Made by a program: the position numbers and the translations under genes. A stretch of DNA of 64,000 bases from an uncultured Planctomycetota bacterium. GTDB lineage: Bacteria > Planctomycetota > Phycisphaerae > UBA1845 > UTPLA1. Each line of letters begins with the position of its first letter. The stretch's first letter is position 1. The notes under the pieces are model-generated. The model worked only from the letters and a program-made list of their open reading frames with translations. It was not told the DNA's origin and ran no database searches. Below are positions 1-64,000 of the stretch, piece by piece. The stretch spans positions 80,912 to 144,911 of the forward strand of contig CAADGE010000020.1 of assembly GCA_900696465.1 (NCBI GenBank), written 5' to 3'.

Positions 1-26
1 AGCCGAAACGTTTGCGACAGGAACGT

Positions 27-920
27 ATGTCACTGCCGATGCATCGTACGCTTGAGACTCGTCACGGCCCCCTCTGTTTCGGGCAGCGATGCCTGATCAT
101 GGGCATCCTGAATGTCACGCCGGACTCTTTCAGCGACGGCGGGCGCTTTCTGGAGCCGGCCGCGGCCATCGAGCATGGTCTGCGAATGGCCGCCGATGGA
201 GCGGACCTGATCGATGTCGGAGGCGAGTCCACCCGGCCCGGGTCGCGTGCGGTGGGGGCCGTCGAACAGATCGAACGTGTGCTGCCGGTCATTCGCGGCC
301 TGCGTGCCGCCGGGTTGACGATACCGATCTCGATCGACACGCAATCGGCGCAGGTCGCACGCGTCGCGCTCGATGCCGGCGCCGATCTTGTCAATGACAT
401 CTCCGGCGTGCGACACGATCCACAGATGGTGGACTTACTGCGTGAATCTCGCGTTCCATTCGTCGTGATGCACATGCAGGGTAGGCCCGAGACCATGCAG
501 GACCGTCCCTGCTACAAGGATGTCGTTGCAGAAGTGGCCGCATTTTTTGAAGAGCGAGCCGTGGCAATGGAGGCGGCGGGAATTGATAGCGGGCGAATGA
601 TCATCGACCCCGGTATCGGTTTCGGCAAGACGCTGGAACACAACATGTTGCTTCTGCATTCCCTCCCGAAGTTCGTCGGTCGATTCCTTCTTATGATCGG
701 CCACTCGCGCAAACGCTTCCTCCGTCAGTTGTTGGGGAATGTTCCGCTCCAACCACAAGCCATTAAACAGGTTATCGGTTCTGCCGGGGAGGATTCAGAC
801 ACATCGCTTCTCGCGGGAAATCTCGCCGTCGTACTTCATGCGGCGCTGTCCGGCGCAGACATCATTCGCGTACACGATGTGCTCGAGTCTCGAAAGATCG
901 TGGATGCAGTTCAGTGCTGA
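27..920 (+). CDS. folP: Dihydropteroate synthase
   Basis: Condenses p-aminobenzoate with 6-hydroxymethyl-7,8-dihydropterin diphosphate in cytosolic folate synthesis. The family signatures appear in order: NVTPDSFSDGG near residue 29, DVGGESTRPGS, IDTQSAQVA, NDISG, the HMQGRPETMQ loop, IDPGIGFGKT, and GHSRKRFL near the C-terminus. At 297 aa the length is normal. I chose the ATG at 27 because ACAGGAA lies just upstream; a TTG at 12 is in frame and would add five residues. It converges on xseB with 45 bases between the stops and no clear terminator. The upstream neighbour is outside the window. Confidence 0.96.
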   Translation: MSLPMHRTLETRHGPLCFGQRCLIMGILNVTPDSFSDGGRFLEPAAAIEHGLRMAADGADLIDVGGESTRPGSRAVGAVEQIERVLPVIRGLRAAGLTIPISIDTQSAQVARVALDAGADLVNDISGVRHDPQMVDLLRESRVPFVVMHMQGRPETMQDRPCYKDVVAEVAAFFEERAVAMEAAGIDSGRMIIDPGIGFGKTLEHNMLLLHSLPKFVGRFLLMIGHSRKRFLRQLLGNVPLQPQAIKQVIGSAGEDSDTSLLAGNLAVVLHAALSGADIIRVHDVLESRKIVDAVQC

Positions 921-965
921 ATCTGTGATGACTCGCACGTGCAAAAAAGTTGATGCCGCTGCAGC

Positions 966-1205
966 TTAGGCAGCACCGGACGGAAGACCTTCTTTCACGG
1001 CGACGCCGTCTGCTCCAGACGCCTGAAGGTGCTGTATCTTCAGCTCCGCCTCGGCCAGTACCGTGCGACATCGTCGGATGAGCGCCATGCCTGCCTCGTA
1101 CTGCTTGATCGACTCTTCCAGACCGATCTTGCCCTGCTCGATGGCCTGGACGATCGTCTCCAGCTGTTTCATCGCCTCTTCGAAGGTGGGTTCGTTTGCA
1201 GACAT
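966..1205 (-). CDS. xseB: Exodeoxyribonuclease VII small subunit
   Basis: Small subunit of ExoVII, which degrades single-stranded DNA to oligonucleotides. The 79-aa protein has the family pattern: a FEEAMKQLETIVQAIEQG start, an LEESIKQYEAGMALI helix, then a helix around LAEAELKIQHL. It starts 9 bases after the stop of xseA on the same strand, so the two subunits are very likely co-transcribed. Length and predicted helical hairpin fit the family well. Confidence 0.94.
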   Translation of the reverse strand: MSANEPTFEEAMKQLETIVQAIEQGKIGLEESIKQYEAGMALIRRCRTVLAEAELKIQHLQASGADGVAVKEGLPSGAA

Positions 1206-1214
1206 GCTCAGGCC

Positions 1215-2852
1215 CTACTCCTCCACGCGGCTGCGGATGCGGCCGCCTATGGTCTCTGTCGTCAACGCCTCCCCGCGTTCCACGTCCGTCACACGTCGAA
1301 TGATTTTATCATCTGCCGCCCGCCGGGTAATGGTAAATCCACGGTTCAGGACCGCCGCGTGGCTGCTCGCGGCCAGCCGCCCCTCAAAGGCGGATACCGT
1401 TTTTTCTAGATCGGAGAGTGACCTTTTCATCCCGCGTGTCAGTCGCTCATCAAGCTGCTTGAGCAAGGCCGAGAATTGTTCCAAAAATCTTCGCGGAGTG
1501 GCGGACCGCAAGCGTGCTTCAACCAGCCCCACTCGACGTTCAAACCGGATGGCCATCTGAGATGCCGCCCAATGCAGTCGATGTTCGACCTTCGCCAAGC
1601 GCTCACGCCGCAGCGACAGCATCGCTTCCGGCCGTACGCCCATGACCCGCACTTCCAGGGCATGTAACGACGAGCGGCAGCTCGCAAGATGATGGGACAT
1701 CGCCAGCCGTAAGCGGCTGGTCGCCTCGTCCACCTGTTGTTCCCGACGGGCAATCTGCCCCAACGGATCGCGAAACCATTCGCAACGCTCGACGATGGCG
1801 AGCCGAGAACTTGCGTTATTCATTAATCCGCGTATCGCTCGATTCAGATGCAGCCCGTGAGAGTCCAGCTCCGCGAGCAAGTCCGCTACGTTCGGTACGA
1901 CCAGTTCTGCCGCCGCCGTGGGTGTGGCTGCGCGAAGGTCCGCTACAAAATCCGCGATGGTGAAATCCACCTCATGCCCGACGGCACTCACCACGGGAAT
2001 CTCGCTTTGATGAATCGCCCGGGCGACCGGTTCTTCGTTAAACGCCCACAGATCTTCAAGCGAGCCACCGCCGCGCCCGACGATCATCACATCAACGCCA
2101 CCGATCTTTACTCGCGCGAGATTGATTCGCCGGATCGCATCGACAATCTCTTCCGCGGCCCCTTCGCCCTGCACCTTGATCGGGTAGACGAGCACACGAA
2201 CGACTGGATACCGTCGTCCCAGGGTCTGCAGAATGTCCCGGATGGCTGCCCCCGTCGGACTGGTCACCACCGCTACCGTCCGCGGCGTTCGGGGAATCGG
2301 CCGCTTTCGCGCCGCGTCAAACAGCCCCTCTTTTTCCAGTCGCTCCTTGAGCTGTCGGAAGGCCAGTTCCAGGGAGCCGACCCCGCGTGGCTCCATCCTC
2401 CGAACGTAGAGTTGATACTGTCCGCGCGACTCGTAGACGTCAACCTCTCCGGAAACGATAACCTCCAGACCATCGGCCGGGTCGAACTTCATCTTCACCG
2501 CGTCGGATCGCCACATCACGCAGCGCACCTCGCTCCATTCATCCTTCAGCGTGAAGTAGATGTGCCCGCCGGAAGGCCGAGAAAGATTGGAGACTTCACC
2601 GACAACACGGATCGTGCCGGGTAGCACCTGTTGAAGCGCGCCCCTGATCAGTCGCGTCAGGACACTGACGGTGATGATCGATGTCTCGGTTTGGCCGGTG
2701 CCGCCGTCGCTTGCAGGAGGGGGCTTTTGATTGGTGGCTCGTTGCACTTCGCTCGCTCCGAACAACGTCGGCTCCTGTTCGGCCTTTACACGTCGCGGGT
2801 CGAAGGCGTCACGGCCGGGCGGCAGGTTGTCCTTTCGCTTCCTCTTGCTCAC
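1215..2852 (-). CDS. xseA: Exodeoxyribonuclease VII large subunit
   Basis: Catalytic subunit of ExoVII. The N-terminal OB-fold (about residues 58-150) contains GEVSNLSRPSGGHIYFTLKD. The central catalytic part contains AVVTSPTGAAIRDIL, VMIVGRGGGSLEDLWAFNEE and SAVGHEVDFTIADFVADLRA, all typical. The C-terminal third is coiled-coil and Arg-rich and should bind XseB. The 545-aa length is slightly above the usual 400-460 because of a disordered Lys/Arg-rich N-terminal stretch of about 50 residues. The GTG start overlaps the stop of the upstream acetyltransferase (GTGA), and AAGGAG lies about 5 bases before it, so translation is probably coupled. Confidence 0.96.
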   Translation of the reverse strand: MSKRKRKDNLPPGRDAFDPRRVKAEQEPTLFGASEVQRATNQKPPPASDGGTGQTETSIITVSVLTRLIRGALQQVLPGTIRVVGEVSNLSRPSGGHIYFTLKDEWSEVRCVMWRSDAVKMKFDPADGLEVIVSGEVDVYESRGQYQLYVRRMEPRGVGSLELAFRQLKERLEKEGLFDAARKRPIPRTPRTVAVVTSPTGAAIRDILQTLGRRYPVVRVLVYPIKVQGEGAAEEIVDAIRRINLARVKIGGVDVMIVGRGGGSLEDLWAFNEEPVARAIHQSEIPVVSAVGHEVDFTIADFVADLRAATPTAAAELVVPNVADLLAELDSHGLHLNRAIRGLMNNASSRLAIVERCEWFRDPLGQIARREQQVDEATSRLRLAMSHHLASCRSSLHALEVRVMGVRPEAMLSLRRERLAKVEHRLHWAASQMAIRFERRVGLVEARLRSATPRRFLEQFSALLKQLDERLTRGMKRSLSDLEKTVSAFEGRLAASSHAAVLNRGFTITRRAADDKIIRRVTDVERGEALTTETIGGRIRSRVEE

Positions 2853-3316
2853 AGCGGCTCCTTCCAGAAGCCGTATTCCAGTGCCTGATCCGGATCGTCG
2901 CAGATGCGCTGCCCTTCCTGCACGAATCCCATCTTAAGATAAAGGTGGTGTGCATCTGGCAGCTTCACGTCGCTCCAGGCGATCATCCTGCGACACCCGT
3001 GTTCACATGCATGTCTGATGGTCGTTTCCAATAGCCGACGCCCCAGCCCGCGGCCGCGATGCGAGGCAAGAAGGTACAGCCGGTGAAGTTCACATTCCAT
3101 ACCATGCAGCGTGAGGCCTACGCAGCCGACGACCCGCTCGCCGTCCAGCGCCACCCAGTACATCCCGCCGGGCGCAAGATAAGTCTCCTCCACCGTGTAT
3201 AGATCGCGATGATAGCCGTCTGCCTCCCACGTGAATCCGTACTCACGATGCACATCTTGCACGACCGCAATCATTGCATCACGGTGAGTCGGAAGATAGG
3301 GGACGATTCGGCACAT
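2849..3316 (-). CDS. GNAT family N-acetyltransferase
   Basis: A 155-aa protein with the Gcn5-related acetyltransferase fold. Motif A is visible as LHRLYLLASHRGRGLGRRLL, with the RGRGLG acetyl-CoA pyrophosphate loop. It is preceded by VGCVGLTLHG and followed by HLYLKMGFVQEG, the usual final strand. The substrate cannot be told from sequence. The stop overlaps the GTG of xseA, so it heads an acetyltransferase-xseA-xseB operon. A functional link to ExoVII is not implied by anything except this coupling. Confidence 0.85.
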   Translation of the reverse strand: MCRIVPYLPTHRDAMIAVVQDVHREYGFTWEADGYHRDLYTVEETYLAPGGMYWVALDGERVVGCVGLTLHGMECELHRLYLLASHRGRGLGRRLLETTIRHACEHGCRRMIAWSDVKLPDAHHLYLKMGFVQEGQRICDDPDQALEYGFWKEPL

Positions 3317-3418
3317 GTTTCTTGTTCAACAGACATCGAAACGATCGGATATCAATTGGCACCTGCATCATTTTTGTGAGCGTGATGCCCTCATCCCACC
3401 GGCGCCTGCGAGCGCGAC

Positions 3419-4237
3419 TCAATCCCCCTCGTCCGCCGCGCCGCCTTCAAGACCGTCGATTCGAATTCGCTCGATGTGCTGCGCCTTGCCTGTGTCGCTA
3501 TCCACACGCACCAGCACCCCACAGAGTCGTACATCGTCCGTAGCCACATCAAACGGTGCGGGCAGGCCCGAAATCAGATACCGCAGGATACGGTCTTTTC
3601 GTCGACCGAGCACGCTGTCGTACGGTCCGGTCATTCCGAGGTCTGTGATGTATGCCGTGCCGCGATCCAGAATCTGCTCGTCCGCCGTGGGGATGTGCGT
3701 ATGCGTGCCGAATACCAGACTCACGCGGCCATTGAGATACCAACCCATCGCGACCTTCTCACTCGTCGCCTCCGCGTGCATGTCGACCACCACGATGTTC
3801 ACGTCGCGCGGCAGCTTGGCCAGCACGCGATCCGCCGCGTGAAACGGACAGTCGCAGGGCGGTCGCATGAAGAGCCGTCCCATAACAGAGATCACCGCGA
3901 CCTTGGGGCCTTTGGCCGTCTCATAGATCGCAACTTCACGACCGACAGACTCAGCGGGGTAGTTCACGGGTCGCACGGCGCAGTCCGAACGCTCCAAGAG
4001 CGGCATGATCTCTCCCTTGCGATAGATATGATCGCCCAGCGTCATCAGGTGCACGCCGTATCGGAGAAACTTGTTGTAGAGTAGTTCGGTCAGGCCGGAA
4101 CCGGCTGCGGCGTTCTCGACGTTGGCAATGACGCAGTCAATGCCGTACTGCTTGACCAGCCGGGGAATGGCCTGAGAGACGATGGATCGGCCCGGTTTGC
4201 CGACCACGTCGCCGATGCAGAGAATGTTGATCTCCAA
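3419..4237 (-). CDS. YmdB-type metallophosphoesterase (TIGR00282-like)
   Basis: A 272-aa protein of the family of Bacillus YmdB, a cyclic-nucleotide phosphodiesterase affecting biofilm and motility decisions. Visible motifs are CIGDVVGKPGR (D10), NVENAAAGSG (E41, N42), TLGDHIYRKGEI, VVDMHAEATSEK and GTHTHIPTADEQIL. One metal ligand is unusual: the family GNH motif is GDH here (D69 in place of Asn). The start appears to be TTG at 4237, with AAGGA 8 bases upstream; the nearby ATG is out of frame. It is followed on the same strand, after about 100 bases, by the acetyltransferase. Confidence 0.9.
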   Translation of the reverse strand: MEINILCIGDVVGKPGRSIVSQAIPRLVKQYGIDCVIANVENAAAGSGLTELLYNKFLRYGVHLMTLGDHIYRKGEIMPLLERSDCAVRPVNYPAESVGREVAIYETAKGPKVAVISVMGRLFMRPPCDCPFHAADRVLAKLPRDVNIVVVDMHAEATSEKVAMGWYLNGRVSLVFGTHTHIPTADEQILDRGTAYITDLGMTGPYDSVLGRRKDRILRYLISGLPAPFDVATDDVRLCGVLVRVDSDTGKAQHIERIRIDGLEGGAADEGD

Positions 4238-4381
4238 CCCATCCGTCCTTCTAGACCGGAGCTCGCTCGCCGGTGGCGTCAGGCCGTACGCCCGACACGC
4301 AAGACGTTTCCAAGGTGATCGTCACCACGGTGAATGACATTATCACCTCTTGCATTGGAATCATATAGGATTCCTCCGCGC

Positions 4382-4414
4382 AAAAAAAGAGAGGCCGCGA
4401 TTGCACGCGGCCTC
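4382..4414 (-). terminator. Rho-independent terminator of the RRM gene
   Basis: A perfect 9-bp inverted repeat GAGGCCGCG/CGCGGCCTC with a six-base loop occupies 4391-4414. On the minus strand it is followed by a run of seven T (4388-4382). It lies about 40 bases downstream of the RNA-binding-protein stop, in the right orientation to end that transcript. Confidence 0.85.
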
Positions 4415-4453
4415 GGGTTGCGTTTTGTTGATTTGAGGAGGTTCGTGAATCAC

Positions 4454-4777
4454 CTAGTAACGATCGCGATCCCGGCCGCGTCCGCCACCGTAGCCGCCGC
4501 GACCACCACCGCCGCCGCCGCCACGATTCTCACGCGGTCGCGCCTCGTTGACTGTGAGTGCACGCCCCTCATGCTGCTGGCCGTTGAGCGCGTCCATCGC
4601 CGCCTGTGCCTCGCTGTCCGAAGACATCTCGACGAAACCGAAGCCCTTGCTGCGGCCCGTTTCCCGGTCGGAAATGACCTGCGCGCTGGTCACCGACCCG
4701 TGCTGACTGAAGAGCTGCTCGAGGTCAGACCCGCTCATGCTGAAAGGAAGATTTCCGACATACAACTTTTTGCCCAT
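4454..4777 (-). CDS. Glycine-rich RNA-recognition-motif protein
   Basis: A 107-aa protein with a single RRM: RNP2 is KLYVGNLPF at the N-terminus and RNP1 is SKGFGFVEM near residue 45, preceded by the usual DRETGRS loop. The C-terminal 25 residues are a Gly/Arg tail ([17 protein letters not shown]). Cyanobacterial and other bacterial proteins of this type are small RNA-binding proteins, often cold-induced. I chose the ATG at 4777 because AGGAG sits 9 bases upstream; a GTG at 4783 is too close to that site. The gene has its own terminator, and a candidate promoter about 185 bases upstream implies a long 5' leader. Confidence 0.93.
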
Positions 4778-4962
4778 GATCACATTCTCCTGGCAGGGGC
4801 AGATTCAGCCCAATCTTTTACTTTCAGGGCCGACGTTGAAAGGGTCCGACCACTCGGACCAGCAGGTGGCATGGGCAAACCGGCAATCAAGAGCGTGGAA
4901 ATCAATCAGAAAGGACCCAGACCCTATCGCACGATCAGCAGACCAAACGCACCAACTACTAC

Positions 4963-4990
4963 AATATACTGTCGGATTTTTGGTTGGCAA
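4963..4990 (-). promoter_or_regulatory. Candidate sigma70-type promoter for the RRM gene
   Basis: Read on the minus strand: TTGCCA (4990-4985), a 16-base spacer, then TATATT (4968-4963). Each hexamer matches the consensus at 5 of 6 positions. Transcription would start near 4956, giving a leader of roughly 175-180 bases before the ATG at 4777. Confidence 0.45.
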
Positions 4991-5017
4991 AGACAAATCC
5001 GGCCTCACGGCATCGGT

Positions 5018-5045
5018 TTGTTCGATGGGTCCGTTGGGGTATAAC
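5018..5045 (+). promoter_or_regulatory. Candidate sigma70-type promoter for the PD40 lipoprotein gene
   Basis: TTGTTC, a 16-base spacer, then TATAAC. The -10 matches consensus at 5 of 6 positions. It points toward the lipoprotein gene starting at 5181 and is divergent from the RRM promoter candidate. Confidence 0.35.
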
Positions 5046-5180
5046 ACGCGCAGATCGACGATCCGGGTTTACCCAGAGCGGCTGGCATGCTCGCAATAAC
5101 GCCACTCACCACGGACGTCTCGTATTCGATACATCGCTGCAACGCCTGAAAAGTACAGTAGTTACGAGAGGGCCCTCCTG

Positions 5181-6323
5181 ATGAAGGATTATATACGCAC
5201 GATATCGATGGTTTGCCTCGTTATGGCCTCCATTGCCGGCTGCAGCACAGAAGGTCGCCGATCCATAACGGCCACGGAACCGGACGTTGAAATATCCAAT
5301 TCAGATACCGAAGGAGTAGTTCTGATCGCCGATTCAACGCCTGCGGAGTCCTGGGAGGACGCCGAAGCGAAGCTGCTTACGAATGTGCGCCAACTCACGA
5401 ATCCGACGATGGGACTGGATCGTGCCGGTGAGGCCTATTTCAGTCCGGACATGCGACGCATCATTTTTCAGGCCTATCCCCGGGGTGAATCCAAGTATCA
5501 GATGTACACGCTCGACCTGACTTCGGACGGTCGACCGATCTCCGACTCGCTTCGACGAGTCAGTCCGGGGGACGGTGCCTGCACCTGCGGATTTTTCGAA
5601 CCCAACGGCCGCGGCATCATCTACGCTTCGACATTCCTTAATCCGAATCTTCAGAACCCGAACCGTTACCAGCGCGAGGGCGCGAGCTATGTCTGGGATA
5701 TGCCCGGCGGCATGGACATCATCACGGCAAATGTGGACGGCTCGAATCCGCGTCAGCTCACGAAGACTGCCGGTTACGATGCGGAGTGTGCTTACAGCCC
5801 GGATGGCCGATTCATAGTCTTTTCAAGCGACCGCGACGGCAACCCGGATTTGTACGTGATGAATGCCGACGGAAGCGGCGTGCGACGTATTACGAATCGT
5901 CCCGGTTACGATGGCGGGCCGTTCTTCTCACCCGCCGGGCGGCGGATCATCTTTCGTGCGGATCGCCGGCAGAACGATCATCTCCAGTTGTTTGTCGTCA
6001 ACGCCGACGGCACAGGCGAGCGACAACTCACGGCCGACAGCGATATCGTGAACTGGGCACCGTACTGGTTGCCGGCTACGGCGGATGCTCCCGATGGAAG
6101 GAGCGTCGTTTTCACCACCAGTCTGCACGGCCACTACAACTATGAGGTTTATCTACTGAACGTCGAAACGGGCATGCACCAGCGTGTGACATTCTCACCA
6201 CGCTTCGATGGTCTGCCGGTCGTCAGCCCGGATGGCAAATGGTTGATGTGGACCAGTCAGCGCGGGTCGGATGCCACGAGTCAGATCTTCCTGGCTGATT
6301 TCAAGGTGCCTCATGGCTTCTAG
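5181..6323 (+). CDS. TolB-like PD40 beta-propeller lipoprotein
   Basis: A 380-aa protein beginning with a lipoprotein signal peptide: MKDYIRT, a hydrophobic core, and lipobox SIAGC with Cys near residue 20. From about residue 65 it carries repeated PD40/WD40-like blades with the typical phrases AYFSPDMRRIIFQAY, CAYSPDGRFIVFSSDRDGN, FFSPAGRRIIFRADR and PVVSPDGKWLMWTSQR. DLYVMNADGSG and LFVVNADGTG are the TolB-type linkers. It is likely a periplasmic membrane-tethered scaffold or sensor; no catalytic residues are visible. It is monocistronic; the downstream neighbour is on the other strand. Confidence 0.9.
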   Translation: MKDYIRTISMVCLVMASIAGCSTEGRRSITATEPDVEISNSDTEGVVLIADSTPAESWEDAEAKLLTNVRQLTNPTMGLDRAGEAYFSPDMRRIIFQAYPRGESKYQMYTLDLTSDGRPISDSLRRVSPGDGACTCGFFEPNGRGIIYASTFLNPNLQNPNRYQREGASYVWDMPGGMDIITANVDGSNPRQLTKTAGYDAECAYSPDGRFIVFSSDRDGNPDLYVMNADGSGVRRITNRPGYDGGPFFSPAGRRIIFRADRRQNDHLQLFVVNADGTGERQLTADSDIVNWAPYWLPATADAPDGRSVVFTTSLHGHYNYEVYLLNVETGMHQRVTFSPRFDGLPVVSPDGKWLMWTSQRGSDATSQIFLADFKVPHGF

Positions 6324-6373
6324 CGAAGAGAGCATTTCGGAGGGGCGTAATCCGTCGACGTTAAACGCTCTTA

Positions 6374-7192
6374 CTACCCACTGACCTGGCTCCAACCGGC
6401 AGCAAACATTCGATACGAGCAGTAGAGCAGCAGAATAACGAAGGCCGTACGGATGATACCCACAGGCCACTTGTGGACACGAGCGGCCGTGAAGTAGGCG
6501 CCGATGATGGCTGTCGGAGCAAGGATCGCCGCAAGCAGGAGCGACTGCCTGAAACTCGCGCCATGCTCAGAGAGTCGGGCATTTTTGACGATCGCGCCGG
6601 CGATGCTGGCCCAGAGGATCATGCTGGCCGAATTGGCAATTGCGTTACGCAACGGGATTTTCAAGCCGACCTGTTGCGCCGGCACTGCGATCAATCCGCC
6701 ACCGACGCCAAGTAATCCACCGAACAGTCCCGAAGGCAGGCCTACCATCGCAACAATTTTTGCGGGCGATATTCTCGACGAATCCGCTTCCGTCATCTCC
6801 GGCAGGTGGCTGCCTCGTTGGAGCCGCATCAGGTTGTAGAAGACGATGTAAAGCAGGAACGCCGCGAAGCCGAGCTGAAGATAGCCCTGGCCATCGCCGT
6901 GGAAAATGTGCAGCTCACTGATAACCACGCCGATGATCGCGCCGACGACGGCACTGGGCACCATCCATCGCGTGACCGGACGAAACGTCGCCCGTGCCTG
7001 TCGATGCCGCAGCACGGATGGACCTACGACGAAGAAATGGACGATCATCGCCGCGGCCTGATAGAGATGATGTTGATGTGAACCGAAGAGGATCACCATG
7101 CCGGGGATCATCACGACGGAGCCGCCGATTCCCAGAAGCCCACCGGATGCTCCCGCTGCCAGACCCAGTAATGTCAGCCAAAGGTAGTCCAT
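6374..7192 (-). CDS. TSUP (TauE/SafE) family membrane transporter
   Basis: A 272-aa polytopic membrane protein. It has the two-fold repeated TSUP signature: GLAAGASGGLLGIGGSVVMIP near the N-terminus and LPSGLFGGLLGVGGGLIAVP in the second half. Family members export or import small anions such as sulfite, sulfonates or thiosulfate; the substrate here is unknown. I chose the ATG at 7192; a GTG at 7195 precedes it directly. It is transcribed divergently from the CNNM/CorC gene at 7254. Confidence 0.9.
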   Translation of the reverse strand: MDYLWLTLLGLAAGASGGLLGIGGSVVMIPGMVILFGSHQHHLYQAAAMIVHFFVVGPSVLRHRQARATFRPVTRWMVPSAVVGAIIGVVISELHIFHGDGQGYLQLGFAAFLLYIVFYNLMRLQRGSHLPEMTEADSSRISPAKIVAMVGLPSGLFGGLLGVGGGLIAVPAQQVGLKIPLRNAIANSASMILWASIAGAIVKNARLSEHGASFRQSLLLAAILAPTAIIGAYFTAARVHKWPVGIIRTAFVILLLYCSYRMFAAGWSQVSG

Positions 7193-7253
7193 CACGCGTC
7201 CGTTCGACAGTACATCCGGCGGGCTCTAAAATCAAAACCGCCGGTACTGAGCC

Positions 7254-8681
7254 ATGATCATGGAACGCCTGATCGAGAATCTGCCGCATCTCTTCGCGCT
7301 GGGCGCTCTGATGGTCATCAGCGGGGCGATCTCGGGCAGCGAAACGGCCCTCTTTGCTCTGACTCGCAAACAACTGACCGAGCTGGCTGCATCCGGTGGC
7401 ATCGGCGCAAGGATGGTCGTCCGTCTCCGCGATCAGCCACGAAGTTTGCTCTCCACGGTCTTACTCTCAAATACGGCGGTGAACATCCTTCTCTACTCGA
7501 TACTGGGCGTCACCAGTGTTCGACTGGCTGCCGGTTCCCCGGTCTGGACCGGCTTTTTCGGCGTCTCGGGCTTTGTCCTGACGGTCTTCGGCGCTGAAAT
7601 CATTCCCAAGCAGATCGCCCTGGCACTGAGCATGAGACTCGCGCCGCTGGTGGCCATTCCCCTTCGGGCTCTGGAAGTTGCGACCGCACCCCTGCGCTGG
7701 CTGCTTGAAAATGTTTTTGTCGAGCCATTCACGCGACTGCTGACCGGCACGGCTGAAGGCGGCCCAGCCGTCAGTGCCGAGGAACTTCAGGAACTGGTGC
7801 TCATCTGCCAAAACGACGGCCTGATCGACGATCGTGAAAACGTCATCCTTCACCACGTGGTCGAGCTTTCTGAGACTCGGGTCAGCGCACTGATGGTGCC
7901 TCGGGTGGACTTTGTTGCCTTCGATATCTCGGATCGTGCTGAAACGCTGGCCGCGCAGTTCAAGTCAAGCCGGTTGCTTCATATCCCGGTCTACGAAGGC
8001 AACATCGACAACATCATCGGGGTTATTCATGCTCGCGAGTTCTTCCTTGCTCGCAGTCGTCATGCCGGGAAGGAGATTGCATTACGCGAGCTGATCCGCC
8101 CGGTTCATTTCATTCCTGAACAGGCCGGTGTCGAAGCCCTTCTCCAGCACTTTCGTCGAACGGGGACGCAGATGGCCGTCGTTATCGACGAATACGGAGG
8201 ACTGGCCGGCGTCATCGCACTGGAAGACGTGGTGGAAGCCGTAGTCGGAGACCTTTCTGCTCCGGATGAACCCGCACAGGGGCCACCGCTTGTTCGGATC
8301 GACGATACCACCTATCTCGTGGATGCAAGGATCGACGTGGACGATTTCCGCCGCGCCTTTCAATTGCCTCTGGAAGACACTCGCATCGACACGGTCGGGG
8401 GGCTAATCGCCGAACAGCTCGGCAGGCTTCCGGTTGTCGGAGATACGGTTACCCTGGGACACGCGACGCTGCGGGTTGAGTCGATCCGCAAGCGACGTGT
8501 GCTGCGTGCCCGGCTCACACTCAGTCAGCCCGCCGAAGAAAATGCGGACTTGGCGATGTTGCTGGGCTTCTCACGCGAAGGCAACGACGTGGCGGCTGCA
8601 GAACGAGTTTCGAATCATGCTGCAGCGGATCTGCCTGCGTCGGACGAAGCGCCTGATACTGGCGGGGGGGCCGCACGATGA
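7254..8681 (+). CDS. CNNM transmembrane / CBS pair / CorC_HlyC protein
   Basis: A 475-aa member of the hemolysin-C/CorC family, thought to act in divalent cation (Mg/Co) efflux. The N-terminal CNNM (DUF21) membrane domain has about four helices over residues 10-170, including ISGSETALFALTRKQL and FGAEIIPKQIALALS. Next is a CBS pair (about 210-345, with VSALMVPRVDFVAF and VIDEYGGLAGVIALED), then the C-terminal CorC_HlyC transporter-associated domain (about 355-435). The tail is low complexity. The stop overlaps the ATG of the next gene (ATGA), indicating a two-gene operon. Confidence 0.92.
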   Translation: MIMERLIENLPHLFALGALMVISGAISGSETALFALTRKQLTELAASGGIGARMVVRLRDQPRSLLSTVLLSNTAVNILLYSILGVTSVRLAAGSPVWTGFFGVSGFVLTVFGAEIIPKQIALALSMRLAPLVAIPLRALEVATAPLRWLLENVFVEPFTRLLTGTAEGGPAVSAEELQELVLICQNDGLIDDRENVILHHVVELSETRVSALMVPRVDFVAFDISDRAETLAAQFKSSRLLHIPVYEGNIDNIIGVIHAREFFLARSRHAGKEIALRELIRPVHFIPEQAGVEALLQHFRRTGTQMAVVIDEYGGLAGVIALEDVVEAVVGDLSAPDEPAQGPPLVRIDDTTYLVDARIDVDDFRRAFQLPLEDTRIDTVGGLIAEQLGRLPVVGDTVTLGHATLRVESIRKRRVLRARLTLSQPAEENADLAMLLGFSREGNDVAAAERVSNHAAADLPASDEAPDTGGGAAR

Positions 8682-9706
8682 TTTCTCACGGGAGCTGGGT
8701 GGAAATCTCGTTCTGGCTGTCCCTTTGCCTTCTCTGCGTGGTTTTCTCAGGCATTTTCAGCGGTGCCGAGACCGGCATGTACGGCGTCAGCCGACTGCGC
8801 CTTTCGGTCGCTGCTCATCGCCGCAGCAGCTCTGCCATACGGCTGCAAGACCTTTTGACAGACCGACCGGCCCTGCTCAGCACGATCCTTCTGGGCACCA
8901 ATCTGGCGAACTATCTCGCTCCTGTCTGCATGGTCGTGATCCTGCTCCGTAGCTCGCCCCCGGGGGAGAGCAGCGATCTCGCAGCCGCCCGAGCTGAAGT
9001 CTACACCACCCTGATCCTCACGCCGATCATCTTCATTTTCGGCGAGATGGTGCCCAAGAACATCTTCCAGCGCCATGCCGATCGTTACATGCTTTCGCTC
9101 GCCGGTGTGCTCAGTATCTCGCGGTGGCTTTTCCGCATGACTGGTCTCATCGGCATACAGCAGCACCTTTCGCACTTCGTACTGCGACGGCTCAGGACGG
9201 CGCCGGCACCGGCCGCCGTAACGGGCTCGCGTGTTGAGATGTATCAGATGCTCCGTGAGGGAGCCGCTGAAGGAAACCTGACTCGTACCCAGATCGCCAT
9301 GCTGGAGAGTGTTCACAAGCTCAGCAGCACGCATCTGGCTGCGGTGATGGTCCCGCTGGCAAGAGTGGTCATGCTGGAGGCATCCGCGCGGCGCGACCGA
9401 ATTGATGAAGTCCTCCGGTATTCTCGTCACGCGCGCATGCCGGTTTATGAGGGCGATCGTCGCCGCGTTGTCGGCGTTGTGCACTTTCTGGATATCATCG
9501 ATGCAGCGCCGGAGACACCGGTTTGCGCGGTCATGCGAACCATCGTTCGGCTCACACCAAGGACCACCGTACTCGATGCCCTGTCCGTCCTGCAGAAGGA
9601 GCGCCGACGCATGGCGGCCATCGAAGACGCATCCGGCCGGTGCATCGGCATCGTGACCGTTAAAGACCTGGTCGAAGAAATCGTGGGTGAGTTGTCGGCT
9701 TGGTAG
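8678..9706 (+). CDS. CNNM transmembrane / CBS domain protein, short paralogue
   Basis: A 342-aa paralogue of the preceding gene. It has a CNNM membrane domain (FSGIFSGAETGMYGVSRLRL, FIFGEMVPKNIFQRHADRY) and a CBS pair (LAAVMVPLARVVML, RRVVGVVHFLDII, then IGIVTVKDLVEEIVGELSAW at the end). It stops right after the second CBS domain and lacks the CorC_HlyC domain of its neighbour. Tandem CNNM pairs of this kind may form heteromers; that is an inference from the four-base overlap. It ends 4 bases before the convergent glycosyltransferase. Confidence 0.9.
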   Translation: MISHGSWVEISFWLSLCLLCVVFSGIFSGAETGMYGVSRLRLSVAAHRRSSSAIRLQDLLTDRPALLSTILLGTNLANYLAPVCMVVILLRSSPPGESSDLAAARAEVYTTLILTPIIFIFGEMVPKNIFQRHADRYMLSLAGVLSISRWLFRMTGLIGIQQHLSHFVLRRLRTAPAPAAVTGSRVEMYQMLREGAAEGNLTRTQIAMLESVHKLSSTHLAAVMVPLARVVMLEASARRDRIDEVLRYSRHARMPVYEGDRRRVVGVVHFLDIIDAAPETPVCAVMRTIVRLTPRTTVLDALSVLQKERRRMAAIEDASGRCIGIVTVKDLVEEIVGELSAW

Positions 9707-9709
9707 TCC

Positions 9710-11080
9710 TTAGACGGCGGCCTGTAGCGCCTTTGCTCTCAAGGCGGGAGGTCGCAGAGCAAAGAGTAGCAGTCCGACAAGCGCCATACTGCACCACACG
9801 CCCGGCACAAGACCAAGCCATTTCTGGTGCAGCATGTTCTGAAGCGAAGCGGCCACCGCACTGCCAAACGGTCCCACCCATACCCAGAATACATTAATGG
9901 CTGCGCAGCCGGCCAACAGCAGCCACGCGATCCACCAGCGCGGCGCGGGTGAAGCCGTCCACGCCCAAGCGGCGACCGCGGAGTAAAGGTAGCGTTCGTG
10001 CATCTGTGTCGAGAGGACAAAGAACGCCAGCGGCAGGATTCGAATCGCCCAGTGGATGGCAGGAATACTGCAACGAAGTCGCCAGATAATCGCGATCACA
10101 TAGCCAGTCACCAGGAGCATACCCAGGTAACCGAGCTGCCGGGCTGTTAGTCCAAGCAGCTGAACTGCGTCGTCACGCAGATAGTGTTCGAGCAGGTTGC
10201 CGTCGAGCTGCGAGCTTGCCAGGGGTCGGCCGAGAAACCATACCGAAAATCCGTTCAGGTGCGTGAAGGGGTAAAACCCTGACGCCCCAACGTACGTCTC
10301 CCACACTCCGGCCAGCGCGTTGCGGAAGGGAAACAGCAGCGCAACCAATAGACACAACACTGCACCTGCGCCGATGAGCACGTCGCGAGCGGTCGGCATT
10401 TGCGGTCGAAGGGACAAACAGATCCAGATCGGTAAGAAGATGCACGCCTGTGGCTTGGTCAACATCGCCAATATGGCAAGCGGCCACATCCAGTGCAGTC
10501 GCCTCCGTACAGATGACTCCAACGATGCGAGCACAAACAAAGCCGGCAGGGAATCCACTGCCCCCCAGACGGCGGAGTTGTGCCAGATGTTTGGAAGCAA
10601 CACATAAACCAGCCCGATTGACACGGCGAAGGTAATCGACTGGCGCCGGCGAATCGAATAGTAAAGAAGCAGAGCTGTTGCCAGGTCGGCAATCACCGCC
10701 GGCCATTTGAACAGCGCGTAAGCGGCAAGAGCTGAGGGTGTCACGGCTCGCGCGTTTATTTCCTGCAGCAGTTCGAGGTCGATCGGTCGCCCGGTGATCA
10801 GTGGATATGCTTCCGCAAGTAAGCGACAGACGTAGATTTGCACCGGCGGATAGTTCGACAATCGCTTAGTACCGCCGGTCGTTTCGACCGCATCATACAC
10901 CCTCGCCAAACCATGTTCGCGGGCGACGTATCCCCAGATGATGAACTGCTCCTGGTCGTGCAGAAACCCCGGCGCGTCCAATAACGGCAGCCGGATGGCC
11001 AATCCGGCGAGCACAATGATCACCGGATAGAGCAGCCGCCGCCAGGCCGGCGCGGCCGTCGGCAAAGGCTGCTCGTTCAT
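9710..11080 (-). CDS. GT-C type mannosyltransferase-like membrane protein (Gpi18-like)
   Basis: A polytopic membrane protein of about 456 aa with many hydrophobic helices. GT-C features include an acidic motif after the first helix (HDQEQFIIWGYVA), SNYPPVQIYV, WHNSAVWGAVDSLPALF, MLTKPQACIFLPIW and STQMHERYLYSA. The NYPP, WGAVDS, KPQ and MHERY series is characteristic of bacterial Gpi18/PMT-like transferases that use polyprenyl-phosphate sugars. I took the ATG at 11080; an in-frame ATG at 11116 adds 12 residues. Neither has a good ribosome site. Acceptor unknown. Confidence 0.82.
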   Translation of the reverse strand: MNEQPLPTAAPAWRRLLYPVIIVLAGLAIRLPLLDAPGFLHDQEQFIIWGYVAREHGLARVYDAVETTGGTKRLSNYPPVQIYVCRLLAEAYPLITGRPIDLELLQEINARAVTPSALAAYALFKWPAVIADLATALLLYYSIRRRQSITFAVSIGLVYVLLPNIWHNSAVWGAVDSLPALFVLASLESSVRRRLHWMWPLAILAMLTKPQACIFLPIWICLSLRPQMPTARDVLIGAGAVLCLLVALLFPFRNALAGVWETYVGASGFYPFTHLNGFSVWFLGRPLASSQLDGNLLEHYLRDDAVQLLGLTARQLGYLGMLLVTGYVIAIIWRLRCSIPAIHWAIRILPLAFFVLSTQMHERYLYSAVAAWAWTASPAPRWWIAWLLLAGCAAINVFWVWVGPFGSAVAASLQNMLHQKWLGLVPGVWCSMALVGLLLFALRPPALRAKALQAAV

Positions 11081-11293
11081 GGGTTCGTGCTTTCGGAGAT
11101 CGTACATCGCGGCCATTGGCAGGCAGTTTATCGGCCGATGGACACACGCGATACCGGCGGTCAGGCAAAGTCCGCCATTGCTTCACTTGGGCAACAAACG
11201 GACCGATCAAGAGACATACTTCCGCCGGCGCGATCGTCCGCGAAAGTCGGCGACATCCGGGCCCCGGAAGCTTCCATCGGGGGGAGAAACGGC

Positions 11294-12070
11294 TTGGACC
11301 TTGCTACACTGATTGGTTTCATCGCCAGTGTCGGGCTGTTCGCCTGGGCGCTGATCAATGGCACCGGAGGCAACCTCGGCGGCTTCTGGGATACGCCGTC
11401 CGTCATCATCGTGATCGGCGGCGGCATCAGCACGACACTCCTCTCCGTACGGCTCGAACGATTCCTGTCATTCATCAAGGTGGTTCGCAACGCCTTCTTC
11501 AACAAGATCCAGCCGGCGGACTTTCTCATTCGCAAGCTCGTTTCGCTGTCTGAGGTCGCTCGGCGAGAGGGTATCCTCGCCTTGCAGTCGCAGATCGAGG
11601 AAATCGACAACAAGTTCGTGGCCAATGGTCTGCAGATGATCGTGGACGGAACCGACGCCGAAACCGTCAAGACGCTCATGCAATACGAGATGGACTCGAT
11701 CGACATGCGACACACCGAAGGCAAACAGGTCATCGACCTGCTTGGCAAGTACGGCCCGGCTTACGGCATGATCGGTACGCTGGTTGGGCTCGTCATCATG
11801 CTTCAGAACATGGACGATCCCAAGAAGATCGGCCCCGGCATGGCGGTCGCGATTCTCACGACGCTCTACGGGGCGATCATCGCCAACATGATCTGCCTGC
11901 CGCTTTCTGACAAGCTCAACAATCGGCATTCCCAGGAAATGCTGGCCCTGACCATCGCTCAGGCGGGAATTCTCGGCATTCAGGCCGGTGACAACCCGCG
12001 CGTCCTGGAGATGAAGCTCGCGGCATTCCTCGATCCGAGGCGGCGGGCCGATCTCAGCGAGAAGAAGTAG
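11294..12070 (+). CDS. motA: Flagellar motor stator protein MotA
   Basis: Stator subunit that couples ion flow to flagellar rotation. Four membrane segments are evident: LATLIGFIASVGLFAWALI, FWDTPSVIIVIGGG, and after the cytoplasmic loop (about residues 60-140) GPAYGMIGTLVGLVIMLQN and VAILTTLYGAIIANMICLPL. The reading frame is open to 11087, but the first 69 codons are hydrophilic and unlike MotA. A TTG at 11294 has GGGGAGAAA just upstream and gives 258 aa, the normal length. It is followed 15 bases later by motB. Confidence 0.93.
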   Translation: MDLATLIGFIASVGLFAWALINGTGGNLGGFWDTPSVIIVIGGGISTTLLSVRLERFLSFIKVVRNAFFNKIQPADFLIRKLVSLSEVARREGILALQSQIEEIDNKFVANGLQMIVDGTDAETVKTLMQYEMDSIDMRHTEGKQVIDLLGKYGPAYGMIGTLVGLVIMLQNMDDPKKIGPGMAVAILTTLYGAIIANMICLPLSDKLNNRHSQEMLALTIAQAGILGIQAGDNPRVLEMKLAAFLDPRRRADLSEKK

Positions 12071-12085
12071 AAAGCACAAATCCTC

Positions 12086-12898
12086 ATGGCTCTCAAGAAG
12101 AAACCACCCGAGCCCGGCGCGCCGATGTGGATCGTCACCTACGGCGACATGATGACCCTGCTGCTCTGCTTCTTCATTCTGCTGGCGGCCTTCGCCAACT
12201 ATGACAAGCAGGACAAGATGTTCATGACTGCCATCGAATCGATTCGTGAGGCGCTCGGCGCTCCCGGTCAGAGCGGCTGGCTCCCCGAGGATGAGCTTGA
12301 CTTCAAGTCCCTGCTCGTCATCCTGCAGAGTCTCATTCCGCCGGACAACCCCAAGGGTGAGGGCCACAGTGATGAGCCGGGTGTCGACGGCCGCTTCTAT
12401 CGCGTGGAGAAAATCCGCGACGGCGTGGAGGTCGTCGTCGGAGGCCCGATTGCATTCGGCGCCTTCAGTGCGGACATCGAGCCGCCCGCCGACCAGATGC
12501 TCGTCGGCCTGGCGCCGGAACTGATCGGCAAGAACAACAAGATCGAGATTCGAGGCCATGCAACCAATGAACCGCTGCCGATGAACGCACCTTACAAGGA
12601 TGCCATCGAGTTGGGGTATGCGAGGGCGCGTTCCGTCCGCGATCGCCTGGTCGATCTCGGCGTCGACCCACGGACCATCCGCGTTGCCAGCGCTGGTTAC
12701 TACGAGCCAATTCTCAATCAGACGTATCACGACGGCCGCCGTGCCGCAAACCGCAGAGTGGAGATCGTCATCACCCAGGCGCTCCGTGCCGATTACACGC
12801 CACCGCCCCCGACGCCCCAGGAGCTGGCCGGCGAGTCGGCTTCCGGCCGTACAACATCGGCGCCTTCGTCGAACAGCGTGGCACCGCGCACGCCATAA
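12086..12898 (+). CDS. motB: Flagellar motor stator protein MotB
   Basis: Peptidoglycan-anchored stator partner of MotA, 270 aa. The single N-terminal helix contains the ion-binding Asp in VTYGDMMTLLLCFFILL (D21). An OmpA-like domain follows at about residues 145-230 with KIEIRGHATNEPLP, ARARSVRDRLVDLGVD and RVASAGYYEPI. The Pro/Ser-rich C-terminal tail is disordered. It forms an operon with motA. No other flagellar structural genes lie nearby, so the remaining flagellar loci must be elsewhere. Confidence 0.92.
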   Translation: MALKKKPPEPGAPMWIVTYGDMMTLLLCFFILLAAFANYDKQDKMFMTAIESIREALGAPGQSGWLPEDELDFKSLLVILQSLIPPDNPKGEGHSDEPGVDGRFYRVEKIRDGVEVVVGGPIAFGAFSADIEPPADQMLVGLAPELIGKNNKIEIRGHATNEPLPMNAPYKDAIELGYARARSVRDRLVDLGVDPRTIRVASAGYYEPILNQTYHDGRRAANRRVEIVITQALRADYTPPPPTPQELAGESASGRTTSAPSSNSVAPRTP

Positions 12899-13045
12899 AT
12901 CAGTAGGACAGCTTGGGTTTTCCCGTCAAAAGTGGCTCGAACTCGCCGCTGGTGATCCTGTGAGGAAATGGTTAAGCTTTAGAGTGTCGGGAATCCTTCG
13001 ATGCAGGATTCAGAGCAATCACCCTGTCCGGGCTGACTACCGCTT

Positions 13046-14338
13046 ATGAGCGATACCAGGATCGAGTACTGTCCACCCGGCTCCAGCGGGAGCACGCAGG
13101 AGAAGCACGTCGCGGACCTTCAGGCCGTACTCGAAGTCTCGCGCGACTTGGCGGCCACCACCGAGCTGACCCCGCTGCTTCAGAAAGTCGAGAAAGCGGC
13201 ACTGAAAGTTCTGGAGTGTGAGCGGGCGACGGTGTTCCTCTTTGACCGCGCCCATCACGAACTCTACAGCCGCATGGCCACCGGCGTGGACGAGATTCGC
13301 TTTTCCGCGGACCGCGGGATTGCCGGCGAAGTTGTCCGCACCGGCGATGTCATCAACGTTCCCGACGCATACTCCGATCCGCGCTTCAATCCGGAGATCG
13401 ATCGCAAGACCGGCTTCCGTACCCGCAACATGATCACCTTCCCGCTGATCGGCTTCGACAACACGGTCGTCGGCGTGCTTCAGGTGCTCAATAAGTCAAC
13501 AGGCAGCTTCGACCCCTGGGACCACGAACTCGTAAAGACCTTCGGTGCCCAGGTCGGCGTGGCGCTGCAACGTCAGCTTCTGCTCGAACATTACGCCGAA
13601 AAACAGCGCATCGAGCGAGACCTGTCCATCGCACGCGAAATCCAGCAGGGACTCATCCCTGCGGAGGCCGCAAAAGTACCGGGTTTTGACATCGCCGGAT
13701 GGAACAAGCCCGCCGATGAAACCGGCGGCGACTGCTATGACTACATGACCGTGCATGATGGCTCGCTCGCGATGATCATTGCCGACGCCACGGGCCACGG
13801 CATCGGCCCGGCGTTGATGATCGCTGAGTGTCGCGCCCTCTTCCGTGCGCTCGCGTCCGCTTGTAAAGACCTCGCCGAAGTCGTCGGCAAGGTCAACAAT
13901 CTTCTTTTCGAAGACTTGCCGGACGACCGCTTTGTCACGGCCTTCTTTGGCCTCCTGAGCCCTGACAACCACACCGTCTCTTTCCTTTCCGCTGGTCACG
14001 GGCCGATCATCGAGTACATTCTGGAGAAGGACGAATTCCTGGAGCTGCCGGCCAATGCCATGCCGTTGGGCATTGTTCCCGATGTGCCCTTCGATTCGCC
14101 CGATCGCTTTCAGATGCAGCCCGGCGACATGATGATCCTCGTTACCGACGGCTTCTTTGAATGGCAGAACGCGGCCAAGGAACAGTTCGGCACGGAACGC
14201 ATGTTTGACGTCATACGTCGTCACCGCGACCTGCCCTGTGCGGAGATCATCCAGCGTTTGTACGACGAAGTCCGCGCCTTCGCGCCGGGAACGCAGCAGG
14301 CCGACGACCTGACGGCCATTTTCATCAAGCGTCTTTAA
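13046..14338 (+). CDS. GAF domain / SpoIIE-type PP2C phosphatase
   Basis: A 430-aa cytosolic signalling protein. An N-terminal GAF domain (about residues 30-175) shows ERATVFLFDRAHHELYSR, DRGIAGEVVRTGD and GVLQVLNKSTG. A linker (IERDLSIAREIQQGLIP) leads to a PP2C/SpoIIE phosphatase domain. Its metal-binding motifs are GGDCYDYM, IADATGHGIGPALM, LSAGHGPIIEY, LVTDGFFEW and ADDLTAIFI. Such proteins dephosphorylate anti-sigma-factor antagonists or similar partners. It lies 147 bases after motB on the same strand, but no regulator partner is adjacent. Confidence 0.92.
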   Translation: MSDTRIEYCPPGSSGSTQEKHVADLQAVLEVSRDLAATTELTPLLQKVEKAALKVLECERATVFLFDRAHHELYSRMATGVDEIRFSADRGIAGEVVRTGDVINVPDAYSDPRFNPEIDRKTGFRTRNMITFPLIGFDNTVVGVLQVLNKSTGSFDPWDHELVKTFGAQVGVALQRQLLLEHYAEKQRIERDLSIAREIQQGLIPAEAAKVPGFDIAGWNKPADETGGDCYDYMTVHDGSLAMIIADATGHGIGPALMIAECRALFRALASACKDLAEVVGKVNNLLFEDLPDDRFVTAFFGLLSPDNHTVSFLSAGHGPIIEYILEKDEFLELPANAMPLGIVPDVPFDSPDRFQMQPGDMMILVTDGFFEWQNAAKEQFGTERMFDVIRRHRDLPCAEIIQRLYDEVRAFAPGTQQADDLTAIFIKRL

Positions 14339-14365
14339 TCGACGCGGCTGCTGCTCAGATTTCCT

Positions 14366-15619
14366 TCAATACATCCGACGTCGTCGAAGGGCAGTTGCGG
14401 CGCCAATCATGATGGGCAAGCTCGCCAGAAGTCCAGGCGCACAGTTGCCCGCCGCACCGCACGTTCCGGTGCCTCCGCCCGGGGTCGGTGGATCACCGGG
14501 GCCCGGATCGTTGGGGTCCGGCAGAAACGGTGTCGGATCGCAGGCGTCTCCGAGCAGGTCGCCGTCTGAATCGAGTTGATTCGGGTTTGCCGTATTCGGA
14601 CAGTTGTCACAGGCATTGCCCAGGTCGTCGCCGTCCGAATCGAGTTGATCAGGATTCGCCACGCCGGGGCAATTATCTGTCGGGCACGTGTTGGCGGCGA
14701 AGCCGGGGTTTCCGAAGCCATCACCATCGGTGTCCGTACAGGTGTCGCAGGCATCACCGATCCCGTCTCCGTCGGAGTCCGTCTGCCCAGGATTGGACAC
14801 ATTGGGACAGTTATCAGGCGGACAGACTGCCAGACAGTTTGCAGGAAAACCGGGGTTTCCTCGCCCGTCGCCATCCGTATCCGTACAGAGGTCGCAGTCA
14901 TCGAAGATACCGTCGTTGTCCGTGTCGTTCATGCCGCAATCCGGCGCGGTGTCTACCGTAAAGCTGCACCCGGCATTGTTCGTGAAGATCGCAGCCACCA
15001 TCGCCAGGTCATAGTCGTCCTCGTTCGTCGTGCTCATTGCGGTGGCGCTTCCCTGAAAAAGGAGCGACATTCTGCTCGTGCTTGGAAGCTGATCAGGATG
15101 GGGTGGGCCAAAGTCGCCGTTGGCGTCGTTGTCCGTCGTGCCGTTGTTTGGTCCCATGTAGTTGGCCCCTCCCCAACTGAGTCGCCACAGAATCGTACCG
15201 TCGTCCTCCTCAAAGGTGAGCGAGCCGGCCGCCAGAATGCCCGCCAGACTTCCGTTCGGAATCAGGAAGTCAGGTGCCGCGGTTGGCTTCGTCTTATCAA
15301 CGAAGGCCTGCGTGGCAATCAGCACACGGCTGCCGGGGTTGCCGCGTGCGACGTCCGCCGTGAAGTCGATGAGCAGCGATGGATTGCCGTTATCGTCCCA
15401 GATGCGCATACGAGCTTCGGATACGAAGTTCTGCCCACTGGATCGCATTCGGAGCTGAATCGCCTGCGCATCGGTGTCGCCGTCGATTCCCCCGATGACC
15501 TGTTCGATCTGCATCAGGTGAAACGTCGCGAGCGCACGATCTCCCCATCCTAACAGCAATAGCACGCTGAATAATCTCACACGCAGGGTCAAGCGCGCGA
15601 CAGATCGTATCGCAGTCAT
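14366..15619 (-). CDS. Secreted protein with thrombospondin type 3 repeats and C-terminal anchor
   Basis: About 417 aa. It has a signal peptide ([20 protein letters not shown]) and an N-terminal domain of about 200 residues with the opening [20 protein letters not shown], which I associate with planctomycete secreted proteins of unknown function. About five calcium-binding thrombospondin type 3 repeats follow ([26 protein letters not shown]). After a Pro/Gly linker the protein ends with [25 protein letters not shown], a hydrophobic stretch plus Arg cluster resembling a sorting signal. The ATG at 15619 has AAGGAGAGA 6 bases upstream, better than the in-frame ATG at 15664. Confidence 0.8.
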
Positions 15620-15828
15620 GCGATCTCTCCTTCTTCGTCGGGTTTCATCGGAGTCGTCAATCAAATCCGGACGAACAAGCTCGCCATTTCAATCATACCA
15701 CGAGTCAGCCGAATGAAAAGGCGGCTTGAGCGAGCCAGGCGTTAATCCAGTTACAGCCCTTTTGACGATCGCGCATGGCGACCACAAAATAAGTCGGTTC
15801 GGTACCGTTGCCTTGATGGCTGCCAGCT

Positions 15829-17310
15829 ATGAACAAACCCAATCGCTTTATTGAAACGCCGGCTTTCTTCTCGATCGTGGTCCTCCTCGGCAACCTGATT
15901 GCGTGGGCAATTCCCGGCAACGTTGCCAAGCTCGTCGCGCGAGAGCAGCACGTCATGCTCGGACGCTACTCTCGCGCCCATTTCTGCTGGCTCGTCGTCG
16001 CCGGTCTGCTCTCTCTGATCGCGATCTACATTCGAACAGCTCCAACGCCGTTGTCGATGAAACGGCGCGTCTTCGGGCTGATCGCCTCTGTCCTGGCCCT
16101 GTTTCCCGCCCTTGTCATCGTGGATCTGGGGCTCAGGTTGCGAACAAGTTATCCCTATCAACCCGGTGATCATGTCTACCATCGTCCGCCCCATGCACGA
16201 TACGAACTGACCTACGAAGACGTTCCGGAACAGCGGCGATCCTTCCCGAACACGCCGCCGGGCTACGGTCGTGTCGCGTGTGTCATGACCTATGACGCGG
16301 AGGGATTCCGCAATTCCGTCGATCGCTCGCAGTGTGATATCGTCACGCTGGGTGACTCGTTTACCGAGGGCTCGCGTGTCACCGATTCCGAACCCTGGCC
16401 GGTTCGACTGGAGGAATTGACCGGCTTGGCCGTCTGCAATCTCGGCATTTCCGGTTATGGCCCCCCGGAGTACCTCGCGGCGCTCGAACACTTCGGCCTG
16501 CCGAAGCGGCCCAAGCTGGTCATCTGCATGCTGTATGAGGGCAATGATTTTCGCTCGCTGCGGGTGGAGGCCAAGTCCGGCATCACTTACCGTCAGGTCA
16601 TCGCGACCAGCCCCCTTGTCGTTGCTGCGAACCATTTCCTGGTTCAATACATCGGAGTGATTGGCGCCGGACGAGACGTACCGGCACTGGATTCCTTGCG
16701 CTGGCTGCCGTTATCCGTTCCGGCTGGTGAGGGTGGCCGGGCCTATGCGTTTGCTGCCAAACAGCTGACGGATCTGTATGTTACACGTGAGAAGTTCGAA
16801 CTCGACGAGTCATGGTACGTCATCACCACTTTGCTCAAGCAGATGAAGCGAGCATGTGACGACGCCGGCGCCGAACTGATGGTCGCCTACGCGCCACTCA
16901 AGGCACACGTCGTCCTTCCATTGGCGGCTGACAGACTCAGCGGTACAGACGTTCGCCGCTTCATGCAATACAAGAATCGCAAGCTCAAGGGTCCGGAAGG
17001 CGATGCCTTCCTTCCCAGTCTGCTCGAGCATCTGGACCATCGCGAGTCCGTCGTTCGGGATTGGTGCGAGCGCCGGTCGATTCGATTCGTCAGTCTGACC
17101 GAGCCGCTGCGCCGCGATGCGGCGGCCGGTCGGCAGGTCTTCTATACTTACGATCAGCACTGGTCGCTGCCCGGTCACGAATGCGCAGCCCGTGCCATTG
17201 CCAAGGCGCTGCCGATTAATCTCATGCGGTCGTCCTCGGACAGCATCGCGGAAGAGCGATCGGAGAAGGAATCGAAGCACCTCGCTGAAACAGAGCGGAA
17301 AGAAGAATAA
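15829..17310 (+). CDS. Membrane-anchored SGNH-family hydrolase/acyltransferase
   Basis: A 493-aa protein with three predicted N-terminal membrane helices (about residues 10-30, 45-65 and 75-100). An extracytoplasmic SGNH domain follows. Block I is TLGDSFTEGSR near residue 174, block II is NLGISGYGPPEY, block III is YEGNDF, and the catalytic DxxH pair is YDQHWS near residue 443. Relatives include AlgJ/AlgX-like O-acetyl-transfer proteins and esterases acting on exopolysaccharide. The C-terminus is charged and disordered. The next gene starts within a few bases, so the two may be co-transcribed. Confidence 0.82.
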   Translation: MNKPNRFIETPAFFSIVVLLGNLIAWAIPGNVAKLVAREQHVMLGRYSRAHFCWLVVAGLLSLIAIYIRTAPTPLSMKRRVFGLIASVLALFPALVIVDLGLRLRTSYPYQPGDHVYHRPPHARYELTYEDVPEQRRSFPNTPPGYGRVACVMTYDAEGFRNSVDRSQCDIVTLGDSFTEGSRVTDSEPWPVRLEELTGLAVCNLGISGYGPPEYLAALEHFGLPKRPKLVICMLYEGNDFRSLRVEAKSGITYRQVIATSPLVVAANHFLVQYIGVIGAGRDVPALDSLRWLPLSVPAGEGGRAYAFAAKQLTDLYVTREKFELDESWYVITTLLKQMKRACDDAGAELMVAYAPLKAHVVLPLAADRLSGTDVRRFMQYKNRKLKGPEGDAFLPSLLEHLDHRESVVRDWCERRSIRFVSLTEPLRRDAAAGRQVFYTYDQHWSLPGHECAARAIAKALPINLMRSSSDSIAEERSEKESKHLAETERKEE

Positions 17311-17313
17311 CAA

Positions 17314-18609
17314 TTGTCATCTGCATATGACATCATGGATCGTCAGGCCGACTGGCAGCGACGGCTAAGCCATATCGTTGAGACGCTGCGCGAAATGTCC
17401 ATGCAGACGGACCCGCAGCAGATGGTCTCCGCCTACGCAAAGCGCATGCGCCAGATTCTTCCGATCGATCGCACGATCGCCGTCAGCCGTCGCAATCTGC
17501 AACAACCATGGTACCGAATTACTCGGAGCAGTCTCTGGAAGGAAGAGATCAATCCCTGGAAGCAGCAGGACCGGCTCCCCGTATTCAATCGGGGCATCCT
17601 CGGTGATCTCTTGTACGCCGATGAGCCGCAGTTGATCGACGATCTCCGCCTATCAGCAGATGATCCAGCCCACGAATTTCTCGCCGATATGCGAAGTCTC
17701 GTCTCTCTGCCGATGTACGACGGCGGTGTAGCCCTCAACACCGTGATCTTTGCCCGCGCGACTCCCAACGCCTTCTCCCGCGATCAGCTGGCGGACCTCG
17801 TCTGGGTTACTGGCCTCTTCGGTCGCGCCACTTATAACCTCGTGCTCAAGCAACAGGTGCAGGAGGCCTTTGACGCCGTCGATTTCGAACTCAAAATGGT
17901 CGAGCGCATACAAAAGTCTCTGCTGCCGCGCGAACTTCCGAAGATCGAGCATCTTGACCTTGCCGCTTACTACCAGACTTCGCATCGGGCAGGCGGCGAC
18001 TACTACGATTTCTTCCCCTTGCAGGATGGCTCTTGGGGAATCCTCATCGCCGACGTCAGTGGTCACGGCACTCCTGCCGCCGTCATGATGGCCATCACGC
18101 ACAGCATCGCCCACACCGCTCCGGGCCCGCCAACTCCGCCGAGTCGAATGCTGCACTACCTCAACCAGCAGCTCAGCGTCCGGTACACGAACGATTCTCC
18201 GAGCTTCGTGACCGCTTTCTACGGCATTTTCAATCCGAAGACGCGGGAGTTGACCTACGCCTCCGCCGGTCACAATCCGCCGCGCCTCAAACGCTGTGAC
18301 GACGGCACCATGGCCGCGTTGGACCGTGTCGGCGGCCTGCCGCTCGGCGTACTGCCGGATCAGACGTATGAAGAGGCAGTGCTTGCTCTGCGTCCTGGTG
18401 ATCAGCTTATCTTCTACACCGACGGTATCACCGAGGCACACAACCCCCAGCGTGAAATGTTCGGCGTGGAACGGCTCGACCAGGCGCTGGAACTCTGCAC
18501 CTTCGCCGCCGAACCGCTCATCGAGGCCGTCCTGCGTGCGCTTGCGGATTTCACGCAAGGTCAACCGGCTGACGACGATCGAACCCTGCTCGTAGCCAAA
18601 GTGAGCTGA
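17314..18609 (+). CDS. GAF-like / SpoIIE-type PP2C phosphatase
   Basis: A 431-aa second SpoIIE-family phosphatase. Residues about 10-185 look like a divergent GAF domain. A helical linker (VDFELKMVERIQKSLLP) follows, then the phosphatase domain with AGGDYYDFFPL, IADVSGHGTPAAVMM, YASAGHNPP, IFYTDGITEAHN and DDDRTLLVAKV; all metal-binding Asp positions are kept. The start is uncertain: TTG at 17314, 3 bases past the preceding stop, or ATG at 17335. It ends facing the WecA-like gene. Its partner is not encoded nearby. Confidence 0.9.
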   Translation: MSSAYDIMDRQADWQRRLSHIVETLREMSMQTDPQQMVSAYAKRMRQILPIDRTIAVSRRNLQQPWYRITRSSLWKEEINPWKQQDRLPVFNRGILGDLLYADEPQLIDDLRLSADDPAHEFLADMRSLVSLPMYDGGVALNTVIFARATPNAFSRDQLADLVWVTGLFGRATYNLVLKQQVQEAFDAVDFELKMVERIQKSLLPRELPKIEHLDLAAYYQTSHRAGGDYYDFFPLQDGSWGILIADVSGHGTPAAVMMAITHSIAHTAPGPPTPPSRMLHYLNQQLSVRYTNDSPSFVTAFYGIFNPKTRELTYASAGHNPPRLKRCDDGTMAALDRVGGLPLGVLPDQTYEEAVLALRPGDQLIFYTDGITEAHNPQREMFGVERLDQALELCTFAAEPLIEAVLRALADFTQGQPADDDRTLLVAKVS

Positions 18610-18760
18610 ATCTCCTGTGCATTCTACGGGCATCAGTCGGTCAGGGTAGAACGGGCGTCCCGCCGATGCCCCCGCCGTCGTGAAGCGGCGACCCGTCCGA
18701 TCTGGGCATGATTCCTGGAGGTTTCCCGCAGGGCGAGCTTTATTGAATAACTCGGCCTGA

Positions 18761-20272
18761 TCAGTCGCTTCTGCTCGTTGCGCTCTGTCGCGTTGCCGAA
18801 AGGTTGCAGAGTTCCTCAACCAGTTGCGATCGCTCTGGATCCAGTGGCGCGGTTCCTCGAAACCAGAGACGGATGCGCACGTCGCCCTCGCCGACCCATT
18901 CGAAGATCGACGTCGATTCCTGCTCCGGTGGGTGGGGCTCATTGCCGCCGTTGTCGTTCCACAGAGCAGTGCGGTCGCCATCCTTCATTTCGATCCGGCA
19001 GCAGGACACTTCCGGCGCGAGGATGGCCATCGCGCGAACAAGCGCCGGTGCGTCGTGCGCCTGTGCGATCTTGAGCCGTGCAAGGTGAGCAGCCGCATGG
19101 AGCACCTTGGTTTCCTGTCGGCCCGTCCAGTGAGCCGTCCATCCACCCCATTCCAGGTAGCCCAGCACACGAGCGGCGAACAGTGCCATGACCAGCACGC
19201 CCACGACGAGCAGGCCGAGCACGAAATGATTCGCCGTCATCGCCGCGATACAAACTGCGGAAACGATGATGCTGGCAATGTAGATCTGAACTGCCGCGGC
19301 GCTCGGAGTCTGGCCGCGGTCCAGAAGGCGATGGTGAATATGATCGCGATCGGACGCGAACAACGGCTGACCGCGAAACACGCGCCGGGCGACGGCCAGC
19401 AGCGTGTCGAAGATCGGGTAGCCCAGTGCAAAGAGCGGCACGAGAATCAGCACGACTGTGTGCGCCTTCTGTGCGGAGTGGAGTGACGCCAATGCGAGAA
19501 ACATACCCAGGGCCAGTGACCCGGTATCTCCCAGAAAGACCCGGGCCGGATGAAAGTTCCACCGCAGAAAGCCCAGCAGGGAGCCCGCCAGCAGCACCAT
19601 GAGCACCGTCATGTAGTGATTGCCCAGCCAGATGGCCACCACCGCATTCACGGTCGAAGCCAGCAGGCAGATACCTGCCGCCAGACCGTCCAGACCGTCT
19701 GTAAGATTGATCGCATTGGTAATGCCGACGATCCACATCAGTGAGAGGATTGCCCCAATCACGCCCGGCAGAACCATTGCCTCCGTGCCTGGCAGGGTGA
19801 TGGCGCCGATGCGAAAGCCCAGGAGCACGGCGGCCAGCGCCACCACCCCCTGCACCAGCAGCTTTACCTTCGGCCGCACCCCGAAGCGATCGTCCACCAT
19901 CCCCAGGAGCAGCATTGCCAGTGTGCAGATGATGATGCCGTAGACGAATCGCGTCCGCGCCCGGAGCATTTCGCCGACGAGATTCTCAAGGTTCAGGGAA
20001 ACGATCGTGCCTGCAAAAACGACAAAAAAAATCACCAGTCCGCCCATCGTGGGCGTTGCATGGTCGTGTCGCTTACGCCCGACGGGTCGATCGACCCATC
20101 CGAAGCGCTGTGCGAGGAGAATATAAAGCGGCGTCAGCGCCGCCGTCCCGAGGGCCGCCACGATGAAGAGCACGGCGTAGGATTTGAACTGAAAAAAGTA
20201 GCTGATCCATTCCGGCACGGACGGCGCCTGGACGGTGGGAGCGGTGGGCAGCGTGCCTTGAGCAAAAAGCAA
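18761..20272 (-). CDS. WecA/TagO-type polyprenyl-phosphate sugar-1-phosphate transferase with C-terminal extension
   Basis: A 503-aa integral membrane enzyme that loads a sugar-1-phosphate (usually GlcNAc) on undecaprenyl phosphate to initiate envelope glycan synthesis. Diagnostic motifs are GMVDDRFGV (the Asp pair), TNAINLTDGLDGLAAG, FLGDTGSLALG and the cytoplasmic HIHHRLLDRG loop. About 11 helices cover residues 15-370. Unlike the usual proteins of about 350 aa, it carries a soluble C-terminal tail of about 130 residues with a GAF-like look (HAAAHLARLKIAQ, VSCCRIEMKDG, VRIRLWFRG). Confidence 0.9.
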   Translation of the reverse strand: MLFAQGTLPTAPTVQAPSVPEWISYFFQFKSYAVLFIVAALGTAALTPLYILLAQRFGWVDRPVGRKRHDHATPTMGGLVIFFVVFAGTIVSLNLENLVGEMLRARTRFVYGIIICTLAMLLLGMVDDRFGVRPKVKLLVQGVVALAAVLLGFRIGAITLPGTEAMVLPGVIGAILSLMWIVGITNAINLTDGLDGLAAGICLLASTVNAVVAIWLGNHYMTVLMVLLAGSLLGFLRWNFHPARVFLGDTGSLALGMFLALASLHSAQKAHTVVLILVPLFALGYPIFDTLLAVARRVFRGQPLFASDRDHIHHRLLDRGQTPSAAAVQIYIASIIVSAVCIAAMTANHFVLGLLVVGVLVMALFAARVLGYLEWGGWTAHWTGRQETKVLHAAAHLARLKIAQAHDAPALVRAMAILAPEVSCCRIEMKDGDRTALWNDNGGNEPHPPEQESTSIFEWVGEGDVRIRLWFRGTAPLDPERSQLVEELCNLSATRQSATSRSD

Positions 20273-20425
20273 GGTTCTGACCTTCCTTGACGGCGTAAGT
20301 CGCGTTGTTCATTCTAGCGGGTGGCGGCCCCTTTGCGAGCAGGATCGTTCACTCGTTCGGGTGCGTGGTGCGGCGCACCACCACTGGGCCTCACACTGCG
20401 GCCGTTACATGACAGGGGAGACTGT

Positions 20426-23400
20426 GTGTCCGTTCGACTGATTGCCGGTAGGGCCGGTAGCGGCAAGACGCATCACTGCCTGACGCGGATTCGTCAGGAG
20501 TTGGCGCGAAATCTCGTCGATGGCCCGCGACTGATCCTGCTCGTGCCGGAACAGGCCGGCCTTCAGATGGAACGCGCCCTATTGGCGATGTCCGACAGGC
20601 CGGCCCTTGGCCGCTGCGAGGTTCTGAGCTTTCGACGTCTCGCCCATCGCATTCTTTCCGAATCCGTCGGTCCTGCGCCCACGCCGCTCACGCCCATCGG
20701 TCGCCAGATGGCGATGCGCTTCCTGATCGCCCGCCGACGCCGCGAACTGAAGGAATTCGGTAAGGTGGCTGATCGCGGCGGATTTCTCAGTGCTGTCTGC
20801 GGTGGAATCGTCGAGCTCCTGCAGGAGGCCGTTACACCGGACCAGCTTGATCTTGCAGCATCCGCGGCGCGCGACGAAGGGCACCCGTCCGCCCCGCGTC
20901 TTCACGACATGGCCCTGCTTTTCCGTGCCTATCTGGAATACCTCGGCTCCGACCGCGTCGATCCTGAGTCCGTGCTCGATCTGGCACGTGCTCGCCTGGC
21001 TGCCCTCTCCTGGCCCGACGGCGCCTCGATCTGGGTCGATGGCTTCGCAGGATTGACACAGCAGCAGGTGCGGATGGTGACCGCGCTCGCACGGCGGGCC
21101 GCCGGTGTTGAAATAGCTCTGTTGCTTGATCCGGCATCAATGCACAGGACGCGGTCGCCCGATCTGCATGATGAGCTGTCGCTTTTCGCGCGCACCGAGC
21201 GAACATGGTTGGCCCTCTCGCGCACGCTTCAGGAGGAAGGTGTGTCGATCGAGGAGCCGCTGTACCTACAAGGTAAACCACCGCCGCGCTTTGCGGCCTC
21301 GCCGGAGTTGTCAAACCTTGAAGCCCGACTCTTCAGCGGCCCAGCGGTGTTGAGTCCCGCTTCTTCATCAACATCGACCGGCCAGGTTCATCTAATTCGC
21401 GCCGCCGACCGACGCAGTGAGGTGGAAGTGGCCGTCACGGCGCTGGTCGATCTCGTTCAGCGCGATCCGGCTCCGTTGCGATACCGCGATGCGGCGATCA
21501 TCGTCCGCGACCTGACGGGTTATCACGATTTGATTTCATCGGCCTTGGCGGCACGAAGCATTCCATTCTTCATCGACCGGCGCCGACCGACGACCAATCA
21601 CCCCGTGGTGCAGTTTGTTCGCGGACTGCTCTCCATGCATGGTGACGCGGCCTTCGATCAGTGCATCGCACAAATTCTCAAGACCGGCCTGAGCGGGCTG
21701 GAAGATGCCGATGCCGAGGCGATCGAAAATTACCTGCTCGCCCACGGCATGGTCTCTGCCGCTGCCTGGGAAGAGGCCTGGAGCTACGCGCCGATTTCCT
21801 CGCGGCCCGAATCGGCCGATACGGACTGGGGCAAACTCACCCTGAAACGTCTGACGGCGGCCCGTCAACATCTTCGGGATCGCATCGGCGACTGGTGGCC
21901 AAGCAAACCTCATGGCGATGCAGAGGCCATGGATATACGGCAGGCCCAATCGTGCAAGAAATGGGTCGGCGATCTCTACGGTGTGCTGGAGCGCTTCGAA
22001 GTACGCGATCGCCTTCGCGAAGCATGTGCAGACGCGGCCGCGCAAGACCGTCTCGACGAAGTCGAGGAACATCAGCAGGTCTGGGCAGATCTGGTCAAGT
22101 TGCTCGACGAAGCCGCCGAAGCCCTCGCAGATGAACCGATGAACGGACGCCAGTTCCGCGATGTCATTGATTCCGGTCTCTCCGAGTTCACGGTCGGCCT
22201 CGTTCCTGCCACGCTCGATCAGGTGCTAGTCAGTTCCATTGAGCGCAGTCGTCATCCGCCGGTGCGAGCAGTGTTCGTGCTCGGCTTTGGTGAGGGGCAG
22301 TTTCCCGGCCGACCGGCGGAGGACCCGGTCTTCAGCGACGATGTTCGCAAACAGCTCGATCGCAGCGGCATCGCGCTGCCTCAATCGCGCGTGCGGCGAA
22401 TATTCGACGAGCGTATCCTCGCCTACATTGCACTGACGCGCCCCAGCGAATTCCTGTGGGTCAGCTATCCCGAATCTGACGAGGCCGGCAAGCCGCTGGC
22501 CCCCTCACCGTACTGGACGGCTGTTGAGGCAGCCGCTGCGATCCCGGTCAAAGCCGCGGAAGACTGGCTGTGTTCCGGGCGACTCGGCCCGGCCCGGCTG
22601 GCGGCCGTAAGCAGTGTCAGCACTATGGCATCATTCCTGGCGGAGGCGATTCGCGCCGAGTGCGCAGGCCTCCTGCCTGAAGCTGAGGCCCCGATCTGGG
22701 GCGCACTCTATGAATGGGCAAGAACCACACCGGCCGTTCGAGCAAAAGTGGCAGCCGTTCTCGCCGCGCTGGCCCCGCCCGAATCAGCGGCGCTGTCGGA
22801 CAAGGCCCGCAGCGCCCTGTGGCGCAGACCTCACCGCATCAGCGTGACGGCGCTGGAACGATTCGCCGAATGTCCGTTCGCACATTATGCCGCGTATGGC
22901 CTTCGCCTTGAACCGCGCCCTGTGCACGAGGTCTCCGCGCTCGACATGGGCCGCATCTATCACACCATCCTTGAGCAGTTCGTAAACGAGCTGAGCGAAT
23001 CCGGTCGCGCTCTTCGCGATGTATCTCCCGAACAAATCGCAGTCGACCTGGCTCGACTCTGTGAAAACGTCGTACCGGAGTACGCACAGACGGTTCGCAT
23101 GGAGCCGGGCAAGCGTCGCGGCGCCATCTGGAGAGGACGGCGCGAATTACCGGCGGCCAAGCGCGGTGAGAAGGCCGCGCTCGACGCGAGCGGCCTGCGA
23201 ACGGCTGCGACCGAGTGCGAATTCGGCATCGATCCCTCGCGCGGTCTTCCGGCGTTAAAGCTTCGCACTTCGAAGGGTATCGACGTCGAGCTGCGCGGCA
23301 AGATCGACCGTGTCGACCTCCTGCAGGATGGTGACACGCGGCTCGGCGTCGTTTTCGATTACAAGCGCTCCATCGGACGCACGCTCCAACTGGATGAAGT

Positions 23401-23986
23401 CTTCCACGGCCTGGCCTTGCAATTACTCGCCTATTTGCTGGTTTTGCAGGAATACGGTGAGAAGCTCGCCGGCGGCAAAGTCGAGCCGGGTGGCGCTTTT
23501 TATTTGCCGCTGCTCGCGGGCTACGAACGCGTAGATCACCCAGCGGACGCGGCGAAGGATGATTTCAATGCGTACAAAGTCTACCGGCCGCGCGGCGTAT
23601 TCGACTTCGACTGGATCGATCAACTCGATCCCAACTGTAAGACCAATTGGAGCAGGGCCTTCTCAGTCTACCGTAAGAGCGACGGCACGCTCGGACACGA
23701 AAATCGAGGTGATGCCGTCCCCGCCGGCCGACTGCCGAAGCTGCTTGACCACGTCCGCCGAACGATGATCACGCTGATCGATCGATGGCTTGATGGTGAC
23801 ATTTCCGTGTCACCGGTCATCTTGGGACGATGGTCTCCCTGTGAGAAGTGTCTGTATCGAAACGTCTGCCGGATCGAATACGCCGGTCGTCAGGGTCGCC
23901 GGCTGGAGACCATGTCCCGGCAAGATGTCCTCCGACGCATCGCCGGCGAAGACAGAGCTGCCGCAGGAGGCGTACAGGATGACTGA
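20426..23986 (+). CDS. addB: AddB-type helicase-nuclease subunit
   Basis: A 1186-aa subunit of the AddAB double-strand-break resection complex. It has a Walker A motif at the very N-terminus (AGRAGSGKTHH), degenerate helicase domains, and a C-terminal RecB-type nuclease with VVFDYKRSIG. The probable four iron-sulfur cysteines are one in ERFAECPFAHYAAYG near residue 816 and three in CEKCLYRNVC near residue 1138. The frame is open to 20321, but the GTG at 20426 has AGGGGAG 5 bases upstream and starts directly at the Walker A strand. The last 8 bases overlap addA. Confidence 0.93.
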   Translation: MSVRLIAGRAGSGKTHHCLTRIRQELARNLVDGPRLILLVPEQAGLQMERALLAMSDRPALGRCEVLSFRRLAHRILSESVGPAPTPLTPIGRQMAMRFLIARRRRELKEFGKVADRGGFLSAVCGGIVELLQEAVTPDQLDLAASAARDEGHPSAPRLHDMALLFRAYLEYLGSDRVDPESVLDLARARLAALSWPDGASIWVDGFAGLTQQQVRMVTALARRAAGVEIALLLDPASMHRTRSPDLHDELSLFARTERTWLALSRTLQEEGVSIEEPLYLQGKPPPRFAASPELSNLEARLFSGPAVLSPASSSTSTGQVHLIRAADRRSEVEVAVTALVDLVQRDPAPLRYRDAAIIVRDLTGYHDLISSALAARSIPFFIDRRRPTTNHPVVQFVRGLLSMHGDAAFDQCIAQILKTGLSGLEDADAEAIENYLLAHGMVSAAAWEEAWSYAPISSRPESADTDWGKLTLKRLTAARQHLRDRIGDWWPSKPHGDAEAMDIRQAQSCKKWVGDLYGVLERFEVRDRLREACADAAAQDRLDEVEEHQQVWADLVKLLDEAAEALADEPMNGRQFRDVIDSGLSEFTVGLVPATLDQVLVSSIERSRHPPVRAVFVLGFGEGQFPGRPAEDPVFSDDVRKQLDRSGIALPQSRVRRIFDERILAYIALTRPSEFLWVSYPESDEAGKPLAPSPYWTAVEAAAAIPVKAAEDWLCSGRLGPARLAAVSSVSTMASFLAEAIRAECAGLLPEAEAPIWGALYEWARTTPAVRAKVAAVLAALAPPESAALSDKARSALWRRPHRISVTALERFAECPFAHYAAYGLRLEPRPVHEVSALDMGRIYHTILEQFVNELSESGRALRDVSPEQIAVDLARLCENVVPEYAQTVRMEPGKRRGAIWRGRRELPAAKRGEKAALDASGLRTAATECEFGIDPSRGLPALKLRTSKGIDVELRGKIDRVDLLQDGDTRLGVVFDYKRSIGRTLQLDEVFHGLALQLLAYLLVLQEYGEKLAGGKVEPGGAFYLPLLAGYERVDHPADAAKDDFNAYKVYRPRGVFDFDWIDQLDPNCKTNWSRAFSVYRKSDGTLGHENRGDAVPAGRLPKLLDHVRRTMITLIDRWLDGDISVSPVILGRWSPCEKCLYRNVCRIEYAGRQGRRLETMSRQDVLRRIAGEDRAAAGGVQDD

Positions 23987-26900
23987 GATCAACTGGACAC
24001 CTTCGCAGCGTGCGGCGATCGACACCGTCGACCGAAGCGTGCTCGTTTCCGCCGGTGCCGGCAGCGGCAAGACCGCCGTGCTGGCGGAGCGCTGCGCGCA
24101 TCTCGTGGCGGATCATCGTCCGCCCTGCGCCGTGGACCGTCTCCTCGTCGTCACATTCACCGATGCGGCCGCCTCGGAAATGCGTGAACGCATCGCCCGG
24201 ACCTTGCGCGCCCGCCTGTCCGCCCGGCCGGAAGACCCCTGGCTGGCAGGTCAGCTTGCCCTTGTGGATTCGGCAGATATCTCAACGCTTCACTCTTTCT
24301 GTCGTCGTCTGCTGGGGAGGTATTTTGCGCATGCGGATCTCGACCCGCAGATGCCGATGATGGATCCGTCGGATGCCAGTCTTCTTCGGCGTGAAACCGC
24401 GCAACAAGTCTTTGATTCATTCGAAGCCCGTGAAGACGCCGTCGGCGAGTCCTATCTGAACCTCCTGGCCGCCTATTCCGGCGGCAGCGAACGGACACTC
24501 ATCAATCTCGTCCTTGAAGTGGATGAGTTTCTTACCTCCATCCTTGATCCCGACGAGTGGATTCGCACAACACTTGCTTCGGCCCAGACGGAAGGAAACG
24601 ATGCACTACCCGATGTCTGGCGCATGCGATTCGCGGACGCACTACGCGAAGAACTACAGGCCCAGTTGCGTACGCTTGACCACTATCGGCACAAGCTTGC
24701 TGAAAAGTCGCACGCGGTCGACGGGTTCATTCAGGCCCTCGATCAATACGCCGAGCAACTAAAGCGTTGGTCGTCCATCCTGGAAGCAGACACCAGCCCG
24801 GTCGCGTTGGATCAGGTGTGCGCCGCGGAACTGCCCGCCTACGAATTCCCCACCCTTCCGAGAAAGTCGAAAAAGATCGCCCAGTTGCCGTCGGAGGAGG
24901 TCTTGGATTTCGAGGCCGCGGGCGATCTGGTAAAGATGGTGCGGGACAACCTCTTTACTAAAGGAATACAAAAACGCTTTGGCCGCTTCACGGTTGCCGA
25001 CTGGGCGCAGGGCCTGACGCTGGTCCGACCGCACATGGTCGTGTTTCTGCAACTGGTGCGCGAGGTCCGGGCGGCTTACCAGCGTGCCAAGAATGAGCTG
25101 GGGGTCATGGACTTCGCAGACCTCGAGCGCCGGTCGGTCGAACTCCTGCAAATCGAAGAAAACGGCGTGGCCGCGCGGTTGCGCGAGCACTATCAGCACG
25201 TGCTCGTCGACGAGTTTCAGGACACCAGTCCGCTTCAGGCGGAAATCCTGCGACTTGTCAGCCGCGAGATGGATCCGACTCGCAAGGCCAACCTCTTTAC
25301 CGTGGGCGATGTCAAGCAAAGCATCTACCGTTTTCGCCTTGCGGAGCCGCGGCTGTTCCTTGAGCGGATGAACCGCTTCGAAGTTGAAAGCGCCAAAGCG
25401 AATCCCGCCGCACCCGGATGCGCGATCCACCTTGTGGAAAACTTTCGAAGCCGACCGCGCCTGCTGGAGGCGATCAATGCGATCTTCGAACGCCTCATGG
25501 TCAAAGACCTCGGTGACTTAGACTACGACGAGTCCGCCCGGCTTAAGCCCGGTCGCAGCGAGGAAGATGACGCTCAGGAGTCGATTCCCCCGATCGAACT
25601 GCACATCCTGGATGACCTGCGCAGCGGCGCAAAGGATCAACACGGCGACGACGCATCAACGTCCGTGGAGGGTGCCGACCCTGCGTCAGACGAATCGACG
25701 GACGCCACGGATGATTCGCCGGAAGACTGGCAGCGCATGGAGCGCGAGGCCTATGTGATGGCCGACTGTGTTCAGGAATGCCACGATCGCGGTTACGCAC
25801 TGCACGATATCGCCATTCTCCTGCGAAGCATGAAGGCACGATCCGCGTTACTGATGCGAACGCTTGCCCGTCGAGGGATCGCCGCGCGCTCGGATGTATC
25901 GGGCGGCTTCTTCGAAGCACTCGAAGTCCGTGACATGCTCTGCCTGCTGGCCCTGCTCGACAACGAGCAGCAGGACATCCCGCTGGCTGCCGTTCTTCGA
26001 TCGCCGATCCTGGGATCGCCGCTATCGGATTCCGACCTCGTCGAAGTGCGCACTTGTCGATCGCTCTCCGCGATCGGCATGCCTTTTCACGCGGCCTTCA
26101 GGGAGTACGCCGCTCGCGGCCCCGATGAAACTCTTCGAACTCGCCTCCGGACGATTCGTAAACGTCTCGCCGAATGGAGAAAGCGCATCCGCAGTCGCCC
26201 GCTCGCAGACACCCTCTGGGAAATCTACGAGCAGAGCGGCTACTTCGCATATGTCAGCGGACTGCGTGAAGGACCGCAGCGCCGCGCGAACCTCATCCGC
26301 CTCCACGAATACGCCCGCCAGTTCGGCACGTTTCGTCGCCAGGGGCTGTACCGATTCCTCCAGTTCATGGATGCCCTGCGCGAATCCGGTGACGATCTTG
26401 AGCCAGGCGTCGTTCGCGGTGGCGCCGAAAACGTCGTCCGCGTCATGTCGATTCACCGCAGCAAGGGGCTTGAGTTTCCAGTCGTGATCGTCGGAGAACT
26501 GGGCAAGCGTTTTAATTTGAAAGACGCCCGCAGGTCGGTGCTGTTCGATCGACAGTTGGGCCTGGCGCTGGAGGCGGTCGACGTGGATCGTCGCATTCGC
26601 TATCCCACCCTGCCGCATCGACTCGTCGCTCGATCCATCGTCAACGAGTCGCTCTCTGAGGATCTTCGTGTCCTTTACGTGGCGATGACCCGCGCCAGAG
26701 AGCGGCTCATCCTCGTCGGCACGCAGCCACATTCGCGCGTCGAACAGTGGCTGATGCGCCTCGCCGGCCATGTCGGCCCGCTCCCGCTAACCGATCGTCG
26801 CAGTGCTGTCGGCATGCTCGATTGGGTGACCCAGGCAGTCTGTTGTCAGCCGTGCGGGCGCGTCGCCTTCGATGTACCGCCGGGGCCGCAGACCCTGATC

Positions 26901-27785
26901 CATGTGCATACCTACGCAACGGAAGACATGAATAACTGGTCGATCAAGCCGCCGCCGCGCACTGGTGAGCGAGCGCGTCTTGAGCGATATGCTGCTTTTG
27001 CGCCGTCGGAATTGAAATCGCCGCAACCCACTGCAACGGACTGGATCACTACCATCGAGAAACGATTAACCGCGCCGTATCGCGCCGCGCCGCTTACGCG
27101 CGTGCCTGCCGTCGCAGCGGCAAGTTTGCTCAAGCGGCGCTGGGAGTCCCAGCAGGACGACCTTGACCCGGCCGCCGGCTTGGATGCCCCAACCTCATTG
27201 GGCGTGACTGCAGACGGCTATCGCTTCGATCCACCCCGATCGTGCAGCGGCGTACAGCCCGTCGACGCGGCACAGCGGGGAACATGGACGCATGAATTCC
27301 TCCGGCGACTTGATCTTGGCCGTGTCGGCAGCAACGATCTGCTTCGTGCCCAACGAGAAGAAATGATTCGTGCCGAAGTCTTCAGGAGAGACGAAGCCGA
27401 CCAGATCGACCTCGATGCCATCGCATGGCTCTTTCAGTCACCTCTGGGCCAGCGACTGACCAACGCACGATGCAGAGTATTCCGCGAGTGGCCGTTTGTG
27501 ATCGGGGTCAATCCGACACGCTACGATCCGGGAGCAAGCCCGCTTGATAAGCAGGACCTCATGCTTGTCCGCGGCATCATCGACGTCCTTTTTGATGACG
27601 GCAGCGGCTGGGAAATCCTTGACTACAAAACCGATCAGGTTTCCGGAACTTCGCTGGCAGAGCGTGCAGATTTGTACCGCGGCCAACTGCGAATTTATGC
27701 AGCCGCTGTCGAAACGACCCTCCGCGAACCTGTGCGAAAGCTGCACCTGGCGTTTCTCTCGCCACGCGAAAACATCGAGTTCTAG
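23979..27785 (+). CDS. addA: AddA-type UvrD/RecB-like helicase-nuclease subunit
   Basis: A 1268-aa SF1 helicase with a C-terminal nuclease, partner of AddB. Motifs: I SAGAGSGKTAVL; Ia TFTDAAASEMRERI; II LVDEFQDTSPLQ; III VGDVKQSIYRFRLAEP; V VMSIHRSKGLEFPVVIV; VI LYVAMTRARERLILVG. The nuclease near residues 1190-1250 has VRGIIDVLF, EILDYKTDQVSG and GQLRIYAAAVE. A strongly acidic linker interrupts domain 2A (about residues 550-590). I chose the ATG at 23979, preceded by AGGAGG and overlapping addB by 8 bases, over an upstream in-frame start at 23790. Confidence 0.94.
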   Translation: MTEINWTPSQRAAIDTVDRSVLVSAGAGSGKTAVLAERCAHLVADHRPPCAVDRLLVVTFTDAAASEMRERIARTLRARLSARPEDPWLAGQLALVDSADISTLHSFCRRLLGRYFAHADLDPQMPMMDPSDASLLRRETAQQVFDSFEAREDAVGESYLNLLAAYSGGSERTLINLVLEVDEFLTSILDPDEWIRTTLASAQTEGNDALPDVWRMRFADALREELQAQLRTLDHYRHKLAEKSHAVDGFIQALDQYAEQLKRWSSILEADTSPVALDQVCAAELPAYEFPTLPRKSKKIAQLPSEEVLDFEAAGDLVKMVRDNLFTKGIQKRFGRFTVADWAQGLTLVRPHMVVFLQLVREVRAAYQRAKNELGVMDFADLERRSVELLQIEENGVAARLREHYQHVLVDEFQDTSPLQAEILRLVSREMDPTRKANLFTVGDVKQSIYRFRLAEPRLFLERMNRFEVESAKANPAAPGCAIHLVENFRSRPRLLEAINAIFERLMVKDLGDLDYDESARLKPGRSEEDDAQESIPPIELHILDDLRSGAKDQHGDDASTSVEGADPASDESTDATDDSPEDWQRMEREAYVMADCVQECHDRGYALHDIAILLRSMKARSALLMRTLARRGIAARSDVSGGFFEALEVRDMLCLLALLDNEQQDIPLAAVLRSPILGSPLSDSDLVEVRTCRSLSAIGMPFHAAFREYAARGPDETLRTRLRTIRKRLAEWRKRIRSRPLADTLWEIYEQSGYFAYVSGLREGPQRRANLIRLHEYARQFGTFRRQGLYRFLQFMDALRESGDDLEPGVVRGGAENVVRVMSIHRSKGLEFPVVIVGELGKRFNLKDARRSVLFDRQLGLALEAVDVDRRIRYPTLPHRLVARSIVNESLSEDLRVLYVAMTRARERLILVGTQPHSRVEQWLMRLAGHVGPLPLTDRRSAVGMLDWVTQAVCCQPCGRVAFDVPPGPQTLIHVHTYATEDMNNWSIKPPPRTGERARLERYAAFAPSELKSPQPTATDWITTIEKRLTAPYRAAPLTRVPAVAAASLLKRRWESQQDDLDPAAGLDAPTSLGVTADGYRFDPPRSCSGVQPVDAAQRGTWTHEFLRRLDLGRVGSNDLLRAQREEMIRAEVFRRDEADQIDLDAIAWLFQSPLGQRLTNARCRVFREWPFVIGVNPTRYDPGASPLDKQDLMLVRGIIDVLFDDGSGWEILDYKTDQVSGTSLAERADLYRGQLRIYAAAVETTLREPVRKLHLAFLSPRENIEF

Positions 27786-27813
27786 GCAGCCCGCGCCGGA
27801 TCCCGGCGAGTCG

Positions 27814-27841
27814 GCCATTTCGTCACCGGCTCGGTTATAAT
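27814..27841 (+). promoter_or_regulatory. Candidate promoter for the coaX operon
   Basis: A perfect -10 hexamer TATAAT lies at 27836-27841, 22 bases before the coaX ATG. The -35 region (around 27814-27819) is weak. GAGGAAAG, a good ribosome binding site, follows it at about 27851. Confidence 0.35.
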
Positions 27842-27862
27842 CCCGGTCGCGAGGAAAGACAC

Positions 27863-28669
27863 ATGGAAGACATCTCCGGCGATCCGCGAACGCATTCCAA
27901 TCTGCTGATCTTCGAGATCGGCAACTCCCATGTGAGCGTGGCGACGACCGTGGCCGGTTCGGTACGCACGAATCAGCGATTCAACCTCGACCAGCTCGAT
28001 GCCATCGCCGCGCACAGCGAGGAGGCATGGGCGGCACTTCCGCCCGATCGCCTGAAGGCCCTGGCGGCGGCCGGCGTCGTGCCAACCGTGATGGATCGCC
28101 TGAGCGAGCGCATTGAATCACTGTTCAACGAGACATTGCACATCGTGGGCGACGACCTCCATCGTCCGATGTCGCTCGCCGTGGAAGCGCCCGAAAAGGT
28201 GGGCATCGACCGCGTGTGTGCCGCCGCTGCGGCCTACGAAGGCGTCGGCGGTGCCTGTGCGATCGCCAGCTTCGGCACGGCCATCACCGTCGACTGCGTC
28301 AACGAGCAGGGCGTCTTCCTCGGTGGCGCCATCCTCCCGGGCCTTGCGCTTCAGGCCCGCGCCTTGCACGAGGGTACAGCGGCACTGCCGGAGGTTCAGA
28401 TCGAGCCCACCGGCCTGGTTTTCGGGACGACCACCCAGGAAGCCATCTGCAACGGGATTCTCTTCGGTGCTGCAGGCGCCCTCCGGGAAATCGTCGAACG
28501 TTATGCCACACACCTGGGCAGCTGGCCCGCCCTGATCGCCACAGGTGGGAATGCCGAACTGATCAGTCGCGAATGCGATTTCATCGATCGCGTGGTGCCG
28601 GACCTCTGCATCCGCGGAATCGCTTTGGCCTACCGCAAGCACTTTGCACCTCTGCCGGACTCATGGTAA
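27863..28669 (+). CDS. coaX: Type III pantothenate kinase (CoaX-like)
   Basis: A 268-aa protein of the ASKHA-fold pantothenate kinases (first step of coenzyme A synthesis). Matching features are IFEIGNSHVSVA near the N-terminus (usually DxGNT; Glu18 replaces Asp here), KVGIDRVCAAAAAY, SFGTAITVDCVNEQG, FLGGAILPGLALQARAL and LIATGGNAELIS. The Asp-to-Glu change sits in the phosphate/metal motif, so activity should be tested rather than assumed. It is preceded by GAGGAAAG and overlaps the downstream GTPase gene by 7 bases. Confidence 0.85.
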   Translation: MEDISGDPRTHSNLLIFEIGNSHVSVATTVAGSVRTNQRFNLDQLDAIAAHSEEAWAALPPDRLKALAAAGVVPTVMDRLSERIESLFNETLHIVGDDLHRPMSLAVEAPEKVGIDRVCAAAAAYEGVGGACAIASFGTAITVDCVNEQGVFLGGAILPGLALQARALHEGTAALPEVQIEPTGLVFGTTTQEAICNGILFGAAGALREIVERYATHLGSWPALIATGGNAELISRECDFIDRVVPDLCIRGIALAYRKHFAPLPDSW

Positions 28670-29799
28670 GCGATCCGATGGCCACCATCGCGGCACGATT
28701 GACACCCCTGGCGCCAGGGGCCATCGCGGTCGTTGCAATGACCGGGCCGGATGCACAATCCATACTTCGGCGCATCCTGAGACACCCGCGACGAGATGAG
28801 CCGATCTCATTCGAGACGAATCGGCCGCGACTCTGTCGGATCTTCGACGTCGACCGTCTTCTCGATGATGCGGTCGTAACGCTGATTCCCGGCGCGAGGG
28901 GAAATGTCGTCGAGTTGAGCACCCATGGTGGCGTTCGGATTGTTCAGCGCCTGCTGATGCTCCTTCAGAGTGAAGGCGCGACGATCGTGGACGCGTGGGA
29001 ATTCATTCGGCAGTCAGCTGCCGATGAATCCGATCCTGCCGGTATTGCCGCGCGACTCACCGTCGAATGCGAGATCGATCAGGCACTACTGGCCTGTCAA
29101 AGTAGACGATTGGCCCGTTGGCTGCTTAGGCAACGCGCCCTCCTGCCACCATTTCTCGAAGCCATTCATACGCTTGACACGAGCGCGCGTGACGAGTTCG
29201 TCGCACGAAGCCGCGTCGCCATTCGACTGCTTCAGGGAGTGACCATCGCGCTGGTCGGCCCTCCGAATGCCGGCAAGAGCACACTGGCGAATCGCCTCAT
29301 AGGACGTGATCGCGTCCTCACCTCCGACATTCCCGGCACGACCCGCGACTGGGTCAGCGAGACAGCATTCATCGATGGCTGGCCGGTCACCTTGACCGAC
29401 ACCGCCGGTATTCGCGAGACCACCTGCTCGATCGAGTCGGAGGCCATCCGTCGGGCTACTGCGGCGCTGCACCACACCGATCTGGCCGTCGTCGTTCTCG
29501 ATGGCACGTTGTCGCCGGAACGGCGGCTTATCGCCTGCGAAGAAGTCTTCCACGCTCTGCCTGCGAACCTGCCGCGCATCGTCGTGGCCAACAAGGCCGA
29601 TGTAGCGAGTTTCCAGGGATCAAGCGATGACCATGCGGAAATCGTGCTTTCCGCGCGCACTGGTGACGGCATTTCGGTACTGGAACAGCATATTGTCCGA
29701 CACTTTGATTGGCACTTGCTCGACGATACAACAGCTACGGCGATCTTCGCTCGTCAACTGGCAACTATAGAAGGTGTAGATGCGCTTCTTTCGACGTGA
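28663..29799 (+). CDS. MnmE-like GTPase lacking the C-terminal CxGK motif
   Basis: About 378 aa. The N-terminal 120 residues resemble the formyl-THF-binding domain of the tRNA-modification GTPase MnmE (TIAARLTPLAPGAIAVVAMTGPDA, VVELSTHGGVRIV). The central TrmE-type G domain has G1 GPPNAGKST near residue 200, G2 DIPGTTRDW, G3 DTAG and G4 NKAD. The helical domain is short. The protein ends at DALLST, without the conserved C-terminal Cys-x-Gly-Lys needed for U34 modification. The ATG at 28663 overlaps coaX; an ATG at 28678 is also possible. It is either a divergent MnmE or a specialised paralogue. Confidence 0.78.
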   Translation: MVSDPMATIAARLTPLAPGAIAVVAMTGPDAQSILRRILRHPRRDEPISFETNRPRLCRIFDVDRLLDDAVVTLIPGARGNVVELSTHGGVRIVQRLLMLLQSEGATIVDAWEFIRQSAADESDPAGIAARLTVECEIDQALLACQSRRLARWLLRQRALLPPFLEAIHTLDTSARDEFVARSRVAIRLLQGVTIALVGPPNAGKSTLANRLIGRDRVLTSDIPGTTRDWVSETAFIDGWPVTLTDTAGIRETTCSIESEAIRRATAALHHTDLAVVVLDGTLSPERRLIACEEVFHALPANLPRIVVANKADVASFQGSSDDHAEIVLSARTGDGISVLEQHIVRHFDWHLLDDTTATAIFARQLATIEGVDALLST

Positions 29800-29939
29800 A
29801 GTCCGTGCCTTGATAATCCTGCTCCCGAACCTGGCTCAAGCCTCGTGTAGATTCTTGGGTTGAATCCAATGTCAGAACTTTCGTTTCACATGAATATGCA
29901 CAGGGTTTACACTTGTACAACACGGTATGATGTTCACCC

Positions 29940-31151
29940 ATGCCACCGGTACTCCGCATTCTATTCCTGAACGAGTTTTTCCACCCTGACATATGCGCCA
30001 GCGCCGTTGTCGCTGCCGATCATCTGCCGAAGATTGCCCGCTTGCGGCCCGATTGGCGGATCACCGTACTCTGCGGCGACCGCGCATGGAACGATCCTGC
30101 GACCATCCACCCGTCTCGACAGGTGCACGAAGGAATCGAGATTATTCGCGTACCGCGCCCTGCCGTCAGTCGCACGAATCTCTTTCGTCGCGCCCTGGGA
30201 TTTGCCGCGTTCCAGCGAAACGCCCTCCGCGCTGCAAAGGAACTGGATCGCATTGACCTGGTCGTCGGAACGACGGCCCCGCCGCAGGGCGGAACCATCG
30301 CTCGAAAAATCGCCCACGCGCGTGGCTGCCCGTTCATCTACAAAGTCTTCGATCTCTACCCCGATCTGGCAGTCGCCCTCGGCCACACGCGCGAAGGGTC
30401 TTTCATCCATCGCCGATGGCTTGCGGCCGACACGCTGGCCATGCGCGAAGCAGCCGCCGTCGTCTGCATTGCTGACGGCATGACGCGGCGGCTTCTCCGG
30501 ACGCGCAATCTGGCGGCGCAGCGGCTTCAGACGATACACGACGGCTACGACTCCGCACGCCTTCATTTCGATGGCCCGAACCACTTCCGTGAGCGTTACA
30601 ACCCGGAGGGACGATTCGTCGTGCAATATGCCGGGAACATGGGACTTTCACATCCCTTCGAGACGATACTTTCGGCCGCACGGACGCTTGCTGCCGATGA
30701 CAGCATCCTTTTCCAGTTCATCGGTGACGGACCCCAGCGCGAGAACATTCGCATGAACCTCCCTCCCGGCGCGCAGCTTCTTGATTACCAACCGCCTGAA
30801 CTTCTTGGGCAGGTTCTCGCCACAGCCGATGTGTGTTTGATTTCGCAGAGCGAGACCATGTGCGACATGGCCCTGCCGTACAAGATTTACGCGAACCTCG
30901 CCGCCGCCCGTCCGGTGATCTTCATCGGCAATGCCCAATCGGAAATAGCCGAATGGCTCGAATCCGCCGGCGCCGGCTGCTGTGTGTCGCAGGGCCGCCC
31001 CCGCGATCTGGTCGAAGCGCTTCTCGCATATCGAAATGACCCCGCCCGTCGCGCGGCTGCGGCTGTCGCCGCGAAATCACTTTTTGATGCCCGATTCGAT
31101 TCGTACAAGGCCTCCAGTCAGTGGATGGAACTGATCGACGGTATTCTGTAA
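29940..31151 (+). CDS. Glycosyltransferase family 4 protein
   Basis: A 403-aa GT-B fold enzyme. The N-terminal half opens with LRILFLNEFFHPDICASAVVAADH and contains ITVLCGDRAW. The C-terminal nucleotide-sugar domain has FVVQYAGNMGLSHPFETIL, FQFIGDGPQRENI and LISQSETMCDMALPYKIYANLAAARPVIF. This is the WcaI/WbuB-like branch of cytoplasmic exopolysaccharide glycosyltransferases. The ATG has no clear ribosome site and lies 9 bases after a TATGAT sequence (29926-29931), so a leaderless mRNA is possible. Donor and acceptor are unknown. Confidence 0.88.
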   Translation: MPPVLRILFLNEFFHPDICASAVVAADHLPKIARLRPDWRITVLCGDRAWNDPATIHPSRQVHEGIEIIRVPRPAVSRTNLFRRALGFAAFQRNALRAAKELDRIDLVVGTTAPPQGGTIARKIAHARGCPFIYKVFDLYPDLAVALGHTREGSFIHRRWLAADTLAMREAAAVVCIADGMTRRLLRTRNLAAQRLQTIHDGYDSARLHFDGPNHFRERYNPEGRFVVQYAGNMGLSHPFETILSAARTLAADDSILFQFIGDGPQRENIRMNLPPGAQLLDYQPPELLGQVLATADVCLISQSETMCDMALPYKIYANLAAARPVIFIGNAQSEIAEWLESAGAGCCVSQGRPRDLVEALLAYRNDPARRAAAAVAAKSLFDARFDSYKASSQWMELIDGIL

Positions 31152-31271
31152 TACACGAACATTCTCAAACCACCTGTTATCTTTGATCTGACTCTGCGGC
31201 GATCGAAAAAGCGCCCTTCATCCAGGCCAGCAGACTCAAAGTCTTCGACTTTTCCTCGACACCGCGTTTCA

Positions 31272-32474
31272 ATGCTGCTCATGTCTCGTTCGCTCGCAGT
31301 TTCCGGTCTGACGATCTGGCCGCTGGCCATCCCCATGAGGCAGAAATTTGCCCATGCCGCGGCCGAGCGTTCGATTTCAGAACCAATCGTCGTCGCTATC
31401 GAACTGGCCGACGGCGTCATCGGCTATGGCGAGACGCATCCGCGACGTTACGTCAGCGGCGAAGACGCTCAATCCGTCATAGACGCCATCCGCGGTATCT
31501 ACCTGCCGTTGCTCTGCAATCTGCGTCCGGCGAACTTCGGCGAGGCCATCGAGGCGGCTTCCAGTCTGCCCCTGTATGACGATCGAGGCAGGGTCATCAC
31601 AGCAGCCCGGGCGGCCGTCGAACTGGCCCTGCTCGATGCCTATGCCCGCTCCTTCGGCAAATCCCTGGAATCCATCGCCGGGTGGGTGAGCGGGACACGC
31701 CTGGGTCCACCGGGCAGTCGCCATACGGTCCGCTTCAGCGGAGTCGTTTCCGGCGGACTACCCGAGCGCGCAGCCCGCTCGATTCGCAAAATGCGGCTGT
31801 ATCGCCTGCGAGATTTCAAGCTTAAGGTCGGCGACGATCTGGATGAAGCCCGTCTGGCTGCATGTGTGAAGGCTCTCGGCAGGGGCCTGCAGAATGGGAC
31901 CACGACGCTTCGCGTCGATGCCAATGGCGGCTGGTCCCTCGAAGAGGCTCTTGACCAGCTCGAACGATGGGAATCCTATCCACTGGCATGTGTCGAACAG
32001 CCCTTGGGAAAGCATTGCATCGAAGACTGGGCACACCTCGCGACACGGTCGAACCTGCCCCTCATGGCCGATGAGTCGCTCGTCACACCGGAGGATGCCG
32101 CGGCGCTGATCCGCCAGCGAGGGGCGACATTCTTCAATATCCGCATCAGCAAGAACGGAGGTCTCCTGCCGGCCCTTCGACTCGCCGTTTTAGCCCGTGA
32201 ACACAACCTTGAAATGCAGTTGGGTTGCATGGTGGGGGAGACGAGCATCCTGTCCGCGGCCGGTAGATGGTTTCTCCAGCTCGTACCCGATGTCCGTTTC
32301 GCCGAAGGCAGCTTTGGGCGTTTCTTGCTGGAAGATGACGTGGTTGCAAAACCACTTCGCTTCGGCTTCGGTGGTCGCTGGCGTCCCCAGCAAGGCCCCG
32401 GGCTGGGTGTCACGATTGATCCTCGTGCACTTGTGCGTCTGGCCCAGTCCAGCCCGATACATCTGCCCCTATGA
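31272..32474 (+). CDS. Enolase-superfamily enzyme, muconate-lactonizing subgroup (dipeptide epimerase-like)
   Basis: A 400-aa protein with a capping domain (GVIGYGETHPRRYVSGED) and a TIM barrel with the subgroup's catalytic set. Visible are the KxK motif FKLKVGDD near residue 180, metal ligands in LRVDANGGW, ACVEQPLG and LMADESL, and the opposing Lys in NIRISKNGGLLPAL. Close families are L-Ala-D/L-Glu epimerase and o-succinylbenzoate synthase. With no menaquinone genes nearby, a dipeptide epimerase role in muropeptide recycling is the more likely reading, but specificity cannot be decided by eye. Confidence 0.8.
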   Translation: MLLMSRSLAVSGLTIWPLAIPMRQKFAHAAAERSISEPIVVAIELADGVIGYGETHPRRYVSGEDAQSVIDAIRGIYLPLLCNLRPANFGEAIEAASSLPLYDDRGRVITAARAAVELALLDAYARSFGKSLESIAGWVSGTRLGPPGSRHTVRFSGVVSGGLPERAARSIRKMRLYRLRDFKLKVGDDLDEARLAACVKALGRGLQNGTTTLRVDANGGWSLEEALDQLERWESYPLACVEQPLGKHCIEDWAHLATRSNLPLMADESLVTPEDAAALIRQRGATFFNIRISKNGGLLPALRLAVLAREHNLEMQLGCMVGETSILSAAGRWFLQLVPDVRFAEGSFGRFLLEDDVVAKPLRFGFGGRWRPQQGPGLGVTIDPRALVRLAQSSPIHLPL

Positions 32475-32527
32475 CTGTCCGGAATCCGGAAGTAAACCGA
32501 TTCGCCCCCTCGGAATCTCGCGGCTTA

Positions 32528-32556
32528 TTGACTTAACCCCTTAGACTACATAGAGT
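32528..32556 (+). promoter_or_regulatory. Candidate sigma70-type promoter for the Ser/Thr kinase gene
   Basis: TTGACT (32528-32533), a 17-base spacer, then TAGAGT (32551-32556). The -35 matches at 5 of 6 positions and the -10 at 4 of 6. Transcription would start about 45 bases before the kinase ATG at 32608. Confidence 0.5.
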
Positions 32557-32607
32557 AATAGTATGGCGCGGTCCTCACCATGGAGAGTGCCGTAATCAGG
32601 GTGGACA

Positions 32608-33888
32608 ATGGCAACGGAACCTGTGCCCGTTGGTCAGAAGACCGGGACCGGATCGGATACCTATCTGAGCCGGGCGGTCGTCGATGCGCGCCTGGCGACG
32701 CCCGAAGAGGTCCAGGCCTGTATCGCCAAACAGCAGAAGCTCAATGCCGCCGGGACTCCGATGCAATTGGCGGAGGTCCTGGTCCGTGCCGGCATCGTCA
32801 CAGCCAGCCAGCTCAAACGGCTGTCGAATCCGGCCGACGACTCACTCTCTCAATCCCTCCAGCAGATCCCGGGTTTTCAGATCATGCAGAAGGTTGGAGC
32901 GGGCGCCATGGCCAGCGTCTACAAGGCCAAGCAGCTCTCGCTGGATCGGATCGTCGCCATCAAGATTCTCCCCAAGCGGCTTAGCGAGGATCCCGAGTTC
33001 GTCAAACGCTTCATCGCCGAGGGCCGGGCCGCCGCCAAACTGAACCACAACAACATCGTCCAGGCCATCGACGTCGGCGAATTCGCCGGATACCACTATT
33101 TCGTCATGGAATTCGTCGACGGAAAGACCGTCTACGATGAACTGGCCAAGAACCGCGTCTACCAGGAGCAGGCCGCCCTCGATGTGATCATCCAGATTGC
33201 CAAAGCCCTGCAACATTCTCACGAGCGGGGCTTCATCCACCGCGACGTGAAGCCCAAGAACATCATGATCACCAAGGACGGCACGGCCAAGCTGGCAGAC
33301 ATGGGTCTGGCCCGACAGGCCGATGACGCCGAGGCCGCCGAGGCCGAAAAGGGCCGCGCCTTCGGCACACCCTACTACATCTCACCGGAGCAGGTCCGGG
33401 GCGTGACGGATGTGGACTTCCGGGCGGACATCTACTCTCTCGGGGCCACGCTCTACCACATGGTCACCGGCAAAGTCCCCTTCGAAGGACCGACGCCTGC
33501 GGCCATTATGCAGAAGCACCTCAAGGAACCGCTCGTCCCGCCGGACCACCTGAACCCCAAGCTTTCCACGGGTCTGGCCGAGGTCGTCGAACGGATGATG
33601 GCCAAGGACCGCAATCGTCGCTACGCCTCGACGAGCGACCTTCTGACCGATCTCGAACGCGTGGCCCGGGGTGAAGCGCCGCTGCAGGCCCGCGAAGGCG
33701 TCGACGATAAGATCCTCCAGAATCTTGCGAGCGGCAGCGAGGCCGAAGCATTCGAGCCGAATTCGCACGCCACCGCGCAAAAGATGCCGTCCGCTGGCGC
33801 CTCGTCGGTAAACGCCGGGTTGATCGCCGCCGTCATCTCCGAGGGCGTCCTGATTCTGATCCTGCTCCTAGTATTGATACTCAAGTAA
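32608..33888 (+). CDS. Membrane-anchored Ser/Thr protein kinase
   Basis: A 426-aa kinase. Residues about 20-75 form a helical domain with the GspE-N-like pattern YLSRAVVDARLATPEEVQAC. The kinase domain (about 90-350) has GAGAMASVYKAKQ, the ATP Lys in IVAIKILPK, FIHRDVKPKNIM near residue 209, LADMGLA (DMG in place of DFG) and GTPYYISPEQV. A single C-terminal membrane helix (VISEGVLILILLLVLILK) anchors it with the kinase in the cytosol. There is no extracytoplasmic sensor. SD-like GGGTGG precedes the ATG. Confidence 0.93.
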   Translation: MATEPVPVGQKTGTGSDTYLSRAVVDARLATPEEVQACIAKQQKLNAAGTPMQLAEVLVRAGIVTASQLKRLSNPADDSLSQSLQQIPGFQIMQKVGAGAMASVYKAKQLSLDRIVAIKILPKRLSEDPEFVKRFIAEGRAAAKLNHNNIVQAIDVGEFAGYHYFVMEFVDGKTVYDELAKNRVYQEQAALDVIIQIAKALQHSHERGFIHRDVKPKNIMITKDGTAKLADMGLARQADDAEAAEAEKGRAFGTPYYISPEQVRGVTDVDFRADIYSLGATLYHMVTGKVPFEGPTPAAIMQKHLKEPLVPPDHLNPKLSTGLAEVVERMMAKDRNRRYASTSDLLTDLERVARGEAPLQAREGVDDKILQNLASGSEAEAFEPNSHATAQKMPSAGASSVNAGLIAAVISEGVLILILLLVLILK

Positions 33889-34271
33889 GACAGATGCACA
33901 CTTCGGAACGGTTGCATCGCTCCCGGCTTCATGGCCGGGCGGCGCGCGTCTTGCCATGAATTCGCCGAGTTCCGGCCGAAGGTCCTTCGTTGTGGGCGAG
34001 GGTCCTCGACGGTCGAGCAGGGCGGTAAGATTTTTTTAAAAATGAGAAAAAAAAGTCTGGCATCGGCGGCGGGAGGGATGTAGTATTCCTACGCCGCATC
34101 GAGAGCGCTCAAGGAGGTTGATTCTTCTCACGCGCTTCTAAAGCTCGGCAAGGAAGCCGAGCCACTCAAAACCGCTCATTGTCTCTACCGCCAGTCTGGT
34201 CGGGCAGGGATGGCCTTGGGCTTCACTGTCTTTGCACAGTGATTACCCCGGTGAACAAAGGAGTGTTCCGC
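33889..34271. other. 383-base intergenic region / sigma-factor leader
   Basis: No protein gene is visible. The first part has hairpin-forming GC stretches (CCCGGC/GCCGGG at 33922-33939) and an A/T-rich run at 34030-34054. A weak promoter candidate (CTGGCA, 18 bases, TAGTAT) ends at 34086. The remaining roughly 185 bases would be a leader for the sigma-factor mRNA. The leader holds an AAGGAGGT at 34111-34118 with no start codon at usable spacing, and a perfect 7-bp hairpin GCTCGGC/GCCGAGC at 34143-34162. Confidence 0.5.
34057..34086 (+). promoter_or_regulatory. Weak candidate promoter for the sigma-factor gene
   Basis: CTGGCA (34057-34062), an 18-base spacer, then TAGTAT (34081-34086). Matches are partial, and it is the best I can see upstream of the gene at 34272. 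Confidence 0.25.
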
Positions 34272-35048
34272 ATGAAATCCGCACGCCGAGAGATCGACGC
34301 GCTCTGGAAGAAGTACTTGTCCTCACGGGCAATCAAGCACCGGAACCTGCTCATCGAACATTACCGTCCGCTCGTTCACATGCAGGCCGCCCGGCTCTCT
34401 CAGAAGCTGCCTGCACAGATCAGCTACGATGAGATCTGCTCTGCTGGATACGACGGACTCCTCGAGGCGGTTCAGGCCTACGATCCCCGACACAAAGCAA
34501 AATTTGAAACCTTCTGCCAGCAGCGCATCCACGGCGCCGTCATGGACTGGCTCCGGGCCCTCGACGGCCAGTCCCGCACGGTCCGCAGCTTCGAGAAGCT
34601 GCGCATGCAGAGCCGCGATGTCCTCGATGCCGACCTCGGTCGGCCTCCGACCGATGAGGAAATCGCCCGCAAGATGGACATGAGCTACGATCGCTACGCT
34701 GAGCTTTCCCGTCTGTCTCGCCTGGGGCATGAAGTCCACCTGTCCGCCGTACAGAACGATGACGACGGCCACCATCGCGGCTCGCCGGGCGGTTGGGATA
34801 TCCGAGACATCCGCGCGGCCGATCCCGCGCAGAAAGTCTCCCGCCAAATGATCACCGACTACATCACCCGGGGCCTCAACCGTGAAGAGCGCCTGGTCCT
34901 CATCCTCTACTACACCGAGGGTCTCACCATGGCCGAAATAGGCCTCGTGCTGGACCTGTCCGAGTCGCGGGTCAGCCAGATCCACAAGGATGTCATCGCC
35001 CGCCTGCGACGACGTTTTAAGGATGAGGCGATGGAAATGGTCGCTTAA
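34272..35048 (+). CDS. RNA polymerase sigma factor, FliA/WhiG family
   Basis: A 258-aa group 3 sigma-70-family factor. Region 2 spans about residues 20-100 (LLIEHYRPLVHMQAARLS, DEICSAGYDGLLEAVQAYDP, KFETFCQQRIHGAVMDWLR). Region 3 follows (GRPPTDEEIARKMDMS). Region 4 has the helix-turn-helix TMAEIGLVLDLSESRVSQIH. Its likely regulon is flagellar and motility genes, fitting motAB in the same window 22 kb away. I chose the ATG at 34272, preceded by AAAGGAG 8 bases upstream; the open frame back to 34179 lacks sigma-like sequence. Confidence 0.92.
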   Translation: MKSARREIDALWKKYLSSRAIKHRNLLIEHYRPLVHMQAARLSQKLPAQISYDEICSAGYDGLLEAVQAYDPRHKAKFETFCQQRIHGAVMDWLRALDGQSRTVRSFEKLRMQSRDVLDADLGRPPTDEEIARKMDMSYDRYAELSRLSRLGHEVHLSAVQNDDDGHHRGSPGGWDIRDIRAADPAQKVSRQMITDYITRGLNREERLVLILYYTEGLTMAEIGLVLDLSESRVSQIHKDVIARLRRRFKDEAMEMVA

Positions 35049-35125
35049 GCCCCGATCTTTGCTGCGGGTCGAGATGGCTCGCCAGGCAGCGCTGATTCGT
35101 GGAGTATTTTTCGAGTAAGCGGGGT

Positions 35126-35155
35126 GGCACGGGCAAGCGATAGCTTGCCCGTGTC
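35126..35155. repeat. Palindromic repeat TGGCACGGGC type
   Basis: CACGGGCAAGC at 35128-35138 is exactly mirrored by GCTTGCCCGTG at 35143-35153 around a GATA loop; the stem extends to 13 bp with one G-T pair. There is no T run, so it is not a plain terminator. It begins TGGCACGGG, as does the degraded hairpin 55 bases downstream, suggesting a dispersed element family. Confidence 0.7.
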
Positions 35156-35180
35156 CGCTGCGCGTGTGGTCTGTTGGTCA

Positions 35181-35211
35181 TGCTGGCACGGGTAACTTTC
35201 GGTTATCCACG
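35181..35211. repeat. Second, imperfect TGGCACGGG-type hairpin
   Basis: Starts with the same TGGCACGGG as the repeat at 35126 and folds through GGGTAAC/GTTATCC with one G-T pair. It is probably a diverged copy of that element. Confidence 0.4.
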
Positions 35212-35282
35212 CCGCTCCTGATTATGCGCTTGCTCGCATGTAGAAGTTGCCTCAACCCGCGGAGCGCGACATTAATCATGCA

Positions 35283-36341
35283 TCACTTTGCCGTCAGCCG
35301 CCGTGCTTCTTCGAAGTAGGTAAGCACCTTACGATACTCATCCTTCAGCGGGCCTGCTGCCAGTTCGACGGCCTGCTTCTGCGAAGCGATCGCCGCATCA
35401 AGCATGCCAAGCTGGCACTGAACCTCCGCAAGAACAGCCAGGGCATCGGCGTCGCGACCACCGCTCAGCTCAACCGCACGCTTGGCGCTGCGATACAGCA
35501 GGCCGGCGTTTCGCTCGGCCAGCGGCTTGCGCATCTCCACGTCCACCAGGTCCATCAGCCCGCCGGATGAGTCCTGCATCGCCGCTTCGAGCTTCTTGTC
35601 CCATGCTGGTATTTGCTCATCCATCTCGAACTGCCGAAGCATCTCGCGATGAATCAGGTAGGGCTGAGCGTCCTTCGGGCGAATGTCCATCATGGTGCCG
35701 AGTGTCTTGAAGATTTTGTCCTTGTCCTGGGCCTGATAGGCCGTCTGAAGCTCGCCCATGAGTTCCTCGTATTTCTTCCGGGCTGCTGCCGCCTGCTTGG
35801 CTGTTGTCACGTCGTACTTGCCGGCCAGCGTCAGGCGAATGGCCTCATCCATCTCGGTCGTATCTCCAAGCGGATTACCGCTCCACACGACAAGTCCGGC
35901 ACGATCGACCAGAAAAGCGTGCGGAATGGTGTCGATCTCATCCATCCACTTGGCGGTCGTCGTCGATTCATCATCGCAGCCGACGTAGTAGGGCATCTCC
36001 AGCTTGCGAGCCGGAAGCTTCTTCGCAATGAAATCCGCGACTACTTCGGGCTCCTCGTTGCTGATCCCGATGACCACCAGGCCGTCCTTCTCATGCTTTC
36101 GATGCAGCTCTGTCAGGTGAGGGATGCTCTTGATACACGGGCCGCACCACGTCGCCCAGAACTCCACCAGATACACGTGCTTTTCCCCATCCTTGCTGCC
36201 GGGCAGGGCCGGTGCCGGGCTGGCCATCCATTTGGCAATCTTGATCTCCGGGGCCTTGTCACCGACCTGTGGAGTTGCGGCGGCCGGTGCCGTGAGCGCC
36301 AGAAGGGCGATGAGTAACGGACAAACGATTCTCTGATGCAT
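35283..36341 (-). CDS. Secreted TlpA-family thioredoxin-like protein
   Basis: A 352-aa protein with a signal peptide (IVCPLLIALLALTAPAAA, cleavage near residue 22). A thioredoxin-fold domain follows at about residues 27-165 with the redox centre EFWATWCGPCIKSIPHL (Cys66, Cys69) and the cis-Pro region TIPHAFLVDRAG. The C-terminal half (about 170-345) is helical with a TPR-like composition and probably binds partners. It should act in the periplasm as a thiol reductant or disulfide handler. It is transcribed away from bpt, with 159 bases between the starts. Confidence 0.9.
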   Translation of the reverse strand: MHQRIVCPLLIALLALTAPAAATPQVGDKAPEIKIAKWMASPAPALPGSKDGEKHVYLVEFWATWCGPCIKSIPHLTELHRKHEKDGLVVIGISNEEPEVVADFIAKKLPARKLEMPYYVGCDDESTTTAKWMDEIDTIPHAFLVDRAGLVVWSGNPLGDTTEMDEAIRLTLAGKYDVTTAKQAAAARKKYEELMGELQTAYQAQDKDKIFKTLGTMMDIRPKDAQPYLIHREMLRQFEMDEQIPAWDKKLEAAMQDSSGGLMDLVDVEMRKPLAERNAGLLYRSAKRAVELSGGRDADALAVLAEVQCQLGMLDAAIASQKQAVELAAGPLKDEYRKVLTYFEEARRLTAK

Positions 36342-36500
36342 GACTGCTCCCTGTTTGGGTTGGTTGCGACGCTGGTCAATACCTTGGATGCAAGTGATCC
36401 ACGCGAGGTTCGTCCATTCCGATAGGAACGGCGATGGCGGGTGGCCTTCACGACGCCGGACCGGGGGTCACGACGCCGTGAACATGGTATCCTAGTCGAT

Positions 36501-37259
36501 ATGATCGATCCAGCGACTCGGGACTACGAGGGGGAAGGCCCGGCGGTCCACCACGGGCCGCCGCACCCCTGTCCCTACCTCCCCGGCCGTACGGCGGAGA
36601 ATGAATACCTCGTGCTGCCGCGGCTTCCGTCAGATGCCTATCAGTCTCTCATGGATCGCGGTTTCCGACGCAGTGGCGTGGTGGTCTATCGACCGGTCTG
36701 CACCGGCTGCCGTGAGTGCGTCCCCATCCGCATTGCCGTGGCGGACTTCAAAATCAGTCGCTCGCAGCGACGGATCCTCCGAAGAAACACCGACGTAACG
36801 GTGCGGGTCGATCAGCCGTCCTTCTCAGAAGAAAAGCATCGTCTCTTCGTGGCATACCTTCGCACACAGCACGACGGCAGCATGAGCGAAGCCCGTGCCG
36901 ATTTCGAGGAGTTCCTCTATCACTCGCCGACGACCACCCTGGAAATGACCTATCTGCTCGAAGGCCGGCTCGTAGCAGTCGGGATTGTCGATCTCTGCCC
37001 GACGGCGCTTTCTTCAGTCTATTTCTTCTTTGACCCCGCTTTCCACCGGCGGAGTCTCGGCATCTTCGGCGGGCTCTGCGAGATCGAGGAATGTCGGCGG
37101 CGCGGTCTTTCCTGGTGGTACCTCGGCTACTACGTTCGTGATTGCGGCCGCATGAATTACAAGGCCTGCTTCCGACCCCATGAATTGCTCGATGCAGGCG
37201 GCAATTGGAACCGCATCGATCCGACGTTGCACCCAGTTTGTCCGCCCCGCCCTCGGTAG
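36501..37259 (+). CDS. bpt: Aspartate/glutamate leucyltransferase (N-end rule)
   Basis: About 252 aa. It transfers Leu from Leu-tRNA to proteins with N-terminal Asp or Glu, marking them for ClpAP-type degradation. Family motifs: HPCPYLPGRTAENEY with the N-terminal Cys, GFRRSGVVVYRPVCTGC (the CxxC pair CTGCREC), SQRRILRRNTDV, LSSVYFFFDPAF, GLSWWYLGYYVRDCGRMNYK and FRPHELLD. The ATG at 36501 begins just before the conserved region; the in-frame start at 36441 adds a non-conserved Arg-rich stretch. It is monocistronic or co-transcribed with the ligase-like genes 57 bases downstream. Confidence 0.92.
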   Translation: MIDPATRDYEGEGPAVHHGPPHPCPYLPGRTAENEYLVLPRLPSDAYQSLMDRGFRRSGVVVYRPVCTGCRECVPIRIAVADFKISRSQRRILRRNTDVTVRVDQPSFSEEKHRLFVAYLRTQHDGSMSEARADFEEFLYHSPTTTLEMTYLLEGRLVAVGIVDLCPTALSSVYFFFDPAFHRRSLGIFGGLCEIEECRRRGLSWWYLGYYVRDCGRMNYKACFRPHELLDAGGNWNRIDPTLHPVCPPRPR

Positions 37260-37316
37260 GCACTCGTACTTGCCGAACAGGTTGCTTATCGCCGCAGGGG
37301 CGCAATAATCAGAGGG

Positions 37317-40106
37317 ATGCAAGGCGTCGCCACATCTGGGAGCACCTTCCGTTCGAAAGCAATCGGGCTGCTCATCCTTCTGGCGCTGACATGGGCCACA
37401 CTGCTGCTCTGTGACGTCGCCACAGGTCAGGACGATCCCGCGGCGAGGCCTGCGGCTGGCGCTTCTTCCGACGGCAATGGCTGGCCGACCCTGTTTTCCC
37501 GTCTCCTGGCCGTACCGATCAAGCTGACGGACGTCTCCGACCTTCGCGTCTATGCGATCCCGATGTGCCTGGCAGGAATGCTGATTGTTCTGTCGGTGCT
37601 GCCGCAGGTTCCTCGCAAGTCCGAGGAATACGTGGAGAACAAGACAAAACTGCCAAAAAAAATTCCGTCGGACTCCGTATCGCTGCCGAAGGTTAGTCGC
37701 CCGCACATGACATGGTCCGGCTTTATCGGCTTCGAAGGCCTGTTGCTGATCGTTCTTTGCGGAGCGATCGCCTCAGCGGTGTTCAACGAGACATGGGAAC
37801 TCTCTCGCGGTTACCTGTTCTTCCTGGCGTGTCAGATGGCTTGGGCCGTCCTTCTCTCGCGCGTTTTCTTGCACATCTCGCTTGCGCGCCTCTTCGCGGC
37901 AGGTTCGTTGCTCGCCGTCATCGCAGCCGCCTTGTCGCTCTGGCACCTTTATGCCTTGGGTGAACGATTCTTCCAGTTGCCGGTAGGCCCGATCACCATC
38001 ACCGCCGCCCTCGGGGCCCTGTGGGGTGCGATGGCCGTGGCCTGGATCGCCGGCCTCCGATCGTCACCGTCGGTAAATACCCCGGCGTTGCGGAGCGTAC
38101 TGTGTGCCATCGTTGTGGCATCAGTCGCGCTCTGGATGGCCGGCGCCGCCGGGCGACGCGGTGCCTTCCTGGCGTTGCTCGCAGCCATGGTCGTCATCGT
38201 GGGCCTCATGATCTGGCATGGCTTTCCGTCGAAGCGCGCTCGCGCCGGTCTGGTTGCGATGGTGCTACTGCTGGCCGCTGGAGCCGGCGCCTATGTCCGC
38301 CAGCAGGCACTCAGTCCCGAGCGCGTGGCCAGCGTTCCGCTTCGGATTCGCTTTACTTACTGGTCCAAAGCGCTTGACATGCTTCGCGATCGGCCGCTCC
38401 TAGGACATGGACCGGACATGTTCATCTGCGATATGACGACGGCACTGGCACGCAAACGGGCCGAGATGCCGACCATCCTGCACGGCGAAGTGGATTTTGA
38501 CGCTCACAACGAATGGATACAGGCACTTTTCGAGTTGGGGGTTCCGGCCGGGCTTGCCTATCTGGCGCTGCCCCTGGTCGCAATCGGATCAGCGATCGGT
38601 GCGTGGCGTAAAGCGAGTGATCCCATCCATCGTGCCGCGCTACTGGCGTGCATTGCAGGTCTGGTGGACATCGTGGTCGCCGAATCCAGCAGTATCAATC
38701 TTCGCCATGCAATGCTCGCGTCCTGGTATTGGTCTATCCTTGGGTTGACGGTGGGTCTCGCTCGCAATGACGAGCGTCGGGCTTCGTCTTTTGTCGAAGC
38801 GACGCAGACTACGCTGCGATTCGGTGGCATCGCTCTGGCGATAGTTCTATTCTTCGTGGTGGCGTCGGATCTTCGCGCGGCCCTGTCGCATGCACGCGGT
38901 CGCTCGCTCATGCATCGGGATGATGCCGCCGCCGTATCACAACTGGATCACGCCCTCGGCAGGTTCGGCGCTGCACGCTGGATATCGACTCGAACATACC
39001 TCGGGCATTCATTGTCCTCCATGGTGCGGGCTGTTCGCCTCGATCCCGCCGCCGGCGCATCATCAGATACCCAGCCGGCACTCGCCCCGGCGGATACCGC
39101 GATCCAGCAAACCGCCGATCGCGCCGTCGCCGTCTGGACACGGCTTCAGCAGCGCGCCGCTGGCTATCTCGACACCGGTTTTCGTCTCGCTGAAGCCACC
39201 ATGCTTGCCGGTGAAAACGATGCCGCCGTTCGTCTGCTCCGCGAGTACCTCGATACGGTGAATCCCTATGACAAGCAGGCCAATTCACTCCTGGCGAGCA
39301 TGGGTTCGCTCACACCCATGCAGCAGCTCGACACGGTCATCCGGTCCTTGCGGGCAGATCGGTGGGATTCAAACCTGCTGGCCCGTGCGACACAGGCCAT
39401 GTCCGCACCGGCCGTTGCCGAAGTCTGGACGCAGCGAGTTCGTGAGGCGATGAATGATCTCAAAAACGCCGATGCTGCGAGCTGGCAACACCCACTGGCT
39501 CCGGAGATTCTGAGGGTCGAGGTCTTCCGATTGATCAATCAGGGCGACATGCGTGGCGCGGCGGAGCTCCAGCTTCGAATCGCACGAGCTTATCACGCAC
39601 TCGCGGAGAGCAACGGCGATCTTCGAAGAAAACCCCTGCCGGAAGCAGAGTCCTGGTATTTGGCGTCACGGTTTCTCTTTGAGATAGATCCCGCGCAGTA
39701 TGCCGAAGCGCATCGCCGGATAGTCCTTGCGGAAAACTATGCAATCCAGGGGCTCATGACCGAAAAAATGCGACGGCCTCATCCCGGTGCGCCTTACGTC
39801 GGCGGCAAGGTGATGCCGCTCGATGCCCCGGATAACCTACGCGATCTCTGGCGATTCTCCGCGATGATGTATCTGGCGGTCAAAGGCGATCCGCAACAGA
39901 TCACCCTGCGCATCACGTGGAGTCTGCCGCCGGATCGTCACGACACTTCTCAAATCCAATCGGAATTGGGCGTGATTGCTGCGGAACTCGTGCAGCGCCT
40001 TTCCGTGCTGCCGGAACAGATTCGCCCGCCGAGTTTCCCGCGACTCGTGGAACTGGCCCGACAATTTGGCGCTCGCAGGACTGCGCCATCGACAGGTGGG
40101 CCGTGA
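37317..40106 (+). CDS. O-antigen ligase/polymerase-like membrane protein, first of tandem pair
   Basis: A 929-aa protein. The N-terminal half (about residues 10-500) has roughly a dozen membrane helices and the Wzy_C/O-antigen-ligase pattern: FQLPVGPITITAALGAL, AGRRGAFLALLAAM, LLGHGPDMFICDMTTAL and AHNEWIQALFELGVPAGLAY. The C-terminal 400 residues are soluble and helical with TPR-like character (DTGFRLAEATMLAGENDAAV, LREYLDTVNPYDKQ). This architecture suits a periplasmic glycan ligase or polymerase. Its stop overlaps the start of a clear paralogue, pointing to tandem duplication. Confidence 0.82.
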   Translation: MQGVATSGSTFRSKAIGLLILLALTWATLLLCDVATGQDDPAARPAAGASSDGNGWPTLFSRLLAVPIKLTDVSDLRVYAIPMCLAGMLIVLSVLPQVPRKSEEYVENKTKLPKKIPSDSVSLPKVSRPHMTWSGFIGFEGLLLIVLCGAIASAVFNETWELSRGYLFFLACQMAWAVLLSRVFLHISLARLFAAGSLLAVIAAALSLWHLYALGERFFQLPVGPITITAALGALWGAMAVAWIAGLRSSPSVNTPALRSVLCAIVVASVALWMAGAAGRRGAFLALLAAMVVIVGLMIWHGFPSKRARAGLVAMVLLLAAGAGAYVRQQALSPERVASVPLRIRFTYWSKALDMLRDRPLLGHGPDMFICDMTTALARKRAEMPTILHGEVDFDAHNEWIQALFELGVPAGLAYLALPLVAIGSAIGAWRKASDPIHRAALLACIAGLVDIVVAESSSINLRHAMLASWYWSILGLTVGLARNDERRASSFVEATQTTLRFGGIALAIVLFFVVASDLRAALSHARGRSLMHRDDAAAVSQLDHALGRFGAARWISTRTYLGHSLSSMVRAVRLDPAAGASSDTQPALAPADTAIQQTADRAVAVWTRLQQRAAGYLDTGFRLAEATMLAGENDAAVRLLREYLDTVNPYDKQANSLLASMGSLTPMQQLDTVIRSLRADRWDSNLLARATQAMSAPAVAEVWTQRVREAMNDLKNADAASWQHPLAPEILRVEVFRLINQGDMRGAAELQLRIARAYHALAESNGDLRRKPLPEAESWYLASRFLFEIDPAQYAEAHRRIVLAENYAIQGLMTEKMRRPHPGAPYVGGKVMPLDAPDNLRDLWRFSAMMYLAVKGDPQQITLRITWSLPPDRHDTSQIQSELGVIAAELVQRLSVLPEQIRPPSFPRLVELARQFGARRTAPSTGGP

Positions 40107-42790
40107 AACGATACCGAGGCAGAGGCCGAAGTGAGTCGCCCATGCCCCGGTCGAACGGGCGAAGCATCGCGGACATACTTTGCATTGCGAACGTCTGCCT
40201 CGTTCTCACCTGGGCGACCATCCTGCTCAACGATGTGCCAGAGCGAAGGCGCGATGCCCCGGTGAGCGCCTGGCCGCCTTCGCGCATCAGCCGCCTGCTG
40301 ACCGTGCCGATCCCGTCGACAGGAATGACGGATCTTCGCAACTATGCCGTGCCGACCGGCCTTGCATGGCTGCTGATCCTGTTCGCGCTGGGTCGCGGTA
40401 GTTTCACGCATGTCCACGACGACGGTCGGGTTTCTGTCCCACGGACGCCCGGAGCAGAAGACCATTCGAGCTTCCTGAAAACCTGGTGGTTTGAATCCCT
40501 TGCAATCGTCACCGTCTCCTGGTCGCTGCTTTCGGCGGCAGTGAACGGCACTTGGTCAATCTCGCAGGGTTGGATCTTCTCGCTCGCCTCTGGGTGCGGT
40601 TGGGCGATTCTCATCGCCCGATTCATTGCACTCAAGCAGATTGGCGCGGTCGTTCGAGTCGCGTCCGTTATCCTCGCAGTTTCGGCGCTTCTGGCACTCT
40701 GGCATCGCTTCGCCATGGGAGATGCCTTCTTCGAGCTGCCGATCGGACCGGTCACCATCACGGCGGCCCTCGGGGCTCTCGGCACGGCCTTCGCCGCGGT
40801 CTGGCTGTACTGTGCGATGCTGTTTCGCTCAGATCATCAGCGAATTACTCCGGCTTCGGTTGCCTGGCCGATTGTCACGGGTGCCATCTCCGTTGCACTC
40901 CTGACCGTCGCCGCGCGGCGCGGTGCCTGGATCGCACTGGTCGCGGCCTTGGCGCTGACCATCGGCATGGCGACGAGCATCCGCTTCCGCGGCCGACCGC
41001 TTCACGCTGCATTGCTGCTGATCCTCGTCGCTGGTCTCCTCACCGCCGGCATCCACCTCCAGCAGAACGTCATGAGCCCCAGAGGCACGGCGACTGCCAC
41101 CGTGCAAGTGCGGGCGGCTTACTGGAAGCATCTGCTCAGCCAGCTTCCAACGAAGCTGCTTTTCGGCAACGGCCCGGACACCTTCGCGTCTGAGATGACG
41201 ACGGCCATGGCGCTCAAGCGCGCCGAGCAGCCGCGCTTCTTTCGTGGGCGCGTTGACTACGAGGCCCACAACGAATGGCTTCAGTCGGCATTCGAGCTGG
41301 GTCTACCCGGTTTCGCAGCGTACATCGCGCTGCCGCTGGGTGTCATCGCAGGGGCGATCCGCCGATGGAGGTATGCACCAACAGAAAGCAGTGCCGCGCT
41401 GCGAATGGCCTGCGCCGCGGGACTGATCGTCATCTTTGTTTCAGATTCCGGAAGCATCAACCTGCGACATCCGATTCTCTCTGCCTGGTACTGGACCCTC
41501 CTTGGTGTCGCGCTGGCACTCCTTCGGACAGCAGACGCCGCTCCATCGGATGCGGTCCGGCCGCAAGTGCGAAGGCCCCTCATCCGATGGTCGGCCTTTC
41601 TCGCCGCAACTTTCCTGGTGCTGCTCGTCGTCATGGACATTCGCCACGGAATGTTCCACGCACAAGGGCGGATGGCCATGAGCAGTGACGTCGAATCCGC
41701 ACGAGAACTCTTTGAGCGATCGCTCGGCAGATTCGGCATCCGCAACTGGTTATGGATCCGCAGTGACCTTGCCACACTGCATTCCAATCGACTGCGAGCA
41801 AATCGTAAAGCTGAGGATTCTGCCCGACGAGCGGACGGCGCGCCGGCGATTGCCGCATGGCGCGAGGTTTACGACGCCTGTCCGGGTTATCCGGAAGCCG
41901 GTTACCGATTGGCCGAGGCGCTGTTTCTCACCGGCGATACAGATTCTGCCCGCGATGTCGTGAGCGAATACCTCCGTCGCATTCACCCGTATGACCGGAT
42001 GGCAAATCTGCTCCGCATTCAACTCGGCGGGCTGTCATCGCTCGATAAACTCGACGGTGCCCGGCGCGCGATTCGTAGTTCGCCGATCGACAGCATTCTC
42101 GCCGGCATCGCCTTACGCGAGTTGGCAACCGATGAACCACTCGATGACTGGGCTCGCCTTGTTGAGCAGGCCCGGCTCGACGCGCGCAAGCCGGATGCCT
42201 CCGAGTGGATCGACCCGCTCGCACCCGAAACCCTGCGGCTGGAAGCCGTGCGACAGGCCGCAGCCGGTCAGCTCGACGCCGCGGCGGAGTCTGCGACGCT
42301 GGCCGCCGAAATCTACGGAGTGCTCGCCGATCAGAACTCACCGATCCGTCGGCCCGCTCAGGTCGAGGCCGATGCGTGGTACCTTGCCGCGCGCATGCGC
42401 TTTGATGCCCGGCCCGGTCAATACAAAGCCGCCTTTGAGATGATCCGTCGGGCGGAGCGTGAGGCGCGCCTCGAACTGGCGGCCCAGCCGGGTCGCAGTC
42501 CGAATCAGCTCGATCTATCTCCCGTGGCCCTGCGAAACCGCACGCCCGAGCTGCGGCAGCTTCTGCGGTTCTCCGCACAGATGCACATGGTCGTCGGCGC
42601 CGATCCTTTCGAGATCGCGCGACGGGCCAACTGGTCGCTGCCGGGTGAGACGCACACGCAGTCGCAGGTCGATCTCGAACTGGCCCGAATGGCGGCCGAG
42701 CTGGTCAGCGCGCTTTCCACGCTGACGGAAGCGGAGCGACCTTCCACCATGCCGCGCCTGGAGCAACTCGCTCGACAGGCAGGGACATAG
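40103..42790 (+). CDS. O-antigen ligase/polymerase-like membrane protein, second of tandem pair
   Basis: About 895 aa, paralogous to the preceding protein along its whole length. Shared motifs are FELPIGPVTITAALGAL, VAARRGAWIALVAAL, LFGNGPDTFASEMTTAMALK, AHNEWLQSAFELGLPGFAAY and a TPR-like C-terminus (AGYRLAEALFLTGDTDSARD, EYLRRIHPYDRM). I chose the GTG at 40103, which overlaps the upstream TGA (GTGA) and has AGGTGG before it; an ATG at 40142 is the alternative. Translational coupling suggests the two products are needed together. Confidence 0.82.
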   Translation: MKRYRGRGRSESPMPRSNGRSIADILCIANVCLVLTWATILLNDVPERRRDAPVSAWPPSRISRLLTVPIPSTGMTDLRNYAVPTGLAWLLILFALGRGSFTHVHDDGRVSVPRTPGAEDHSSFLKTWWFESLAIVTVSWSLLSAAVNGTWSISQGWIFSLASGCGWAILIARFIALKQIGAVVRVASVILAVSALLALWHRFAMGDAFFELPIGPVTITAALGALGTAFAAVWLYCAMLFRSDHQRITPASVAWPIVTGAISVALLTVAARRGAWIALVAALALTIGMATSIRFRGRPLHAALLLILVAGLLTAGIHLQQNVMSPRGTATATVQVRAAYWKHLLSQLPTKLLFGNGPDTFASEMTTAMALKRAEQPRFFRGRVDYEAHNEWLQSAFELGLPGFAAYIALPLGVIAGAIRRWRYAPTESSAALRMACAAGLIVIFVSDSGSINLRHPILSAWYWTLLGVALALLRTADAAPSDAVRPQVRRPLIRWSAFLAATFLVLLVVMDIRHGMFHAQGRMAMSSDVESARELFERSLGRFGIRNWLWIRSDLATLHSNRLRANRKAEDSARRADGAPAIAAWREVYDACPGYPEAGYRLAEALFLTGDTDSARDVVSEYLRRIHPYDRMANLLRIQLGGLSSLDKLDGARRAIRSSPIDSILAGIALRELATDEPLDDWARLVEQARLDARKPDASEWIDPLAPETLRLEAVRQAAAGQLDAAAESATLAAEIYGVLADQNSPIRRPAQVEADAWYLAARMRFDARPGQYKAAFEMIRRAEREARLELAAQPGRSPNQLDLSPVALRNRTPELRQLLRFSAQMHMVVGADPFEIARRANWSLPGETHTQSQVDLELARMAAELVSALSTLTEAERPSTMPRLEQLARQAGT

Positions 42791-42826
42791 CAGCGTCAGG
42801 AATTGCATTGGCACAAAATGCGTTGA

Positions 42827-43459
42827 CTACGATTCATCCGCCGGCTTGGGCTCTGCGAGGAGCACCCGTCCCAGATGGATTCGGTAGGCGACCTGCGGGG
42901 GCAGACAGACATCGGTAGAAAAGCCGCGCGGCGCCTCGCCGGCCATGAGGTAGGCATCGGTGCCGTCGATACGGCATTTTAGAACGGCGTGCAGTTGTCC
43001 CTCGACGTCGAAGCATGCCGCGACCGACAGCTCTTCGATCTTCGCCTGCGGCGCAACCCGATCTACGATAGCCCGTGCTTCGCGTTGCGGGTCGAAATCG
43101 TCCTCCGGCTGGGGCGACCGCTGGGCTACCTGCATGACCAGCATGAATCGTGTCCCCAGATGCAGATGGAAGATGTCTTCTGCGTCCAAGCCGTAGGCGG
43201 GGTAATAGTTCGGCTCGGTCCTGCCGATCACGACAAAATGTCCGCGGTCGCCTTCGCCTATGTGTTGCAAGTCGAACGGAAAGACAGCCACCGGGCCTTC
43301 GCCTTCGAGCGGATTGGCGTCGAAGATTCGTCCCACACCCAGCACATCCGGCGCACGTTCGCCGAGCTGTTCTCGGAGGTAGGCCAGCGCCAGCGCGGCC
43401 CAGGCCGACAAGTTCTCAGCATTCGGTGCAGAAGCAGGTCGGTCCATGACATGCAACAT
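42827..43459 (-). CDS. Protein of unknown function (210 aa)
   Basis: I do not recognise a family. The 210-aa product starts MLHVMDRPASAP and has no signal peptide or membrane helix. It has alternating strand-like segments (RGHFVVIGRTEPNYYP, TRFMLVMQVAQRSP, VAACFDVEGQLHAVLKCRID, VAYRIHLGRVLLAEPKP), suggesting an alpha/beta soluble fold. The frame stays open much further upstream, but that part is antisense to the kinase at 43541 and was excluded. It is transcribed divergently from that kinase with 81 bases between starts, so the two may share regulation. Confidence 0.6.
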   Translation of the reverse strand: MLHVMDRPASAPNAENLSAWAALALAYLREQLGERAPDVLGVGRIFDANPLEGEGPVAVFPFDLQHIGEGDRGHFVVIGRTEPNYYPAYGLDAEDIFHLHLGTRFMLVMQVAQRSPQPEDDFDPQREARAIVDRVAPQAKIEELSVAACFDVEGQLHAVLKCRIDGTDAYLMAGEAPRGFSTDVCLPPQVAYRIHLGRVLLAEPKPADES

Positions 43460-43540
43460 AGTCTTTTGTCGCCGGGCGGCCAAGCGGATATATAGTGAAA
43501 CGGTGCGGGGCGTACCCGTGCTGAAGATGGATGTCCCTGC

Positions 43541-44833
43541 ATGAGCCGACCCGATTCTCAAAACCCCTCCGGCCCCGCGCGGGACAAGCCGCCGCCGGGC
43601 TGGAAACCGGTGCCGCTGGTCTGTCCGCAGTGCAAGGCGCAGTACCTCCCTCTGCGACCGACGGCCGGTCGGCGCGTTCGCTGCAGGCACTGCAAACACG
43701 TCTGGCGGGATGAAGCCGCCGCAGTGGACAAAGTCTCGGACGCTTTGGAATCCGCGGCGACGGCGTGGTCGCAGCTCGGCTCGACGATGCTGGCCGCCGC
43801 CGATCATGGCTCGACCATGGGCCGGATCGCTTCCAAGTTTGCGCGCACTCCAATTCCCATGCCCGGCGAGTGGGTCGGAAAGAAGCTCGGTCGCTACGAA
43901 GTACGATCTGTTCTTGGTCTCGGCGCGATGGGCCACGTCTATGAGGCCTACGATGAAGACCTGCAGCGTACGGTGGCTTTGAAGATTCTCCCGCGTCGGA
44001 TCGATCCATTGCACCAGCCGCTGGGTCTGCGGATGTTCTTGCAGGAAGCGCGTGTCGCGGCCGGCATCCAGCACCCGAATGTCGTGACCGTCTACGAAAT
44101 CGGGCAGGAGGGCGGCATCTACTACTTCGTCATGGAGCGCGTCCACGGGATTACCCTGGCGACGCTGGTCGATCAGTCGGGTCCTCTGCCGATGTACCAG
44201 GCCTGCTATGTCATCGCCCATGCGGCGAAGGGACTGGCCGCGGGGCATGCCCTCGGCGTGGTGCATCGTGACGTCAAGCCCGGCAACATCATGATCGACA
44301 CCGCGGGCCAGGTGAAAGTGACCGACTTCGGACTGGCGAATGTGTCGGGCGCGGCAGGCATCGAAGAACTGGCCGAGCGCACGCTGGGCACGCCGGGCTG
44401 GCTGTCACCGGAAGTGGCTCGCGGCGAACGGCCCACGTCGGCGAGCGATATTTACAGTCTTGGCCTGACGCTTTACTACGCGCTGACCAAAGACCGCCTC
44501 GTGTCGGCGAAGACCAAGAGCGGCATGATTGACCAGCAGAAGGAAGCCAAGAGCATCCGGCGCGAGCAGCTTCCTGCTGACTGGCCACCGCGGCTGTGCG
44601 AAATTCTGCTGCAATGTCTCCACGCAGACCCGAATCGTCGCTACCAATCCGCCGACCAGCTCGGAACGGACCTGTTGCGTGCGTTGGTACACGACGAGCG
44701 TGACGGCACAGTGGTCCTGGAGGAGGAAGGGCGCAGCGGACGTTCCCGGGGCATCGCGAGGGTATGGTGGGGTTTTGTTGCTGTGGTGCTGATACTGCTG
44801 GCGATCCTGGGTGTTTGGCTCCTGGCAGGATGA
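43541..44833 (+). CDS. Ser/Thr protein kinase with N-terminal zinc ribbon
   Basis: A 430-aa protein. A zinc ribbon at about residues 27-55 has CPQC and CRHC pairs of the MJ0042 type. A linker of about 60 residues leads to the kinase domain (about 115-380): GLGAMGHVYEAYDED, ATP Lys in VALKILPRR, VVHRDVKPGNIM near residue 243, VTDFGLANVS and GTPGWLSPEVARGE. A C-terminal membrane helix (WWGFVAVVLILLAILGVWLLAG) ends the protein. All catalytic residues are present. No substrate can be named; the SpoIIE phosphatases elsewhere in the window could oppose it. Confidence 0.93.
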   Translation: MSRPDSQNPSGPARDKPPPGWKPVPLVCPQCKAQYLPLRPTAGRRVRCRHCKHVWRDEAAAVDKVSDALESAATAWSQLGSTMLAAADHGSTMGRIASKFARTPIPMPGEWVGKKLGRYEVRSVLGLGAMGHVYEAYDEDLQRTVALKILPRRIDPLHQPLGLRMFLQEARVAAGIQHPNVVTVYEIGQEGGIYYFVMERVHGITLATLVDQSGPLPMYQACYVIAHAAKGLAAGHALGVVHRDVKPGNIMIDTAGQVKVTDFGLANVSGAAGIEELAERTLGTPGWLSPEVARGERPTSASDIYSLGLTLYYALTKDRLVSAKTKSGMIDQQKEAKSIRREQLPADWPPRLCEILLQCLHADPNRRYQSADQLGTDLLRALVHDERDGTVVLEEEGRSGRSRGIARVWWGFVAVVLILLAILGVWLLAG

Positions 44834-44957
44834 GTGCGTGGTACAGGAGTTGCGGATGGCAACGATGGCCGATTCGTGTTGATGTGTGCTGCAGTCCGGG
44901 CATTGCCCATCGCCATTGCCCAACGCATCCCCAACACCGGCAGGCGGCGAGCCGAAC

Positions 44958-44981
44958 AAAAGGGGGACATTCTACTTTTTT
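44958..44981. repeat. Solo REP-like sequence (GGGGGACATTCTACTTTTTT)
   Basis: AAAA, then GGGGGACATTCTAC, then TTTTTT, in the intergenic space after the zinc-ribbon kinase. I recall GGGGACATTCTAC-type sequences as dispersed repeats near REP-associated transposases in other bacteria. No transposase is present here, so this is probably a lone copy. The T run could also end the kinase transcript, but no stem precedes it. Confidence 0.4.
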
Positions 44982-45027
44982 GTCTCTGAGAAGGGGAAGT
45001 GGCAGTACGACAGGGAATCGAATAGAG

Positions 45028-45528
45028 CTATCGGTGCTGCTGGGCGCGGATGAAATACCACGTCATCGTACCCAGGAGCAGAACGATCATCAGCGGCAGA
45101 AAGGCCAGTCCGATACCGTCGCGCTCGCCCTGTGCCGTGCGGATCATCAGCCATGCGAGGATCGCGAACAGCCAGACGACTTCGCACTTGATCAGCGACA
45201 CCAATCGCACTGCCAGCGCGTACTGCATGGGGGCGTTCGACTCGGTGATTTCCCAGAGGTAATTGTGCCTGTGCGGGCTGCGGCCGATGAAGGTCATAAG
45301 CACGTATAGAACCAGCCCCACGCCGGGGAGGATGAAGATCATTTCGCGGCTTCCCCAGCCGTCGGGTTCGCCGTTGAGGTCAAAATGCGTCGGGATCGTC
45401 TCCGGCAGAGCGGAATAGCAGGCAACGGGGACGACGATCAAAAAGAGCAGCCCAAGGATCGTGAGCCCCTCCAGAAGCCAGACGCCCGGCTGTCTGCGTA
45501 GCTCAGATATGGGCCTGCTGGTTGTCAA
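45028..45528 (-). CDS. DUF1648 domain membrane protein
   Basis: A 166-aa membrane protein with four hydrophobic segments (about residues 19-38, 66-84, 108-128 and 135-155). After the first helix it has the DUF1648 hallmark ALPETIPTHFDLNGEPDGWG, seen in SdpI-like immunity and other small membrane proteins. Function is unknown; an SdpI-type role cannot be claimed without the accompanying genes. The start is TTG at 45528. It is divergent from the LacI gene. Confidence 0.8.
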   Translation of the reverse strand: MTTSRPISELRRQPGVWLLEGLTILGLLFLIVVPVACYSALPETIPTHFDLNGEPDGWGSREMIFILPGVGLVLYVLMTFIGRSPHRHNYLWEITESNAPMQYALAVRLVSLIKCEVVWLFAILAWLMIRTAQGERDGIGLAFLPLMIVLLLGTMTWYFIRAQQHR

Positions 45529-45650
45529 ACTCTGCCCTCGCCGTCAGTCGTTCACCGTAGAACGGCATACGTGCTCACGCGACTTCTGGCTAGGCCCCAT
45601 ACCTTGCGAAACTTAGCTCCATCCATCAGGATTAACGAAGCATTGGACTT

Positions 45651-45685
45651 CTGTTACGTTATCAAATACACTATTGATATAACAG
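45651..45685. promoter_or_regulatory. Inverted repeat upstream of lacI-type gene, possible operator
   Basis: CTGTTA-cgt-TATCAA on the left is mirrored by TTGATATAACAG on the right around an 8-base centre; apart from a 3-base insertion the arms match perfectly. ACGTTATC also recurs at 45706-45713 next to the AACGTT palindrome, close to the regulator's start. The AT-rich patch stands out from its GC-rich surroundings and lies in a 212-base divergent intergenic region. Confidence 0.4.
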
Positions 45686-45740
45686 TTACGAGGGTGCAGG
45701 ATTAAACGTTATCGGCACCCCGCTGACCTATGGGTGATGC

Positions 45741-46808
45741 ATGAGGATCGTCGACGGCAAGGCAAGGAGTGTCACCCTTAAGGACATCGCCGACCGGCTC
45801 GGTGTCTCCGCGATGACAGTCTCCCGGGCACTTTCCGGCAAGGCGCATCTCGTAAGCCCGGAAACGGCCCGACTTTGTCGCGAGACAGCGCAGGAGATGG
45901 GCTACACGCCCAACCTGATGGCCCGCAGTCTCCGCGGTGAACAGCTTAACACGGTGGTGATGTTCGCGGAATACATCTCCAGCCACCACTATCTGGCCGA
46001 GCTGGTGGACGTCGTGGCACGCTCCATCGAGAAGCGCAAATACGGAGTGATCAGTTGCCAGTCGATGCAGAGTTTTCATCAGGCGCTGCGGAACTTTCGT
46101 CTTGCCGGTGCCGTGGTGATTGCACCGCCGGAGGAGTTTTACGCCGATCCCTTCGGCGAGCAGCAGTACGGGGTTCATTATCATGCCCCGGTGGTGTTGA
46201 TTCACAGCGCCGTCGAGCAGTCGGTCTTCAACGAAGTCAGCCCCGACATTGTATCGTTCAACTATCACGCGGCCTGCCATCTGCTCGAACTGGGGCACAA
46301 GCACCTCGGCTACCTCGGCGGTCCGCGTGCGGAGGATGAGCCGCGCTGGTTTGAACTTCGGCGCAGGGGAATCGAGCGCGCTTTGGCGGAATTCGGTCTG
46401 CTGCCGACGAGTCTGCGTCAACAGTCCTGCCCCGACGCGAGCATGGGACCGGCGGCGTTGCAGCAGTTGCTGACGCGCTGGCCGGAGACCACGGCGATCC
46501 TGTGCATCAACGATGAAATCGCCATTTCGGCCATTACCGGGGCACAAGAGATGCGGTTGTCTGTGCCGCGCGATCTGTCTGTCGTCGGGTCGAATGATAT
46601 TCGCCTGGCGACGTTTTTCCGCCCGGCGCTGACGACGCTGGGCATCGACATCCGCGGGATGGTGGAGACGGCGCTGGACCTGCTCTTTGACGAGATCAGC
46701 GAGCGGCGGGAAGTTCCCGGACGTGAGCCGATCAAGATCAAGCTACCGGCCAACCTGATTGTGCGAAGTTCGACGGCGCCGCCGAGTCCGCTTTCGGTTT
46801 CGGCGTAG
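45741..46808 (+). CDS. LacI-family transcriptional regulator
   Basis: A 355-aa regulator. The N-terminal helix-turn-helix with hinge reads VTLKDIADRLGVSAMTVSRAL, then MGYTPNLMARSLR. A periplasmic-binding-protein-like effector domain follows, with LELGHKHLGYLGG, TAILCINDEIAISAITGAQE and the C-terminal LSVVGSNDIRLATFFRPALTT. It binds DNA as a dimer and responds to a sugar-like ligand that cannot be identified. No sugar catabolic operon is next to it, so it may be autoregulated through the inverted repeat at 45651 or control the divergent DUF1648 gene. Confidence 0.93.
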   Translation: MRIVDGKARSVTLKDIADRLGVSAMTVSRALSGKAHLVSPETARLCRETAQEMGYTPNLMARSLRGEQLNTVVMFAEYISSHHYLAELVDVVARSIEKRKYGVISCQSMQSFHQALRNFRLAGAVVIAPPEEFYADPFGEQQYGVHYHAPVVLIHSAVEQSVFNEVSPDIVSFNYHAACHLLELGHKHLGYLGGPRAEDEPRWFELRRRGIERALAEFGLLPTSLRQQSCPDASMGPAALQQLLTRWPETTAILCINDEIAISAITGAQEMRLSVPRDLSVVGSNDIRLATFFRPALTTLGIDIRGMVETALDLLFDEISERREVPGREPIKIKLPANLIVRSSTAPPSPLSVSA

Positions 46809-46993
46809 CTTCCTCGGTGTGCAACCGAGCATCGCCCTCGACGCCGGAACACCGTGTGACTAAACTGCTTCTTGCGGCGGTTCCGATCCATCGGCCGCCG
46901 AGCGCAATTGGGGGCGAGCTGAACAGGCATTATGGGGCAATCCGGCCTTCAATAGAGATCATGTCAGACGGCCGATTTGCCGTTTGTTAACGT

Positions 46994-49201
46994 ATGCAGA
47001 ATGAAGTAACAGCCAGGCCGCGCGAAGCGTTACGGCCTTCGCCTTGCGTGGACCACATCCGCCCTCGTCGACTGCATGCTGCGACCCTCGCAGCAGCGGC
47101 CCTTGTGATAGCTGCGATGGCTTCGCCCGCAGAGGCCTACATCGGGCCCGGAGCGGGGTTTGCGATCGCATCGAGTCTCTTCGTCATCGTCTGGACGATG
47201 TTTCTGGCTTTTCTCACGCTGCTGCTGTGGCCGATCCGCTGGCTGATCCGCTCGATCCGAGGTCGCCGTGCCTTTGCGAAGGCGAAGGTCCGCCGGCTGG
47301 TCATCCTCGGGCTCGACGGACTGGAACCAAGTCTTGCCGAGAAGTTCATGGCCGAGGGCAAACTGCCGAACCTTGCGCGGCTGGCGCAGCGCGGCAGTTA
47401 CAAGAAACTCGGCACCGTGACGCCACCGTTGTCACCTGTTGCGTGGAGCACCTTTTTGACGGGCGTGAATCCCGGGAAGCACAACATCTACGATTTCTTG
47501 AACAGCGATCGCCGGACGTATCTGCCGAATCTCTCGTCCGTCTCGATTCATCCACCGACGAAGTCCATCAGGCTCGGCAAGTACACCTTCCCGCTCAACA
47601 AGCCGGAGATTCGCCTGCTTCGCAAGGGCAAGCCATTCTGGAACACGCTCGGTGAACACGGCATTTTTACGTCGGTCATTCGCGTACCGATCACCTGGCC
47701 GCCGGAAAAGTGTCGCGGCGTCGTGCTCTCAGCGATGTGTGTGCCTGACCTGCGGGGCACGCAGGGGCTGTTCGCCTTTTACAGCACACGGCCGGCGGGC
47801 CCGGAACGCACCGGCGGCGAGCAGATTGTCGTAAGGCGCGAGGGCCATCTGGTTCGATCAGAGCTGATCGGACCAGACAACAGCGTCAAGGAAGGCGCCG
47901 GGGCGATGAAGGTACCGTTCACCATCGAGATCGGCAAGGGCAAGGCCGACGCGATGCTGACGATCGGTGACGAATCCTATGCGCTTCGGCTCGGCGAATA
48001 CACGCCGTGGATCATCGTCAAATTCAGCGCCGGGGCCGGTGTGAAGGTCAACGGTATCTGCCGCTTTCTGCTGCTGTCGATCGAGCCGGAGTTTGAGCTC
48101 TACGTCACGCCGATCAATCTTGATCCGGAACACCCGGCTATGCCGATCTCTTTCCCGACGGCTTACAGCACATATCTTGCCAAGCGTTTCGGCAGCTACG
48201 CCACGCTGGGGCTCGCGGAGGACACCTGGGCGCTGAATGAAGAACTGATCGATGACGATGCCTTCCTCGAACAGTGCGTCTCGATCGATGCCGAGCGTGA
48301 ACAGCAGTTCTTTGATGCCCTGAATAACACGAGGCGCGGCCTCTGCGTCTGTGTCTTCGACGGCACCGATCGGATTCAGCACATGTTCTGGCGATACCTG
48401 GAGCCCGAGCATCCGGCGAATCCGCGGAATCTGCGTCCGGACTACCAACCCAACGGGCACGAGAAGACGATTGAAGAACTCTACATCCGCATGGACAAGC
48501 TGGTCGGCGACACGATGAAAAAGACGCTCGATCAGGACGGCGACGGCGAGACGATGCTGATGGTCATCTCAGATCACGGCTTTTCTCCGTTTCGTCGTGG
48601 GATCGACCTGAACCGTTGGCTGATCGAGAACGGCTACATGACGCTCAAGCCGGACGCCGATGCGAATGCGAAATATCTGGTGAACGTGGACTGGTCGAAG
48701 ACGCGCGTTTATGCACTCGGACTGGCGGGCATGTTCATTAACCAGAAGGGGCGCGAGGCGCAGGGTATCGTCGAACCGGGTGAAGAGATGCGCCGACTGA
48801 AGGCGGAGATCATCTCGAAGATGGCGGGCCTGAAGGATCCGAAGACCGGCGACGTGGCGGTTACCAAGGTGCAGGACAAGGAGATCTGCTACAAGGGGCC
48901 GTTCCGCGAGACGGCGCCGGACCTGGTCATTGGCTACAACCGCGGATATCGCGTCGGCTGGGACACGGCGATCGGCAAGATCACGCCCGAAGTGTTCCAC
49001 GACAACACCAAGGCGTGGAGTGGCGACCACTGCATCGACCCCGATTTGATTCCCGGCGTGCTCTTCTGCAGCCACAAGGTGTTGTCGGACTCGCCTCGAC
49101 TGATGGACCTTGGGCCGACGTCACTGGAGCTGTTCGGCGTCGGCGTACCGGAGAACATGGACGGCGTGCCGCTCGAGATACAGGTAGGGGGGGCGGCATG
49201 A
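46994..49201 (+). CDS. Membrane-bound alkaline-phosphatase-superfamily phosphodiesterase
   Basis: A 735-aa protein. After a signal-like segment ending SPAEA come AYIGPGAG and a second hydrophobic stretch (about residues 55-85). The catalytic domain begins at LVILGLDGLEPS (metal Asp). It continues with GKLPNLARLAQRGSY and PLSPVAWSTFLTG, where the Ser after Leu is the probable nucleophile. MVISDHGFSPF supplies Asp-His metal ligands, and SGDHCIDPDLIPGVLF a further His. It belongs with type I phosphodiesterases/nucleotide pyrophosphatases, probably acting extracytoplasmically. The substrate is unknown. Its stop overlaps the next gene (ATGA). Confidence 0.88.
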   Translation: MQNEVTARPREALRPSPCVDHIRPRRLHAATLAAAALVIAAMASPAEAYIGPGAGFAIASSLFVIVWTMFLAFLTLLLWPIRWLIRSIRGRRAFAKAKVRRLVILGLDGLEPSLAEKFMAEGKLPNLARLAQRGSYKKLGTVTPPLSPVAWSTFLTGVNPGKHNIYDFLNSDRRTYLPNLSSVSIHPPTKSIRLGKYTFPLNKPEIRLLRKGKPFWNTLGEHGIFTSVIRVPITWPPEKCRGVVLSAMCVPDLRGTQGLFAFYSTRPAGPERTGGEQIVVRREGHLVRSELIGPDNSVKEGAGAMKVPFTIEIGKGKADAMLTIGDESYALRLGEYTPWIIVKFSAGAGVKVNGICRFLLLSIEPEFELYVTPINLDPEHPAMPISFPTAYSTYLAKRFGSYATLGLAEDTWALNEELIDDDAFLEQCVSIDAEREQQFFDALNNTRRGLCVCVFDGTDRIQHMFWRYLEPEHPANPRNLRPDYQPNGHEKTIEELYIRMDKLVGDTMKKTLDQDGDGETMLMVISDHGFSPFRRGIDLNRWLIENGYMTLKPDADANAKYLVNVDWSKTRVYALGLAGMFINQKGREAQGIVEPGEEMRRLKAEIISKMAGLKDPKTGDVAVTKVQDKEICYKGPFRETAPDLVIGYNRGYRVGWDTAIGKITPEVFHDNTKAWSGDHCIDPDLIPGVLFCSHKVLSDSPRLMDLGPTSLELFGVGVPENMDGVPLEIQVGGAA

Positions 49202-51315
49202 AATCGAATGCCTGCATCACCAAACGCCAGAAGGCCAACACATCAACAGGGCGGCGATCGCGGATTGCGGATCCGGGATTGAGGGTTGTTTTACTGTTAG
49301 GCTTGTTCGTACTGCCGATCACCGGGTGCGACAAGATTTCCGGCGCGTCCGGCAAGTCTAAGTCGACCCACAAGAAAGTCTGCATCATCGGTTGCGATGG
49401 AATGGACCCGAAACTGGTCCGGCAGATGATCGATGAAGGTCGCCTGCCGAATCTTGCCCGACTCGAACGCGAGGGCGGCTTCAGACCGCTGGGCACGAGC
49501 ATTCCGCCGCAGAGTCCCGTGGCATGGTCGAACTTCATCACCGGCGCCGGTCCCGGTGTTCACGGCATTTTTGATTTCATCCATCGCGACCCAGGCAAGC
49601 AGGCCGCGCCATACTTTTCAACGAACCGCATCGTGGACGAAGATCGACCCGACCCGATCAAGATCGGCCAGTATGCCGTGCCGAAGGAGATGCTGCTGCC
49701 CTGGGTGAAAGGTGCGGAGAATGAGTTGCTCCGCCGCGGCACTCCCTTCTGGGAATACCTCGACGAACGCGGCATTCCCGTCCAGATGTATAAACTGCCG
49801 GCCAACTATCCACCGAGCAAATCCAGCCACGGTCACGCCTGCTGCCTGGCGGGCATGGGTGTGCCCGATGCCTTCGGTTCGCAGGGGATTTTTCAGCACT
49901 TCACGACGAAACCCGGCCGTGATTCAAAATCCCCCGAGGGTTACAAGCTCCATCTCCGTCAGACGGAGGCCAGCGGCGCTTTCTCGGGCCGGATCTGGGG
50001 TCCGCCGAATGAGATGCACGTCAAGGCCGCGGACCTCTTCGTCGATCTCAAGGCCTATCCTGACCCGGTGAACAAAGTTGCGAAGCTCGTGATCGTCAAT
50101 CAGAACGTCACCGGCGACGAAGAAGTCGAGCTGATCCTCGACGAGGGACAGTGGAGCGACTGGACCGACATCCGATTTCTTAAGACGCCGGTCGGGCCGA
50201 CGTTCAGCGTGATGGCGCGTTTCCTCCTTCAGAAAGTCCGGCCGGATGTGGAAATCTACATGACACCGCTGAACTTCATCCCCGCCGCGCCGGAGATCGT
50301 CTTCAGCGAGCCGCCGGGTTTCGCCACGGAGATCGCCGACGCCATCGGTCCCTATCACACCCAGGGCTTTGCCGAGGCCTTTAACGCACGAAAGGCCAAG
50401 CTGCTTTCGGACGAAGAGTATCATGTGCAGGCGGATCTGATCCTCGACGAGAGTCTGCGCATGATGGACTACGCCCTTGATCGCTACGAGGATGGCGTGC
50501 TGTTTTTCTATTTTTCAAGCACTGATCTTCAGGCCCACATCTTCTGGTGGGATTCGGACGCGCGTCACCCATTTCGTACCCCGGCGCAGGCGAAGAAATA
50601 CATGGGCGTCATCGAAGATTTGTATGTTCGCATGGATGACGCGGTCGGTCGCTGCCGGGCGAAGCTAGGCGAGGACGTGACTTACATCGTGATGTCCGAT
50701 CACGGCTTTGCCAACTTCGGCCGGTGCGTCGGTCTCTGTACCTGGCTGCGCAATGAGGGCTACCTCTTCGCCAAGCAAAGCGTGGTGCTCGACACCGACT
50801 GGTCGAAGACCCGTGCCTACGGCCTCGGCATCAACGGGCTGTATCTGAATCTCAAGGGGCGCGAGAAGCACGGCATCGTGGACCCGACGGAGAAGGATGC
50901 GCTGCTCACTGAGATTTCTCAGAAGCTGCTCAACCTGAAGGATCCGATTACCGGTCAGAAGGTCATCCGCCGCATCTATCGCGCCGACGAGTGTTACAGC
51001 GGCCCCGAGGCCGTCAACGCGCCGGACCTGATCATCGGCTACGACCGAAACTATCGGGCAAGCTGGAAGACCTGCATCGGCGAGTTCGATAGCGACGTGA
51101 TCTTCGACAACGATAACGCCTGGAGCGCGGATCATTGCATGGCGCACGACCTGGTGCCGGGCATCGTATTCTCCAATCGGGCGATCCTGGCCGATGCACC
51201 GGAACTGATCGATCTGGCGCCGTCGATCCTGTCGATCTATGGCGTGACCGCGCCGTCGCAGATGACCGGCGTCAACATTTTCGCGGCCCCGCCTGATGAG
51301 CTCGCCGCGCGCTAG
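49198..51315 (+). CDS. Lipoprotein phosphodiesterase of the alkaline phosphatase superfamily
   Basis: About 705 aa, paralogous to the preceding protein. The N-terminus has a hydrophobic core ending with lipobox LPITGC (Cys near residue 43), so it is probably lipid-anchored. Catalytic motifs: CIIGCDGMDPKLV, GRLPNLARLERE, IPPQSPVAWSNFITG, IVMSDHGFANFGR and WSADHCMAHDLVPGIVF. The ATG at 49198 overlaps the upstream TGA. The reading frame extends back to 49015, but that part is antisense-like and inside the first enzyme. Two tandem, coupled and differently anchored enzymes suggest sequential steps on one substrate. Confidence 0.88.
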   Translation: MKSNACITKRQKANTSTGRRSRIADPGLRVVLLLGLFVLPITGCDKISGASGKSKSTHKKVCIIGCDGMDPKLVRQMIDEGRLPNLARLEREGGFRPLGTSIPPQSPVAWSNFITGAGPGVHGIFDFIHRDPGKQAAPYFSTNRIVDEDRPDPIKIGQYAVPKEMLLPWVKGAENELLRRGTPFWEYLDERGIPVQMYKLPANYPPSKSSHGHACCLAGMGVPDAFGSQGIFQHFTTKPGRDSKSPEGYKLHLRQTEASGAFSGRIWGPPNEMHVKAADLFVDLKAYPDPVNKVAKLVIVNQNVTGDEEVELILDEGQWSDWTDIRFLKTPVGPTFSVMARFLLQKVRPDVEIYMTPLNFIPAAPEIVFSEPPGFATEIADAIGPYHTQGFAEAFNARKAKLLSDEEYHVQADLILDESLRMMDYALDRYEDGVLFFYFSSTDLQAHIFWWDSDARHPFRTPAQAKKYMGVIEDLYVRMDDAVGRCRAKLGEDVTYIVMSDHGFANFGRCVGLCTWLRNEGYLFAKQSVVLDTDWSKTRAYGLGINGLYLNLKGREKHGIVDPTEKDALLTEISQKLLNLKDPITGQKVIRRIYRADECYSGPEAVNAPDLIIGYDRNYRASWKTCIGEFDSDVIFDNDNAWSADHCMAHDLVPGIVFSNRAILADAPELIDLAPSILSIYGVTAPSQMTGVNIFAAPPDELAAR

Positions 51316-51363
51316 GGTCGCTGCCCGAAGAATATCGCTCCATGCAGAGGAAGGAGTAGCACC

Positions 51364-51570
51364 GTGTTCGGAGGAAACATCAAAATCGACAAGGCCCTGC
51401 TCGAGCGAGCCAAGCGCTATGCGAAGGCCGCGGGCTACGCCAGCGTGGATGAGTTCATCGCCCACGCCCTAGAGAATGAGCTGGCCAAGCTTGACGAGGC
51501 GAAGGGCAGCGGCAAGGAAACGGACGCCGCCGTTCTCGATCGACTTCGTGGCCTGGGCTACATCGAATAA
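51364..51570 (+). CDS. Small ribbon-helix-helix-like protein (68 aa)
   Basis: Starts with GTG at 51364, preceded by GGAAGGAG about 8 bases upstream. A short strand (NIKIDKALLERAKRYA) is followed by two helices (KAAGYASVDEFIAHALENEL), the pattern of an RHH-like DNA-binding or antitoxin-like protein. The C-terminus RLRGLGYIE resembles the closing LGY motif seen in some sulfatase-type proteins. It sits 48 bases after the lipoprotein phosphodiesterase and 24 bases before the membrane protein, clearly within the operon. No toxin partner is visible. Confidence 0.7.
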   Translation: MFGGNIKIDKALLERAKRYAKAAGYASVDEFIAHALENELAKLDEAKGSGKETDAAVLDRLRGLGYIE

Positions 51571-51594
51571 GCACGGCAGCAGGGAACCTCGACC

Positions 51595-52419
51595 TTGGAT
51601 CTTGTTACCCGCATCATGACGTTCCTCGGGGACGTGGCCTTCGAAGTGCTGGATTACTTCTCGCCCCTGTGGGCGCTGGTCATCCTTTCCGCACTCACCG
51701 GCGTGGCGATGTTGCTCATCTGGCGGCACACGTCGAATCAGGATGCGATTGCCGATGTACGTCGACAAATCTCCGCGCACCTGCTCGCCTCGCGGCTCTT
51801 CAAGGATGATCTTTCGGTGACCTTCCGCGCCCAGCGGCAAATCATCTGGCAGGCCCTCCGATTGATGGGGCATTCCATCCGGCCGATGCTGATCATGACG
51901 GTCCCTTTTGTGCTCATCATGGTTCAGATCGGGTTGCGGTATGAATTTCGCCCGATGCCGGTCGGTCAGGTGACACGCGTCAAGGTGACCATGAAAGACC
52001 CCGGCAAGACGCGCGGCCACGGTGACCAACTGAAGCTGCCGGACGGCATGGTCGCGGCGGCGAACGATCCCTGTCGAGCGATTCCCATCGGAACGATCGA
52101 CTGGCGGCTCACCCCGCGCGTCGGCGGCACGCACATGCTGAAGTTCGGTAACGGCGGCGATGTCATCGAGCTGCCGGTGATCGCAGGCGACGGATTCGTA
52201 CGGCTGAGCAAATTTCGCGGCGGCAGTTTCTTTCAGCGGCTTCTTTATTCCGCTGAGCCGTCGATACCCGATTCCTCCGCATTCGCATCGATCGAGGTCT
52301 TCTATCCGCAGCGGTCCACGGCCATCGCCGGTTTCGACGTTCACTGGCTCATCACGCTGCTTGTGCTCTCGATTGTCTTCGCACTGGTCTTCAAGCCCTT
52401 CTTCAAGGTCCACATTTAA
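51595..52419 (+). CDS. Three-helix membrane protein, Oxa1/EMC3 (DUF106)-like topology
   Basis: A 274-aa protein, TTG start at 51595 (ATG at 51616 possible). TM1 spans about residues 24-43. A charged helical stretch follows (44-94, ISAHLLASRLFKDDLSVTF). TM2 is about 95-113 (IRPMLIMTVPFVLIMVQIGL). Next comes a 130-residue strand-rich extracytoplasmic domain, and TM3 is at about 252-270. TM1, cytosolic coiled helix and a Pro-containing TM2 resemble archaeal DUF106 and eukaryotic EMC3/TMCO1 proteins of the Oxa1 superfamily. This is inference from pattern only. Last gene of the phosphodiesterase operon. Confidence 0.6.
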   Translation: MDLVTRIMTFLGDVAFEVLDYFSPLWALVILSALTGVAMLLIWRHTSNQDAIADVRRQISAHLLASRLFKDDLSVTFRAQRQIIWQALRLMGHSIRPMLIMTVPFVLIMVQIGLRYEFRPMPVGQVTRVKVTMKDPGKTRGHGDQLKLPDGMVAAANDPCRAIPIGTIDWRLTPRVGGTHMLKFGNGGDVIELPVIAGDGFVRLSKFRGGSFFQRLLYSAEPSIPDSSAFASIEVFYPQRSTAIAGFDVHWLITLLVLSIVFALVFKPFFKVHI

Positions 52420-52587
52420 GATCATTATTCCGGCGTTGCATGCCGGTCTGCGGCATAATCATCCGTGGTGTCGATTTCTCCATCGCTCACGGGTTTCTGC
52501 CCCATCACGACTTTTTACCACAGCCGGTTGACCGATAATTCGCGCTTCCAGAGTGGAAATGACATCCGCAGGGCGGTTATACTTGGT

Positions 52588-54042
52588 ATGCGAGCCCTGC
52601 CGAACGCTTTCCCGATGAATTGTACTACGCCGCATGTACCGACAAAACTGAGCCGTCGCAGACTGGTGCCGCGCGCTTGGACGTCGTTTCCTGTGATCGT
52701 CGCTTCTCTTGTATTGGTCGCCCCGGTTGCGGCGATCGGTCCCGACATCATCGTCGGAGACATCGCCGGCTCCAATGACATCATCCGTCACGGGACCGTC
52801 GGCAACATCACCTCCTACTCATTCCGCACGACGGCATGCAACATCGGTGATCGTGAAGCCAACTGGTTCAGCACGACGAACCAGCATCCGGTCATTACTC
52901 AGAGCATGTATCGCCTCCACGAGGGCTGGTTTCAGCAGATCGGAACCGCCTGGCTCAAGCACGGCTTCGCAACGGAAAACGCCGTGCTCACGGGCTGCGG
53001 CGACTGCATCCCCACGGACGGACAAACGCTGGGTGTCGGCTGCGCGGATACATACACCGGCCTGCTCAACGGCGTTCAGGCCCTCCTCGGGCCTCCCTCA
53101 CAGGTGAACGCTTCCACGGGCTTCTTTCCGTATCCGTTCACTGCTCCGGCGATTCAGCCGATCATCGGGCGTCGGCTGCAGGTGCGCCATCGCATGATCG
53201 ATCCGGCATTCAACGAGGGCGCTCGTTACTTCATTGAGGCGCAGTACGTCGCCGCCGACGATGCCTTCTTCGGTAATTCCGACAACAATGCCTCCTGGCG
53301 GCGCGTGAATGTCACCAGCGGCGGCTCGGGCTTTCTGCTCTCGACCGCAGGCCCGACAATGCGAATGGAGCCGGCTATCTTCGCATGGAAAGCGAGCGAT
53401 CCCCAGGTCAAGCTTTCACAGGTGGTGATTGAGAATGACGGCGGACCGGGCTATCGCGGATACCTCTGGGTGGGCGCTCGCGCGACTTATGCCGGCAACT
53501 GCATGTGGATTTACGACTACGCCGTACAGAATCTCAACTCTCACCAGGCCTGCGGGCGATTCGTCGTGCATCATCCGCCTGCGGCTGTGATCACCGGCGG
53601 AGAATCCGTGCATCCGCGCCATCACAGCGGGGAGAATTACCTGCCGTTCAGTTGGATGCAGTCCGTATTGCCGGACCAGTACGTCTTTGAGACGTACACT
53701 TTTCAGCAGGCGCCGTGGGCCAACGCCATCTGGTGGGGCACACTGCACAACTTCCGTGTTTATGCACAAGCACCGCCTGATTGCAGCGGCATGGTCGAGC
53801 TGCGGCTGCATCGCTCACCGGATCGACCGTCGATCTTCGTGCAGACTATTACGCCCGGTCTGGGCGATCCGTGTCCGATGCTGGACGAATTCGGTGAGCC
53901 CATACTGCCGAGTTGCGATCAGGCCATGGCTCGGTCGCGTTCGCGACTAACCTCGCCCACGTCGCAGGACCAGATGCAGCCCGACTCAGACCGCAAGATG
54001 CCCGGCGCGATTCAGGGCGATCCCGATCGAATCAAAAATTAG
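52588..54042 (+). CDS. Secreted planctomycete-type protein of unknown function
   Basis: About 484 aa. The signal peptide is SFPVIVASLVLVAPVAA. The mature part opens GPDIIVGDIAG and contains NIGDREANWFSTTNQHPVI, YRLHEGWFQQIGTAWLKHGF and GFFPYPFTAPA. I recognise these as a recurrent secreted family in Planctomycetota with no assigned role. Several Cys (CGDC, GCAD) suggest disulfides. No C-terminal membrane anchor is seen; the tail is polar. I chose the ATG at 52588; GTG at 52465 and ATG at 52615 are alternatives. Its last 57 bases overlap the convergent holB. Confidence 0.75.
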   Translation: MRALPNAFPMNCTTPHVPTKLSRRRLVPRAWTSFPVIVASLVLVAPVAAIGPDIIVGDIAGSNDIIRHGTVGNITSYSFRTTACNIGDREANWFSTTNQHPVITQSMYRLHEGWFQQIGTAWLKHGFATENAVLTGCGDCIPTDGQTLGVGCADTYTGLLNGVQALLGPPSQVNASTGFFPYPFTAPAIQPIIGRRLQVRHRMIDPAFNEGARYFIEAQYVAADDAFFGNSDNNASWRRVNVTSGGSGFLLSTAGPTMRMEPAIFAWKASDPQVKLSQVVIENDGGPGYRGYLWVGARATYAGNCMWIYDYAVQNLNSHQACGRFVVHHPPAAVITGGESVHPRHHSGENYLPFSWMQSVLPDQYVFETYTFQQAPWANAIWWGTLHNFRVYAQAPPDCSGMVELRLHRSPDRPSIFVQTITPGLGDPCPMLDEFGEPILPSCDQAMARSRSRLTSPTSQDQMQPDSDRKMPGAIQGDPDRIKN

Positions 54043-55308
54043 CCCCGTATTGGCATTGCTGGATATCTGATATTCGGCTTCGTTGATCGCTCGGAAGACA
54101 TGACGCAGATGGCGCGTTCCCGGAAGTGGGCCTTTGCCTTGCTTCATCCGGGCTTCGGAGAGGATCGGCTTCGCGCCGGCCGCCATTCGCTGTGTGTCGC
54201 GCAGCAGCGTGGCGATCATTGCCAGCACCAGAAGCTGCGCATCGCGCGACGCATTGGTATCGCCTTCGTCTTCATCCTGGTATTTCTTGAGAGGTCCGGC
54301 AAGGTCTTTTGCGATGTCTTGCAGTCGCTTGCTGGCGGCGAGTGGCTCAGACTCTGCCTGGCGAATGGTCTCATGAAGGGCCTCGACCCGTTCACCGATG
54401 CCCAGCTCCACATAACGCTGGGCGAGCCCCAGACTGCCCTGAGCCATTTCCGCGAAGAAGAGGGCCGTGTCTCGGGCGATCTTCGATTCCGCGGTGAGGC
54501 GCTCAACGATGAAGTCCGTCGGCAGCGGGCCGAATACAACCTTCTGGCAGCGCGAGCGAGTCGTGGCCAGGAGTGAATCCGCCGAGTTGGCCAGCAGTAT
54601 CAGGTAGCTATCGTCCGGCGGCTCCTCGAGCGTCTTGAGCATCGCATTTTCCGCGCTCTGATTCAGACGCTCCGCCTCGACGATCACGAACACTTTGGCG
54701 CGGCCGCGACTCGGACGCAGCCCGATCGGTCCGAGCAGGAACTGGCGAATCACGTCAATGCTCAGGACGGTCGCCTTTCGATTGCGTACCTCCTTATTGG
54801 GGTGCAGCTTGGACAACATGCGATGGATACGGTGAAAGTCTGGATGCGTGCCGGCGGTGAGCAACGTGCAGTCCACACACTGCCCGCAGGCCTCGATCGA
54901 ACAATCTTTTTCGGGGGGCGGTGCTGCTCGATTGCTGGTTGCAGATTCAACGTCGACGGGCACAAACGCTTCGCCACTGTCTACGGAAGATGGGGCGTCC
55001 ATCGCACCGAACAGTCCACCGTCATCCTCGCCGCCCGCGTCGCTCAGCGGGCCGAACAATCCCACGGGTGCTTCGGCTTCAGCAGGCGCCGAGGGCGCGT
55101 TTGACAAGGCAGCATCGCGCACAGCAACCCTCCTAGTCACGGCGGCATTTGGACACAGGAGCACCTGGGCCAATCGGGTGGCCAGCATCTCTTTGCCCAC
55201 GCCGGGCGGGCCTGCGAAGAGGTAAGCGTGTGGCATACGCCCCGAGTGCAGGGCGCGCTGAAGCTGGGACTGCGCGACATCCTGGTATCGAACATCAGAG
55301 AGCTGCAT
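53986..55308 (-). CDS. holB: DNA polymerase III delta-prime-like clamp-loader subunit
   Basis: A 440-aa AAA+ protein. The N-terminus carries a Walker-A-like loop GPPGVGKEMLATRLAQ. The zinc module begins at Cys52 (LLCPN) and resumes only at Cys141, Cys144 and Cys147 (CGQCVDC); about 85 residues rich in Ala, Asp, Gly and Pro are inserted between. Then come GTHPDFH, IDVIRQFLLG, VFVIVEAERLNQSAENAMLKTLEEPP and LLATTRSRCQ (sensor 1/SRC). The C-terminal helical collar follows. It starts 14 bases inside tmk and forms an operon lipA-tmk-holB. Confidence 0.9.
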   Translation of the reverse strand: MQLSDVRYQDVAQSQLQRALHSGRMPHAYLFAGPPGVGKEMLATRLAQVLLCPNAAVTRRVAVRDAALSNAPSAPAEAEAPVGLFGPLSDAGGEDDGGLFGAMDAPSSVDSGEAFVPVDVESATSNRAAPPPEKDCSIEACGQCVDCTLLTAGTHPDFHRIHRMLSKLHPNKEVRNRKATVLSIDVIRQFLLGPIGLRPSRGRAKVFVIVEAERLNQSAENAMLKTLEEPPDDSYLILLANSADSLLATTRSRCQKVVFGPLPTDFIVERLTAESKIARDTALFFAEMAQGSLGLAQRYVELGIGERVEALHETIRQAESEPLAASKRLQDIAKDLAGPLKKYQDEDEGDTNASRDAQLLVLAMIATLLRDTQRMAAGAKPILSEARMKQGKGPLPGTRHLRHVFRAINEAEYQISSNANTGLIFDSIGIALNRAGHLAV

Positions 55309-56014
55309 CGGCGATCGCCTTCATCACGCGGGCCTGTACCTCATCCACGGAGCCGAGGCCGTTGAGCACGACGACTGGCGCCGGATAGTATGCCGGAAGC
55401 TCGTGAAACATCTGATGCACGCGCTCGTGAAAATCCATCGGCCGAGCTTCCATCGCGTCGGTGTGAACGTCGTGAAACAGTGTCGGATGCCGCGATGCGT
55501 GACCGGCACTCTTGCCGCCGCCGTTGGACCTGCGCGGCTCGGCGGACTTGCGGCCGGTGCGCTCATGACCGGCATGCGGCGGGACATCGAGAATGATCGT
55601 CAGGTGCGGCCATGTATCGCCGATCGCAAAGCGCGCCAGCTCGATGACGCGCCGCGGATCAAAGCCGGCCGCGCCCTGGTAGGCACAAGTGGCGGAAACG
55701 TAACGATCGCCCAGGCAGGTCTTGCCCGTTTTCAGGGCCGGTTCGATGACGTCGCGGGCAAGTTGTGCGCGCGAGGCCATGAAGAGGAAAGTCTCGCAGC
55801 GAATGTCCATCTGCGAGAGGTCGTAATCCAGCAGCACATGGCGGATGCGATCGCCGATCACTGTACCGCCGGGGTCGCGTGCGCGGACGACGTCCATGCC
55901 GTGTTCGCGAAGCGCGCTCTCGAGAAGGTTGAGCTGTGCCCCTTTGCCCGCGCCGTCGATGCCATCGAAGACGATGTACTTGCCTCGAAGCCGACCCAGT
56001 ACCTCCGACGACAC
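55295..56014 (-). CDS. tmk: Thymidylate kinase
   Basis: About 239 aa. It phosphorylates dTMP to dTDP. Motifs: FDGIDGAGKGAQ (P-loop, GKG as in adenylate kinases), the DPGGT loop (RARDPGGTVIGDRIR), LFMASRAQLARDV and the DRY motif in GDRYVSATCAYQG. The LID region is enlarged and Arg/Lys/Gly-rich (PHAGHERTGRKSAEPRR onward). The GTG at 56014 begins one base after the lipA stop and has GGAGGG about 7 bases upstream; the frame runs further back into lipA but is not tmk-like. It is translated in series with lipA and holB. Confidence 0.9.
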   Translation of the reverse strand: MSSEVLGRLRGKYIVFDGIDGAGKGAQLNLLESALREHGMDVVRARDPGGTVIGDRIRHVLLDYDLSQMDIRCETFLFMASRAQLARDVIEPALKTGKTCLGDRYVSATCAYQGAAGFDPRRVIELARFAIGDTWPHLTIILDVPPHAGHERTGRKSAEPRRSNGGGKSAGHASRHPTLFHDVHTDAMEARPMDFHERVHQMFHELPAYYPAPVVVLNGLGSVDEVQARVMKAIADAAL

Positions 56015-56015
56015 G

Positions 56016-56924
56016 CTACGCCCTCCGCCGGCGATCAATCGCTTCATACACCTCAGCCGCGTTGTAGCTCGACCGCACGAACGGGCCCGATGCGACGCTT
56101 GCAAACCCCAACGCCCGGGCCTCCTCGCCTATTTCGTCGAACTCGTCCGGCGGAACATATCGCGCGACCGGTGCATGATCCTCAGAGGGGCGAAGATACT
56201 GTCCCACGGTGAGGATATCTACCCCGACGTTACGCAGATCCTGCATTGTGCGATAGAGTTCGTCGCGCGTCTCACCCAGGCCGACCATCAACCCGCTCTT
56301 GGTCCACATCCGCGGCTGCTTCACTTTGACCATTCGCAGGACTTCGAGTGTTCGGCGGTAGCGTGCCTGCGGTCGGATGGAAGGCGACAGCCGCTCCACC
56401 GTCTCCTGGTTGTGGTTGTAGATGTCCGGGCCGGCTTCGACGAGCTTCGCCAACAGTTCATCTCGCGCATGGAAGTCCGCAGGCAGCACTTCGATTGCGC
56501 AGTCGGGCGTCGTGCGGCGAATTTCCGACACGCACGCTGCAAAATGCCCGGCGCCTTCATCGGGCAGATCGTCGCGGGCGACTGCGGTGATCACGACGTG
56601 CCGCAGCGCCAATCGCTGGACGGCTTCAGCAAGCCGCCGGGGCTCGTCGGTCTTGACCGGATCGGGCTTGGCCGTCGTAACGGCACAGAAGTGGCACCGG
56701 CGCGTGCAGCGGTCACCGAGGATCATGAAGGTCGCATGACGGTGAGACCAGCACTCGCTCAGATTCGGACACCGCGCCTCCTCGCAGACCGTGGCAATGC
56801 CGCTGTCGGCGACGATCCGCCGGGTCTGAAGGAGGACATCGCCGGTCGGCAATGGCCGTTTGAGCCACGGAGGCAGTCGCCGGCCGTCGGCATTTCTGTT
56901 TGGTTCGAGTACGTTGAGCTGCAT
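56016..56924 (-). CDS. lipA: Lipoyl synthase
   Basis: A radical-SAM enzyme that inserts two sulfurs into protein-bound octanoate. The auxiliary cluster cysteines are in CEEARCPNLSEC, the radical-SAM cluster in CTRRCHFCAV, and the C-terminal RSSY signature is present (FVRSSYNAAE). VITAVARDDLPDEGAGHF and DIYNHNQETVERL are also typical. About 302 aa from the ATG at 56924, which has AGGGCGG upstream; the in-frame ATG at 56963 gives 315 aa. It is first in the lipA-tmk-holB operon, with a promoter candidate at 57006-57034. Confidence 0.96.
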   Translation of the reverse strand: MQLNVLEPNRNADGRRLPPWLKRPLPTGDVLLQTRRIVADSGIATVCEEARCPNLSECWSHRHATFMILGDRCTRRCHFCAVTTAKPDPVKTDEPRRLAEAVQRLALRHVVITAVARDDLPDEGAGHFAACVSEIRRTTPDCAIEVLPADFHARDELLAKLVEAGPDIYNHNQETVERLSPSIRPQARYRRTLEVLRMVKVKQPRMWTKSGLMVGLGETRDELYRTMQDLRNVGVDILTVGQYLRPSEDHAPVARYVPPDEFDEIGEEARALGFASVASGPFVRSSYNAAEVYEAIDRRRRA

Positions 56925-57005
56925 CAGCACGCCGCCCTGAATGCCACCATGATGGGCAGCCATCGGTCGGCAATGTCGCTGCCGCAGATCGCGCCCAACG
57001 CTGAG

Positions 57006-57034
57006 AGTATATAGGATTTACGAGCGTTTGCGAA
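57006..57034 (-). promoter_or_regulatory. Candidate promoter for lipA-tmk-holB
   Basis: On the minus strand TTCGCA (57034-57029), a 17-base spacer, then TATACT (57011-57006). It overlaps almost completely the oppositely oriented promoter candidate of the stress-protein gene. Confidence 0.4.
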
Positions 57035-57045
57035 TGGCGTATGCT
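57017..57045 (+). promoter_or_regulatory. Candidate promoter for the universal stress protein gene
   Basis: TTTACG (57017-57022), a 17-base spacer, then TATGCT (57040-57045). Transcription would start about 52 bases before the ATG at 57105. GGGAGGTG lies at about 57093. Confidence 0.45.
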
Positions 57046-57104
57046 ACATGTCCAACGCTGCATGGGCAGGTTGACCCACTGGCTCTTCATCCGGGAGGTG
57101 CGTC

Positions 57105-57575
57105 ATGATCAACTTGCGGAAGATCCTCTACCCGACGGACTTTTCTGAACTGGCAGAACACAGTCTGCTCTACGTGCGCTCCTTCGCGGAAGCTCACAAG
57201 GCAGAGGTCCACGTCATGCACGTTGTGGATGAGGCGTATCAGTATTGGATGGCGATGGGGCCTAACAGTCTTCCCGCCGGGCCGCCGCCGGAGGAATTGA
57301 TGGCCACCTCCAAGGCACAGCTGGAGAAACTCGTCAAGGAAGGCCTCGTCGGACTTCCCGGGCCGGTTCATACGGTGGTGGCCATGGGCCGCCCCTATCT
57401 CGAGATCGTTCGCTACGCCAAGGATAAGGACATCGACATGATCATCCTGGGTACGCACGGCCGAAGCGGATTTGCACAGGCCCTGCTCGGTTCCGTCGCC
57501 GAAAAGGTTGTGCGAAAGGCCCCTTGCCCGGTCCTGACGGTTCGCAATCCGCAGCATGACTTTGTAGTACCGTAA
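57105..57575 (+). CDS. Universal stress protein, UspA family
   Basis: A 156-aa cytosolic protein with the ATP-binding UspA fold. The N-terminal strand and Asp are KILYPTDFSELAEHSL. The nucleotide loop is IILGTHGRSGFAQALLGSVA (G-x2-G-x9-G-S), then VVRKAPCPVLTV at the end. Such proteins support survival under energy or oxidative stress; the precise role is unknown. A consensus ribosome site GGGAGGTG precedes the ATG. It is divergent from lipA across a compact shared promoter region. Confidence 0.94.
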   Translation: MINLRKILYPTDFSELAEHSLLYVRSFAEAHKAEVHVMHVVDEAYQYWMAMGPNSLPAGPPPEELMATSKAQLEKLVKEGLVGLPGPVHTVVAMGRPYLEIVRYAKDKDIDMIILGTHGRSGFAQALLGSVAEKVVRKAPCPVLTVRNPQHDFVVP

Positions 57576-57851
57576 GTCGTCTCCTGAGTCCGTTTGACAG
57601 GCAGCCGACCCGCCGTGTAGCATTCAGGCCGTTGAAAGGGACACGAAATTGCACGAGTGCAGGATTGCCCCATGAAGGCCATTCCCGACAAGCCGCTGGT
57701 CGCCTGCGATCGGGCCATTCTCCGCGCGGCGATTATCGAGACCAATCGGGAGGCACCCTAGGCCGCTTGCACGCGTTGTCACACGCAGACCATTGCAGCC
57801 CTGGGAGCTTCGAGCTTCCGGGGTTTTTTTGTTACCGAGAACGTATTTGCC
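57576..57851 (+). other. Leader region of the MATE gene with attenuator-like terminator
   Basis: 276 bases with no recognised gene. It holds a 29-codon ORF (57672-57761, start MKAIPDKPLV) with a weak upstream site, and an intrinsic terminator (57798-57829) ending only 22 bases before the MATE ATG. I could not match it to a riboswitch class I know by eye (TPP, cobalamin, SAM, ykkC, T-box). It may carry a ligand-responsive attenuator, or may be the 3' end of the upstream transcript. Confidence 0.45.
57798..57829 (+). terminator. Strong intrinsic terminator upstream of the MATE gene
   Basis: An 11-bp stem CCCTGGGAGCT/AGCTTCCGGGG with two G-T pairs and a TCG loop, followed directly by seven T. 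It ends 22 bases before the start codon at 57852, leaving no space for a promoter between. Confidence 0.85.
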
Positions 57852-59324
57852 ATGCACCATGTCGTTGATCCGGCCACAGCGGCACTTCCGATCGAGTCAG
57901 TGCCGACGCTTCGTACCGAGATACGCCGGCTGATCCGGCTCGGCCTGCCGATCATCGGCACGACCTTGTCCGGCATGCTGCTCGGCTTTACCGACTTCGT
58001 CATGGTCTCCCGTCTCGGGACCGAGGCCACTGCGGCGATCAGCCCTTGCACCATGCTTCTCTACAGCGTGTTGTGTCTGGGACTGGGCATGTCCAACAGC
58101 GTCCAGACTTTTTCGGCGCAGGCAGTCGGCCGCAAGCAACCGAAGGAAGCAGCGGCCTACGCCTGGCAATCGCTCTATGTGGCGATGCTGTTTGCGCTGC
58201 TTGCCTACCCGGTGACGACGGCGATGCCGCGCCTGTGGGTACTGGTCGGCCACGAACCCACCGTGCAGGCAATGGAAGTGGCCTACAGCGAGGTCGTTCT
58301 CTGGTGCATGCCGCTGGCGATCCTCTGCGTCGGGCTGGAGGGATTTTTCAACGGCATCCAGCGGCCCAAGGTGGCACTTGTCTCCGTGCTGGCCGCGGTC
58401 GTCTTCAATGTGATCGCCAATTACGTCTTTATCTTTGGCAAGCTCGGTGTACCTGCCATGGGCATCCGCGGCGCGGCCGTGGCCACGCTTATCGCCTGGA
58501 CCGTGCGTCTGTTCATCCTTGCGGTTCTCTTTCGCGGGCGAGATTTTCATCGCGAGTATGACTCGCGCAATCAGTGGCAGCCGAGTCTTCAGCGGCTTCG
58601 GGGCATTCTTCATGTCGGCGGACCGACCGGCGTCCAATGGACCCTCGACGTCGGCTCGTGGTTCATTTTTCTTACGGTTCTCATCGCCGGTTTCGGCACG
58701 GCGACTCTGGCCGCGTCGAACATTGCCCTGCAATTCATGCACATCTCTTTCATGGCCGCACTCGGGGTCGGCAGCGCCGTGACCACGCTCGTCGGCCACG
58801 CCATCGGTGAGCGCAAGCATGACCTGGCAGCGCTCCGGGCCAAGTCCGGCATGGTGCTCACTGCTTCCTACATGTTCCTCATCGGCTTGCTCTTTCTGTT
58901 GACAGGGCGGTGGCTCGTCGGTTTGCTCTCGAACGATCCTGAAGTCATTGATACCGGGGCCCGTGTGCTGCTGTGGGCTGCGCTTTTTCAGGTGTTCGAC
59001 GCCATGGGAATTGCCTACGTTCACGCGCTTCGCGGCGCGGGAGACACCCGCTGGCCCGCCGCGCTGGTCATCGTCTGCAACTGGGGCGTCTTCATCTGCG
59101 GCGGCTATCTCGTTTCGCGCTATCTGCCGCAGCTGAGCTACCACGGTCCCTGGATGATGTGTGCCCTGTATATTATCCTCATCGGCCTGGCCCTGCGGGC
59201 GCGCTTTCTGCACGGCGCCTGGCGGAAGATTGAATTGTTCAAGCAGGATGCAGCCGCACCGACGGTCGTCACGGACGTGCCTACGGCCGTTTGTGATGTG
59301 GAGCAGGTGGGGGTGGGGGCGTGA
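57852..59324 (+). CDS. MATE family efflux transporter
   Basis: A 490-aa cation-antiport multidrug exporter type protein with about 12 helices in two bundles. The first bundle starts LIRLGLPIIGTTLSGMLLGFTDFVMVSRLG with the conserved Asp. The second has LRGILHVGGPTGVQWTLDVGSWFIF and GVGSAVTTLVGHAIGERKHD. ALHVGGP-like and GVGSAVTTLVG segments are family typical. The substrate is unknown. A GTG at 57900 is an alternative start. It follows a leader with an intrinsic terminator, so expression may depend on antitermination. Confidence 0.92.
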   Translation: MHHVVDPATAALPIESVPTLRTEIRRLIRLGLPIIGTTLSGMLLGFTDFVMVSRLGTEATAAISPCTMLLYSVLCLGLGMSNSVQTFSAQAVGRKQPKEAAAYAWQSLYVAMLFALLAYPVTTAMPRLWVLVGHEPTVQAMEVAYSEVVLWCMPLAILCVGLEGFFNGIQRPKVALVSVLAAVVFNVIANYVFIFGKLGVPAMGIRGAAVATLIAWTVRLFILAVLFRGRDFHREYDSRNQWQPSLQRLRGILHVGGPTGVQWTLDVGSWFIFLTVLIAGFGTATLAASNIALQFMHISFMAALGVGSAVTTLVGHAIGERKHDLAALRAKSGMVLTASYMFLIGLLFLLTGRWLVGLLSNDPEVIDTGARVLLWAALFQVFDAMGIAYVHALRGAGDTRWPAALVIVCNWGVFICGGYLVSRYLPQLSYHGPWMMCALYIILIGLALRARFLHGAWRKIELFKQDAAAPTVVTDVPTAVCDVEQVGVGA

Positions 59325-59376
59325 AAGAAATGTGGAACGCGGAATGCGGTATTGAGCGTAAGCCGAGTTAACTGTG

Positions 59377-62300
59377 ATGTTCAAGGAAGTACCCAGTCAG
59401 TTTGATTTCCCGGCAATGGAGAAGGAGATTCTCGCATTCTGGGAGTCGGGCAAGATTTACGAGAAGTCGCTCCGGCAGCGCGAGGGCGCGACGCCGTTCG
59501 TTTTCTTCGAAGGACCGCCGACGGCCAACGGCCTGCCGCATCCCGGTCACTGTCTGACCCGAGCGATCAAAGACCTGTTCCCGCGTTACAAGACGATGAC
59601 CGGCCACTACTGCCTGCGCAAGGGCGGCTGGGACACGCACGGCCTGCCGGTCGAGGTGGAGGTGTGCAAGGAGCTGGGCATCCACACCAAGGAGGAGATT
59701 GAGAAGTACGGCGTCGAACGGTTCAACAAGAAGTGCCTGGAGAGCGTCTTTCGATATACGAAGGAATGGGAGGAATTGACGCGACGGCTGGGGTTCTGGG
59801 TGAACCTCGATGAGGCGTACGTCACGTATCACCAGTCGTATGTCGAGAGTGTCTGGTGGTCGCTGAAGCAACTTTTTGACGCCGGTGTGCTCTATCAGGG
59901 CCACAAGATCGTCTGGTGGTGGGCCCAGGGCGGCACGGCACTGTCGAGCGGCGAGGTGGGGCAGGGCTATCGCGAGGTGGATGACCCCTCGGTGTATGTC
60001 CGGTTTCCGGTGGTGATGGATGATCGGGCGAAAGACCGACTTGAGTCGTGGGGCCTGGGTCCTGTGAGAAGCGCGGTCGGGCCCGATTCTCAAGCCCTGA
60101 GTCACAAGCCCCAAGTCTCCCTCCTGGTCTGGACGACCACGCCGTGGACACTGCCGTCAAACATGTTCGCGGCGGTTCATAAGGATTTTGATTATTCCAT
60201 TGTGCATGACGAAGAGAGCGGCGAGCGTCTGATCTTCGCCGCGGCCCTGGTTGAGCAGATTGCGAAGAAGGTGAAGAAGACGGACAAGTGGAAGGTCGAG
60301 AAGACGGTTAAAGGTGCTGATCTTGTCGGACTTTCCTATCGGCCGCCGTTTGATTCCTATCGCAAGCGGACTGCGAAAGATTTTGTCCCTCATGCTGAGC
60401 CGGGCGTTCCACTCGGCGATTACAAGCCGGAGCTTGCAGCCGGAGGCAGCGAATTCGCCTGTTGGCGCGTGTTGGAAGCCGAGTTTGTGACACTCGATTC
60501 CGGCACCGGTCTCGTTCACGAAGCCCCTGCATTCGGCGAGGTGGATTTTGATTTGATGCAGGAGGAGCGCAGACGCTTCAGGAAGCCGGAATCAATTCCG
60601 ATGCTCTGTGCCGTCGCCCCGAACGGGACGTTCACCGAGGACGTGCCTGCCTACAAAGGCCGCTGGGTCAAGGAATGCGACAAGGACATCATCCGTGATC
60701 TGAAGGAGCGTGGATTGCTGCTGCATCAGGAGCAGTATCGCCACGACTACCCCTTCTGCTGGCGGGCCGAGCAGGACCCGTTGATTCAGTATCCGCGAAA
60801 GAGCTGGTTCATCCGCACGACGCAGTTCAAGGAGGCGATGCTGGAGAACAACCGGCACATCAACTGGCTACCGGAGCACATCAAGACCGGCCGGTTCGGC
60901 AAGTTCCTTGAATCGAACGTGGACTGGTCGCTCTCGCGTGAGCGCTACTGGGGCACGCCGCTGCCGATCTGGCGATGCGAGGCGTGCGGGCATACCGAGG
61001 CGATCGATTCTTACGACGCACTGACGCAAAAGCACGGTGTGACAGGGTTGGACGTCTGGGAGAACGCGAAGAAAGCAGATCCGCAGATCAGTGAGCATCT
61101 GAAGGTGCACAAGCCGTACATTGACGCGGTGCAGTATGCGTGTCCGAAGTGCGATGCCAGAGGGGCCGGAGCCGCACGGCCTGAAGGCCGTGGCTCTTCG
61201 GGAGTGAGCCGAATGCATCGCGTGCCGGAAGTGATCGACTGCTGGTACGACAGCGGGGCGATGCCGTTTGCACAATGGGGCTGGCCGCACAAGAACGCGG
61301 AAATGTTTGATTCGCAGTTCCCGGCGGATTTCATCAGCGAGGCGCTGGACCAGACGCGAGGATGGTTTTATTCGCTGGTAGCGATCAGCACGATGCTGTT
61401 CGGGAAGGGCGGTGTCGCGGCGAAACGGGCCGATGGCGATGGAACGGCCGCACGGCCTGAAGGCCGTGGCTCGTCGGCAGGCGGTGGCTCTTCTTGCAAT
61501 GAGTATCCACTTCCATTTCGGAACTGCATCGTCCTCGGCCTGCTGATGGGCGAGGACGGGCTGAAGATGTCCAAGCAGAAGAAGAACTACAAGGAGCCCT
61601 CGTACATCTTCGAGCACGAGGGCGCCGACGCCATGCGCTGGCTTTTCTTCTCCGGGCAGACCCCGTGGACGAGCATCCGCTTTCAGGAGGCAGCCATCGC
61701 CGATGGCCAGCGGGAGTTTCTCATCCGGCTCTACAACTGCTACAGCTTCTTCGTGATCTATGCCAACATCGACGGCTGGACGCCGGATGAACACGGAGCA
61801 CGGAGTGCGGAAGTTGGAATGGCGGATAGCAGCGAGTTGAGCGAACTTGACCGTTGGATTCTCAGCGAGCTAGCGGCGTGTGCGCTGAAAGTATACGACT
61901 GCATGGAGGCGTATGACAATTTCAACGCCGCCCGGGCACTGATCGATTTCGTCGATGCCCTTTCCAATTGGTACGTTCGCCGCAGTCGGGATCGCTTCTG
62001 GAAGAGCGGAATGGACAGCGATAAGCAGGCCGCCTACGCCACACTGCACCATTGCCTGCTGACGACGGCAAAACTGATAGCGCCCTTTACGCCCTTTCTT
62101 GCGGAGTCGATGTATCAGAACCTGGTCCGGACACACGGTACCGGCGCACCTCAGAGCGTACACCTTTGCGATTACCCGGTGACTGCGGCGAACCGCTTAC
62201 AGGTCGGCTCGCAAGTTGACGCCGCGCTCAATGAGGAAATAGAGCTGGTTCGACAGATCGTCTCATGCGGCCGTGCGGCCCGCTCGGCTACCAAGCTGCG

Positions 62301-62973
62301 TGTCCGTCAGCCGCTGCCGCGCATGGAATTGTTCCATCGTCGGGCAGATCTGATTCGCCGTCACGAAGAACTCATCAAGGACGAACTCAACGTCAAGAAG
62401 CTCGACTTCGTCGCTTCTACGGAGATCGACCAGTACGTCCACTACGAGATCAAGCCGGATTTCAAGAAGATCGGCCCAAAGTTCGGCTCGCTGGCGCCGA
62501 AGATCAAGGCCGCCCTGGCGAAGCATCCGAACGTCGATGTCATCGTCAAACAACTTGAGCAGACTGGCAGCTATACACTGATCGTCGACGGCCAGGAGGC
62601 GGAGCTGTCGGGGGAAGAATTACTCGTGGAGCTTCATGCCCGCGAGGGCTGGGCCGCGGAGCGCATTCCTGGCTACGGCATCCTCGTGCTCGATACGCAC
62701 CTGACGGACGAGTTGCGCGAAGAGGGTGTCGTGCGGGACTTCGTTAATCAGATTCAGCAGACGCGAAAATCGCTGAACCTGAAGTACGAGCAGCGCATCA
62801 ACCTGGCTGTGGTGGGGGGGGCGGATGTACAGAAAATCGTCAACCGCTTCGCGAGTTACATTCAGGGTGAGACACTGGCCCAGAATCTGCTCGCCACGCC
62901 GATTTCCGGCGCCGTGCCCACGAAGGCCGAATCCGAAGGTCACACGGCCGAGATTTACGTGCAACCATTGTAG
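59377..62973 (+). CDS. ileS: Isoleucyl-tRNA synthetase with in-frame repeat insertions
   Basis: Charges tRNA-Ile. Class I signatures: HPGH (HIGH variant) at residues 55-58 in PTANGLPHPGHCLT, and DGLKMSKQKKN near residue 730. VWTTTPWTLPSN, VEVCKELGIHTKEEI and DCWYDSGAMPFAQWGWP are typical editing/catalytic landmarks. At 1198 aa it is about 100-150 longer than usual. The excess is several low-complexity insertions: near residues 216-246, 597-615, 685-715 and 806-820. Two contain the same 10-residue peptide AARPEGRGSS encoded by a palindrome. The frame is open throughout. ATG at 59377, preceded directly by GTG. Confidence 0.95.
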   Translation: MFKEVPSQFDFPAMEKEILAFWESGKIYEKSLRQREGATPFVFFEGPPTANGLPHPGHCLTRAIKDLFPRYKTMTGHYCLRKGGWDTHGLPVEVEVCKELGIHTKEEIEKYGVERFNKKCLESVFRYTKEWEELTRRLGFWVNLDEAYVTYHQSYVESVWWSLKQLFDAGVLYQGHKIVWWWAQGGTALSSGEVGQGYREVDDPSVYVRFPVVMDDRAKDRLESWGLGPVRSAVGPDSQALSHKPQVSLLVWTTTPWTLPSNMFAAVHKDFDYSIVHDEESGERLIFAAALVEQIAKKVKKTDKWKVEKTVKGADLVGLSYRPPFDSYRKRTAKDFVPHAEPGVPLGDYKPELAAGGSEFACWRVLEAEFVTLDSGTGLVHEAPAFGEVDFDLMQEERRRFRKPESIPMLCAVAPNGTFTEDVPAYKGRWVKECDKDIIRDLKERGLLLHQEQYRHDYPFCWRAEQDPLIQYPRKSWFIRTTQFKEAMLENNRHINWLPEHIKTGRFGKFLESNVDWSLSRERYWGTPLPIWRCEACGHTEAIDSYDALTQKHGVTGLDVWENAKKADPQISEHLKVHKPYIDAVQYACPKCDARGAGAARPEGRGSSGVSRMHRVPEVIDCWYDSGAMPFAQWGWPHKNAEMFDSQFPADFISEALDQTRGWFYSLVAISTMLFGKGGVAAKRADGDGTAARPEGRGSSAGGGSSCNEYPLPFRNCIVLGLLMGEDGLKMSKQKKNYKEPSYIFEHEGADAMRWLFFSGQTPWTSIRFQEAAIADGQREFLIRLYNCYSFFVIYANIDGWTPDEHGARSAEVGMADSSELSELDRWILSELAACALKVYDCMEAYDNFNAARALIDFVDALSNWYVRRSRDRFWKSGMDSDKQAAYATLHHCLLTTAKLIAPFTPFLAESMYQNLVRTHGTGAPQSVHLCDYPVTAANRLQVGSQVDAALNEEIELVRQIVSCGRAARSATKLRVRQPLPRMELFHRRADLIRRHEELIKDELNVKKLDFVASTEIDQYVHYEIKPDFKKIGPKFGSLAPKIKAALAKHPNVDVIVKQLEQTGSYTLIVDGQEAELSGEELLVELHAREGWAAERIPGYGILVLDTHLTDELREEGVVRDFVNQIQQTRKSLNLKYEQRINLAVVGGADVQKIVNRFASYIQGETLAQNLLATPISGAVPTKAESEGHTAEIYVQPL
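61171..61200 (+). repeat. Palindromic repeat copy A inside ileS
   Basis: 30 bases encoding AARPEGRGSS within ileS. The core is CACGGCCT-GA-AGGCCGTG (61175-61192), a perfect 8-bp inverted repeat, and with a bulge the stem extends into GAGC/GCTC. It is identical to copy B at 29 of 30 positions and read in the same frame. Confidence 0.9.
61447..61476 (+). repeat. Palindromic repeat copy B inside ileS
   Basis: Second copy of the 30-base element, 276 bases after copy A and in the same reading frame. It is followed by GGCAGGCGGTGGCTCTTCT, which repeats part of the element's tail (GTGGCTCTTC) once more. Confidence 0.9.
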
Positions 62974-63029
62974 ATGAGTGCGCGCGCTCGCCCGCAGTGC
63001 ACTTTCCTGCGGCGCTCACTGAACTGCAT

Positions 63030-63060
63030 AAAGCCCACGGCCGGCACGTCGTGGGCTTTT
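63030..63060 (+). terminator. Rho-independent terminator of ileS
   Basis: AAGCCCACG (63031-63039) pairs with CGTGGGCTT (63050-63058) around a 10-base loop and continues into TTTT. It is placed 57 bases after the ileS stop. Confidence 0.8.
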
Positions 63061-63089
63061 GAATAACGGAGGAGAATTGCTCAAACATC

Positions 63090-63908
63090 ATGCCTCGATA
63101 CAACCACAAGACCGACAAGCACATTCTTTATCAGGAAGCCGTCCAATCGGCCGATGCCGAAGTGGAGTTCATCGATCGCCTCTATCGGAAGGCCTACGGC
63201 CGACCGGCCACTCTATTCCGCGAGGACTTCTGCGGCACGCAGCTCATCTCCTGCGAATGGGCGAAGCTTCGACCGCGCAACATTGCCTATGGCGTCGATC
63301 TGTGCAGGAAGACCCTCGCCTGGGGACTCCGGCACAACATCAGCCGTTTGCCCGAGCGTGTCGCCCGGCGTGTTCACCAGGTTAATAAGAACGTCCTCGA
63401 AGTTACTCGCCCGAAGATGGAGATCATCGGTGCGTTTAACTTCAGCTACTTCATCTTCAAGCACCGTTGCGACCTGCTCGCCTATTTCCAGGCGGTGCGA
63501 CGCTCGCTGCTGCCGAAGGGGCTCTTTGTCTGTGATGCCTACGGCGGCTGGGAATCGCAGCAGGTGATGAAAGAAAAGACCAAGCTCAAGGGTTTTACGT
63601 ACATCTGGGACCAGGAGGTTTATAACCCGATCAATGACCACACCATCTGCCACATTCATTTCAAGTTTCCCAACGGCAAGATGATGAAGCGGGCCTTTAC
63701 TTACGACTGGCGACTCTGGTCGCTCGGGGATATTCAGGACACCATGCTCGACGCCGGCTTTCGCGAGACGGAGGTCTATTGGGAAGATGAAGACGAAGAC
63801 GGCGAGGGCACGGGGGTCTATCGAAAGCGAGCCCGCGCCGATAACAGCCCCGGATGGAACGCCTACATTGTCGGGTATCCGTCCGGCCAAACACACGGAG
63901 CAGAGTGA
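63090..63908 (+). CDS. Class I SAM-dependent methyltransferase
   Basis: A 272-aa cytosolic protein with a Rossmann-type methyltransferase core. The SAM-binding start is LFREDFCGTQLISCEWAK (an FCGTG-like loop), then AYGVDLCRKTLAWG (acidic end of strand 2), FNFSYFIFKHR and LLPKGLFVCDAYGG. Related proteins are annotated only as methyltransferases; the substrate is unknown. A strong site GGAGGAGAA is present but is about 15 bases upstream, rather far. The C-terminal region has an acidic patch (WEDEDEDGEG). It lies 116 bases past ileS, after its terminator. Confidence 0.85.
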   Translation: MPRYNHKTDKHILYQEAVQSADAEVEFIDRLYRKAYGRPATLFREDFCGTQLISCEWAKLRPRNIAYGVDLCRKTLAWGLRHNISRLPERVARRVHQVNKNVLEVTRPKMEIIGAFNFSYFIFKHRCDLLAYFQAVRRSLLPKGLFVCDAYGGWESQQVMKEKTKLKGFTYIWDQEVYNPINDHTICHIHFKFPNGKMMKRAFTYDWRLWSLGDIQDTMLDAGFRETEVYWEDEDEDGEGTGVYRKRARADNSPGWNAYIVGYPSGQTHGAE

Positions 63909-64000
63909 ATTGGGCCACGCTGATTGCTGGCGATTCCGGTCTTGTTGATGAGGAACTTCAGGCGAGCGCGAGGGGTGTCTGCCGTGCGGCCTTCCATTGA

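Follow-up and report, generated by a model that had tools for sequence, protein, structure and literature searches.

In-frame palindromes in a planctomycete isoleucyl-tRNA synthetase match the ends of a RAYT-type transposase unit within purH

Two in-frame palindromes in ileS

The window analysed here, a 64,000-nucleotide stretch of a contig from an uncultured Planctomycetota bacterium, carries an ileS gene (NCBIfam TIGR00392, 827 bits against a cut-off of 621.4) that hosts two REP-like palindromes (Table 1). A MATE family transporter (window 57852-59324) and a 272-aa ORF without an NCBIfam match (63090-63908) adjoin ileS.

Table 1. Features of the ileS locus, in window coordinates.
Feature	Position	Strand	Basis or remark
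ileS, isoleucyl-tRNA synthetase, 1199 aa, host of both repeats	59374..62973	+	ORF; NCBIfam TIGR00392; Pfam PF00133, PF08264, PF19302
REP-like copy A: hairpin 61168-61198, core 61175-61192, AARPEGRGSS coded by 61171-61200	61168..61200	+	
REP-like copy B: core 61451-61468, AARPEGRGSS coded by 61447-61476	61444..61476	+	
GGCGGTGGCTCTTC, apparent worn right half of the palindrome, adjoining copy B	61480..61493	+	Read from the sequence; compare the 18-bp right-half array in purH
Variable IleS loop before SLLVWTTTPW	60034..60114	+	G003 and G007 have an in-frame transposase in the same loop

The original prediction held that two 30-base elements, identical at 29 of 30 bases and built on a perfect 8-bp inverted core, encode AARPEGRGSS twice in a single ileS frame, and each of these points proved correct. 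The arms CACGGCCT and AGGCCGTG form a perfect inverted repeat flanking GA, both copies begin at codon boundaries (codons 600 and 692), and the direct repeat between them extends to 34 nt at 94% identity. The sequence CACGGCCTGAAGGCCGTG occurs exactly in both cores and, with up to 3 mismatches allowed, at those two sites alone in the window (mean 0.09, maximum 2 in shuffles); both sites also match on the minus strand, with 2 mismatches each. As a hairpin the element reads GAGC-CG-CACGGCC-TGAA-GGCCGTG-GCTC, with a two-base bulge. Folded as single-stranded DNA, copy A reaches -11.2 (z -3.3) and -11.1 (z -4.5) kcal/mol on the two strands, and copy B -10.2 kcal/mol (z -2.5).

Aligned to the solved IleS 8c8v, copy A coincides with a gap, and copy B lies between two stretches that match; an AlphaFold model of IleS (mean pLDDT 60.6, catalytic core poor) was left unused for placing the two sites. 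The window's own IleS loop at 60034..60114 holds no palindrome copy. A further IleS loop, DEHGARSAEVGMADSS (window 61780-61830), is variable, with repeat-like peptides such as NEPRASARAA and SRDHTQSRDHTQ in relatives, and may be another entry site.

A palindrome family with a single coding register

Searches of the whole genome (4.14 Mb, 48 contigs) found 12 palindrome copies with at most one mismatch, on six contigs and in both orientations, and reversed-pattern controls gave 0 matches in every genome search, this one included. A 23-base pattern with up to 3 mismatches matched 13 places, the thirteenth being doubtful. These controls and the shuffles of the window rule out a chance origin.

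Eight of the 12 copies lie inside ORFs of recognised genes, namely ileS (2), valS (3), purH (2), and a DHO_dh plus 4Fe-4S protein that we take to be preA-like (1). All eight share one codon register, CGG CCT GAA/TCA GGC CGT, read as R P E/S G R, with a base change inside it in one valS copy. Five of the palindrome's six readings are open and the sixth hits TGA. Because the register in use is stop-free and encodes a short hydrophilic linker, RP(E/S)GR, an insert would be translated as part of its host enzyme. Two of the valS copies lie 48 bp apart. Of the remaining four copies, all beyond recognised genes, two are paired in inverted orientation at a distance of 132 bp, one of the two directly upstream of dxr.

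The family resembles REPs in being a short imperfect hairpin (z -2.5 to -4.5) dispersed through the genome. It departs from them in its tags, with CGTC after the right foot in 5 of 12 copies and GTAG directly before the left foot in 2 of 12, and in its low copy number and its mainly intragenic location, where REPs are mainly extragenic and numerous.

A transposase unit in frame within purH

Profile searches of the genome with PF01797 gave three matches, one of which (C29:66468-66686, E 1.2e-7) is flanked by inverted palindromes at C29:66193(-) and 66826(+). Beyond what was originally predicted, this transposase gene is itself an in-frame insert, in purH: the unit, ends included, shares one 843-aa stop-free frame with both PurH domains. 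The exact inverted repeat around the guest measures 31 nt (shuffle maximum 11), and its right end continues as 9.9 copies of an 18-bp unit that is built from the right half of the palindrome and is read as EGRGSS repeats.

The guest scores 30.6 bits against PF01797 (cut-off 23) and retains the HUH and catalytic tyrosine motifs of Y1 transposases (H404, H406 and Y464 in alignment A1). It is flanked, as a RAYT would be, by two inverted copies of the genome's own palindrome, although its tyrosine motif is Y---Q (Q468 after Y464) and lacks the asparagine of the E. coli TnpAREP type. Foldseek returned PurH as the first match; the guest itself matched ISDra2 TnpA (E 2.6e-4) and, next, the REP-bound RAYT 4er8 (E 2.2e-3), and the guest sequence has weak similarity to solved transposases (E 0.001). 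At E 0.001, AICARFT_IMPCHas, MGS and Y1_Tnp were the only domains found in the fusion, with no splicing (Hint) domain. The AlphaFold model of the fusion is weak overall (pLDDT 65.9, pTM 0.39): the end-coded residues 277-298 and 486-557, and likewise 321-360, fall below pLDDT 50, and residues 371-430 and 451-480 lie near 80-90. Lacking a stop of its own, the guest would be made as an internal domain of PurH.

Two other Y1 transposases are present in the genome (C29:220 and C36:4000); we take the purH guest as the probable mover of the repeat because the palindromes flank it. A stand-alone Y1 transposase frame adjoins alaS (contig C36, L018:667-4398), and the AlaS loop that holds a transposase in the congener G016 is short in the window's genome (TGLLES...VMKDVAYR).

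Empty and differently filled sites in relatives

We compared the window's genome (G000) with the 16 other genomes of its 17-member GTDB family set. The palindrome, searched as a 22-base pattern, occurs in none of the 16, two congeners included; a looser pattern found a related palindrome twice in G007. The IleS stretch at site A measures 36 aa in the window's genome, 20 in G016 and G001 and 38 in G015, and that at site B 37 aa in the window's genome, 14 in G001, 16 in G015 and 21 in G016. The loops are shorter in these relatives, except at site A of G015, which has an insert of its own.

Aligned at site A, G016 and G001 have no insert, and G015 carries the peptide SARTEVRGSS, coded by CCCGGACTGAAGTCCGGGGCTC, a palindrome whose TGAA loop is identical and whose stem differs on both sides. 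Allowing up to 2 mismatches, CCCGGACTGAAGTCCGGGGCTC occurs at 19 places in G015 and was not found in the window's genome. Two sister species so hold different palindromes of one design in one IleS loop, through independent entry or replacement. G015 also encodes a duplicated 532-aa protein of unknown function with two in-frame copies of its palindrome (L245, L255, L247, L256). The purH gene was found in 15 of the 17 family genomes and its guest in 4 of those 15; the loop is short in G015 (CAELARQSHEPGICVFI) and holds another repeat-like peptide in G016 (LWHRLSAGAT...HRLMAGAT).

In-frame transposase guests in the family and in databases

Across the 17 family genomes PF01797 gave 107 matches, 13 of them in open frames of at least 395 aa. 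Two of these long frames (G014, G001) were dropped, as no known gene was recognised around the transposase. The other 11 guests lie within recognised enzymes in 9 of the 17 genomes: purH in four (G000, G005, G011, G012), alaS in three (G005, G009, G016), ileS in three (G003, G007, G013) and gcvP in one (G013). An exact inverted repeat of 13-31 nt surrounds the transposase in all 11, against maxima of 10-13 in 100 shuffles each; the weakest are those of gcvP (13 versus 11) and of G005 purH (14 versus 10). None of the 11 has a stop between guest and host. Within the span tested for starts, two have an ATG (one of them inside the core), one has a GTG with an SD-like stretch, and four have no ATG, GTG or TTG. 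In G009 there is a Y1 transposase match some 350 bp away from ileS (C1030:24418-28462), adjoining a preferred host gene.

Three database searches queried with the guest portion and restricted by length to long proteins yielded 47, 102 and 54 proteins, and likeness to four reference enzymes sorted these 203 fusions into ValS (75), AlaS (40), PurH (27), IleS (20) and other hosts (41). Four of the 11 family fusions are database entries (P0013, P0053, P0091, P0150); with the other seven added, the 210 different fusion proteins comprise ValS 75, AlaS 41, PurH 30, IleS 22 and other 42. Entry P0013, from Phycisphaerae bacterium RAS2, matches the G012 PurH with full identity. Seeded by three guests and filtered by length, the searches behind these counts favour long hosts and those guest lineages; the less biased family sample agrees in direction. 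By Pfam, the other hosts include MmeI-type enzymes and PF06634 methylases, with single GlnE-type, GcvP-type and PF00012/PF06723 cases. Most fusions carry no source name, and the named ones are mostly from Planctomycetota or Phycisphaerae, with 'cyanobacterium TDX16' and a gammaproteobacterial bin as single exceptions. Automatic JGI names couple 'PurH/RayT' and 'alanyl-tRNA synthetase/RayT'.

A loose pattern found the HUH and tyrosine motifs retained in 202 of the 210 fusions, and a methionine lies between 40 residues before and 12 after the start of the guest match in 66. Judged from sequence, the simplest reading is that the guest would be expressed as an internal domain of its host.

A class-wide search of 81 genomes listed best matches, among which embedded guests score low, and no rate was derived from it. 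Among the best 80 of 180 loci encoding such transposases in named genomes, 7 lie in frames longer than 420 aa (three ValS, one MmeI-type, two unidentified, and one class II tRNA-synthetase domain behind an N-terminal transposase). The other 73 lie in shorter frames, so these transposases do not as a rule reside in frame within a host gene. In G083, a 1478-aa frame (L262:2028-6464, minus strand), DNA-methylase-like by eye, contains a Y1 transposase and two arrays of short repeat peptides.

Recurrent loops, turnover and maintenance

With four doubles removed, and with site coordinates taken from BLAST ends, which scatter, all 30 PurH guests fall in one loop. For AlaS, 34 entries fall in one loop and 6 in another, with 1 too short, and for ValS 71 in one loop and 2 in another, with 2 unplaced. 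The IleS guests divide equally, 11 lying near residue 220 and 11 in copy B's loop. The sets behind the loop, tree and distance analyses (214 and 213 rows) include the four doubles, as well as three AlaS entries near identical to each other.

Guests group by host gene in a FastTree phylogeny of the guests, where the host changes 6 times (171 rows, four hosts, doubles included) against at least 78 times in 20 label shuffles. Turnover within a loop is seen in two ValS proteins, P0194 and P0110, which are 98% identical before the loop and 88% after it; their guests sit in the same loop with no significant similarity and with different end peptides. We regard this pair as strong sequence-level evidence for independent entry or replacement at one loop.

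Guest and host distances, taken for PurH, AlaS, ValS, the IleS loop near residue 220 and the IleS copy B loop in that order, gave rank correlations of 0.20, 0.34, 0.30, 0.03 and 0.43, which were reached by 17, 0, 0, 172 and 1 of 500 permutations. Between-halves controls gave 0.63, 0.48, 0.86, 0.64 and 0.14 for guests and 0.38, 0.24, 0.65, 0.87 and 0.67 for hosts. Taken with the controls, the correlations argue against strictly shared inheritance of guest and host in two cases only, ValS and the first IleS loop.

Between G011 and G012 the purH guest has a dN/dS of 0.13 (dS 0.67), beside 0.11 (dS 0.65) for the C part of PurH and 0.34 (dS 0.95) for its N part. The guest is thus maintained and, in the genus of these two genomes, was apparently inherited vertically.

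Discussion

We propose, with a probability of roughly 0.8, that the ileS repeats are members of a 12-copy palindrome family that forms both ends of an in-frame RAYT-type unit in purH, and that they were likely placed by its transposase. The transposase would recognise the hairpin as single-stranded DNA and would move the palindrome alone or together with its own gene; cells would survive where the insert preserves the frame and lands in a tolerant loop. Relatives have the same arrangement at a small number of ValS, AlaS, PurH and IleS loops, built from different palindromes and transposases. Transposition, the function of the fused enzymes and 'homing' are steps that we infer. The original idea of a mobile repeat that tolerates in-frame insertion is supported by the spread of its copies over six contigs, its absence from the 16 relatives and its position on either side of a transposase gene. 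That idea also allowed for selection of the inserts; here tolerance suffices, as loss of cells with frame-breaking insertions would leave the same pattern.

The ileS copies could instead be footprints: whole units would once have occupied the loops and then disappeared through recombination between their ends, so that one palindrome stayed behind. The 11 distinct IleS proteins with a transposase in the loop of copy B, and the worn second half-repeat beside that copy, are consistent with such a history. We nonetheless consider it unlikely, as none of the fusions has a transposase placed at site A, and the preA-like and intergenic copies and the close valS pair suggest that the palindrome also moves alone or in pairs.

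More doubtful still is that the guests are domesticated, a transposase domain or linker being kept for a useful function in the host enzyme. Purifying selection on the G011/G012 purH guest, the near-universal HUH and tyrosine motifs (by the loose pattern) and the host-gene specificity of the guests would fit this; against it stand the patchy presence of the purH guest in the family, the unrelated guests in nearly identical ValS proteins, and hosts that share no function (PurH, tRNA synthetases, MmeI-type enzymes). Ordinary local repeat expansion or gene conversion without transposition could produce the right-half array in purH and the likeness of the two ileS copies over 34 nt, but it is highly improbable given that copies occur in either orientation and in unrelated genes across six contigs, that an inverted pair encloses the transposase and that G015 has a different palindrome. 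We reject an ancestral IleS loop peptide with a coincidental repeat: the same loops do vary in length in all relatives, some with other repeat-like peptides, but the repeat family is confined to 1 of the 17 genomes, the window's own, G001 and G016 lack the insert at site A, and the situation expected of an ancestral loop, the same peptide in all orthologues and no repeat family, does not obtain.

More broadly, and tentatively, planctomycete RAYTs may be splicing-free, homing-like guests. Lineages specialised on one host gene would insert in frame at one and the same loop of that essential enzyme and be expressed along with it as an internal domain. They would be hard to lose, because careless deletion would break the host enzyme. 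Palindromic ends left elsewhere in frame, as in ileS, would write new linkers into essential enzymes. We hold this wider reading to be possible rather than probable.

The usual assumption is that such mobile DNA destroys the genes that it enters. A model of REPIN persistence, in the excerpts available of PMC8049555, has the gene that receives a REPIN copy destroyed. The contrast with that part of the model (PMC8049555) is that here both the palindrome and a whole transposase gene sit in frame within housekeeping enzymes, time and again at the same loops. Should the fused enzymes be functional, they would amount to a naturally occurring set of tRNA synthetases and PurH proteins with inserted domains, as well as a route from mobile DNA to new protein linkers. 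A testable reason for single-copy persistence also emerges, namely that such transposases may be locked into genes that the cell cannot lose. Furthermore, the arrangement explains odd database names, such as 'transposase' given to whole PurH proteins.

Comparison with known systems

REPtrons, as described in excerpts of PMC2817692 and PMC3733652, are RAYT/TnpAREP genes between inverted REP palindromes. Like them, the purH unit consists of a Y1 HUH transposase gene bracketed by inverted copies of a genome-dispersed hairpin, and inverted pairs occur. Unlike REPtrons, the unit and its ends form one open frame with a housekeeping enzyme and the gene has no stop of its own; the copies are few for a REP family and mostly in genes, the tyrosine motif is Y---Q, and there is no constant GTAG tag. 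Described REPs typically carry GTAG or CGTC tags. According to the available part of PMC6006769, Y---Q is the IS200-type TnpA motif. E. coli TnpAREP has asparagine at that position.

Di Nocera 2013 (PMC3733652), in the excerpts available, describes REPs in frame within genes, tRNA synthetases included, as well as palindrome-flanked RAYT genes, and mentions Rickettsia palindromic elements (RPE). The present repeats resemble the REPs of those excerpts (PMC3733652) in being translated intragenic palindromes that in some cases occur twice within a gene or recur in one gene across two species. The guests described there are palindromes of about 20-82 aa (PMC3733652, same excerpts), whereas here transposase genes lie inside host proteins. 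In-frame REPs are thus already published; in-frame whole units, recurrent in planctomycetes, were not found described. Our literature search, mostly outside subscription papers and preprints, found no description of whole RAYT units in frame within essential enzymes.

RPE are small palindromes inserted in frame in coding genes. The originally predicted parallel with them holds for behaviour only, and a RAYT unit is the closer parallel because, unlike in RPE, a transposase is present with the matching palindrome at both of its ends. Inteins and other homing guests are in-frame elements with a DNA-cutting enzyme, found at recurrent sites of essential genes and patchy among relatives. Unlike inteins, the PurH guest has no splicing domain and would remain in the mature enzyme, and the sites are variable loops; like inteins, these guests are in frame, recur at the same sites of essential genes and are patchily distributed among relatives.
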